NCBI GenBank assembly: GCA_035512495.1
Contig: DATKDW010000064.1
Span: forward strand, 1-38,331
DNA from: Acidimicrobiales bacterium
Lineage (GTDB): Bacteria; Actinomycetota; Acidimicrobiia; Acidimicrobiales; CADCSY01
Direction of reading: 5' to 3'
DNA: 38,331 bases
Shown: piece after piece, positions 1 through 38,331 of the stretch
Layout: every line of letters begins with the position of its first letter
How positions within the stretch are numbered: position 1 is the first letter of the stretch
Program-made: the position numbers and the translations under genes
The notes under the pieces: model-generated
The model's input: only the letters and a program-made list of their open reading frames with translations
Told to the model about the DNA's origin: nothing
Databases searched by the model: none

Positions 1-31
1 GTCGTCGGTTCGAGCCCGACCCCCGGAGCCA
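1..31 (+). tRNA. tRNA 3' end (partial, identity unknown)
   Basis: The first bases form a perfect T-arm: stem 4-8 pairs with 16-20 around a seven-base TTCGAGC loop. A seven-base 3' acceptor strand (21-27), a G discriminator (28) and an encoded CCA (29-31) follow. The 5' part, including the anticodon, lies outside the window, so the amino acid cannot be named. Confidence 0.85.
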
Positions 32-56
32 GCGTTCGACCGCCGAGCGCCGCCGC

Positions 57-129
57 GGGCCCGTAGCTCAGTGGTCAGAGCGGGGGACTCATAATCCTTT
101 GGTCGGTGGTTCGATCCCACCCGGGCCCA
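57..129 (+). tRNA. tRNA with CAT anticodon (elongator Met or Ile2)
   Basis: A full cloverleaf can be folded: acceptor 57-63 with 122-128 (7 of 7 pairs), D stem 66-69 with 78-81, anticodon stem 83-87 with 95-99 (two G:T pairs), T stem 105-109 with 117-121, discriminator A129. The anticodon loop CTCATAA gives anticodon CAT at 90-92. The paired first acceptor position and the lack of three G:C pairs at the base of the anticodon stem rule out an initiator tRNA. The loop and variable region resemble the lysidine-modified isoleucine tRNA as much as elongator Met, so the identity is left open. No CCA is encoded. Confidence 0.92.
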
Positions 130-168
130 CGAAGTCTGACCCCCCCGGACACCGGCGCGCGCGTCGGG

Positions 169-174
169 TACGGT
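169..174 (+). promoter_or_regulatory. -10 box of nthB, leaderless geometry
   Basis: TACGGT ends 7 nt before the GTG of the nitrile hydratase beta gene, so transcription would begin at or next to the start codon. No Shine-Dalgarno sequence is visible. No convincing -35 is seen. Confidence 0.45.
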
Positions 175-181
175 CCCGAGC

Positions 182-838
182 GTGGACGGTGTGCACGACC
201 TAGGTGGTATGGAGGGCTTCGGTGCCGTCGAACAGGAGCGCGACGAGCCCGTCTTCCACCACGACTGGGAGCGACGGGTGTTCGGGCTCAACTTCTCGGG
301 AGCCGCCGGCAACGTCGACCGGTTCCGCCATGCCATCGAGCGGATGGGCGCCGTCGAGTACCTCAACACCAGCTACTACGAGCACTGGCTGGCGGCGATC
401 GAGCGCGGCGCCATCGAGAACGGCTTCGCCTCCGTCGTCGACCTGGAGGCGGCCCGGGCCCACGTCGCCGCTGGGGGCGCTGTCGCCCGACGCGACGACC
501 CCGAGCTCGCCCGGCAGCTGGTGAGCGCCGTGCGCACCCCCGCAGCCCCGCCCGCCGCCGGCGGACCGGCCCATCGGTGGGACACCGGCGACACCGTCCG
601 CGTCCGGCGCACCTCCCCATCGGGGCACACCCGCTGCCCGCGCTACGTGCGGGGTGCCGTGGGCACCGTCGAGGCGACGCACCCGCCGGCACGCCTGCCC
701 GACGCCAGCGCCGACGGGGTGGACCGGGTCGAGCCGCTCTACGGGGTCTCCTTCGCCGCCTCCGAGCTGTGGGGACGCGGCGACCACCGCGTGGCACTCG
801 ACCTGTGGGAGAGCTACCTGGAGGAGCCCGATGGGTGA
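182..838 (+). CDS. nthB: Nitrile hydratase subunit beta
   Basis: 218 aa. The N-terminus ([14 protein letters not shown]) is the hallmark of nitrile hydratase beta subunits, and the C-terminal SH3-like barrel (about residues 130-215) includes the family's G-D-T-V-R-V and YGVSF segments. With the alpha subunit it forms the cytoplasmic enzyme that hydrates nitriles to amides. The GTG at 182 is chosen because it gives the canonical N-terminus and has a TACGGT box 7 nt upstream. The gene overlaps nthA by 8 nt, and the beta-alpha-accessory order is the one known for cobalt-type enzymes. No amidase follows, so any amide produced would have to be used by enzymes encoded elsewhere. Confidence 0.93.
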
Positions 839-1427
839 GCGCCACGACGCACCGGCCGATCCCCTGGTAGCCCGCGTCGCCGCCCTCGAGCACCTCCTCG
901 TCGAGCGGGGGCTCGTCACCACCGACGCCATCGACGCCATCGTCGAGGCCTACGAGCACGACATCGGCCCCCACCTCGGCGCACAGGTGGTCGCGCGAGC
1001 GTGGAGCGACCCCGACTTCCGCGAGCGCCTGCTGGCCGACGGCACCGCTGCCTGCGCCGAGCTGGGGCTCGGCGGCGCCCAGGGCGAGGTGATCGTGGTC
1101 AGGGCGAACACCCCCACGGTGCACAACGTCGTGGTCTGCACCCTCTGCTCGTGCTACCCCTGGCCCCTCCTCGGGCTGCCGCCGACCTGGTACAAGAGCG
1201 CCCCCTACCGCTCCCGCGTGGTCCGGGAGCCCCGGGTCGTGCTCACCGAGATGGGCCTCGACCTCCCCGAGGCGGTGGAGATCCGGGTGTGGGACTCGAC
1301 CGCAGAGGTCCGCTACCTCGTCCTCCCCGAGCGCCCTGACGACACCGAGGACCTCGACGAGGAGGCACTCGCCGCCCTCGTCCCCCGCGACGCCATGGTC
1401 GGCGTGGCCCGGGCCAGCCGACCGTGA
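831..1427 (+). CDS. nthA: Nitrile hydratase subunit alpha, cobalt-type
   Basis: 198 aa. This is the catalytic subunit. The metal-binding loop is visible as C103-T-L-C106-S-C108, followed by YPWP. In this family the two later cysteines become sulfenic and sulfinic acids and bind a low-spin metal; Thr after the first Cys is typical of cobalt enzymes, Ser of iron enzymes. The downstream [12 protein letters not shown] and the [13 protein letters not shown] stretch are further family hallmarks. The ATG at 831 lies inside the end of nthB (8-nt overlap), implying translational coupling. The next gene starts within this gene's stop (GTGA). Confidence 0.95.
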
Positions 1428-1654
1428 GCGACGAGCCCGTCTTCGCGGCGCCGTGGGAGGCGCGGGCCTTTGCCCTGGCCGTGCGGCTGCGGGACTCGGG
1501 CCACCTCCCATGGACGGCGTTCCAGGAACGGCTGGCGACCCGCATCGCCGCCGACCCCGCGGAGGCGACGGGCTACTACGAGCACTGGCTGGCGAGCCTC
1601 GAAGACGTCTGCACCAGCCTTCTCTCGGACCGCGGGAAGGGCCCTGCCGGGTGA
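1424..1654 (+). CDS. Nitrile hydratase accessory protein (beta N-terminal-like)
   Basis: 76 aa, starting with GTG in a 4-nt overlap with nthA. It has DEPVF..PWE near the N-terminus, PWTAFQERL in the middle and [10 protein letters not shown] near the end. These match the corresponding segments of the beta subunit in this same operon ([10 protein letters not shown] and [10 protein letters not shown]), so it looks like a diverged copy of the beta N-terminal domain. Related small proteins (p14K/NhlE, TIGR03889-type accessory proteins) help insert cobalt and swap alpha subunits. At 76 residues it is shorter than the family's usual size, ending soon after the YYEHWL helix. The function is inferred from position and similarity. 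Confidence 0.85.
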
Positions 1655-1695
1655 TCCTTCGGTTGAGCAGTGCCGATCGCGGCTACACAGGAGAC

Positions 1696-1968
1696 ATGCG
1701 CTTCAGACTGGGATTCATCATCGGCGGTGCCGTCGGCTACTACTTCGGTGCCAAGGCCGGCCACGAACGGTACCGCCAGCTCAACAACGCCCTCGAGAAG
1801 GCCAAGTCCAGCGGCGCCTACGAGACCGCCACCGAGAAGGCCAAGGCGGTCGTCGACCTCGGCCGGGAGCGGGCCAAGGACTTCGTCGAGGAGCACAAAC
1901 CCGGCGACTCCGGTTCGCGCAACGGCTTCGCCGACACCCCTGACCCATCGCCCTCCGGGCTGAGCTGA
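1696..1968 (+). CDS. Small YtxH-like membrane-anchored protein
   Basis: 90 aa. A glycine-rich hydrophobic N-terminal segment (about residues 4-18, GFIIGGAVGYYFGAKAG) is followed by a charged helical stretch rich in Lys, Glu and Ala, then a polar tail. This is the layout of YtxH/gas-vesicle-like envelope proteins of unknown exact role. AGGAG lies only 2 nt from the ATG, while TACACA at 1684-1689 ends 6 nt before it. The start could therefore be leaderless, with TTGAGC at 1663-1668 as a weak -35. It runs convergently towards rpoD, with 16 nt between the stop codons. Confidence 0.7.
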   Translation: MRFRLGFIIGGAVGYYFGAKAGHERYRQLNNALEKAKSSGAYETATEKAKAVVDLGRERAKDFVEEHKPGDSGSRNGFADTPDPSPSGLS

Positions 1969-1987
1969 GCCGGGGGCTGCAGGCTCA
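1966..1987. terminator. Possible bidirectional hairpin between convergent genes
   Basis: TGAGCC at 1966-1971 is an inverted repeat of GGCTCA at 1982-1987, with a 10-nt loop. It overlaps the stop codons of both the YtxH-like gene and rpoD. There is no T-tract, so intrinsic termination is only a possibility. Confidence 0.3.
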
Positions 1988-3229
1988 CTCGCCGTCGAGG
2001 TAGTCGCGCAGCTTCACCGAGTGCTGCGGGTGGCGCAGCTTGGCGAGCGTCTTCGACTCGATCTGGCGGATCCGCTCGCGGGTGACGCCGAACGCCTTGC
2101 CGACCTCCTCGAGAGTCCGGGCCTGGCCGTCCTCCAAGCCGAACCGGAGCCGCACGACCTGCCGCTCCCGCTCGCTCAGGTCGTCGAGGGCGCACAGCAC
2201 CGCCTCGTTGAGGAGCTTGCGAGCAGCGGCGTCGGCCGGCGCCTCAGCGCCGTGGTCCTCGATGAAGTCGCTCAGGTTGGTGTCGTCCTCGTCCCCCACC
2301 GGGGAGTCGAGAGAGAGCGGGTCGAGGGAGAACCGGTGGATCTCGCGCACGCGGGCCGGGGTCATGTCGACCTTGGCCGCCAGCTCCTCCACGGTTGGCT
2401 CCCGCTCGAGCTGCTGGTGCATCTCCCGCTGCACCCGCACCACCTTGTTGATCGTCTCGACCATGTGCACCGGAATGCGGATGGTGCGAGCCTGGTCGGC
2501 GATGGCACGGGTGATGGCCTGGCGGATCCACCAGGTGGCGTAGGTGGAGAACTTGAAGCCCTTGGCGTGGTCGAACTTGTCGACGGCGCGCATCAGGCCC
2601 AGGTTGCCCTCCTGGATGAGGTCGAGGAAGAGCATCCCCCGCCCCTGGTAGCGCTTGGCGATCGACACCACCAGGCGGAGGTTGGCCTGGATGAGGGCCT
2701 TCCGGGCAGCCTCGGCGTCGGTGACGGTGCGGACGAGCGAGGAGCGCTCCTCCTCGGCGACCGAGGGCCCGAGGGCACCGATGGCGAGACGCGCCACCTC
2801 ACCGGCGAGGATGCGCTTGGCCAGCGCCACCTCCTCGGGTCCCGTGAGCAAGGGCACCCGGCCGATCTCCTTGAGGTACAGGCGCACCGGATCGCTGGCG
2901 CCGCCCGACCGAGCGGTCTCGGCCGGCGGCAGCGTTGCCGCCCGACGCCGGCGGACCCCTTTCGGGGCCGGGCGCTCGACCACCGGCGCCGGGGCGTGAT
3001 CGTCTTCGACGACCTCGGCGGCCGAGGGCTCCTGCGGGTCGAGCTCGATGCCCTGGCCGGCCAGCAGCTCGGTGATGGCGTGGATGAACGCCGGTGTCGG
3101 CTCCGGGGAGCCCAGGGCGATCAGCACCTCGTCGACCGTGACGGTGCCCTGGATCCGGCCAAGGGCGAGAAGTCGCTGCAGCTCGTCGATCCCCTCGCTC
3201 GCCGAGGGGATGGAGGTCTGTGCGTTCAC
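1985..3229 (-). CDS. rpoD: Primary RNA polymerase sigma factor (sigma-70 family)
   Basis: 414 aa. A short region 1.1-like domain (about 10-65) is followed by an acidic/proline-rich linker, region 1.2 beginning [11 protein letters not shown] (about 113), region 2 with [18 protein letters not shown] and the -10-reading [10 protein letters not shown], region 3, and region 4.2 ending in [19 protein letters not shown]. These are hallmarks of the housekeeping sigma factor. The open frame runs about 185 codons further upstream inside dnaG, but GTG at 3229 is chosen: AGGAGG sits 4 nt before it and it overlaps the dnaG stop as GTGA. dnaG and rpoD are thus translationally coupled, as in the macromolecular-synthesis operon, here without rpsU. 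Confidence 0.97.
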
Positions 3230-5013
3230 GTCCCCTCCTGGGCCCGGTCCGCCAGGAACGCTACCAACTGCTGCGCCGCCGCCGGCCGGGTGCGCTCCTC
3301 CCACAGCTCCTCGGTGCGCAGCTTGAGCCAGCCGACGAGCTGCGACGCCTCGAGCGGGTCGCCGTCGGAGCGGGCCGACGACTCGAGGTCGCGGACCACC
3401 GGCCGCACGGCCTCGACCAGCAGCAGCCGCACCACGTCGGCCGGGTCGGCGTCGGCCTCCTCGACGGCGAGGCGCTGCAGGAGCTCGGCGGCCTCCGGGT
3501 CGGCGGTCGCCACCGCCTCGTGCAGCGTCGACGCCGTGGCCAGGGCCCGGTAGGCGGCGAGCTCGAGCTCGTCGGAGAAGAGCGCCTCGTGGAGGGTCTC
3601 GGCCACCTCTTCGGGGCGGTGCACGGCGAGGCGCAGCGCCAGCATCGACGCCGACTCCTGTCGGCGCCCACCACCGGCGGGCTGCCGGCGACCCCGGGGG
3701 GTCTCGCCGTCGCCTTCGGCGGCGCGGACCGGGCGCGAGCGAGCGGTGGCCACGCCGGCGCGGAGGCGGTCGGGGTCGAGCCGGCACCGGTCGGCCACCT
3801 GCATCACGTACTGATCGCGGACCAGCTCGCTCGGGTGCTCACCGATCATCTCCATGGCGTGCTCCGCGGCGCGAGCGCGTCCCTCGGCGGTGCCGAGGTC
3901 GGAAGCGTCGAGCAGGCGCTCGAGGCGGAAGGCCAGGAACGGCCGGGCCTCGGACACCGCCCGTGCCAGGGCTGCGGGGTCGCTGCGGGCCAGGTCGCCG
4001 GGGTCGGCTCCGCTCGGGAGCAGCGCCACCGCCACGTCGGCCTCGTAGCGCCGCTCCCACTCGTAGAAGCGCTCGGCGGCACCCTGGCCGGCGGCGTCAG
4101 CGTCGAAGGCCAGGACGATGCGCCGGGCGAAGCGCCGCAGGGCGGCGACGTGGCGCTCGGTGAGGGCGGTGCCACAGGTGGCCACCGCCCGGGGGACACC
4201 AGAGGTGGCGAAGCCGATGACGTCGGTGTAGCCCTCGCAGACCACCACCTCGTCGTGGGCAACCACGTCGGACTTGGCCCACGACAGCCCGTAGAGCACC
4301 TCGCTCTTGTCGTAGATCTCGGTGGCCGGCGAGTTCTTGTACTTGGGCCCTTCGCCCCCGGGCAGGATCCTCCCGCCGAGGGCGACGGCGTCACCCCGGG
4401 CGTCGAGGATGGGGAAGAGCACCCGGCCCCGGAAGCTGTCCTGGAGGCGGTTGCGCTTGTTCACGAAGCCCAGCCCGGTGTCGCGGAGCACGTCGGCGGG
4501 CAGTCCGATCGAGGAGCAGAGCACGTCCCAGCCCTCGGGCGCCCAGCCCAGCTTGAACTGTCGGACGACCTCGCCGTCGTAGCCGCGGGACCGCAGGTAC
4601 CCGCGGGCGTGGGCGGCGTCAGGCGCGGTCAGCAGGCGCTGGTGGTACCACTCCACCGCCTTGCCCATGGCATCGACGAGCACCGAGCGGCGGCGGCGGC
4701 GGCCCGACTCCTGGACGTTGTCGTAGGTGAGCTGGATGCCTGCCCGGCCCGCCAGCGACTCGACGGCGCCCACGAAGTCGAGGTGGGCGACCTCCCGGAC
4801 AAAGGTGATTGCGTCGCCCTTGGCCTGGCAGCCGAAGCAGTAGAAGAACCCCATCTCGGCGTTGACGGAGAACGAACCGGTCTTCTCAGCGTGGAACGGG
4901 CACAGCCCCACCCATCGGGTACCGGACCGCCGGAGGGCGACGTGCTCGGAGATGACGGCCACGATGTCGGTGGCAGCGCGCACCTTCTCGATGTCGTCGT
5001 CGGCGATCGCCAC
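3226..5013 (-). CDS. dnaG: DNA primase
   Basis: 595 aa. The N-terminal CHC2 zinc finger is visible (C38, H41, C59, C62). The catalytic TOPRIM fold has the E260-GYTD motif and the metal-binding FDADAAGQ at about 303-310. The C-terminal third is the variable DnaB-interacting region. It makes RNA primers at the replication fork. GTG at 5013 is supported by a TAGCGT box ending 6 nt before it. The downstream stop overlaps the rpoD start. Confidence 0.97.
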
Positions 5014-5019
5014 GACTCG

Positions 5020-5025
5020 ACGCTA
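5020..5025 (-). promoter_or_regulatory. -10 box of dnaG-rpoD, leaderless geometry
   Basis: TAGCGT on the minus strand ends 6 nt before the dnaG GTG. It lies in the 83-nt gap after ppdK, so dnaG-rpoD probably has its own promoter. Confidence 0.45.
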
Positions 5026-5096
5026 CCGTCCGTCGATCGGCGGGGTCGGTTGTGACCCCGCCAGTGCTCCACCGCCTCCCGCTTCGAGCGCGGCCC

Positions 5097-7739
5097 TCAG
5101 CCCGACGCACGCTCCCGCAGCACCGCCTGGGCCGCCGCGAGCCGGGCGATGGGCACCCGGAAGGGTGAGCACGAGACGTAGTCGAGGCCGGCGGCGACGA
5201 AGAGGCCGATGGAGAGGGGGTCGCCACCGTGCTCGCCGCAAACGCCAACCTTGAGGTCGGGTTTGGTGGCACGACCTCGCTCCACCCCGATGCGCACCAG
5301 CTCGCCCACCCCGCTCCGGTCGATGGTTTCGAACGGGTTGCGGGCCAGCAGCCCGGCCTCGAGGTAGGCGCCCATGATCCGTGCCTCCACGTCGTCACGG
5401 CTGAAGCCGAGGGTCATCTGGGTGAGGTCGTTGGTGCCGAAGGAGAAGAAGTCGGCCTCCTCGGCCAGCTCCCCTGCCAGCAGGGCGGCGCGCGGCACCT
5501 CGATCATCGTCCCGATGCTGATCTGTGCCCCGCTCGGCCCTCCCTCACCGGCGGCGTCGCGGATCGCGCCCTCCACCCAGCCGCGGGCGAGGGCCAGCTC
5601 CTCCCGGCTGATCGTGAGGGGGATCATCACCTCGACGACGGGGCGACCGCCAGCGGCCACGCGGTCGGCCACCGCCTCCACCAGGGCGCGCACCTGCATG
5701 GCGTAAAGGCCGGGCTTGACCACCCCGAGCCGGACGCCTCGGGTGCCGAGCATCGGGTTGACCTCGTGCCACGTGCGGGCGGCGGCGAGGAGCCGCGTCT
5801 CCTCGTCGTCGAGCCCGATCCGGGCCTCCTTCACCGCCAGCTCCTCGATGCCGGGGAGGAACTCGTGCAGCGGCGGGTCGAGTAGGCGAACGGTGACGGG
5901 CAGGCCGTCCATGGCCTCGAGGATGCCGGTGAAGTCGGCTCGCTGGGCGGCGCGCAGCTCCTCGAAGGCCTCCGCCTCCGCCTCGTCGCCATCGGCCAGG
6001 ATCATCCGGCGCACGATCGGCAGCCGGTCCTCGGCGAGGAACATGTGCTCGGTGCGGCACAGCCCGATGCCCTCGGCCCCGAACCCCCGGGCCGCCTCGG
6101 CGTCGGCGGCGGTGTCGGCGTTGGCCCGCACCGCGACCGTCGTCCCCCGCAGCTCGTCGGCCCAGCCGAGGACGAGGTCGAGCTCGGGCGGGCTGGTGCT
6201 GGTGGTGAGCCCCACGGCGCCGAGCACGACCTCCCCGGTGGTGCCGTCGATCGAGATGACGTCGCCCTGGCAAACCGTCTTGTCCTCGACCGTGAACGAC
6301 GCTCCGTCGATCTTGATGGCCTCGGCGCCGCACACCGCCGGCTTGCCCCACCCCCGCGCCACCACCGCGGCGTGGCTCACCAGCCCGCCCCGGGCGGTGA
6401 GCACGCCGGCTGCCACGGCGATGCCGTGCACGTCCTCCGGTGAGGTCTCGTTGCGGACGAGGATGACCACCTCCCCACGGTGGGCGGCGTCGGCCGCCTC
6501 GTCGGCGGTGAAGTAGGCCTGGCCCACCGCCGCGCCGGGCGAAGCAGCCAACCCGGTGGTGAGGGCAGTGTGAACGTCGCCGGCCTCGAACTGGGGGTGG
6601 AGCACGGAGTCGAGGTGGTCGGCGGTGATCCGCTGGACCGCCTCGGCACGCGTGAGGCGGATGACGTCGTCGTCAACCATGTCGACCGCCATCTTGAGGG
6701 CCGCCATGCCCGTCCGCTTCCCCACGCGCGTCTGCAGCATCCAGAGCTTGCCCGACTCGATGGTGAACTCGGTGTCGCACATGTCGCGGTAGTGGTGCTC
6801 GAGGGTCTCGAAGATCTGGAGCAGCCGCTCGTAGATCGCAGGGAAGTGCTCGCCGAGGGCGGCGAGCGGCTCGGTGGCCCGGATGCCTGCCACCACATCC
6901 TCCCCCTGGGCGCTGAGGAGGAAGTCGCCGTAGGCACCCTGGGCTCCGGTGTTGGGATCGCGGGTGAAGCCGACGCCCGTGCCGGAGTCCATGCCGCGGT
7001 TTCCGAAGACCATGGCCTGGACGTTCACCGCCGTGCCGAGGTCGTGGGGCAGGTGCTCCCGGTTCCGGTAGGCGACGGCGCGAGGGGTGTTCCACGAGTC
7101 GAACACCGAGGCGATGGCCAGCCGCAGCTGCTGTTGGGGGTCCTCCGGGAACGGCGACCCGGTGGCCTCCACCACAAGCGACTTGAACCGCCCCACCACC
7201 AGGTTGAGCACGTCGGGCGGCACCTCGGCGTCGGTGGACACCCCGGCCAGGTCGCGGGCCCCCTCAAAGGTCCGGTCGAAGACGCTCCGGTCCATGCCGA
7301 GCACGATGGTGGCGAACATGGCGATGAAGCGCCGGTAGGAGTCCATGGCGAACCGCTCGTCGTCGGTGCGCGCCGCCAGCCCCCGGACCGACTGATCGTT
7401 CAGGCCGAGGTTGAGCACGGTGTCCATCATCCCGGGCATCGACGATGCCGCCCCCGAACGCACGCTCACGAGGAGGGGGTCGTCGCCGTCGCCGAGGCCC
7501 TTCCCCATGGCCTCCTCGAGGCGCGCCAGGTGGCGCGCCACCTCCTCGTCGAGACCCTCCGGCCACCCCGACGCGAGGTGCGTCCGACATGCCTCGGTGG
7601 TGATGGTGAACCCAGGCGGGACGGGCAGGTCCAGCACGCTCGTCATCTCCGCCAGGTTGGCGCCCTTGCCGCCGAGGAGCTCCTTGAGCGCCATGGGGGC
7701 GCCCTCGTGGGCGTGGTCGAAGCCGTAGACGTAGGTCAC
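5097..7739 (-). CDS. ppdK: Pyruvate, phosphate dikinase
   Basis: 880 aa, the usual length. The N-terminal ATP-grasp domain starts near GGKGANLAEM (about 23-32). The swivelling phosphohistidine domain carries TARGGLVSHAAVVARGWG with catalytic His456. The C-terminal PEP/pyruvate barrel ends with the GVCGEHGGDP motif holding the catalytic Cys. It interconverts pyruvate + ATP + Pi with PEP + AMP + PPi in the cytoplasm. The start is GTG, with TACCAT 7 nt upstream. ppdK beside glyS, recO and dnaG-rpoD is a conserved arrangement; no PPDK regulatory kinase/phosphatase gene is seen here. Confidence 0.97.
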   Translation of the reverse strand: MTYVYGFDHAHEGAPMALKELLGGKGANLAEMTSVLDLPVPPGFTITTEACRTHLASGWPEGLDEEVARHLARLEEAMGKGLGDGDDPLLVSVRSGAASSMPGMMDTVLNLGLNDQSVRGLAARTDDERFAMDSYRRFIAMFATIVLGMDRSVFDRTFEGARDLAGVSTDAEVPPDVLNLVVGRFKSLVVEATGSPFPEDPQQQLRLAIASVFDSWNTPRAVAYRNREHLPHDLGTAVNVQAMVFGNRGMDSGTGVGFTRDPNTGAQGAYGDFLLSAQGEDVVAGIRATEPLAALGEHFPAIYERLLQIFETLEHHYRDMCDTEFTIESGKLWMLQTRVGKRTGMAALKMAVDMVDDDVIRLTRAEAVQRITADHLDSVLHPQFEAGDVHTALTTGLAASPGAAVGQAYFTADEAADAAHRGEVVILVRNETSPEDVHGIAVAAGVLTARGGLVSHAAVVARGWGKPAVCGAEAIKIDGASFTVEDKTVCQGDVISIDGTTGEVVLGAVGLTTSTSPPELDLVLGWADELRGTTVAVRANADTAADAEAARGFGAEGIGLCRTEHMFLAEDRLPIVRRMILADGDEAEAEAFEELRAAQRADFTGILEAMDGLPVTVRLLDPPLHEFLPGIEELAVKEARIGLDDEETRLLAAARTWHEVNPMLGTRGVRLGVVKPGLYAMQVRALVEAVADRVAAGGRPVVEVMIPLTISREELALARGWVEGAIRDAAGEGGPSGAQISIGTMIEVPRAALLAGELAEEADFFSFGTNDLTQMTLGFSRDDVEARIMGAYLEAGLLARNPFETIDRSGVGELVRIGVERGRATKPDLKVGVCGEHGGDPLSIGLFVAAGLDYVSCSPFRVPIARLAAAQAVLRERASG

Positions 7740-7746
7740 GTTCGGG

Positions 7747-7752
7747 ATGGTA
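7747..7752 (-). promoter_or_regulatory. -10 box of ppdK, leaderless geometry
   Basis: TACCAT on the minus strand ends 7 nt before the ppdK GTG. No Shine-Dalgarno sequence is present between the two. Confidence 0.45.
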
Positions 7753-7794
7753 CCGACCGGCCGGGAGGCGCTCGGGAGGCGACGGGAGCAGAGG

Positions 7795-9099
7795 TCAGGC
7801 GAGGCGCCCGCGCAGCTCCTCGACCACCCCGTCGATCGGCACCCGCACCTGCTCGAGGGTGTCGCGGTCGCGGATGGTCACGGCCCGGTCCTCGAGGCTG
7901 TCGAAGTCGACCGTCACGCAGTAGGGCGTCCCGATCTCGTCCTGACGCCGGTAGCGACGACCGATGGCCTGGGTCTCGTCGTAGTCGCACATGAACCAAG
8001 GTTGCAGCAGCCCCAGCACCTCCCGGGCGAGGGGCGTCAGGGTCTCCTTCTTGGAGAGCGGCAGCACGGCGACCTTGTAGGGCGCCAGGCGGTGGTGGAG
8101 GCGCAGGACGGTGCGCTCCTCGCCGTTGATCTCGTCGGTGTCGTAGGCGGCCATCAGGAAGGCCATGAGCGTCCGGGTGGCACCAGCGGCGGGTTCGATG
8201 ACGTGGGGGACGTAACGCTCCCCCGTGGCCTGGTCGAAGTACTCGAGCTTCTCGCCAGAGGCGTTGGCGTGCTGGGTGAGGTCGTAGTCGCCGCGGTTGG
8301 CGATGCCCTCGAGCTCGTCCCAGCCCCACGGGAAGAGGAACTCGACATCGGACGTCGCCGACGAGTAGTGGCTCAGCTCGTGCGGGTCGTGCGGCCGCAG
8401 TCGCAGCTGCTCGGCGGGGATGCCGTGGTCGGTGTACCAGGCGAGGCGCTGCTCGCACCAGTAGCCGTACCACTCCTCCGCCTCCGCCGGCGGCACGAAG
8501 AACTCCATCTCCATCTGCTCGAACTCGCGAGTGCGGAAGACGAAGTTGCCGGGCGTGATCTCGTTGCGGAACGACTTCCCGACCTGAGCGATGCCGAAGG
8601 GCGGCCGCTTGCGGGACGTGTCGAGCACGTTCTTGAACTGGGTGAACATCCCCTGGGCTGTCTCGGGACGCAGGTAGACCTCGGCGCCCGATCCCTCGAC
8701 GGGCCCGGCGAAGGTCTTGAACATCAAGTTGAACTGGCGGGCCTCGGTGAAGCTGTCCTTGGCCTTGCAGCTCGGGCAGGTCCCGGGGTCGTCGAGCTTG
8801 TCGAGGCGGAAGCGCTCCTTGCACTGCCGGCAGTCGACGAGCGGGTCGGTGAAGTTCTTCAGGTGGCCCGAGGCCTCCCAGATCGCCGGCGGCGAGAGGA
8901 TCGCCGCGTCGAGGCCGACCACGTCGGAGCGCAGCTGCACCATCGAGCGCCACCACGCGTCCTTGACGTTGCGGAGCATGAGGACGCCGACCGGGCCGTA
9001 GTCGTAGGCGGAGCGGAAGCCGCCGTAGATCTCGGCCGAGGGGAAGACGATCCCCCGCCGCTTGCACAGGTTGACCACCTGGTCGAAGAGCTCTGCCAT
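7795..9099 (-). CDS. glyQS: Glycine-tRNA ligase, single-chain alpha2 type
   Basis: 434 aa, typical of the eukaryote/archaea-like dimeric glycyl-tRNA synthetase used by Actinobacteria. The N-terminus (LCKRRGIVFPSAEIYGGFRSAYDYGP) begins the class II catalytic domain. A Zn-binding CRQC...CPSC pair lies near residues 85-115. Class II motif 2 appears as FRNEITPGNFVFRTREFEQMEMEFF-like sequence in two halves. The anticodon-binding domain is C-terminal. The frame extends about 87 codons upstream, but ATG at 9099 gives the canonical N-terminus and has TAGGGT ending 7 nt before it. Confidence 0.96.
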   Translation of the reverse strand: MAELFDQVVNLCKRRGIVFPSAEIYGGFRSAYDYGPVGVLMLRNVKDAWWRSMVQLRSDVVGLDAAILSPPAIWEASGHLKNFTDPLVDCRQCKERFRLDKLDDPGTCPSCKAKDSFTEARQFNLMFKTFAGPVEGSGAEVYLRPETAQGMFTQFKNVLDTSRKRPPFGIAQVGKSFRNEITPGNFVFRTREFEQMEMEFFVPPAEAEEWYGYWCEQRLAWYTDHGIPAEQLRLRPHDPHELSHYSSATSDVEFLFPWGWDELEGIANRGDYDLTQHANASGEKLEYFDQATGERYVPHVIEPAAGATRTLMAFLMAAYDTDEINGEERTVLRLHHRLAPYKVAVLPLSKKETLTPLAREVLGLLQPWFMCDYDETQAIGRRYRRQDEIGTPYCVTVDFDSLEDRAVTIRDRDTLEQVRVPIDGVVEELRGRLA

Positions 9100-9106
9100 G
9101 GGGTGG

Positions 9107-9112
9107 ACCCTA
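9107..9112 (-). promoter_or_regulatory. -10 box of glyQS, leaderless geometry
   Basis: TAGGGT on the minus strand ends 7 nt before the ATG at 9099, supporting that start over upstream in-frame codons. Confidence 0.45.
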
Positions 9113-9158
9113 CCGGCGGCACCGACGCCCCCCGAAGGCGGTTCCGCCGAGCCCATCG

Positions 9159-9878
9159 CTACCCGTGGTCGAGCAGGTCCACGGCCCGGAGCCGGCGCTC
9201 CAGGTGGTGCTCCAGCGCCTGGCGGGCGAGGTGCTCCACCTCGAATCCTGCCGACGACGCCGGCTCGGCCAGCACCCCGACCAGGTCGCCACCGAGGATC
9301 CGGCGCAGCAGCGCCAGTCCACCGGGGGTGAGGCGGGCCCCGCGCCGGCACCCCCGGCACAGCGCCCCACCCTCACCGAGGTCGAACGCCACGAGCTCCA
9401 CGTCGTCACCGCAGCCGGCGCAGGCGTCGAGGAGCGGGCTGACGCCCTGCTGGGCGAGCAGCTTCCAGAAGAACGCGGGAACCAGCAGGGGGACGTCTCG
9501 CGCCGCGAGGGACCGCAGGGCACCGAGGCCCATCTGGTAGAGGCGGGGATCGTCCTCCCCCTCCTGGAGGACGTGGTCGACCACCTCGAGCACCGCCATG
9601 GCCCGGCCCAGCCGGTCGAGGTCCTCCCGCACCTCACGGAAACCCTCCAGCACCTCCACCTGGGTCACGATGTCGAGGTTGCGCCCCTTGTAGAGCAGGA
9701 GCGACACGTGCCCGAGGGGCTCGAGCCGGGCGCCGAAGCGGCTCTTGGTCTTCCGCACGCCCTTGGCGACCGCCCGCACCTTGCCGTGGTGCTCGGTGAC
9801 GAAGGTGATGATGCGGTCGGCCTCACCGAGCTTGATCGTCCGCAGCACGATCCCCCGCTCGCGGTAGAGGTTCGACAC
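9159..9878 (-). CDS. recO: DNA repair protein RecO
   Basis: 239 aa. The N-terminal OB-fold (about 1-80) begins YRERGIVLRTIKLGEADRI and includes GVRKTKSRFGARLEP. The helical C-terminal domain carries a CxxC...CxxC zinc site (CAGC and CRGC, about residues 154-178). RecO loads RecA on SSB-coated single-stranded DNA in the RecFOR pathway. GTG at 9878 follows the uppS stop by 4 nt, so the two genes are cotranscribed. Confidence 0.95.
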   Translation of the reverse strand: MSNLYRERGIVLRTIKLGEADRIITFVTEHHGKVRAVAKGVRKTKSRFGARLEPLGHVSLLLYKGRNLDIVTQVEVLEGFREVREDLDRLGRAMAVLEVVDHVLQEGEDDPRLYQMGLGALRSLAARDVPLLVPAFFWKLLAQQGVSPLLDACAGCGDDVELVAFDLGEGGALCRGCRRGARLTPGGLALLRRILGGDLVGVLAEPASSAGFEVEHLARQALEHHLERRLRAVDLLDHG

Positions 9879-9882
9879 GGTC

Positions 9883-10602
9883 CTACCGCTCGACCCCGCC
9901 GAAGCGCCGCTCGCGCCGCTGGAACTCCCGCACCGCCTCGAAGAGGTGCTCGCGCCGGAAGTCGGGCCAGAGCACCTCGGTGAACACCAGCTCGCTGTAG
10001 GCGAGCTCCCACAGCAAGAAGTTGGAGATCCGATACTCCCCGGAGGTCCGGACCATGAGGTCGGGGTCGGGCATCTCGGGGTCGTAGAGGTGGCGGCGGA
10101 TCGCCTTCTCGTCGATCTTCGACGCGGGGGTCCCGGCCTCGACCAGGGCGCGCACGGCGTCGACGATCTCCGCCCGCCCGCCGTAGTTGAAGGCGATGGT
10201 GAGCGTCATCGTGGTGTTGTCCTGGGTCAGCTCCAGGGCCTCGTCCATCCGCCGCAGCAGCCGCCTGGGGACCCGGCGGTCGCGCCGGCCGGCGAATCGG
10301 ATGCGCACGCCCCGTTCGTTCAGCTCGTCCCGACGACGGGTGAGGATCGACTCGTTGAACCCCATGAGGTAGCGCACCTCGTCGAGGGGGCGCTTCCAGT
10401 TCTCGGTGGAGAAGGCGTAGACGGTCAACCAGCGCAGGCCGAGGTCGAGCGCGCCCTCGACGGTGTCGAAGAGCGCCTCCTCGCCGGCGGCGTGGCCCTC
10501 GGTGCGCGCCAGCCCCCGCTTGGTGGCCCACCGGCCGTTGCCGTCCATGACGCACGCCACGTGGGCCGGCACGCTGCTCAGATCGATGCCGTCGACGTCC
10601 AC
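9883..10602 (-). CDS. uppS: Polyprenyl diphosphate synthase (cis-prenyltransferase)
   Basis: 239 aa. The catalytic Asp lies in VMDGNGRWA (Asp20); YAFSTENWKRP and the C-terminal PDLMVRTSGEYRISNFLLWE are invariant family motifs. It extends farnesyl or similar diphosphates to the long-chain lipid carrier used in peptidoglycan and polysaccharide assembly. An ATG further upstream is possible, but GTG at 10602 is preferred: TACGTT ends 6 nt before it and the family N-terminus starts there. In Actinobacteria there can be several paralogues, so the chain length is not predicted. Confidence 0.94.
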   Translation of the reverse strand: MDVDGIDLSSVPAHVACVMDGNGRWATKRGLARTEGHAAGEEALFDTVEGALDLGLRWLTVYAFSTENWKRPLDEVRYLMGFNESILTRRRDELNERGVRIRFAGRRDRRVPRRLLRRMDEALELTQDNTTMTLTIAFNYGGRAEIVDAVRALVEAGTPASKIDEKAIRRHLYDPEMPDPDLMVRTSGEYRISNFLLWELAYSELVFTEVLWPDFRREHLFEAVREFQRRERRFGGVER

Positions 10603-10608
10603 CGCCCG

Positions 10609-10614
10609 AACGTA
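10609..10614 (-). promoter_or_regulatory. -10 box of uppS-recO, leaderless geometry
   Basis: TACGTT on the minus strand ends 6 nt before the uppS GTG. TTGCCC, 15 nt further upstream, is a weak -35 candidate. Confidence 0.5.
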
Positions 10615-10660
10615 CCGCCTCGGGCACCGGGGCAACCGCATGGCCACGCCATTGGGGGGC

Positions 10661-10677
10661 CTCGGCCGTAGGCCGAG
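10661..10677. terminator. GC-rich hairpin downstream of the thiolase gene
   Basis: CTCGGCC, GTA, GGCCGAG form a perfect 7-bp stem with a 3-nt loop. It lies about 100 nt after the thiolase stop in a 176-nt intergenic space that also has a CCCGCC/GGCGGG inverted repeat near 10718-10745. There is no T-tract on either strand, so the termination role is tentative. Confidence 0.4.
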
Positions 10678-10778
10678 ACCGCTCTCCGGCCCGCGAGCGG
10701 GGGGCGTCGACGGAAGGGGCCCGCCGGAGCTTGCGGAGGCGGGAAGGGATCCCCCCGTTGCAGGACCCGTGAGCCCCG

Positions 10779-11987
10779 TTAGGCCGCCGACTTCTCCAGG
10801 ATGTGGACGCCGCAGGCCGAGCCGAGGCCGATGACGTGGGCCAGGCCCACGGTGGCGCCGTCGATCTGACGGTCGCCGGCCTCACCGCGGAGGTGGTGGC
10901 AGACCTCCCAGATGTTGGCGATGCCGGTGGCCGAGATGGGGTGGCCCTTCGACTGGAGGCCGCCGGAGACGTTCACCGGCTTGGCGCCGTCGCGCCAGGG
11001 GGCACCCGACTCGAAGAAGTCGACGGCGCCACCCTCCTCGCAGAGCATGAGGTTGTCATAGTGGACCAGCTCGGCGGTGGCGAAGCAGTCGTGCAGCTCC
11101 ACCAGGTCGAGGTCCTCGGGGCCGACCCCGGCCTGCTCGTAGGCCTGGGTGGCGGCGTTGCGAGTCAGGGTGTTGACATCGGGTAGCACCTGGCACGCCT
11201 CCTGCCACGGGTCGGTGGTGAGCACCGACGCCGAGACCTTCACCGCCCGCCGCTGCTGCTCGAGGCTGAGCGTCTTGAGCTTGGCACCCGAGACCACGAC
11301 CGCGGCGGCGGCGCCGTCGCAGTTGGCCGAGCACATCGGGCGGGTGTTCGGGTAGGCGATCATCATGTCGCCCATGATCTGCTCGAGGCTCATGGCCTTG
11401 GTGTAGGCGGCCAGCGGGTTGAGCGTGGAGTGGCTGTGGTTCTTCTCGCTGATCTTGGCGAAGAGCTCGAAGCTGGTGCCGCCGTAGCGGTGGCCGTACT
11501 CCATGCCCACCTGGGCGAAGACGCCGGGCATGGTGTCGGTGCCGATGCGCCCGTCGGTGGTGGCGACGGCGCCGTAGCGACCCCGCGGCTCGTAGACCTC
11601 CTTGTCGCCCTTCGGGCGACCGCCGCCACCGAGGAGGCCGGCGCCGGCCAGCTTCTCGACGCCCACGGCGAGGCCCATGTCGCACTCGCCGGCCTTGATG
11701 GCCATGATCGCCGTGCGCAGCGCCGTGGCACCGGTGGCGCAGGCGTTCTGGACGTTGTAGACGGGCACGCCCGTCTGGCCGATCTGCTTCTGCAGCTGCT
11801 GGCCGATGCCACCGGCCCCGCCCATGAGGTTGCCGGCCGCCACCACGCCGATGTCGGCCATGGTGACCCCGCCGTCGGCGAGGGCCCCCAGCGCCGCCTC
11901 GGCCGCCAGGTCGACGGTGTCGAGGTCCGGGTGCTTGCCGAACTTGGTCATGCGGATCCCCAGGATCCAGATGTCGTCAGATGCCAT
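10779..11987 (-). CDS. SCP2-type thiolase / lipid-transfer-protein-like acyl-CoA enzyme
   Basis: 402 aa. It has a thiolase fold with NACATGATAL (candidate nucleophile Cys83), LHDCFATAEL (His299-Asp-Cys301), SKGHPISATG (His349) and the closing ACGVHIL (Cys392). Lack of a standard C-terminal C-x-G thiolase signature, together with the HDCF motif, places it in the SCP2-thiolase/Ltp group. Some members are true thiolases and others, such as Ltp2 of steroid side-chain breakdown, are retro-aldolases needing a DUF35 partner. Such a partner is encoded 18 nt upstream. ATG at 11987 has GAGGGAGAG about 7 nt before it. The exact substrate is unknown. Confidence 0.85.
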   Translation of the reverse strand: MASDDIWILGIRMTKFGKHPDLDTVDLAAEAALGALADGGVTMADIGVVAAGNLMGGAGGIGQQLQKQIGQTGVPVYNVQNACATGATALRTAIMAIKAGECDMGLAVGVEKLAGAGLLGGGGRPKGDKEVYEPRGRYGAVATTDGRIGTDTMPGVFAQVGMEYGHRYGGTSFELFAKISEKNHSHSTLNPLAAYTKAMSLEQIMGDMMIAYPNTRPMCSANCDGAAAAVVVSGAKLKTLSLEQQRRAVKVSASVLTTDPWQEACQVLPDVNTLTRNAATQAYEQAGVGPEDLDLVELHDCFATAELVHYDNLMLCEEGGAVDFFESGAPWRDGAKPVNVSGGLQSKGHPISATGIANIWEVCHHLRGEAGDRQIDGATVGLAHVIGLGSACGVHILEKSAA

Positions 11988-12005
11988 CGTCGCTCTCCCT
12001 CGTAC

Positions 12006-12398
12006 CTAGGCCGGCTCGAACCCGAAGCCGATGGCCTCGGTGCCGTCGTCGTCGGTGCCGACCACGTAGGTGGCCAGGCGGACCTTCATCCCGAGCGACA
12101 CGTGCTCGGGGTCGGGCTCGGTGTTGATCACGTTGCCGCGCACGCTGGTGCCGTCACAGTCGACGATGCCCGCCACGAAGGGCACGGGCACCCCCGGTGC
12201 CGCGAAGGCCACGATCGAGAACGACCGCAGCTCTCCTTCCGTCGGGATGTCCACCCGCTTGAACTCGGTGCCGCTGCACGAGGCACAGGCGTTGCGGCGG
12301 TCGAAGAACCGCGCCTGGCACGACGTGCACTCGTTGGCCTCGAGGTGTGGGTCGTCGCCCAGCACGAGGTACTCCACCAGCGGGACCTGAGCGGCCAC
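12006..12398 (-). CDS. DUF35 zinc-ribbon/OB-fold protein, thiolase partner
   Basis: 130 aa. An N-terminal helix is followed by a rubredoxin-like zinc ribbon (C24, C27, C38, C41) and an acyl-CoA-binding-type OB fold (GELRSFSIVAF...VPFVAGIVDCDG). Proteins of this family pair with SCP2 thiolases or aldolases and acyl-CoA hydratases. GTG at 12398 is chosen because GGGGGAGG precedes it by about 5 nt and the family N-terminus begins here; 20 upstream in-frame codons look like leader sequence. It is the first gene of a two-gene operon with the thiolase. Confidence 0.88.
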   Translation of the reverse strand: MAAQVPLVEYLVLGDDPHLEANECTSCQARFFDRRNACASCSGTEFKRVDIPTEGELRSFSIVAFAAPGVPVPFVAGIVDCDGTSVRGNVINTEPDPEHVSLGMKVRLATYVVGTDDDGTEAIGFGFEPA

Positions 12399-12445
12399 GG
12401 ACCCTCCCCCATCAGCGCCGGTCCCCTGGCCGGTCGGTGCGCGGC

Positions 12446-12488
12446 AGCGTAGCGCCACCCGCGAACCTTCGCTGACGACGTCGTCAGC
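12446..12488 (-). promoter_or_regulatory. Promoter with perfect 18-bp palindromic operator upstream of DUF35-thiolase
   Basis: Positions 12471-12488 read GCTGACGAC followed by its exact reverse complement GTCGTCAGC. On the minus strand a TACGCT box (12451-12446) follows, so the palindrome would cover the -35 region and the leader would be about 40 nt. This suits a dimeric repressor such as a TetR-type protein. It also lies 22 nt after the era stop, so a terminator hairpin is the alternative. Confidence 0.5.
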
Positions 12489-12509
12489 AGCGGATCGGCG
12501 CGCACCTGG

Positions 12510-13346
12510 TCAGTAGCCGAGGCGCTCCAGCGCCTTGGGGCGGCGTTGCCAGTCCTTGTCGACCTTCACCGCCAGCTCCAGGTACATGTCGGGGTCGACC
12601 TGGCGACGCACCGCCGTCCCCACCGCCTTGAGCACCGCCCCCTTCTTACCGATCACGATGCCCTTCTGAGAGTCGCGCTCGACGAGGATCTCGCATCGCA
12701 CCCGGGGCCACTCCCACTCCGTGACCCTCGTCGCGATGGAGTGGGGCACCTCCTCGCGGGTCACGGCGAGCAGCTGCTCACGCACGAGCTCGGCGATCCA
12801 GAACGCCTCGGGAACGTCGGTGACCATGTCGTCGGGGTAGTACTTCGGGCCCTCGGGCAGCCGGGCGACAAGGTGCTCGACGAGCTCGTCGACCCCTGCC
12901 CCGGTCTTGGCCGAGACGGGGAAGTAGGCCGAGCGGTCGAGCTCGCCAGCGGTGGCCAGCTGCGCCAGCACCTCCTCCGGTCGGGCGGCATCGACCTTGT
13001 TGACCACGATCACGGCGTCGGCAGGCACCCGGGCCGCCACGAAGCGGTCGCCCCGGCCGATGGGCGCCGTGGCGTCGACCACGAGGCACACGATGTCGAC
13101 CCCGCTGATGGAGCCCGTCGCGGTGTCGTTGAGCCGGCTCCCCATGGCGCTGCGCGGCTTGTGGATGCCGGGCGTGTCGACGAAGACCACCTGGGCGTCG
13201 GGTCGGTTGAGCACACCGCGGACCTGGGTCCGGGTGGTCTGGGGCTTGTCGGAGACGATGCTCACCTTGCGCCCGAGGATCCGATTGAGCAGCGTCGACT
13301 TGCCCACGTTGGGGCGGCCCACGAGGGTCACGAAGCCCGAGCGCAT
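12510..13346 (-). CDS. era: GTPase Era
   Basis: 278 aa. G1 (GRPNVGKST), the switch-region TTRTQ, G3 (DTPG), G4 (NKVD) and G5 (SAKTG) are all visible, followed by a C-terminal KH domain (KGIVIGKKGAVLKAVG). Era binds the 3' end of 16S rRNA and helps 30S maturation. The ATG shares one base with the stop codon of the upstream hlyC/corC-like gene (TGATG), so it is coupled to the phoH-ybeY-hlyC operon. Confidence 0.97.
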   Translation of the reverse strand: MRSGFVTLVGRPNVGKSTLLNRILGRKVSIVSDKPQTTRTQVRGVLNRPDAQVVFVDTPGIHKPRSAMGSRLNDTATGSISGVDIVCLVVDATAPIGRGDRFVAARVPADAVIVVNKVDAARPEEVLAQLATAGELDRSAYFPVSAKTGAGVDELVEHLVARLPEGPKYYPDDMVTDVPEAFWIAELVREQLLAVTREEVPHSIATRVTEWEWPRVRCEILVERDSQKGIVIGKKGAVLKAVGTAVRRQVDPDMYLELAVKVDKDWQRRPKALERLGY

Positions 13347-14653
13347 CAGCGGGATCTTGTGTCGGCGTCGCTCCGGTGGCCCTCGCCGGGGGGGACCTCC
13401 GGCGCTCGGGTGATGCGGACCCGCCCGATCCGGCGCCCTTGCACCCGTTCGGCGCGCAGGCGATGGCCGTCGACCTGGACGGCCTCGCCCTCCACCGGCA
13501 CGTGGCCGAGGAGGTTGAACACCAGGCCGCCGAGCGTGTCCCAGTCACCCTCCGGCAGGTCCAGGTTGAGCAGGTCGTTCAGCTCGTCGAGCGGCATGCG
13601 AGCGTTGACGCGCACGTCGCCGTCGGACAGCGGCTCGACGAGGGCGTCCTCCACGTCAAACTCGTCGACGATCTCCCCCACCAGCTCCTCGATGAGGTCC
13701 TCCAGCGTGACCAGGCCGGCGGTCCCGCCGTACTCGTCGATGACGATGGCGATGTGGAACTTCTCGGCCTGCATCTCCCGCATGAGCTCGGCGACCCGCT
13801 TGGTCTCGGGCACGAAGGCGGCGCGGCGCAGCAACGTGGCCACCGTCGCCGAGGATTGACCCTCGCGGGCGGCGCGCATGAGGTCCTTGGCATAGATGAT
13901 CCCGGCGATGTCGTCGACGCCACCGTCATCGTCGTAGGCGGGGATGCGGCTGTAGCCGTTGGCGATCACCGTCTCCATGGCCTGCGCCACCGTCGTCCCG
14001 GCGGGCACCGACACCATGTCCGGACGGGGCACCATCACCTCCCGAGCGACGGTATCGCCGAAGTCGATGATCGAGCGGATGAGCGCCCGCTCCTCCACCT
14101 CCAACACGTCGGCCTCCACCGCCTGGTCGGCCAAGGCCAACAGCTCCTCCTCCGAGACCACCGGACCGGCGCGCCGTCCCTTTCCGGGGAGGACCACGTT
14201 GGCCATGCCGATCAGGCCGCTCGTGGCGACGCGCACCGGCAGGAAGCCGGCCAGCACGCTCACCACCGGCGCCACGAGGAGGGCGGCGCGCTCGGTGTGC
14301 TGGAGGGCGTAGGTCTTGGGCGCCGCCTCGGCGAGCACGAAGATCACGATGACCTCGACGACGGTGGCCAGGGCGATGCCGAGCGGGCCGAAGTACGAGA
14401 CCGCCAGCAGGCCGCCGATGGTGGCAGCAGTGAGGTGGCAGACCAGCACCAGGAGCAGCACCGGGTTGAGCATCCGCTGGCGGTCGTCGAGGAGGCGCAG
14501 CAACGACGCCGCGCCGCGGCGTCCCTCTTCCTCGAGCGCGAGGGCCTTGGCGCGCGGCAGGTGGGTGAGGCTGGTCTCGGCCATCGCCAAGAAGGCGGCC
14601 GAGCCCACCAGCACCACCATGGTGACGACGGCGAGGACCTCGAGGCTCGTCAT
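13346..14653 (-). CDS. HlyC/CorC (CNNM) family membrane protein
   Basis: 435 aa. An N-terminal DUF21/CNNM transmembrane domain with about three to four hydrophobic helices (roughly 5-25, 63-85, 92-112, 125-150) is followed by a CBS pair (about 205-330, including VPRPDMVSVP and the conserved VIDEYGGTAGLVTLED) and a C-terminal CorC_HlyC transporter-associated domain (about 345-425). Members are linked to Mg2+/Co2+ handling. The start overlaps the end of ybeY by 4 nt and the stop overlaps era by 1 nt. The phoH-ybeY-corC-era order is widely conserved. Confidence 0.93.
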   Translation of the reverse strand: MTSLEVLAVVTMVVLVGSAAFLAMAETSLTHLPRAKALALEEEGRRGAASLLRLLDDRQRMLNPVLLLVLVCHLTAATIGGLLAVSYFGPLGIALATVVEVIVIFVLAEAAPKTYALQHTERAALLVAPVVSVLAGFLPVRVATSGLIGMANVVLPGKGRRAGPVVSEEELLALADQAVEADVLEVEERALIRSIIDFGDTVAREVMVPRPDMVSVPAGTTVAQAMETVIANGYSRIPAYDDDGGVDDIAGIIYAKDLMRAAREGQSSATVATLLRRAAFVPETKRVAELMREMQAEKFHIAIVIDEYGGTAGLVTLEDLIEELVGEIVDEFDVEDALVEPLSDGDVRVNARMPLDELNDLLNLDLPEGDWDTLGGLVFNLLGHVPVEGEAVQVDGHRLRAERVQGRRIGRVRITRAPEVPPGEGHRSDADTRSR

Positions 14654-15240
14654 CGGGCGGGTTCCGGGTCGGGTGGGGGCTCGCCGGTGCTTGGGTGGAA
14701 GCGCGCGAGCAGGTCACGCTGGCGTCCGCCCATGGCCGCCGCCCCCTTGGCCTCGGTGTGGTCCATGCCGAGGACGTGGAGGATCCCGTGGACGACGAGC
14801 AGCGCCAGCTCGTCGGGCAGCGGGCGCCCGTGCTCGGAGGCGTTCCGGGCGGCCACGGCAGGGCACACGAGAAGGTCGCCGAGGAGGACCGGCACCTCAC
14901 CGAGGTCGACCAGGGGTCGGTCGGGACCGCTCGACCCGGCGTCGGGCGAGCGGCCCACATCGAGCGTCTCGTCGTCGATCGGGAAGGCGAGCACGTCGGT
15001 GGGCCCGCGCCCGCCGAGGAACCGCTCGTTGGCATCGGCGATGACGTCCTCCTCGACGAAGTAGAGCGACAGCTCGCAGGCTCCGCGGACCCCCTCTGCG
15101 TCCAACACCTTCTCGGTGAGGCGCGCGAGAGCAGTCACGTCGACCTCCGCGGCCGCCTGCTCGTCGGCGACGAACACCGTGACCTCCCCCTCGGGCGGGC
15201 CTGGGCGCCGCCGGCGTCGTGGGCCGTCGGGGCCGCTCAC
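14650..15240 (-). CDS. ybeY: Endoribonuclease YbeY (16S rRNA maturation)
   Basis: About 196 aa. The metal site H-G-I-L-H-V-L-G-M-D-H is intact, preceded by DVLAFPID and the GDLLVCPAVA stretch typical of the family. It works in 16S rRNA 3'-end processing and ribosome quality control. The start is uncertain: GTG at 15240 is used, GTG at 15252 is equally possible, and neither has a clear ribosome-binding site. The arginine-rich residues before the core look poorly conserved. It lies 40 nt after phoH. Confidence 0.9.
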   Translation of the reverse strand: MSGPDGPRRRRRPGPPEGEVTVFVADEQAAAEVDVTALARLTEKVLDAEGVRGACELSLYFVEEDVIADANERFLGGRGPTDVLAFPIDDETLDVGRSPDAGSSGPDRPLVDLGEVPVLLGDLLVCPAVAARNASEHGRPLPDELALLVVHGILHVLGMDHTEAKGAAAMGGRQRDLLARFHPSTGEPPPDPEPAR

Positions 15241-15280
15241 CGGGGCACCCACGGCGACGCCATCACGCTCGACCGACCCG

Positions 15281-16240
15281 TCACGTGGGCGACTCCTCGG
15301 GGGCGTTGCGCTCGTATGCGGTGACGATGTCCTGGACGATGCGGTGACGGACCACATCGTGCTGGGTGAGGCGCACGAAGGCCAGCCCGTCGATCCCGCT
15401 GAGGATCGACTCGAGGCCGAGGAGGCCCGACCGGGCCGAGGGGACGTCGACCTGGGTGACGTCGCCGGTGATGACCGCCCGTGACCCGAAGCCGATGCGA
15501 GTGAGGAACATCTTCATCTGCTCGGGCGTCGTGTTCTGGGCCTCGTCGAGGATGATGAAGCTGTCGTTGAGGGTGCGCCCCCGCATGAAGGCCAGGGGCG
15601 CCACCTCCACCGTCCCCCGGTCGAGCAGGCGTTGGGCTCCCTCGGGCTCGACCATGTCGAAGAGGGCGTCGAAGAGCGGCCGGAGGTAGGGGTCGACCTT
15701 GGCCATGAGGTCGCCCGGAAGGAACCCGAGCCGCTCGCCGGCCTCCACCGCCGGGCGGGTCAGGATGATGCGGTTGACCTGCTTGGCCTGGAGGGCCTGG
15801 ACCGCCATCGCCACCGCCAGCCAGCTCTTGCCCGTGCCCGCCGGGCCGATGCCGAACGTCACGACGTTGTCGCGGATGGCATCGACGTAGCGCTTCTGCC
15901 CGCTGGTCTTGGGGTGGACGCTGCGGCCCTTGGCGCCCCGCAGCACCTGGTCGGTGAGCACCTCCGAAGGCCGCTCGTCGGCCTTGACCATCTCGATGGT
16001 GCGCCCCACGTTCATCACGTCGAGGACCTGGCCCTGCTCCAAGAGCAGCACCATCTCCTCGAAGAGCCGGCCCACGCGCTCCGACTCGGCGCCCACGATG
16101 CTGATCTCGTTGCCCCGGACGTGGATCTCCACGCCGCCGAACGCCTCCTCGATGAGGCGCAGCAGCTCGTCGCGCTGGCCGAGGAGGCCCACCATGAGGT
16201 GGTTCCCGGGGACGAGGATCTTGACGTCGGTGGCAGGCAC
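15281..16240 (-). CDS. phoH: PhoH-like ATPase
   Basis: 319 aa. An N-terminal KH-like region (about 1-85) precedes the P-loop domain, with Walker A GPAGTGKS (132-139), TRPAVEAGERLGFLPG, and Walker B FIILDEAQN. This is the PhoH/YbeZ type that partners with YbeY in RNA metabolism. GTG at 16240 is chosen since the upstream extension reads into the HIT gene; a TAGGAT box at 16251-16256 lies 10 nt before it. The HIT stop is 13 nt upstream, so it is also probably read from the HIT promoter. Confidence 0.95.
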   Translation of the reverse strand: MPATDVKILVPGNHLMVGLLGQRDELLRLIEEAFGGVEIHVRGNEISIVGAESERVGRLFEEMVLLLEQGQVLDVMNVGRTIEMVKADERPSEVLTDQVLRGAKGRSVHPKTSGQKRYVDAIRDNVVTFGIGPAGTGKSWLAVAMAVQALQAKQVNRIILTRPAVEAGERLGFLPGDLMAKVDPYLRPLFDALFDMVEPEGAQRLLDRGTVEVAPLAFMRGRTLNDSFIILDEAQNTTPEQMKMFLTRIGFGSRAVITGDVTQVDVPSARSGLLGLESILSGIDGLAFVRLTQHDVVRHRIVQDIVTAYERNAPEESPT

Positions 16241-16253
16241 GGTCGGGATGATC

Positions 16254-16631
16254 CTACCCGGGAGGCCAGCCCAGCCGACGGCCGCCGATGACGTGGAGGT
16301 GGAGGTGGGGCACGGTGTTGCCGGAGTCGTCGCCCACGTTGAGCACCAGCCGGTAGCCGGAGGCATCGATGCCGTCGTCCTCGGCGACCTGGCGGGCGGT
16401 GGTGAGCAGCTCGGCGACGAGCTCGGCGTGCTCGGCTCCCACCTCGCCGGCGTGGGCCACGTGCTGGCGCGGCACCACGAGCACGTGGGTCGGCGCGGTG
16501 GGGTTGAGGTCGCGGAAGGCCACGGTGCGCTCGGACGTGCGCACGATGTCGGCCGGCAGCGCCTCGTCGACGATGCGGCAGAACAGGCAGTCGCTCCGGT
16601 CGGGGGCGTCGCTTCCCTGGGGCTCGCTCAT
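16254..16631 (-). CDS. HIT family nucleotide-binding hydrolase
   Basis: 125 aa. It has an N-terminal CLFCRIVDEALPADIV and a C-terminal HLHLHVIGG, the histidine triad of Hint-type nucleoside phosphoramidate hydrolases. The frame runs 20 codons further upstream, but ATG at 16631 fits the family N-terminus and has TACCGT ending 7 nt before it. It is the first gene of the operon with phoH, ybeY, hlyC/corC and era. A symbol is not given because hint-like paralogues are common. Confidence 0.92.
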   Translation of the reverse strand: MSEPQGSDAPDRSDCLFCRIVDEALPADIVRTSERTVAFRDLNPTAPTHVLVVPRQHVAHAGEVGAEHAELVAELLTTARQVAEDDGIDASGYRLVLNVGDDSGNTVPHLHLHVIGGRRLGWPPG

Positions 16632-16638
16632 GGCCGCG

Positions 16639-16644
16639 ACGGTA
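16639..16644 (-). promoter_or_regulatory. -10 box of the HIT-phoH-ybeY operon, leaderless geometry
   Basis: TACCGT on the minus strand ends 7 nt before the HIT ATG at 16631. No Shine-Dalgarno sequence lies in between. Confidence 0.5.
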
Positions 16645-16687
16645 GCGGTGCGGCCGGGCGCGGGTGCCGGTGCCTCGGCGGGGTCGT

Positions 16688-17524
16688 TCACCCTGTCGGT
16701 GGAGGCGGTGGTGTGGGGACGGTGAGGATCTGGCCCGGGAAGATGAGATCCGCGTTGGACGGCTCGACGAGGCGGTCGGCGTTGGCCTCGACGACCGTCC
16801 GCCAGTACGGCGCAACCTCGTCCTCGGTGACGGACCGTCCCCAGGACTCCTCGAGGAGCCGCGCGGCGACCGACCAGAGATGGTCACCGGGGCCGACCTC
16901 CCACTCGGGCGCTGCCGTCGTCGACGGCGGTGCCGCGTCGTCGTCGGGCAGCCGGTGCATCACCGGCACGCCATCGCCCTCGTGCGGCGGCAGCTCCCGA
17001 AGGACGTCGCCTCCCGGCACCGGATCACCGAGCGCCGATGCCAGCCGGGCGTCGGCCGTCGTGTGGGTGACCAGCGCACCCGTCGAGACCTGACCTGCCC
17101 CCACGCCCGCCACCGTGGCTCCGACGAGGCCGAGACCGACGGCGCCGTGCACCATCGGCCGGACCAGCGGCAGGGTCACCACGTCGACCACGGTGACCAG
17201 GCGCCCCGCCCGGCCGGCACGGGCGACGACCGCAAGGAGGGTGACGACGAGCAGGTACCACGCCAGCGCGACCACGACGAGCCGCAGGACGGCGAACGCC
17301 GCCTCCACCGGGGTCCGCTCGGCGGCCCAGGTCGACCACGTGCTGGGGCTGGTGAGGTCGGGCGCGGCGAGGGCTCCGGAGCCCAGGGCGCCCACGCCGA
17401 GGGCCACGGCCACCAGTGCCGCCACCCACCCGGTGAGCAGGGCAACCCGGCGCCAGGGCGGGTCGACGGTACCGGCCCGGGCCGGGCGTCGGGTGCGGGC
17501 GTCGCGCTGCGTCACGGACGCCAT
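16688..17524 (-). CDS. Membrane protein with C-terminal LysM domain
   Basis: 278 aa from ATG 17524. Three hydrophobic stretches (roughly 27-52, 72-102 and 123-145) suggest a multipass membrane part. A Pro/Ala/Thr-rich linker and a single LysM domain (about 207-270) follow: WEVGPGDHLWSVA at its start, ADRLVEPSNADLIFPGQILTVP at its end. The middle of this domain is extended relative to a typical 45-residue LysM. LysM binds peptidoglycan glycan strands, so the protein probably ties the membrane to the wall. It follows the tad operon on the same strand but has a 91-nt gap of its own with a promoter-like element. A link to pilus anchoring is an inference from position and the shared upstream motif. 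Confidence 0.75.
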   Translation of the reverse strand: MASVTQRDARTRRPARAGTVDPPWRRVALLTGWVAALVAVALGVGALGSGALAAPDLTSPSTWSTWAAERTPVEAAFAVLRLVVVALAWYLLVVTLLAVVARAGRAGRLVTVVDVVTLPLVRPMVHGAVGLGLVGATVAGVGAGQVSTGALVTHTTADARLASALGDPVPGGDVLRELPPHEGDGVPVMHRLPDDDAAPPSTTAAPEWEVGPGDHLWSVAARLLEESWGRSVTEDEVAPYWRTVVEANADRLVEPSNADLIFPGQILTVPTPPPPPTG

Positions 17525-17556
17525 TGTCCCAAATCGGGTGGGCTCTGCACAACCTC

Positions 17557-17585
17557 GATCTATCTCATGTCTTTTCACGTCACAA
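17557..17585 (-). promoter_or_regulatory. Promoter/regulatory element upstream of the LysM gene (ACATGAGA motif, copy A)
   Basis: On the minus strand this reads TTGTGA, a 17-nt spacer containing AAAAGACATGAGA, then TAGATC, so it could be a -35/-10 pair. The block 17562-17585 matches 25463-25486 at 20 of 24 positions. It ends 37 nt before the LysM ATG and is AT-rich compared with its surroundings. Confidence 0.55.
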
Positions 17586-17615
17586 AGGCGGCGCCTGGGC
17601 ACCCGCCGTCTGGCA

Positions 17616-18062
17616 CTACCCGGTCCGCGCCGTGGCGACCGCGGTCGCCGACACCGACGTCCGCTTGGGACCGCCGGGGATGGCGCGGGCGAAGATGTAG
17701 TCGACCTCGGCGGTGAGCCGCACCGTCACCTCACCGTCCGCACCGACGCTCACGGACGGCGGGGCGACGCTGAGATGGTCCAGCGCCTTGGACGCGACCG
17801 AGATGCCGGCGACGCGCTGGGCCTCGGACGCCACGAGGGTGATGGTGCCGTGCTCGTAGAACGCGTCGAGGTCGAGCGCCCGGGTGGCCGCATCGTTGGC
17901 AGCAGCCGCCGCCGCGTTGGAGAGCTCGCGCTGGGCAAGGAAGACGACCGCGAAGTCCACGCAGATCGATCCGAGGACGATGAAGATCAGCACCGCTGCC
18001 GGCATCAGCATCATGACGCTGCCCCGCTCCGAGCCGTCCGGACGCCGCCGCCCCCTCAGCAC
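17616..18062 (-). CDS. TadG-like pilus-associated protein
   Basis: 148 aa from GTG 18062. A short basic N-terminus (RGRRRPDGSERG) precedes one hydrophobic helix (about 18-40, MMLMPAAVLIFIVLG), then a QRELSNAAAAAANDAATRALD helix and a beta-rich domain with no recognised motif. This N-terminal pattern is typical of TadG/TadE-type prepilin-like proteins (Flp-pilus assembly). The start overlaps the previous tadE-like gene by 7 nt. It is the last gene of the tad operon. Assignment as TadG rather than TadE is tentative. Confidence 0.75.
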   Translation of the reverse strand: MLRGRRRPDGSERGSVMMLMPAAVLIFIVLGSICVDFAVVFLAQRELSNAAAAAANDAATRALDLDAFYEHGTITLVASEAQRVAGISVASKALDHLSVAPPSVSVGADGEVTVRLTAEVDYIFARAIPGGPKRTSVSATAVATARTG

Positions 18063-18538
18063 GGTTGGAGGGCGTCGGGTGCGCCGAACGGGACACCGTC
18101 CCGATAAGGGTCGACCACCTCGTGGTGGCGCGCGCTGACATCGAAGGCGCTGCCGCCGAGACCCCCCACCCACGGGAGGCGGATGGTCGGCACCCGGTAG
18201 CGCACCTCGAAGGTTGCCGTGGCGCAGCGGAAGAAGTCGGTGCCCTCGACGGCGAGGACCTCCATGGCGTCGACGTTGACCCTGTGGCCGGCGAAGGTGG
18301 CGATTGCCGCCGCCCGGGCGCTCCCCAAGGCCTCGGCGTGGCCCGGCCCGGACGACTCCACGTAGGCACGGGCAGCCTCGCGAGCCGCCGCCGTGGCGGC
18401 CAGCTTGCCGTCGATCACCCCCCAGGCGTTGACGAGGAGGAGGGTGCCGACGACGAAGACGAGGATGCCGAACGGCAGCACCTCGACGCCGCCGACCACG
18501 CCTCGCTCGTCGAGGGCGCGGAGCCGCACGCCGCTCAC
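18056..18538 (-). CDS. TadE-like minor pseudopilin
   Basis: 160 aa. The N-terminus DERGVVGGVEVLPFGILVFVVG has the Gly...Glu prepilin-like cleavage region followed by a hydrophobic helix (about 19-37) and the AATAAAREAARAYVE helix typical of TadE. GTG at 18538 overlaps the upstream gene's stop by 4 nt. The rest is a globular extracytoplasmic domain. The role is minor pilin or assembly factor for Flp/Tad pili. Confidence 0.8.
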   Translation of the reverse strand: MSGVRLRALDERGVVGGVEVLPFGILVFVVGTLLLVNAWGVIDGKLAATAAAREAARAYVESSGPGHAEALGSARAAAIATFAGHRVNVDAMEVLAVEGTDFFRCATATFEVRYRVPTIRLPWVGGLGGSAFDVSARHHEVVDPYRDGVPFGAPDALQPC

Positions 18539-18951
18539 CTGAAGTCCTCCAGGCGCACCGTGATCGTGCGGTCGACGCGCTGGAACGGGAAGACCACGTC
18601 GGGCAGCAGGCGCGTGGGGTGGGTGGCCTGCACGCGCAGGCGCACGACGTCGGAGTCGTAGTCCCAGGTCATGTCCAGCCGCCCCGCCTCCTCGTACCTG
18701 CCCAGGAGACCGCGGGCGAAGGACTCCGCTGTCGCCTCGCTCTCGACCCGGCCTGCTGCACCCGCGTCGGCACCCGCCACGATGCGGGCGGCGTCGAAGC
18801 TGACCGCCGTGACGACGGTCGTGGCATAGAGGTTGAGCACCAGCTGGACGGCGAAGAGGAGGAGGACCAGGAAGGCGGCGACGCCGAAGACGGTGCCGAT
18901 CAGCCCTGCCCCGACCTCCCCGTCGTCAGCTGATCTCGCGGACCGCACCAC
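18535..18951 (-). CDS. TadE-family pseudopilin (second copy)
   Basis: 138 aa. DDGEVGAGLIG precedes a long hydrophobic helix (about 18-42). The sequence VSFDAARIVAGA that follows is common in TadE-like proteins. GTG codons at 18951 and 18948 are both possible, giving a 23-26 nt overlap with the flp-like gene. It is less like canonical TadE than its neighbour and could be the TadF role. It is coupled downstream by a GTGA overlap. Confidence 0.75.
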   Translation of the reverse strand: MVRSARSADDGEVGAGLIGTVFGVAAFLVLLLFAVQLVLNLYATTVVTAVSFDAARIVAGADAGAAGRVESEATAESFARGLLGRYEEAGRLDMTWDYDSDVVRLRVQATHPTRLLPDVVFPFQRVDRTITVRLEDFR

Positions 18952-19138
18952 CAGCTCGGTCGGCGGCGTCGTTGAAGATCAGCTGGAAGGCCCCCCACAT
19001 GAGGGCGCCGATCAGCGCCATGATCAACACGGCGATCGCCGTCGAGATGACACCCTCGCCAACCTCCTCCTCGAGACGGTGCCGGGCGACGACGGTGAGG
19101 GATCGGAGGGCGACCCAGGCCTGCAGTGCGATGGACAT
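18926..19138 (-). CDS. Flp-type pilin candidate (major pilin)
   Basis: 70 aa. The N-terminal leader is 27-28 residues with a charged EEEVGEG before a hydrophobic helix (about 29-50, GVISTAIAVLIMALIGALMWG). Size, position between tadC and tadE, and strong AGGAG 9 nt before the ATG suit the abundant pilin. It lacks the usual Flp signature of G-Q-x-x-x-E-Y-x; a cut after G27 in VGEG would leave a Glu at position +1 and not +5. It is therefore a diverged pilin or a Flp-like subunit; a structural search would settle this. Confidence 0.65.
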   Translation of the reverse strand: MSIALQAWVALRSLTVVARHRLEEEVGEGVISTAIAVLIMALIGALMWGAFQLIFNDAADRAGGAVREIS

Positions 19139-19162
19139 GTGCTGTGCTCCTGTGGTGTGCGT

Positions 19163-19190
19163 GGTTCGGTCGGGTGGGTTCGGTCGGGTG
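19163..19190. repeat. Exact 14-bp tandem duplication in the tadC-flp gap
   Basis: The unit GGTTCGGTCGGGTG occurs twice head to tail (19163-19176 and 19177-19190), with a further partial copy after it. It fills most of the 64-nt space between tadC and the flp-like gene, upstream of the latter's ribosome-binding site. Confidence 0.7.
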
Positions 19191-19202
19191 GTTCGTGGTG
19201 GC

Positions 19203-20105
19203 TCAGCGGCCGAACAGCCGCAGGGCTTCGATGAAGGGGATGGCGAGGAAGATCACTCCCGGGACGAGGGTGGCCACGGTGACGGGGATCCAGACCTGCT
19301 CGTTGCGCCGCTCGGTCATCTCGACCAGCTCGCGCTGCACGTCACGGCGGATGGCGCGGGCCTCCTCGGAGATCAGCCGCCCGAGGTCGCTCGTCTCGCG
19401 GTTGAGGGCGAGGATGGGCACGAGGCGGTCGAGCGCCTCGACGTCGGCCACCGCCGCCCACTCCCGGAGGGCCTCGGCCTCCGAGAGCCCCTGGCGAATG
19501 CGCAGGCACACCCGCGCGAGGTCGGCTCCGCAGGCACCCGAGCTGCGGACGGCCAGCCGGTTGAGCGCCGCGGTGAGCGAGTACCCGGCGGAGAGGAGCA
19601 GGGCCAGCTGTTCGGCGACCACGGGGAGCTCGAGGAAGAGGCGCCGCTGCCACCGCTGCGACGCCGACGCCACCTGCTGTTCCTGGAGCAGGAACGCGAG
19701 CGCGGGACCGACCAGCACGACGAGGAGACCGATGGCCACAGGGGGCTGGACGGCCAGGGTCACGAGGGCAGCGACGCCGAAGCCTGCCACGCTGTAGCCG
19801 ACCTGACGGATCCGGAACGAGGTGATGTCGAGCGGGGCGTGGATCCGGGTGAGGCGCACCTCGAGGTCCTCGCTCACGCCCACCAGTCGGGCGAGGCGCT
19901 CCCCGACTGCCCGCGAGACCGGACCGACGGCGTCCCGGAACGACTCCACCGACAGCACCCCGGCGCGGCCCGGCTGGCCCATGCCACCGGGTGCGTAGGG
20001 TCGAAGCCGCTCGGTGAGCGGCACACGGGCGAACCACCGGAGCTCGGAGAGCACGAGGGTCACCCCAACCCAGGTCACGAGTCCCCCTGCCATGGCGGCG
20101 CGCAT
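19203..20105 (-). CDS. tadC: TadC-like pilus platform protein
   Basis: 300 aa. It is a type II secretion F-domain protein: an N-terminal membrane helix, two central hydrophobic segments (around GFGVAALVTLAVQPPVAIGLLVVLVGPALAFLL), a cytoplasmic helical domain containing QLALLLSAGYSLTAALNRLA and the E-T-S-D-L-G-R-L segment, and a C-terminal helix (VATLVPGVIFLAIPF). It forms the inner-membrane platform with TadB. GTG at 20108 or ATG at 20105 may start it; both overlap the tadB stop. Confidence 0.88.
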   Translation of the reverse strand: MRAAMAGGLVTWVGVTLVLSELRWFARVPLTERLRPYAPGGMGQPGRAGVLSVESFRDAVGPVSRAVGERLARLVGVSEDLEVRLTRIHAPLDITSFRIRQVGYSVAGFGVAALVTLAVQPPVAIGLLVVLVGPALAFLLQEQQVASASQRWQRRLFLELPVVAEQLALLLSAGYSLTAALNRLAVRSSGACGADLARVCLRIRQGLSEAEALREWAAVADVEALDRLVPILALNRETSDLGRLISEEARAIRRDVQRELVEMTERRNEQVWIPVTVATLVPGVIFLAIPFIEALRLFGR

Positions 20106-21025
20106 CACCTGGCCTCCGCGGGAGCGATCGCAAGCCCCTCGTCGAAGAGCACGCGCTGCTCGTCCGGCAGGCGCATGATCTGGCCGGCCCAGGCCCAGCA
20201 CACGGCCATGAGCGCCAGGCCGGCGAGCACCATGACCTGACCAGCGGGGGTCTCGTAGGCCGCTCGCCCCGAACCGATGCTGAGTCCGACGAAGGCCATG
20301 CCGAGGGGGACGAGGATCACGAAGCGACGGGTGAAGCGGGCACCAGCCTGGCGCGAGCGGGCGTCCTTGCGGCCCTGCACGTCCATGATCCGGTCATCGA
20401 TCAGGGCGGTGAGGCAGCGGTTGACATCGTTGCCACCGATCTCGTGGGCGACGAGGAGCGTCTCGCAGACGGTGTCAGCGGTGGCATCGGCCAGACGCGA
20501 CTTCAGCACCGTGACCGTCCGCTCGAAGTCGGTCGAGATGAGCCACTCTCGCCGAGCAGCATCGAAGGCGGGCCGCATGTCGGACGGGGCTCCCATGCCC
20601 ACCTCGAAGATCGCCTGAGGGATCGAGCGACCGAGGGTGATGGCCTTGATCCGGGTCTCCTCGATCATCCGCGGCCATGCGTCGCGAGCCTCGGCCCGGT
20701 GGCGGTCCCGACGAGACTTCGCCGCGGCGATCGGGAACGTGGCTGCGAAGGTGCCCCCGGCGAGCGGGGGGAGGATCCCCCCGAAGAGCGCCCACGTGGC
20801 GACTGCGCCCACCAGGAACAGCACCCCAACCACACCGGCGAGCTCCCGCGGTCGGGTGTCGTCGAGGCCGGCCTGGACCAGCCAGTCGGTGAGGCGGTCC
20901 GCCGCCGAGCGGCCCGAGACCACGGCGGTGGGGCCGGGCGCCACCCCCGTCCAGCGAAGCGCGACCGCCGTGTACAGGAGGTGCACCCCGTAGGCCGCAG
21001 CGAGGGAGAGGGCGACCGCGGTCAC
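20105..21025 (-). CDS. tadB: TadB-like pilus platform protein
   Basis: 306 aa. It has an N-terminal helix, a hydrophobic pair (about 64-100), a T2SF cytoplasmic domain with RIKAITLGRSIPQAIFEVG and a C-terminal helix pair ending near LAGLALMAVCWAWAG. It pairs with TadC and the TadA ATPase to extrude pilin. GTG at 21025 overlaps the tadA stop as GTGA, so translation is coupled. Confidence 0.88.
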   Translation of the reverse strand: MTAVALSLAAAYGVHLLYTAVALRWTGVAPGPTAVVSGRSAADRLTDWLVQAGLDDTRPRELAGVVGVLFLVGAVATWALFGGILPPLAGGTFAATFPIAAAKSRRDRHRAEARDAWPRMIEETRIKAITLGRSIPQAIFEVGMGAPSDMRPAFDAARREWLISTDFERTVTVLKSRLADATADTVCETLLVAHEIGGNDVNRCLTALIDDRIMDVQGRKDARSRQAGARFTRRFVILVPLGMAFVGLSIGSGRAAYETPAGQVMVLAGLALMAVCWAWAGQIMRLPDEQRVLFDEGLAIAPAEAR

Positions 21026-22347
21026 GCCATCCCCCCGACCGGTTCGGTGAGCACTGGTCGCGCTGCGGCATCGAGAAGGGCGCGAAGGTCGATGCCGGAC
21101 TCCTCGAAGGCGCGCTGGCAGCGCACCGGCAGGTTGCCCGTCCAGCTGAGTGGGGCGTCGAAGCGCGGGCGGGAGAAGACCTCGGTGATGGTGAAGCTGG
21201 TGGAGTCGTGCCCGGTCTTCAGGTCCTCGACGGTCACGATCTCGGTCACCCGTGGGCGTCCACGGACCCGCGCGCAGTGAACGACCACATCGACCGCCTC
21301 CGAGACCAGGCTGTTGAGGGCCGCCATGGGGAGCTCCGACGACGTGTCCGCCAGCTGGGCGACGAACCGGAGGCGAGTGAGCGCCTGGCGGGCCGAGCCA
21401 GCGTGGATGGTCGTGAAGCCCTTCACGCCCGACGAGAGCGTGAGCAGCAGCGGGAGCGCCTCGCGATCGCGGACCTCCCCCACGATCGCCACGTCAGGCG
21501 CCATCCGCAGGAACCCGGCCACGAGGCGGCGGAGGTCGATCTCACCCCGGTCGGCTCGAGCCGGCCGAGTCTGCATCGAGGCCACGTTCGGCAGCGGCAC
21601 GTCGGCCTCGAAGACCTCCTCGGCGACGACGACCCTGAGCGAGGGATCGAGCTCGGCGGCGCAACAAGAGAGCATCGTCGTCTTCCCCGAGCCGGGGGCA
21701 CCGGCGAAGATGATCGACTGACGGGCACGGACGGCGGAACGGAGGAACTCCGCCGCCGCCGGGTCGAGCATGTCGCGGCCCACGAGGTCATCGAGCGAGC
21801 GGAACGCCACCCCGGTGAACTTGCGGATGTTGACCAGGATGTGGCCGTCCCGACCGACGTCGCCGTGGACGATGTGGAGCCGGGAGCCGTTGTCGAGCTG
21901 CGCGTCTTGCAGGCCCTCGGCCGGGTCGAGCTTGCGATGCGAGCCCGACGCGTCGTCGAGGATCTTCGTGAGGGTCCGGATGACGTGGGCGTCGTCATGG
22001 AAGACCTCGTCGTGGTACCCGGTGACGCCCAGGTGACGCTTCACGAAGATCTGGTCAGGAGCGTTGATCATGATCTCCCAGACGTCGTCGTCGTCGAGGA
22101 GGGGCTGGAGCGGGCCGTAGCCCGCCAGGTTGCGGTAGGCGCGGTCGGCGACCAGCTCGGGGTTGGCGAGGTCGTAGGGGCGCAGGCCGCGCTTGTACTC
22201 GGAGGTCCACGCCGTCACCTCGTCGTCGACGAGGCGCCGGAGGCTCGCGCTGCCCTCATCGCCGCGAACGTCGAGCGTGAGGTCCTTGGCGCGAGCCTGC
22301 ACGGCGAGCTCGATCTCGGCGAGCGGCGAGGTGAGCGGCGCCACCAT
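21022..22347 (-). CDS. tadA: Pilus assembly ATPase TadA/CpaF
   Basis: 441 aa. This is a secretion-type (VirB11/GspE) ATPase: N-terminal domain with GYGPLQPLLDDDDVWEIMIN, Walker A GAPGSGKTT (216-224), Asp-box region around VVVAEEVFEADVP, Walker B VAIVGEVRDRE (286-296) and the His box GFTTIHAGSA (310-318). It powers assembly of Flp pili at the cytoplasmic face. ATG at 22347 shares one base with the cpaE stop. Confidence 0.95.
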   Translation of the reverse strand: MVAPLTSPLAEIELAVQARAKDLTLDVRGDEGSASLRRLVDDEVTAWTSEYKRGLRPYDLANPELVADRAYRNLAGYGPLQPLLDDDDVWEIMINAPDQIFVKRHLGVTGYHDEVFHDDAHVIRTLTKILDDASGSHRKLDPAEGLQDAQLDNGSRLHIVHGDVGRDGHILVNIRKFTGVAFRSLDDLVGRDMLDPAAAEFLRSAVRARQSIIFAGAPGSGKTTMLSCCAAELDPSLRVVVAEEVFEADVPLPNVASMQTRPARADRGEIDLRRLVAGFLRMAPDVAIVGEVRDREALPLLLTLSSGVKGFTTIHAGSARQALTRLRFVAQLADTSSELPMAALNSLVSEAVDVVVHCARVRGRPRVTEIVTVEDLKTGHDSTSFTITEVFSRPRFDAPLSWTGNLPVRCQRAFEESGIDLRALLDAAARPVLTEPVGGMA

Positions 22348-23651
22348 CAGCCCGCCTCCTCGCCCCAGACCGCACCGAGGGACCCCGGCGTGACCAGCTC
22401 AGGCTCGACCGGCGCGACGGTGGTGGCGGGTCCGACCCGCTCGAGCGTGGCATGGAAGGCGCCGGCGAGGAGCCCCGGCAGCGGTGCCGGGATGCCGACC
22501 GCGTCACGCAAGGCCTCCTCCACCTTCCGCGACGGCAGGAAGATCGGCGGGGAGCTGTGCCCGCCACCCATGGCAGGCACAGCCAGCTCGGCGAGGGTGG
22601 CGGAGAGCTCGGCCCGGGCACGGGGTTGACGCGGTGCGAGGTTGTAGACCGGGACCAGACGGCCGGCTGGGACACCGACCGCGACGAGGTCGGACATCAC
22701 CCGAACGAGCGAGTGCGTTCCCTTGACCCCGGGCCGGCCGACGACGAAGACGACATCGGCAGCGCCCACGGCAGTTCGGGCCAGCAGGTTGCGCTCCTCG
22801 ACATCCGCCGAGCCGCCGCCGTCCTCCCCCTCCACGTCGGCAGCGACATCGCAGACCACCGTGGCGAAGGTGCGACGCAGCGACTCGAAGGCGGCTTCGA
22901 GCGATCGAGGTCGGAGCGTGGCCCAGTAGCGGGCCCGACGCAGGCCCAGGAGGAGGTGGTACCGACGCTCGACGATCGAGAAGGTCAGGTGCCGGACCTC
23001 GTCGGGGCTCGGCCGGCGGGAACGGTGGACCTCGACGAGCTCCTGGATGCCGGGGACGACGTCGCGGACGTCGTGGAGCATGGCCTGCTCGGCCTGGAGC
23101 GCCATGTCGGCGAGGACGATGTCGCCGCCGGATCGGTCATCGTGGCCCAGGCCCTGAGCGAGGGCGGCGGCGACGGTGGAGGCCCCGGTCCCTCCCGCGC
23201 CACACACGACGACGACGTTCCCCCTCCACGACGGCAGATCGGTGCCCCCGTGGTGGCCATCGGAGGGGACGACGGCGCCTCGGCTCACCAGGGCGGCGTG
23301 GGTGGCGAGAGCGTCGAGGAGCGCCTCCCGGGTGAACGACGGGGGCAGCACGGCGGTCGCGCCGAGCCCCGCCCAGTCACGCCCCGCACGACCGTCGTCG
23401 ACGACGAAGACGACGCAGCCCGCGTCTCGCGCCGTCTCCACGAGGTCACGGTCGACCGCCGGCATGGTGCCGTCGACGAGCACCGCCGAGTACGCACGTC
23501 CGGCCGCAAGGCGAGCACGAAGCTCCTCGCCGGAGACGCACTTCAGGAACTCTGCGGGGATGATGGCGGAGGTGGCCCACTGACCCACGGCGCGGAACCA
23601 CTCAGCCCGCGGGCGGGCCACACCGAGGACGACATAGCGCTCGCCGGCCAT
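22347..23651 (-). CDS. cpaE: CpaE/TadZ-like localisation ATPase
   Basis: 434 aa. An N-terminal receiver-like domain without an obvious phosphoacceptor site (about 1-120) is joined to a MinD/ParA-type domain with the deviant P-loop GAGGTGAST (151-159), where the usual lysine is alanine as in other CpaE proteins. LADMALQAEQA occupies the Walker A' position. It probably places the pilus machine at a cell site. ATG at 23651 overlaps the cpaB stop (TAATG). The low-complexity C-terminal part contains FLPSRKVEEALRDAVGIP, a common CpaE ending. Confidence 0.88.
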   Translation of the reverse strand: MAGERYVVLGVARPRAEWFRAVGQWATSAIIPAEFLKCVSGEELRARLAAGRAYSAVLVDGTMPAVDRDLVETARDAGCVVFVVDDGRAGRDWAGLGATAVLPPSFTREALLDALATHAALVSRGAVVPSDGHHGGTDLPSWRGNVVVVCGAGGTGASTVAAALAQGLGHDDRSGGDIVLADMALQAEQAMLHDVRDVVPGIQELVEVHRSRRPSPDEVRHLTFSIVERRYHLLLGLRRARYWATLRPRSLEAAFESLRRTFATVVCDVAADVEGEDGGGSADVEERNLLARTAVGAADVVFVVGRPGVKGTHSLVRVMSDLVAVGVPAGRLVPVYNLAPRQPRARAELSATLAELAVPAMGGGHSSPPIFLPSRKVEEALRDAVGIPAPLPGLLAGAFHATLERVGPATTVAPVEPELVTPGSLGAVWGEEAG

Positions 23652-24439
23652 TAGCCCTCCCCGGGCGAAGCGCCCCCTGCCGGCGAATCGCTGGTGGTCC
23701 GCTCGGCATCGGCAGGTGGCGGAGCGGACCCACCGGCCAAGCCCGTGGTGCGCGCCAAGGTGACGTCGCCCGCGGCGGCTGCCTGTGCCACCGCCTCGAG
23801 CTCGTCGGGTGGTACGGCGAGGACCACGGTCACGGCCCCGGAGCCGCCGACGGCGTCGCTACCGGCGAGGACGTCGACGACGATCGCGCCCCGGCTGACC
23901 GTGAACGTCTCCGGGCTCCCGCCCGTGGTGTAGGTCACGATCACGTCGACGAGCTCGCCGGCGCCGAGGTAGGTGCGACTGCCGCCGAGCGCGCTGCCCG
24001 CGCGGACCGAGATGGAGATCTGAGCCCGGTCGGCCCCCCCGGCCGGCCGGGCCACGTCGCTGACCTGGACCAGCTGACCGGCGCTGAGCGGGCCCAGCGC
24101 GGTGGCGTCCACGAGCAGGCCGAGGTCGGCGAAGGACACCCCTTGCTGCGCCGGGGGGAGGTCGAGGGCGACGAGCGCAAGGTCGGACACCTGCAGGCGC
24201 TGGCCGGCCACGATGTCGTTGACCACCACCACGTATGAAGTGGCGGGACCTGCGCTCGACGCGGTGTAGGCCGCGAACACCCCGACGGCGCTCGCTGCCA
24301 CGAGGAAGCCACCGACCACTGCCCGGCTCCCGGGCAGGGCGCGCCGCCGCCTGACCTGACGGGTCGACGGACCGCCGGAGCCGTTCGATGGTGCCCCACG
24401 CGGGGCGTGTTGCCTGCCGAGATCGGCCAGGTCTGACAT
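23651..24439 (-). CDS. cpaB: SAF-domain pilus protein CpaB/RcpC-like
   Basis: 262 aa from ATG 24439. A polar N-terminus with an RRRR stretch is followed by one membrane helix (about 40-60), an SAF domain (about 69-130, VVVVNDIVAGQRLQVSDLALV) and a periplasm-side RcpC/CpaB beta domain. The C-terminus is low-complexity Pro/Gly/Ser. Gram-positive Tad systems use this as an envelope assembly factor. It is the first gene of the nine-gene tad operon. GGACACCGAG before the start is a weak ribosome-binding site. The leader may begin near a TAGCCT box at 24498-24493, inside a GGGAGG/CCTCCC hairpin. Confidence 0.85.
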   Translation of the reverse strand: MSDLADLGRQHAPRGAPSNGSGGPSTRQVRRRRALPGSRAVVGGFLVAASAVGVFAAYTASSAGPATSYVVVVNDIVAGQRLQVSDLALVALDLPPAQQGVSFADLGLLVDATALGPLSAGQLVQVSDVARPAGGADRAQISISVRAGSALGGSRTYLGAGELVDVIVTYTTGGSPETFTVSRGAIVVDVLAGSDAVGGSGAVTVVLAVPPDELEAVAQAAAAGDVTLARTTGLAGGSAPPPADAERTTSDSPAGGASPGEG

Positions 24440-24524
24440 CTCGGTGTCCTTCAGCGACGAGGGAACCTCGGGCACGTTCTCCGCCGTCGGGGAGGCTACC
24501 TCCCGAGAACGGCAGATTGTCCAG

Positions 24525-24545
24525 ATTCGTCCAGACCGGACGAAT
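24525..24545. promoter_or_regulatory. Inverted-repeat operator candidate between cpaB and the HTH gene
   Basis: ATTCGTCC (24525-24532) and GGACGAAT (24538-24545) are perfect inverted repeats around 5 nt. GTCCAGA also occurs twice as a direct repeat 10 nt apart (24519-24525, 24529-24535). The element lies just upstream of the presumed cpaB promoter and in the leader region of the divergent HTH gene. Confidence 0.5.
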
Positions 24546-24560
24546 GTGGACCACTCGCAC

Positions 24561-24576
24561 GGAAAGGACATGAGAG
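24561..24576 (+). promoter_or_regulatory. ACATGAGA motif, copy C, upstream of the HTH gene
   Basis: GGAAAGGACATGAGAG ends 36 nt before the HTH start. It differs from copies A and B by one inserted G in the core. GGAC...GTCC flank the ATGAGA as a small inverted repeat, and CCACT (24551) with AGTGG (24584) form a wider one. It sits between two divergent transcription units and may serve both. Confidence 0.5.
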
Positions 24577-24599
24577 TCCACGAAGTGGGCCCGATCGGG

Positions 24600-24605
24600 T
24601 ACCGT
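24600..24605 (+). promoter_or_regulatory. -10 box of the HTH gene, leaderless geometry
   Basis: TACCGT ends 7 nt before the GTG at 24613. A GGAG at 24607-24610 could also act as a ribosome-binding site, though it would be only 2 nt from the start. Confidence 0.5.
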
Positions 24606-24612
24606 TGGAGCC

Positions 24613-24846
24613 GTGAACGAAGAGATCACCTGGATGAGCACGCAGGAGGCGGCCAGGCGACTGGGCATCACGCCGCGGACGCTGTACCGCTTCATGGACG
24701 AGGGCTCGCTCCCTTCCTACAAGATGGGGCGGGTCTTCCGGCTGAAGAAGGACGATGTCGACGCCTTCATCGAGCACTCGCGCGTCGCTCCCGGCAGCCT
24801 CGAGCACCTCTACCCCGAGCGCAAGAGCACCGGCTCGGAGGTCTGA
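24613..24846 (+). CDS. Small HTH DNA-binding protein (excisionase/BldC type)
   Basis: 77 aa. A MerR-like winged helix-turn-helix fills most of it: WMSTQEAARRLGITPRTLYRFMDEG forms the HTH, and SLPSYKMGRVFRLKKDDVDAFIE forms the wing and last helix. A short tail PGSLEHLYPE follows. Such proteins include phage excisionases and the Streptomyces regulator BldC, which binds direct repeats head to tail. No integrase or attachment site is nearby, so a transcription-factor role is preferred over excision. It is divergent from the tad operon and has an ACATGAGA motif in its own upstream region, so it is the prime candidate regulator of the locus. Confidence 0.85.
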   Translation: MNEEITWMSTQEAARRLGITPRTLYRFMDEGSLPSYKMGRVFRLKKDDVDAFIEHSRVAPGSLEHLYPERKSTGSEV

Positions 24847-24882
24847 CCTGCCCGCGGCTGACCGCACCACGCTCCGGCGCGC

Positions 24883-25422
24883 TCACCCGCCGACGGTTGC
24901 CTCGGCGATGTTCCCGGCCGACACGTAGCAGAGCGCCCGAGGGTCCCCGTCGAGGCGCAGGGTCACGACGTCGGTTCCCACCGCCCGCAGCTCACCAGCG
25001 ACCACCTCGCCCCCGCTGAGCACCAGCGCCAGCCGTGGACGCTCGGCGAGGGCGCTCGCCAGCAGCTCCACCAGCCGGAGGTCTCGCGGTGCCTTCCGGT
25101 CGCCGGTGGCCACCGGATGGCGCTCCCCCGGCTGCGGGCGGACGGTGGTCACGGTGTCAGTGGCGAGGTAGGTGAGGCTGCCGCGGGCAGCTTGCAGCAC
25201 GCAGAAGTCGTCACCGACCCCGACGAGGCTCCCGTGGTGGGTCCGGCCGGACCGGGTCCGAACGGTGACGGGGGTCCCTTGCTCGGCGAGGTCGAGGAGC
25301 GCACCCCCGAGCGACGCGCCGTCCTCGGCGACGTGGCGCAGCGCCCGCTCACGGTCTCGAGCCGCCCCGCGGTCGGCGGCGTGCTCCTCGTCGAGGAGCT
25401 CGATGAGCTCTGGGTCATCCAC
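24883..25422 (-). CDS. Unknown protein with two Sm-like/SH3-like barrels
   Basis: 179 aa, not recognised as a named family. An acidic/charged N-terminal helix (about 1-48) is followed by two similar short beta-barrel units: 51-95 (VTVRTRSGRTHHGSLVGVG, then DDFCVLQ) and 130-176 (LALVLSGGEVVAGELRAVG, then TDVVTLRLDG). Each has the strand-turn-Gly-strand pattern seen in Sm-like or SH3-like folds, ending in a TYLATD/CYVSAGN segment. The possible role is RNA- or ligand-binding. GTG at 25422 is supported by TAGAGT ending 7 nt before it. It is convergent with the HTH gene and divergent from the pseudokinase, with which it shares an operator-like region. Confidence 0.65.
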   Translation of the reverse strand: MDDPELIELLDEEHAADRGAARDRERALRHVAEDGASLGGALLDLAEQGTPVTVRTRSGRTHHGSLVGVGDDFCVLQAARGSLTYLATDTVTTVRPQPGERHPVATGDRKAPRDLRLVELLASALAERPRLALVLSGGEVVAGELRAVGTDVVTLRLDGDPRALCYVSAGNIAEATVGG

Positions 25423-25429
25423 GGGCCCG

Positions 25430-25435
25430 ACTCTA
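25430..25435 (-). promoter_or_regulatory. -10 box of the Sm-like gene, leaderless geometry
   Basis: TAGAGT on the minus strand ends 7 nt before the GTG at 25422. The ATGAGA palindrome lies just upstream, at the -35 position. Confidence 0.5.
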
Positions 25436-25445
25436 TGGCAAGGCG

Positions 25446-25486
25446 ATGAGAACTCTCATTGCATCTCATGTCTTTCCTCACCACAA
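25446..25486. promoter_or_regulatory. Operator region with palindrome and ACATGAGA motif, copy B
   Basis: ATGAGA-AC-TCTCAT (25446-25459) is a perfect palindrome, and another TCTCAT starts 10 nt after its second arm (25464). This gives two direct half-sites one helical turn apart plus one inverted. The block 25463-25486 is the near-copy of the element at 17562-17585. Read on the minus strand it shows TTGTGG, 17 nt, TGCAAT. It controls either or both of the divergent genes. Confidence 0.6.
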
Positions 25487-25496
25487 TGGGAGGGTG

Positions 25497-26642
25497 GTGA
25501 GCACCGAGGACCGGATCGTCGTGCGAGACGGCCACCTCGTCGTGGAGCGTGTCGCCAACGTCGACGAGGCACCGCGCCTGCGCGCCGAGGGCGAGCTGCT
25601 GACCCGCCTCGCCGGACCCGGGGTGGTCACCGTCCTCGGCCTGATCGAGCGACCCACTGGGGTGGTGTTGCGGACGGCGCTCGTCGGGGGCGGGACGCTC
25701 GCCGACCGCCGGGGCGCCCTTGCGGCGAGCGAGGCCACGCACGTGGGTCACGTGGTGGCGACGGCGCTGGCACGCGCCCACGCCGAGGGCGTGGTCCACC
25801 GCCGCCTCACGCCCGACCACGTCCTCCTCGACGCCGACGGCGAGCCCGTGGTCTGCGGCTGGTCCGGCGCCGACGCCGGCGACGCCGACGGCCGGGCCGC
25901 CGATGTCGCCGCCCTCGGCGCCCTCCTCCTCGGAGTCGTGCGGACCGGCGGGCCTGGTGCCGGCGACCTGGTCGCGCTGGCCCGCCGCGCCGAGGCGCCC
26001 ACCACCGAGGGACGGCCCTCGATGGAGGCCATGGCTGCCCTCCTCGCTCCGCCCTCAGCCGGGGACGGACACCACCTCGACGCTGCGGTCGCCACCAGCC
26101 CACCTCGGGCGACGGGGATGACGGCACAGCATCTTGCACTGCGGCCTTTGGCTGGCGCCGCTTCGCTGCTCGTCGGACTGACGCTGGCCGTGGGCGGGGC
26201 CATGGCCCCCTCCGTCCCCGCGGGAGAGACGCCTGCGCTCAACGAGTCGGCCACGACAGCGCCTCTCATGCCGCCGGGGCGCGACCACACCACCCCCGCC
26301 ACCGCCGCCACCCCGGTGCGTCCGACCCCTCCCGACGACGGGCCGGACGACGAGCACACCCTCGAGATCCACGGTGGTCGGTGGGTCGTCGGCGAGCACG
26401 GCGACGTGGTGGTGCTCGGGGACTGGAACTGCGACGGCCGCCGCACCCCCGCGCTGCTTCGACCGCCCGACGCCACGGTGTGGACCTTCGACCCGCCGGT
26501 CGGTGCCGTTCACGAGGTCCGGGCGCGGGCGGTCGGGATCGTCCCCGGTGCCGAGCGCCTCGTGACCCGACGGGTCGAGGAGGGCTGTGACGTCCTTCAG
26601 GTCGTCGATGCCAACGGCGGCATCACCCACCTGCAACCCTGA
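25497..26642 (+). CDS. Membrane pseudokinase with VCBS-like C-terminal domain
   Basis: 381 aa from GTG 25497 (GGGAGG 4 nt upstream; an ATG at 25446 lies in the operator and is less likely). The N-terminal half follows the Ser/Thr kinase fold but lacks catalytic residues: no Gly-rich loop, the VAIK-like Lys region reads LVVERV, the HRD Asp is Arg (HRRLTPDHVLL, 101-103), and DFG is CGW (120-122). One membrane helix (about 218-236) leads to a Thr/Pro-rich linker and a C-terminal domain with VVLGDWNCDGRRTPALLRP (about 305-323), which resembles VCBS/FG-GAP-type propeller units. It therefore probably acts as a ligand sensor or scaffold, not an enzyme. Its stop overlaps the convergent hemW stop by 20 nt. 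Confidence 0.75.
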   Translation: MSTEDRIVVRDGHLVVERVANVDEAPRLRAEGELLTRLAGPGVVTVLGLIERPTGVVLRTALVGGGTLADRRGALAASEATHVGHVVATALARAHAEGVVHRRLTPDHVLLDADGEPVVCGWSGADAGDADGRAADVAALGALLLGVVRTGGPGAGDLVALARRAEAPTTEGRPSMEAMAALLAPPSAGDGHHLDAAVATSPPRATGMTAQHLALRPLAGAASLLVGLTLAVGGAMAPSVPAGETPALNESATTAPLMPPGRDHTTPATAATPVRPTPPDDGPDDEHTLEIHGGRWVVGEHGDVVVLGDWNCDGRRTPALLRPPDATVWTFDPPVGAVHEVRARAVGIVPGAERLVTRRVEEGCDVLQVVDANGGITHLQP

Positions 26643-27747
26643 GTCGCAGCGCCACCTCGTTGGCCAGCAGGCGTCCCGACAGGGTCAGGCAGAGGCGGTC
26701 GCCGCGCCGCTCGACCAGGTCACCGAGCACGTCGAGGTCGTCATCGGACAGCGCCTCGGCGGGGACGCCCTCGCGGGTGCGCAGCGCCAGCTGGAGCGCC
26801 TCCAGCCGCCGCTCCGAGGGCGACAGCGACTCGCCCGCCGCCTCGACCGGCTCGCCGCCGCCGACCAGGGCCAGGTAGCGCTCGGGGGTGCGCACGTTCC
26901 ACCAGCGCCGGCCGGCGACGTGGGAGTGGGCGGCGCACCCGAAGCCCCGGTAGTCGGACTGCGACCAGTAGCAGCGGTTGTGCCGACACTCGTGGCCGGG
27001 ACGGGCCCAGTTGGAGACCTCGTAGCTCGCCAGGCCCGCGGCGGTGAGCGTCGCCTCGGTGGCCAGGTACTTGTCGGCCTGGTCGTCGTCGTCGGGGTGG
27101 CGCTCGGGGGTGGCCGCCAGCGGGGTGCCCGCCTCCACGGTCAGCCCGTAGGCGCTGACGTGCGGCGGATCGAGGTCGAGGACCTCGTCGAGGGTCCGTT
27201 GCCAGTCGCTGCGCCGCTCCCCCACCGCCCCGTAGATGAGGTCGACGTTCCAGGTGGGGAACCCCACGGCGACGATGTCGGCAGCGGCCCGCTGGACGTT
27301 GGCCGGGTCGTGGGTCCGGCCGAGCGCCGCCAGCACCGACGGCACCATCGACTGGACGCCGAGGGAGATCCGGTTGACCCCGGCGGCGCGGTAGCCGGCG
27401 AGCTTCTCGGCGTCGAGGGTGTCGGGGTTGCACTCGATCGTGACCTCGGCGCCCGGTGCGCGGGGGACGGCGTCGAGGACAGCGGCGAGCTGGTCGGGGC
27501 GCAGGAGCGACGGCGTTCCGCCCCCGAGGAAGACGGTGGTGGCGTCGGGGAGCCCGGCGGCGACCGCGGCGACCACCTCACGCCGGAGCCCGTCGACGTA
27601 GGCGTCGAGGAGGTGTTGCCGGTCGTCCCAGGTGGCGAAGGCGCAGTAGTCGCAGCGCTTCAGGCAGAACGGGACGTGCAGGTAGACGCCGTGCTCAGCC
27701 CCGCCGAGGCCCTCGGCGACGGCGGTCGGGCTGGTGCGGGCTCCCAC
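26623..27747 (-). CDS. hemW: HemW-type radical SAM heme chaperone
   Basis: 374 aa. YLHVPFCLKRCDYCAF carries the radical-SAM CxxxCxxC cluster motif; FLGGGTPSLL, ECNPDTL, NRISLGVQS and the C-terminal HemN-like domain (CRHNRCYW, GFGCAAHS) complete the family pattern. The extra Cys and overall layout fit the heme-binding chaperone HemW and not coproporphyrinogen dehydrogenase. GTG at 27747 has TAGCCT ending 6 nt upstream. In many bacteria hemW sits beside lepA and hrcA, and here they are about 3 kb apart. Confidence 0.92.
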   Translation of the reverse strand: MGARTSPTAVAEGLGGAEHGVYLHVPFCLKRCDYCAFATWDDRQHLLDAYVDGLRREVVAAVAAGLPDATTVFLGGGTPSLLRPDQLAAVLDAVPRAPGAEVTIECNPDTLDAEKLAGYRAAGVNRISLGVQSMVPSVLAALGRTHDPANVQRAAADIVAVGFPTWNVDLIYGAVGERRSDWQRTLDEVLDLDPPHVSAYGLTVEAGTPLAATPERHPDDDDQADKYLATEATLTAAGLASYEVSNWARPGHECRHNRCYWSQSDYRGFGCAAHSHVAGRRWWNVRTPERYLALVGGGEPVEAAGESLSPSERRLEALQLALRTREGVPAEALSDDDLDVLGDLVERRGDRLCLTLSGRLLANEVALRLRVAGG

Positions 27748-27753
27748 CCGCCG

Positions 27754-27759
27754 AGGCTA
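27754..27759 (-). promoter_or_regulatory. -10 box of hemW, leaderless geometry
   Basis: TAGCCT on the minus strand ends 6 nt before the hemW GTG, at the very end of the bldD-like gene. Confidence 0.45.
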
Positions 27760-28305
27760 CCGCTGCTGGAACTGGAGACCGAGCTCGAGGAGGCGGGTCC
27801 GGACGCTGCCGGGTTCGGTGTCGAGCAGGCAGGCGATGGCCCGGAGGTCGTCGCGGCGGACGGTGAGGACCCGGCCGTTGAAGTCACCGCGCTGCACCTG
27901 GATCATGCCGAGGTAGCGGGTCAGCAGGATGGACTCGGTGGTGCCCATGCTCTCGAGGATGTTGAGGTCGATGGTGGCCGGCGGCTCGTCGGCCTCGTCG
28001 GCGCCGGGCAAAACCGTTCCACGGTCGAGATCGATCACGGTCTCGGAGGAGGCGAAGCCGTCGCGGGGCAGCAGCTGGTCCACGGGGACGTTGTAGAACT
28101 GCGCCAGTCGCTGGAGGCGGGGCACCGAGATGGCCCGCTCGCCACGCTCGTAGGCGCCGAGGACCGATGCCTTGAACTCGAGCTGGGAGCTGGCCTCGAC
28201 CTCCTGCAGGGAGAGGCGCTTCTGCTTGCGGATGGCCCGCAGGCGACCGCCGACCTTGCCCGCGTAGCTGCGATCCCGCTCGTCTTCGACCTCGGTGATG
28301 GTCAT
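27757..28305 (-). CDS. bldD: BldD-type developmental regulator with c-di-GMP-binding signature
   Basis: 182 aa. An N-terminal Cro/C1-type HTH (about 17-77) has VGGRLRAIRKQKRLSLQEVE and SVLGAYERGERAISVPRLQRLAQFY. After an acidic linker the C-terminal domain has R139-G-D141, eight residues, R150-R-D-D153, the RGD-X8-RxxD signature through which Streptomyces BldD binds a c-di-GMP tetramer that drives dimer formation. All key charged residues are conserved with the same spacing. ATG at 28305 has AGAAGGA about 8 nt upstream. It acts as a repressor in Streptomyces; targets here are unknown. The tad operon and pilus genes are plausible because c-di-GMP often governs surface structures. Confidence 0.92.
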   Translation of the reverse strand: MTITEVEDERDRSYAGKVGGRLRAIRKQKRLSLQEVEASSQLEFKASVLGAYERGERAISVPRLQRLAQFYNVPVDQLLPRDGFASSETVIDLDRGTVLPGADEADEPPATIDLNILESMGTTESILLTRYLGMIQVQRGDFNGRVLTVRRDDLRAIACLLDTEPGSVRTRLLELGLQFQQR

Positions 28306-28360
28306 CTGGTCATCCTTCTCTCGTGCCGCTGGTGGTCTGGTCTACCCACCCGTCGCACGA

Positions 28361-28370
28361 CACGATCGTG
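28361..28370. promoter_or_regulatory. 10-bp palindrome upstream of bldD
   Basis: CACGATCGTG is a perfect palindrome 56-65 nt upstream of the bldD start in the 107-nt gap after rsmE. It does not match the known BldD box, so the binder is unknown. Confidence 0.25.
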
Positions 28371-28412
28371 GGACTGAAGGCGGCGAGGCGCCTGCCGCGC
28401 CCAACCACCACT

Positions 28413-29123
28413 CTATGCGGTCCCGCGCCCGAAGAGAAGGTTGCTTCGCAACGCTGCCAGTAGGGCGGCCGCGGCGAGCGCCGCGGTCTCGGCCCGGAGC
28501 ACCTGCGGCCCCAGGCCCACCACCGGCAATCCGGCCGCCAGCTCGTCCGAGGTCCAGCCCCCCTCGGGGCCGACCAGCAACGTCGGGTGCGCCAGCGACG
28601 GCGGGCGGCCGCCACGGTCGGCGAGCGCAGCGCCCGGCAGCGCTGCTGCTCCGGCGAAGTCGGTGAGCGCCGCCACCGTGGGAAGGTGGGCGCGGCGCGA
28701 CTGCATGGCCGCCTCCCGGGCCACGCGCCGCAGGCGCGCCAGGTGCCGCTCGGCCCGGTCGCCCTCCCACCGGGCCACGGAGCGCCCGGCGGCAAAGGGG
28801 ACGATTCGGTCGACGCCGAGCTCGGTGAGCTTCTGCACCGCCAGCTCGGGCCGGCCGCCCTTGGTGAGGGCGAAGGCCACGGTGAGTGCGGGTGTCGGCG
28901 CCGGGACCACGGAGGGCAGACCGGTCGGCTCGAGCTCCCCGCCGGCACGCAGCTGGCACGGCCGCCACCGGCCTCGGCCGTCGGATGCGGTGACCTCGTC
29001 ACCCGACCGCAGGCGCAGGGCGCGCTCCAGGTGGTGGCGATCACCGTCGTCGAGGGCCGGGGCCGTCAGGTCGGCGACGAACACCAGCGGTGCCGGTCCC
29101 GGGCCGGCGATCTCCGGGTCCAC
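28413..29123 (-). CDS. rsmE: 16S rRNA (uracil(1498)-N3)-methyltransferase
   Basis: 236 aa. An N-terminal PUA-like domain (DRHHLERALRLRSGDEVTASDG) is followed by a SPOUT methyltransferase domain with the knot motifs LLVGPEGGWTSDEL and LGPQVLRAETAALAA. It methylates U1498 in the decoding region of 16S rRNA using SAM. The start GTG overlaps the dnaJ stop (TAGTG), so it is translated with hrcA-dnaJ. Confidence 0.95.
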   Translation of the reverse strand: MDPEIAGPGPAPLVFVADLTAPALDDGDRHHLERALRLRSGDEVTASDGRGRWRPCQLRAGGELEPTGLPSVVPAPTPALTVAFALTKGGRPELAVQKLTELGVDRIVPFAAGRSVARWEGDRAERHLARLRRVAREAAMQSRRAHLPTVAALTDFAGAAALPGAALADRGGRPPSLAHPTLLVGPEGGWTSDELAAGLPVVGLGPQVLRAETAALAAAALLAALRSNLLFGRGTA

Positions 29124-30247
29124 TACTTGAAGGCGCTGCGGATCTTGGAGAGGAGGCTGCCGTTCTCCTCGGCCACCTCGTCCCCCCGGAGCTCGGCGAG
29201 CCGGCGCAGCAGGTCGGCCTCCTCCTGGTCGAGGTCGGTCGGCGTCTCGACGACGACCTGCACCAGCAGGTCACCTCGCCCGCGCCCGTCGAGCAGCGGC
29301 ACGCCGCGCCCGCGCAACCGGAAGACCCGCCCCGTCTGGGTGCCCGCGGGGATGACGAGGTCCTCGGTCCCGTCGAGCGTCTCGTACGAGAGGTGGGCCC
29401 CGAGCGCCGCCTGGGTGACCGGGATCCCGAGCTCGTGCACCAGGTCGGCACCGGCCCGCTGGAAGCGATCGTGGGGCCGGACCCGCAGGTGGACGTACAG
29501 GTCGCCCTTGGGCCCGCCACGGGGCCCGGCCGCGCCGCGCCCGGTGAGGCGCAGGGTCGAGCCGTCGTCGACGCCGGCCGGGATCTCCACCGTGTAGGTC
29601 CGCTCCGCGGTCCGACGCCCCTCACCCCGGCAGTCGGGGCACGGGTCGGCCACCGTCTCCCCGAGGCCGCCGCAGCGCGGGCAGGGCCCGGCAGTGACCA
29701 TCTGGCCGAGGATCGACTGACGGACCCGCTGCACCTGGCCGCTGCCGCCGCACTCGCCGCAGCGCGACGCGGTGGTGCCCGCCCGGGCGCCGGTGGCCTC
29801 GCAGGTGTCGCATCCGACGGGCTGGCGGATCGTCACCTCCCGGGTGACGCCGAAGATCGCCTCGGTGAAGTCGATCTCGACCGCGAGCTCCATGTCGGAC
29901 CCCCGGGGCGGCCCACCGCGGCCGCCACCTCCGCGCCCGCCTCCGAACGGGCTTCCCCCGCTACCGAAGAAGGCGTCGAAGATGTCGTTGAGCCCTCCAC
30001 CGAAGGGGTCACCCCCGCCCATCCCGCCGGCGGCGCCCTCGGGGCCGAAGGTGTCGTAGCGCCGTCGCCGCTCTGGGTCGCGCAAGGTCTCGTAGGCGAC
30101 CGCGATCTCCTTGAACCGCTCGGTGGCGGCGGGGTCAGGGTTGGTGTCGGGGTGCAGCTCGCGGGCGAGGCGCCGGTAGGCCCGCTTGATCTCCTCGCCA
30201 TCGGCCCCGGGGCCGACCCCGAGCAGGGCGTAGTAGTCGGATGCCAT
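29123..30247 (-). CDS. dnaJ: Chaperone protein DnaJ
   Basis: 374 aa. It has a J domain with LHPDTNPDP (HPD about residue 33), a Gly/Phe-rich region (about 70-130), four CxxCxGxG zinc motifs (CDTCEATG, CGECGGSG, CPRCGGLG, CPDCRGEG) and two C-terminal substrate-binding domains. It is the co-chaperone of DnaK; dnaK and grpE are not in this window. The frame runs about 50 codons further upstream inside hrcA, but ATG at 30247 gives the canonical ASDYYALLGV N-terminus, 2 nt after hrcA. It is second in the hrcA-dnaJ-rsmE operon, under HrcA control. Confidence 0.97.
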   Translation of the reverse strand: MASDYYALLGVGPGADGEEIKRAYRRLARELHPDTNPDPAATERFKEIAVAYETLRDPERRRRYDTFGPEGAAGGMGGGDPFGGGLNDIFDAFFGSGGSPFGGGRGGGGRGGPPRGSDMELAVEIDFTEAIFGVTREVTIRQPVGCDTCEATGARAGTTASRCGECGGSGQVQRVRQSILGQMVTAGPCPRCGGLGETVADPCPDCRGEGRRTAERTYTVEIPAGVDDGSTLRLTGRGAAGPRGGPKGDLYVHLRVRPHDRFQRAGADLVHELGIPVTQAALGAHLSYETLDGTEDLVIPAGTQTGRVFRLRGRGVPLLDGRGRGDLLVQVVVETPTDLDQEEADLLRRLAELRGDEVAEENGSLLSKIRSAFK

Positions 30248-30249
30248 CG

Positions 30250-31251
30250 TCAGCCCTCGCTCAGCCGTCGGCCCAGGCGCTGGCTCACGATGGCCACCGC
30301 CGCGAGCGCCTGCGGGTAGTGCATGCGGGTGGGGCCGAGGACACCGATGCTGCCGGCGACCTCGCCCTCGACCTCGTAGGGAGCCACCACGAGCGAGCAC
30401 TCCGCCAGAGGCTCGAAGCCGTGCTCGGCCCCGATGGCCACCGACAGGCCGCGGTCGATCACGTCGCGCACGAGGCCCACCACGAGGAACTGCTGCTCGA
30501 GGATGGTGAGCACCTGGCGCACGGTCTCCACCGCGTCGAACGCCGCCGCCATGCGGGAGGCGCCACCGACGAAGACGTGGTCGCCATCGGGCCCGTGTGC
30601 CGACAGCGCCCGCACCGCCACGTCGCAGGCGGCGTCGAGGGTGGGATCCCCGGTCGGTGGCACGGGCGCGGGATCGGCGAGGGTGCTGCCGACGAGGGCG
30701 GTGGCGAGGTGCGTCGAGGCAGCCGCGAGGTGCTCCTCAGCCGGGTCGTCGGCCAGCTCGATGGTGGCCTTGTCGACCACCCCGTTGGAGAGCACCACCA
30801 CGAGCAGCGCGGTGCGGCCTCCCAGGCCGACGAGCTGCACGGACCGGATGGTCGCGACCTCGTGGGGCGGGCCGACGACGACCGCGGCGTAGTCGGTCAG
30901 GCCCGAGAGGAGCCGGCTGGTGTCCTGGAGCATGCTCTCGAGCGCGCCGTGGGCGGACGCGAAGAACCGGCTGACCTCCTGGCGCTGGGCGGGTTCGAGC
31001 GAGCCGGGGACGCTGCCCATCGAGTCGACGAAGAACCGGTAGCCCTTGTCGGTGGGCACCCGGCCGGCGCTCGTGTGGGGCTGGTGCAGGTAACCCTCCT
31101 GCTCGAGGGCGACCATCTCGTTGCGCACGGTGGCCGGCGAGACCTGCACCTGGGGCGCCCGGGCGACGTGGCCCGAGCCCACGGGCTGCGCAGTCTCGAT
31201 GTACTCCTCCACCACGGCGCGGAGGATGGCGGCTTTGCGCTCGTCAAGCAT
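30250..31251 (-). CDS. hrcA: Heat-inducible transcription repressor HrcA
   Basis: 333 aa. A winged-helix N-terminal domain starts LDERKAAILRAVVEEYIETAQPVGS and includes VSPATVRNEMVALEQEGYLHQPHTSAGRVPTDKGYR, the well-conserved DNA-binding region. The GAF-like dimerisation part follows, ending YPQALAAVAIVSQRLGRRL. It represses class I heat-shock genes by binding CIRCE, and GroEL normally supports its activity. ATG at 31251 is preferred over an in-frame upstream codon, as the latter would lie beyond the CIRCE element at 31270-31296. Autoregulation through CIRCE is likely. Confidence 0.96.
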   Translation of the reverse strand: MLDERKAAILRAVVEEYIETAQPVGSGHVARAPQVQVSPATVRNEMVALEQEGYLHQPHTSAGRVPTDKGYRFFVDSMGSVPGSLEPAQRQEVSRFFASAHGALESMLQDTSRLLSGLTDYAAVVVGPPHEVATIRSVQLVGLGGRTALLVVVLSNGVVDKATIELADDPAEEHLAAASTHLATALVGSTLADPAPVPPTGDPTLDAACDVAVRALSAHGPDGDHVFVGGASRMAAAFDAVETVRQVLTILEQQFLVVGLVRDVIDRGLSVAIGAEHGFEPLAECSLVVAPYEVEGEVAGSIGVLGPTRMHYPQALAAVAIVSQRLGRRLSEG

Positions 31252-31269
31252 TGGGGCTCCGGTGCATGG

Positions 31270-31296
31270 TTGGCACTCGATGCTACCGAGTGCCAA
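31270..31296 (-). promoter_or_regulatory. CIRCE operator and hrcA promoter
   Basis: TTGGCACTC, 9 nt, GAGTGCCAA is a perfect inverted repeat fitting the CIRCE consensus TTAGCACTC-N9-GAGTGCTAA, with a symmetric A-to-G change at the third position. A TAGCAT box lies inside the spacer on the minus strand (31286-31281), so bound HrcA would block RNA polymerase. The start codon is 18 nt downstream. Confidence 0.93.
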
Positions 31297-31338
31297 GGCC
31301 ACCGCCCTACATCCGCGCCCGCCGCGGCGCAGCCGCCG

Positions 31339-33126
31339 TCAGTCGTCGAGGCGGAGGGCGGAGACGAACGCCTCCTGCGGGACCTCGACCCGCCCGATGT
31401 TCTTCATCTTCTTCTTGCCCTCCTTCTGCTTCTCGAGGAGCTTGCGCTTGCGGGTGATGTCGCCCCCGTAGCACTTGGCCAGCACGTCCTTGCGCTTCGC
31501 CTTCACCGTGGTGCGGGCGATGATCCGGCCCCCGATCGCGGCCTGGATCGGCACGTCGAACATCTGGCGGGGGATCAGCTCGTGGAGCTTCTCGCTCATG
31601 CGCTTGCCATAGTCGTAGGCCTTGTCCCGGTGCACGATCGTGGAGAAGGCGTCGACCGGCACCTGGTTGAGGAGGATGTCGACCTTCACCAGGTCGGAGC
31701 GTTCGTAGCCGATGGGCTCGTAGTCGAGGCTGGCGTAGCCCTTGGTGCGGCTCTTGAGCTGGTCGAAGAAGTCGATGACCACCTCGGCGAGGGGGAGGCG
31801 GTACACCATCTCGAGCCGCTCGGGGCTGAGGTACTCCATCAGCTGCATCTCGCCCCGCCGCTCCTGGCACAGCTCCATCACCGTGCCCGTGTAGTCGGTC
31901 GGGGTGAGGATCGTGACCTTGAACCACGGCTCCTCGATGTGGTCGATCTCGTTCATGGGGGGCAGCTCGGATGGGTTGTCGACCTCGAAGGTGTCGCCGA
32001 CCTCGGTGTGCACGATGTAGCCGACCGACGGGGCGGTGGCGATGAGGCTGAGGTTGTGCTCGCGCTCCAAGCGCTCCCGCACGATCTCCATGTGGAGCAG
32101 GCCGAGGAACCCGCAGCGGAAGCCGAATCCCAGGGCACCGGAGGTCTCCGGCTCGTAGGTGAAGCTGGCGTCGTTGAGGCGCATCTTCTGGAGGGCGTCG
32201 CGGAGGTCCTCGTACTCGTCGCCGTCGATCGGGTAGAGGCCGCAGAAGACCATGGGCTTGGGGTCCTTGTAGCCGGCGAGTGCCGACTCCGACCCGTGGA
32301 CCGCGGTGGTCACGGTCTCACCGGAGCGGGCCTCGCCCACGTCCTTGATGCCGGCGATGAGGTAGCCGACCTCGCCGGGGCCGAGGCGCTGGACCGGCGT
32401 GGGCACGGGGTTCCGCACCCCGATCTCATCTGCCTCGTGGGTGGCGCCGGCCTGGATGAAGCGGAGCTTGGCGCCCGTCTCCATCACGCCGTCCATGATC
32501 CGGATGGAGGAGATCACCCCGCGGTACTGGTCGAAGTACGAGTCGAAGATCAGTGCCTGGAGCGGGGCGTCAGCATCACCCTGGGGAGGGGGGATGCGTG
32601 CCACGACGGCGTCGAGCAGCTCGGCTACGCCCTCGCCGGTCTTGGCGCTGATCCGCAGGATGTCCTCGGCGGGCAGGCCGAGCACGTTCTCGATCTCCTC
32701 GGCGTAGCGGTCGGGCTCCGCCGCCGGGAGGTCGATCTTGTTCAGGCAGGCCACGATCTCGAGCTCGTTCTCGAGGGCGAGGTAGCAGTTGGCCAGGGTC
32801 TGCGCCTCGATGCCCTGGGCGGCGTCGACGAGGAGGATCACCCCCTCGCAGGCGGCGAGCGAGCGGGAGACCTCGTAGCCGAAGTCGACGTGGCCGGGGG
32901 TGTCGACCAGGTGGAGGATGTGGTCCTTCCACGGCACGCGGATGTTCTGCGCCTTGATGGTGATCCCCCGCTCCCGCTCGATGTCCATCGAGTCGAGGAA
33001 CTGCTCCTTCATGTCCCGGGCATCGACGGCGCCGGTGATCTCGAGGATGCGGTCGGCCAAGGTCGACTTCCCGTGGTCAACGTGACTGATCACGCTCAAG
33101 TTGCGGTACCGGTCAGGCTGGCTCAC
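31339..33126 (-). CDS. lepA: Elongation factor 4 (LepA)
   Basis: 595 aa. The GTPase domain has G1 HVDHGKST, G2 RGIT, G3 DTPGH, G4 NKID and G5 SAK. Domain II, two alpha/beta domains and the unique LepA C-terminal domain ([21 protein letters not shown]) follow. It binds ribosomes and can back-translocate stalled elongation complexes. GTG at 33126 starts it; no clear leaderless -10 is seen, and GAGAG upstream is the only ribosome-binding-like element. Confidence 0.97.
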
Positions 33127-33412
33127 GAGCTCTCAGTCGATCGATGACGTTCTCCGAGACGAGCCCCATTGTCGCTCGCCGACGAGCATGCCGGGAAAAC
33201 GGGTCAACCGTCGCCACCAACCGAAGCAGGCTCAGCCCCTCGTTGACGTTCACCCGCCAGAGGTCGGGTACGACAGCGAACCCGCCGCCCCGACCGGGCT
33301 AAACGCTGGTTCGGTGCGTTGCCTTCGTTGCACGCCGGCCGTCGTTCTGTTCGCCAGGTCGCGGACGCCGATCCATCGATCAGTCGTGCGAGTTGAGGTC
33401 GAGAAACGGCGC

Positions 33413-34735
33413 TCAGCACTCATCGGCGGCGACAGCGAACAGGCGCCAGGTGCCGGGAACACCCTTGAGGTCGTGATCGCCGCGGTCCTCAAACTCGATG
33501 CCCGACCCGGCGACGAGATCCGTAACCGTGCGTGACACCCAAACCTCGCCACCAGAAGTTGCGCCGCAGACCCGTGCTCCGATGTGCACGGCGAGACCGG
33601 CGACGTCGTCGCCGCGCTGTTCGATCTCGCCGGTGTGGATACCGGCTCGAATCTCGAGACCAAGACCGCGCAGCGCTGCTCGAAGGGCAACGGCACACTG
33701 GACCGCGCGCGCCGGACCGTCGAACGTCGCGAGAACACCGTCACCCGTCGTCTTGATCAGCCGGCCTCGTCGTTGTTCGACCTCGGCGGCAAGTACGCGA
33801 TCGTGGCGGTCGAGGATCGCGCACCATGCCGCGTCGCCGAGCTGGGCGGCGCGCTCGGTCGACCCGACAATGTCGGTGAACAGCACCGTGGCAAGTAGGC
33901 GCTGTGGCTTCTCGGCGGGCCGTGTCCCCGTGAGGAACTCTTCGACCTCGTCGAGAAGCGCATCGGTGTCACCAAACCAAGGGATGTGGTCCGTCCCGCC
34001 CAGCTCGACGAACCGTGCGCCCGGGATCCCTTTCGCTAACGAGCGCCCCGCCTCGACCCGCAGGTTCGGGTCGTCGCGGCGGTGAAGCACAAGCGTCGGG
34101 ACACGCAAGACGCTCAACACCTCGGTGACATCGATAGCGCTGGCCATGCGAACCATTGCCGCAGCTGCACTCGGGGTCGCTGATTGACGCTCCATACGGG
34201 CGAGGCTCTCCTTCACGGCCGGGTTGTGCGCGAATGTGGCCCCGCGAGCCGCAAGCACTTCGCCGGTTCCCCAGCGCCGCTCGATGAAATCAACGAGTGC
34301 CGCCCCGTTGTCGAGCTCCGCGTCGGCACGCCTCGCGTAGGACGCGTAGAGCACGAGGTGAGTCACACGCTCGGGATAGGTGGCCGCGAACAACACGCTC
34401 ATCGGTCCGCCCTCGGAGATCCCAAACAAAGCTGCTCGGTCGGACCCAGCCGAATCCATCACCGCGCGTACATCGTCCATCCGATTCTCGAGACTCGGAA
34501 GCCGGTCCAGCGGTACGCGGTCGGAAAGTCCGGTACCCCGCTTGTCGAACAACACGAGCCGGCAAAATGACGCCAGACGAGACAGGAACGCGGCCTGCTC
34601 CGGGAACTCCCACCCGACCTCGAGGTTCGAGACGAACCCAGGGACGAACACGACCTCCAACGGTCCGCGTCCGACGACCTGGTACGCGATGTCGAGCCCA
34701 TCGCTCTTCGCGTAGCTCGTCTCGCGTGAGATCAC
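33413..34735 (-). CDS. Alpha/beta-hydrolase fused to class III adenylate/guanylate cyclase
   Basis: 440 aa. The N-terminal alpha/beta hydrolase (about 1-270) has the nucleophile elbow GISEGG (Ser107), acid candidates Asp221/Asp222, and His250 in GGTDHIPW. The C-terminal cyclase domain has FTDIVGST with metal-binding Asp288, the purine-site KTTGDG (Lys328, Asp332), and GLAVHIGARV, where the usual Asn of the VN..AR motif is His384, with Arg388 present. The same fusion occurs in mycobacterial Rv1900c. It may couple small-ester or lipid hydrolysis to cyclic-nucleotide signalling. GTG at 34735 has TAGGCT 7 nt upstream. The base composition is lower in G+C than the core genes. It stands alone. Confidence 0.9.
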   Translation of the reverse strand: MISRETSYAKSDGLDIAYQVVGRGPLEVVFVPGFVSNLEVGWEFPEQAAFLSRLASFCRLVLFDKRGTGLSDRVPLDRLPSLENRMDDVRAVMDSAGSDRAALFGISEGGPMSVLFAATYPERVTHLVLYASYARRADAELDNGAALVDFIERRWGTGEVLAARGATFAHNPAVKESLARMERQSATPSAAAAMVRMASAIDVTEVLSVLRVPTLVLHRRDDPNLRVEAGRSLAKGIPGARFVELGGTDHIPWFGDTDALLDEVEEFLTGTRPAEKPQRLLATVLFTDIVGSTERAAQLGDAAWCAILDRHDRVLAAEVEQRRGRLIKTTGDGVLATFDGPARAVQCAVALRAALRGLGLEIRAGIHTGEIEQRGDDVAGLAVHIGARVCGATSGGEVWVSRTVTDLVAGSGIEFEDRGDHDLKGVPGTWRLFAVAADEC

Positions 34736-34742
34736 ATAGCAG

Positions 34743-34748
34743 AGCCTA
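34743..34748 (-). promoter_or_regulatory. -10 box of the cyclase gene, leaderless geometry
   Basis: TAGGCT on the minus strand ends 7 nt before the GTG at 34735. A second AGCCTA copy at 34751-34756 is part of a short direct repeat. Confidence 0.45.
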
Positions 34749-34818
34749 GAAGCCTAGAGATGACGTCGGCGCAGCTGATGACGGCGACCCCACGATGCGA
34801 TGAAATCGGAATCGACAG

Positions 34819-34973
34819 TGAAGCGCCCGGGCTCAGTGGAGACTTGGTTCTCCCAGCAGCAGCGGCGGCGGCTGGGCGCTGATCTGACGGCAGTGCTCGG
34901 CTTCGAACTCGACCGGGGGGACGTGGCCAAGCTGGCCGTGGAGGCGGTCCTGGTTCCACCAGGCTGAGATCGG
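34819..34973 (-). mobile_element. IS3-family insertion sequence remnant (transposase C-terminus and end)
   Basis: On the minus strand ISAWWNQDRLHGQLGHVPPVEFEA is the C-terminal end of an IS3-family (OrfB, DDE) transposase, split here as ISAWWNQ at about 34970 and RLHGQLGHVPPVEFEA after it, ending at a stop codon at 34833. The plus strand at 34819-34831 (TGAAGCGCCCGGG) resembles the terminal inverted repeat of this IS type and marks the probable end. Everything upstream of the last 45 or so codons is gone, and the sequence beyond 34973 has no transposase similarity. It is a dead scar next to the cyclase and methyltransferase genes. Confidence 0.8.
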
Positions 34974-35016
34974 TACCGGGCGGCGCCCGGGGGTCGCCCC
35001 CTCCCCGAGCCGCCTG

Positions 35017-35724
35017 TTACGCCTTGACCCCTGCGTACACCGAGCGTCCCCCATGCAGCATGTGCGGGAGCCGCTCGAAGCTCAGGCCTGCAGCGGCAAA
35101 GGCCTCTGCAAACTCGTTGGGGTCGGAGATGCGCATGGTGTGCTGCTCATCCACCGTCGAAATGCCCTCGGGCGTGGCTGCGGCGTAGCGCATCTCGATC
35201 TCGCACCTCATCCCCTGACGCGAGGAACGGACCGCCCTGGCCACGGCGAGATCGCCATCACGACCTGAGTCGGCGTTCACCGCGCCGTCAATCCAGTAGT
35301 CGGGCTCGACCCAACCTTCGATCAACAGGGCACCCCCGGTGTTCAGATGGTCGGCAATGTGCGCGACCGCCGCTTCCAAGTCCGCCCGCTCGACCAGGTA
35401 GCCGATGCCGCTGAACAGTGACACCGCCACGTCGAAGGTGCGATCGAGCTCGAACGATCGGAAGTCACCTTCGACGAGGGGAACGTTCGGCGCTTGTCGG
35501 GACGCGATGGCGAGCATGTGTGGACTGAGGTCGACGCCTACCACGTCGAAAACCTGGCTGAATCGGGGCAGGTGCGCTCCGGTCCCACAGCCCACGTCCA
35601 GCAGCGTCGCAGCGTGGGGGGCGAGCCGCCTGGCTTCAGCGATGACGAGATCCGCCTCGGCTCCCGGGTTCCGGCCACGCGCCTTGTGGATGACGTCGTA
35701 GAAGCGAGCCGCATCGTCATACAT
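35017..35724 (-). CDS. SAM-dependent methyltransferase, TylM1/DesVI-like
   Basis: 235 aa. It is a class I Rossmann methyltransferase: motif I LLDVGCGTGAH (41-51), VVGVDLSPHML (acidic SAM-ribose residue Asp65), GDFRSFELDRTFDVAVSLFSGIGYL, and a C-terminal part with MRISDPNEFAEAFAAAGLSFE. The MYDDAARFYD N-terminus and the SxIGYL segment resemble N,N-dimethyltransferases of TDP-amino-sugar biosynthesis. No sugar-nucleotide genes are nearby, so the substrate is open. ATG at 35724 has CATTCT ending 7 nt before it. Confidence 0.8.
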   Translation of the reverse strand: MYDDAARFYDVIHKARGRNPGAEADLVIAEARRLAPHAATLLDVGCGTGAHLPRFSQVFDVVGVDLSPHMLAIASRQAPNVPLVEGDFRSFELDRTFDVAVSLFSGIGYLVERADLEAAVAHIADHLNTGGALLIEGWVEPDYWIDGAVNADSGRDGDLAVARAVRSSRQGMRCEIEMRYAAATPEGISTVDEQHTMRISDPNEFAEAFAAAGLSFERLPHMLHGGRSVYAGVKA

Positions 35725-35731
35725 GCCAGCA

Positions 35732-35737
35732 AGAATG
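35732..35737 (-). promoter_or_regulatory. Possible -10 box of the methyltransferase gene
   Basis: CATTCT on the minus strand ends 7 nt before the ATG at 35724, matching the leaderless spacing seen elsewhere in the window. It is a weaker match to TANNNT than the other boxes. Confidence 0.35.
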
Positions 35738-35827
35738 CATGGAGCCGCTGGACCTCGGCGAGAAGGTTTCCCGGCGACCGGTCCGGGGTCGTGGTCTACC
35801 GTCGGATCAGTGTCGCTGGTGGGCCTC

Positions 35828-36745
35828 TCAGGCCTGTCTCACGCGCCGACAGAGCATCTGACCCGCTCCGCTGGCGACCAGTGCGCCATCTTCGCTCCAG
35901 AGCCTCCCGTTCCACGCCATCAGCCCGTCCCGCGCGATCGGCGCGAAGCCGTCTGCGAGTAGCCACTCGCCGTCAGGCCGCGGGTCGTGGAAGGCGACGT
36001 AGAGGTCGAGGCTCGGCGCGATGAACGCATGGCCCCGCGTGTGAGCACGCGAGGCCGAGGGCCAGCTCTGCAGGTCGATGAGGATCAGTGACCGGCACGC
36101 GTCAACCCACGGGTCCGCGAAGATCGGCGTGGGAGCGAAGCGCAGCCACTCCCGCCACACGGGATCGCCGACGGCGGATCGATCTGCGGTCCAGTCGATC
36201 GGCCTCAAGTCCAAGTTCCGCCAGAACGGAAAGGGCGGACCGCTGGCGAGGTCCTCCTCGCTCAACAGCTCCGTGAGATCGGCGCACTCGTTTGGGGAAG
36301 GGACGGGCGGTCTCGTCGGTTCCGTCACGTCGTGAGCCAGCCCATCCACTTCACCGACGCTCCACACGGTGGCCTCGAGGATGTCGCGGTCACCCTGGCG
36401 CACCTGGACACGCTGAGCCAAAGCCGTCTTGGCGACACGCAACGGGGTGACTGCAATGTCGACTGCGTCGAAGGCGGCGACTCCGAGGTACTGGCAAAAG
36501 AAGCTCGCTGGCCGGGCGAAGGGACTCGACCCGGCCGCGGCTCGCAGTGCCACCGAGGCGACGTAGCCGCCCATCGGACCCCAGATCTCCCACTCCGGGC
36601 TCAACTTGGCGCTGAAGCGTCGGCTGCCGTCCGGATCCTCCCCGACGAGCTCGACCTCAGTGTCCTGTTGAAGGTCCCCCACCGGATGAGCATGGCCAAC
36701 AACGAGACCGCCTGTCGATCGCGTTTCCGGCGGGTGAGGGGACAT
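35828..36745 (-). CDS. Thioesterase-like (double hotdog, 4HBT_3/TesB-type) protein
   Basis: 305 aa. EWEIWGPMGGYVASVALRAA is the N-terminal hotdog hallmark of acyl-CoA thioesterase-like proteins, and the second hotdog near the C-terminus has SLDLYVAFHDPRPDGEWLLADG and ARDGLMAWNGRLWSEDGALVASGAGQML. It probably hydrolyses or binds acyl-CoA. The start is uncertain: ATG 36745 is used, but GTG 36682 would remove a poorly conserved leader of 21 residues. It starts 29 nt after the LVIVD-repeat gene on the same strand. Confidence 0.82.
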   Translation of the reverse strand: MSPHPPETRSTGGLVVGHAHPVGDLQQDTEVELVGEDPDGSRRFSAKLSPEWEIWGPMGGYVASVALRAAAGSSPFARPASFFCQYLGVAAFDAVDIAVTPLRVAKTALAQRVQVRQGDRDILEATVWSVGEVDGLAHDVTEPTRPPVPSPNECADLTELLSEEDLASGPPFPFWRNLDLRPIDWTADRSAVGDPVWREWLRFAPTPIFADPWVDACRSLILIDLQSWPSASRAHTRGHAFIAPSLDLYVAFHDPRPDGEWLLADGFAPIARDGLMAWNGRLWSEDGALVASGAGQMLCRRVRQA

Positions 36746-36774
36746 CGATCCCGTAGATCACCTCGCAGGTGGCA

Positions 36775-38322
36775 CTACGGACGGAGCCGATGGTGACGGG
36801 GGCGCAGCAAGACGACGGCGGCGAGCACGCCGGCCGCAAGGACGCCGAGGCCAGACCCGCCGCCGCTTGCGGGGAGCTCGTCTCGGCCGCCGGCGGCGTC
36901 GCCGGTGGAGGTGCCGGTCCCTTCGTCGGTCGAGGTGGTGTCGGCCGGCCAGACGTCGTTGGTGAACCGAAGGACGTAGAAGCCGCTGTTGCCGTCGAGG
37001 TACCAGATCTCGTTGCGCTCTGGCACGAACGCCGATGCGGACATCGCATAGGAGCTGGGATGGTCGTTGGGGTTGCTCGTGCTGCCCACGGGCTTGTTGA
37101 AGTAGGCGATCTCCTTGGGCTGGAGCGGGTCGCGCACGTCGAAGATCCGTAGGCCGGAAGCAACGAACGTGCAGGCGACGATCTCGGGATCGACGGTGCG
37201 TGGCACCGAGCAGTAGTGACCCGTGTAGCCCTGGATGAAGCTCGAGGTTCCCGGGTCGCCCATGGACTCGGCGCGCTGTTCGGGGTTGTTGACCTCCAAG
37301 CGCAGGTGCGAGACCACCTGTGGCTTGGTCTCGTCGGAGATGTCGATGATCCGTCCGGCGCCGACGGGAGCATCGGCCTCGGCGGATGGTCCGCGGGAGA
37401 ACTCGTCGATCTCGATCAGGTACGGGTTGCCCTTGATGGTGACGGGGAGGGGCACCTGCGGGATCGACATCTCCTCCCACTGCAGCGCGCTGACGGGCGT
37501 CACCTGAGGGTCAACCGCCCGCGCCTGGATCTCGGTCACGTCGAGGATCACGAGGCCCTTGGAGATGTCGGCGATGTACAGCCGGTTGCCGTCGGCGCTC
37601 ACCCGCATGCCGTGGGGCGTCCCTTCGCGGCCGACCCAGAGGATCTTCGGGAGCGACGGGTCGGTGACGTCGAGCGCGGTGATGGTGTTCCCACCGGTGG
37701 ACGACACGTAGAAGGTGTTGCCGTCGGGTGCGAAGCCGCTCTCGTGGCCGAGGACGCCGAGCGGCGTGCTCGACTTCAGCACCGGGTTCCGGCAGTCCTC
37801 GTTCACGTCGTAGATGTCGACGAATCCGGGGTTGAACGTGGGGTAGCCCATCCCGGCGGCGAGCAACCCCCGTTCCTGGTTGAGCTCCAGCGACTCGTGG
37901 GGCGACTGCATGGCCGGCGTCATCAGGTTGGTCGTCTTGACCGGGTTCGCAGGGTCGGACATGTCGAGCACGTAGACGCCGGTCAGATCGGTGCCGTCGG
38001 CCACGCCGGTCGGGAAGAGCAACGTCGAGTCGTAGTAAGCGCACTCGCGGCCCGCCGCGTCGATGTACCGGTGCACCTTGTAGCCACCCTTGTTGCCGAA
38101 GTGGGCGATCTCCTCCAGGTTGCAGGTGTAGCCCTGCTGGGCTCGGCCGGTCTCGTAGTCGGCCAGCGGCGCGCGTCCCTGGGCTGCCGGCTCGGGCCGG
38201 GAGCCGGGCCCACAGTCGGCCTGGGGGGTGGGCGGGGGTGCGGCCGGCGCGGCCCCGACGGGCGCGGGCACCAAGACGAACGCCAGCGCGGTTGCCGACA
38301 GGACCCACCACGTTCGACGCAC
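36775..38322 (-). CDS. Secreted LVIVD-repeat protein with C-terminal LPASG-like anchor
   Basis: 515 aa. The N-terminal signal peptide (about 1-24, RRTWWVLSATALAFVLVPAPVGA) has an AxA-like site. The middle holds LVIVD-type beta-propeller repeats: GVYVLDMSDPANPVK, NTITALDVTDPSLPK, GLVILDVTEI, GRIIDISDETKPQ and GLRIFDVRDPLQPK. The C-terminus has LPASG (483-487), a hydrophobic stretch and RPRHHRLRP, the sortase-substrate layout. LVIVD repeats are poorly understood extracellular units. GTG at 38322 has GGAGG about 4 nt upstream at the window edge. Confidence 0.85.
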   Translation of the reverse strand: MRRTWWVLSATALAFVLVPAPVGAAPAAPPPTPQADCGPGSRPEPAAQGRAPLADYETGRAQQGYTCNLEEIAHFGNKGGYKVHRYIDAAGRECAYYDSTLLFPTGVADGTDLTGVYVLDMSDPANPVKTTNLMTPAMQSPHESLELNQERGLLAAGMGYPTFNPGFVDIYDVNEDCRNPVLKSSTPLGVLGHESGFAPDGNTFYVSSTGGNTITALDVTDPSLPKILWVGREGTPHGMRVSADGNRLYIADISKGLVILDVTEIQARAVDPQVTPVSALQWEEMSIPQVPLPVTIKGNPYLIEIDEFSRGPSAEADAPVGAGRIIDISDETKPQVVSHLRLEVNNPEQRAESMGDPGTSSFIQGYTGHYCSVPRTVDPEIVACTFVASGLRIFDVRDPLQPKEIAYFNKPVGSTSNPNDHPSSYAMSASAFVPERNEIWYLDGNSGFYVLRFTNDVWPADTTSTDEGTGTSTGDAAGGRDELPASGGGSGLGVLAAGVLAAVVLLRPRHHRLRP

Positions 38323-38331
38323 GTTGCCTCC

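Follow-up and report, generated by a model that had tools for sequence, protein, structure and literature searches.

Around the tad locus of an Acidimicrobiales bacterium (GenBank assembly GCA_035512495.1), one short AT-rich sequence recurs upstream of three genes, and the locus raises the question of whether this sequence is a regulatory site and which protein reads it. The analysis described here finds that the regulatory element is genuine and conserved and belongs to a known kind, being most likely the tandem direct-repeat operator of a small Xis/BldC-like protein. The window, i.e., the whole 38,331-nt stretch of DNA that was analysed, contains the following genes of interest:

16688-17524, minus strand: LysM gene, proposed target of element A
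18056-24438, minus strand: tad operon (cpaB, tadZ, tadA, tadB, tadC and tadE-like genes; Pfam SAF/RcpC and T2SSE), divergent from the HTH gene
24613-24846, plus strand: HTH gene, encoding an excisionase-type (HTH_17) protein of 77 aa, the proposed binder, which would also regulate its own gene
24883-25422, minus strand: Sm-like gene, proposed target of element B; weak NF041655 match, below the cut-off

Three directed copies around the tad locus

Exact search of the window for the 8-mer ACATGAGA found it at 17563-17570 (minus strand), 24568-24575 (plus strand) and 25464-25471 (minus strand), and nowhere else. The original prediction of three copies was borne out in both place and orientation, with A directed toward the LysM gene, C toward the HTH gene and B toward the Sm-like gene, and direct reading reconfirmed the identity of A and B at 20 of 24 bases. 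The extra G that had been placed in C is not needed, as C (GAAAGGACATGAGA) aligns with A (GAAAAGACATGAGA) without a gap and with a single base different. Distances from motif to start codon are similar, as predicted, but the figures of 37, 36 and 40 nt become 38 (LysM), 37 (HTH) and 41 (Sm-like) when counted from the ORF starts.

By itself the 8-mer stands out only modestly, occurring three times in the window versus 0.48 expected, and 2 of 100 shuffles also reach three, which is what can be said for reading the likeness of the three sites as chance or as the remnant of a duplication. Against such a reading, the 14-mer GRAAAGACATGAGA, with up to two mismatches, yields A, B and C only in the whole 2.8-Mb genome, rather than many matches at random positions (the reversed pattern, used as a control, gave one match). 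The claim that there is no fourth copy holds for the window but not for the genome, where a diverged copy, AAGAACATGAAATGACATGAACG, lies upstream of an unlinked fourth gene (G000:C17:41296-42018).

Repeat architecture and its conservation

The 8-mer proved to be the middle of a 25-bp array and not the entire element. The array is composed of YGARR units at exactly 10-bp spacing, always directed toward the gene, with three units at each site in the window. The sites are given below with their rank and score under a matrix built from HTH promoters outside the window's own family (f1):

17553-17577, minus strand: element A, 5' of the LysM gene; TGAAA (17573-17577), TGAGA (17563-17567), CGAGG (17553-17557); rank 2, 22.7 bits
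24561-24585, plus strand: element C, 5' of the HTH gene, in the gap that separates this gene from the divergent tad operon; GGAAA (24561-24565), TGAGA (24571-24575), CGAAG (24581-24585); rank 3, 20.9 bits
25454-25478, minus strand: element B, 5' of the Sm-like gene; AGGAA (25474-25478, degenerate), TGAGA (25464-25468), TGAGA (25454-25458); rank 1, 26.6 bits

The next position in the window scores 16.4 bits. This held-out matrix is the strongest single test of the element, because A and B precede genes other than those of the training set. BldD, which had been named as a protein to assay on these sites, binds a palindrome rather than tandem direct repeats.

Orthologues of the HTH gene are present in most relatives (95 of 120 genomes in an order-level set, each at least 95% complete), and in most loci with enough flanking sequence the gene is divergent beside cpaB and other tad genes. 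Upstream of 89 non-redundant Acidimicrobiia orthologues, YGARR, a unit that was picked after inspection of the sequences, forms 20 pairs at 10 bp versus 1.0 expected (z 19) and 8 pairs at 20 bp versus 0.8 expected, and pairs at 11-14 bp show no excess. An unsupervised de novo search of the HTH promoters returned GRAA, YGARA and YGA, ten apart, in agreement with the YGARR rule, at a log-likelihood of 265 versus 81-85 in shuffled sets. The direction of the array is likewise conserved, with 21 sense versus 1 antisense at HTH promoters and 43 versus 3 at the fourth gene.

At the other genes of the locus, 10-bp pairs precede the Sm-like gene in relatives in excess (6 versus 0.4 expected), confined to family f1 (5 in 10 sequences versus 1 in 34 elsewhere), and they precede LysM (2 versus 0.1 expected) and cpaB (4 versus 0.3 expected) in small numbers. 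The clearest LysM parallel is in G007, where AACCATGAGATGTAATGAGAC precedes a TACAGT box, with partial parallels in other relatives. No excess was found before tadA, tadB, tadC or HIT genes in relatives. The element is clearly conserved at orthologous promoters, which strongly supports the predicted regulatory site with fixed orientation. Together with the held-out matrix prediction, this conservation across many families means that chance or duplication is an explanation already refuted and scarcely worth any credence.

Several further features were observed in and around these loci. The pattern CATGARANNNNNYGARR gave 23 matches in 12 family genomes versus 1 for its reverse, and several of its other matches, which lie inside long open frames, may be chance. 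A candidate operator in G002 and G010, CATGAGAGGAGGTGAAA, was rejected, as its sequence suggests the ribosome-binding site (AGGAGGTGA) of a gene for a secreted protein. A perfect inverted repeat, ATTCGTCC-AGACC-GGACGAAT, at 24525-24545 of the window, adjoins element C in the tad-HTH intergenic region and may be a second operator. Upstream of cpaB in L035, L037, L092 and L034 (family f1), TAGGGT or TATGGT precedes a stretch resembling GATCGGACAGG, and this may be another conserved element of the tad operon. At eight Acidimicrobiia loci (L107, L110, L122, L127, L132, L143, L157 and L169), the HTH orthologue has a HIT-domain gene as its neighbour, tad genes are absent from the vicinity, and most of the loci have no upstream array.

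Promoter context and helical phasing

TANNNT lies 4-9 nt before the start codon in 63 of the 89 HTH promoters versus 7 in shuffles, and, judged from these sequences, such boxes are likely the -10 boxes of leaderless promoters. In most HTH promoters the likely -10 box is 3' of the array, 6-7 nt before the start codon. Two candidates were located in the window:

24600-24605, plus strand: candidate -10 box TACCGT, 7 nt before the GTG of the HTH gene; leaderless
25430-25435, minus strand: candidate -10 box TAGAGT, 7 nt before the GTG of the Sm-like gene; leaderless

A scan for consensus sigma-70 promoters found none. The LysM start (window 17513-17528) is possibly GTG 17515 rather than ATG 17524, in which case GACAAT, 7 nt before the start codon, would serve as the -10 box of a leaderless promoter.

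Distances from the array to the -10 box at HTH promoters cluster at 12, ~21, ~30, ~41 and ~53, and their phasing at period 10 (vector length R 0.58) was reached by none of 20,000 random sets; since the matrix may align to one unit or another within the same array, the 10-bp period of the repeats accounts for part of this phasing. The fixed spacing of the original prediction was partly right: what is constant is the helical phase to the -10 box, with several permitted distances, and not one length measured to the start codon. At the fourth gene, the array trails TTGAC by 9-14, 18-24, 27-32 or 39-41. Residence on a single helical face at several permitted distances fits a bound protein stack and not a -35 element. 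In the promoters of the HTH, Sm-like and LysM genes the array lies at or 5' of the -35 region; the array of the fourth gene overlaps the likely promoter, and repression is likely there.

These observations bear on an alternative in which the motif is itself a core promoter element, the -35 or spacer of a particular sigma factor, within the frame TTGTG(A/G)-17-TAGATC/TGCAAT that had been noted around A and B. TTGTG is present in both of those copies, and the array does lie in or adjoining the -35 region. However, such a frame is absent from C and not evident in relatives, the likely -10 boxes sit further downstream, and the distance from element to -10 box varies in helical steps, which is impossible for a -35 element; a sigma-factor element is accordingly very improbable, and the proposed 17-nt spacer was not upheld.

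The tad-linked HTH protein as probable binder, a proposed fourth target and known systems

The best candidate binder of the element is the tad-linked HTH protein. It matches TIGR01764 (61.5 bits, cut-off 28.8, E 7e-17) and PF12728 (53.6 bits, cut-off 27, E 2.8e-14), and its AF2 model (pLDDT 86) predicts a winged-HTH fold like that of Xis and BldC. The nearest solved folds are Pukovnik Xis (4j2n), DNA-bound BldC (6ama), RacA and RdfS (8dgl); Foldseek matches to 4j2n, 6ama and 8dgl are at 1.3-2.6 A, yet with E values of only ~0.01.

We consider it probable that the element is the operator of this Xis/BldC-like protein, which would assemble head-to-tail on the 10-bp direct repeats and control its own gene, LysM, the Sm-like gene and the fourth gene. 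Each operator would comprise two or three direct repeats of the 5-bp unit YGARR (often ATGARA), one helical turn (10 bp) apart, and the HTH protein would bind this array as an oligomer with one protomer per repeat, so that the stack occupies one face of the DNA in phase with the -10 box of the promoter. By such binding, the protein would regulate its own gene, the LysM and Sm-like genes that flank the tad block, the unlinked conserved fourth gene and perhaps the divergent tad operon. The layout of the repeats, their direction, conservation and helical phase, their promoter setting and their co-occurrence with the HTH gene are observed; binding by the HTH protein, its oligomerisation and the sign of its regulation (activation or repression) are what we infer from these patterns; the lack of the element at the Sm-like promoter outside family f1 was counted against the proposal.

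The fourth gene (L206; orthologues L199-L228) was found via CATGARANNNNNYGARR plus a second pattern and is present in 108 of 120 genomes. It encodes a conserved product of ~200-250 residues with the motif RPWPDPVID..GHDPRSAYVE.FWLG.LGPSTTWLLRR, which sequence searches against Pfam, NCBIfam and PDB left without a name, nothing matching above cut-off. In 85 genomes bearing the HTH gene, 10-bp pairs occur 5' of this gene 41 times versus 0.4 expected, and 20-bp and 30-bp pairs 10 and 3 times. The element precedes the fourth gene in 53 of these 85 genomes versus 1 of 18 without the HTH gene (p 8e-6), leaving 32 HTH-bearing genomes with no recognisable element there. Counted by family, the figures are 25 of 38 versus 1 of 6 (p 0.03), a modest association. 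The sole exception, G038 (97% complete), keeps the element with its HTH orthologue undetected, and its congener G067 has the HTH gene. Two f1 genomes with the element and no HTH match (G003 and G009, 90-92% complete) were left out of the count as possible assembly gaps. A sequence-only covariance-model scan of whole genomes, with a model too insensitive for the purpose, gave no match anywhere.

OmpR/PhoB-type regulators bind two tandem half-sites ~10-11 bp apart and often control cell-wall genes. The main rival to the HTH protein is a response regulator of this family (MtrA-, CpxR- or WalR-like), with the HTH gene itself also under its control. The unit-N5-unit layout resembles CpxR boxes, LysM is among the targets, and G038 would be accounted for. 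Nevertheless, the 20-bp excess indicates that arrays run to at least three units, more than a simple dimer site would have; families f7 and f17, which lack the HTH gene, lack the element even though they retain the fourth gene; and across the class the HTH gene itself has the element in its promoter. Co-occurrence speaks for the HTH protein, and an OmpR-family response regulator is unlikely.

In comparison with known systems, the operators of the OmpR family (CpxR, MtrA, WalR) share with the element tandem units ~10-11 bp apart, but here the arrays have at least three units and another unit sequence. BldC of Streptomyces binds 9-bp direct repeats, which vary in number, as a head-to-tail stack (PMC5859096). 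Both are small winged-HTH proteins of MerR-like fold, with the HTH protein model matching 6ama/6amk, and the arrays described here are likewise directional direct repeats in variable number. They differ in that BldC repeats follow AATTXXXX(C) at 9 bp, whereas here YGARR units recur at 10 bp, and in that the HTH protein has ~24% identity to BldC, carries a conserved C-terminal tail (PGTLEHLYPE) and is encoded at the tad locus. Apl of phage 186 and other Xis-type factors bind direct repeats one helical turn apart, according to the portion of the source consulted (PMC7498355). Apl, too, is a transcription regulator, and one-turn direct repeats are common to both. The HTH protein, like Pukovnik Xis (4j2n), RdfS (8dgl) and Apl, belongs to TIGR01764/HTH_17. 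Unlike these factors, its gene is chromosomal and syntenic with tad across the class, with no integrase noticed next to it, and its proposed sites lie at promoters.

A published parallel in gene arrangement is Mlut_14660 of Micrococcus luteus, likened here by its published description alone. In the parts of the report consulted, it is a small gene of the HTH_17 excisionase type, oriented divergently to cpaB-tadZ; a screen for changed activity of the comEA/EC promoter yielded mutations in the gene and in its leader; and it could not be deleted and is described as possibly essential (PMC8467076). In ten relatives of the window's genome (G001, G002, G007, G010, G013, G014, G016, G029, G033 and G037), comEC and the tad/HTH locus share a contig, 11-36 kb apart. 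Upstream of comEA/comEC in 30 genomes, the window's own included (comEC), no convincing element was seen.

For a tad-adjacent regulator candidate in Actinobacteria, the literature found, as far as consulted, offers the mutants of this one species and reports no binding site for Mlut_14660, and it does not describe the repeat rule, the targets or the regulator presented here. The present analysis supplies a predicted operator sequence, a rule for its repeats, four predicted targets and a list of the genomes that carry or lack the regulator, from which tests can be designed at once; the fourth target also offers a first approach to a conserved protein whose function is unknown. A broader proposal can be put forward tentatively, as somewhat less probable than its opposite: that the arrays constitute a class-wide operator code of a dedicated Tad-pilus regulator of BldC/Xis-like type, with protomers set one per turn and phased with leaderless promoters, and that Mlut_14660 acts alike. 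If so, a single regulon would join the pili to the LysM cell-wall protein, the Sm-like protein and the widely conserved fourth gene.
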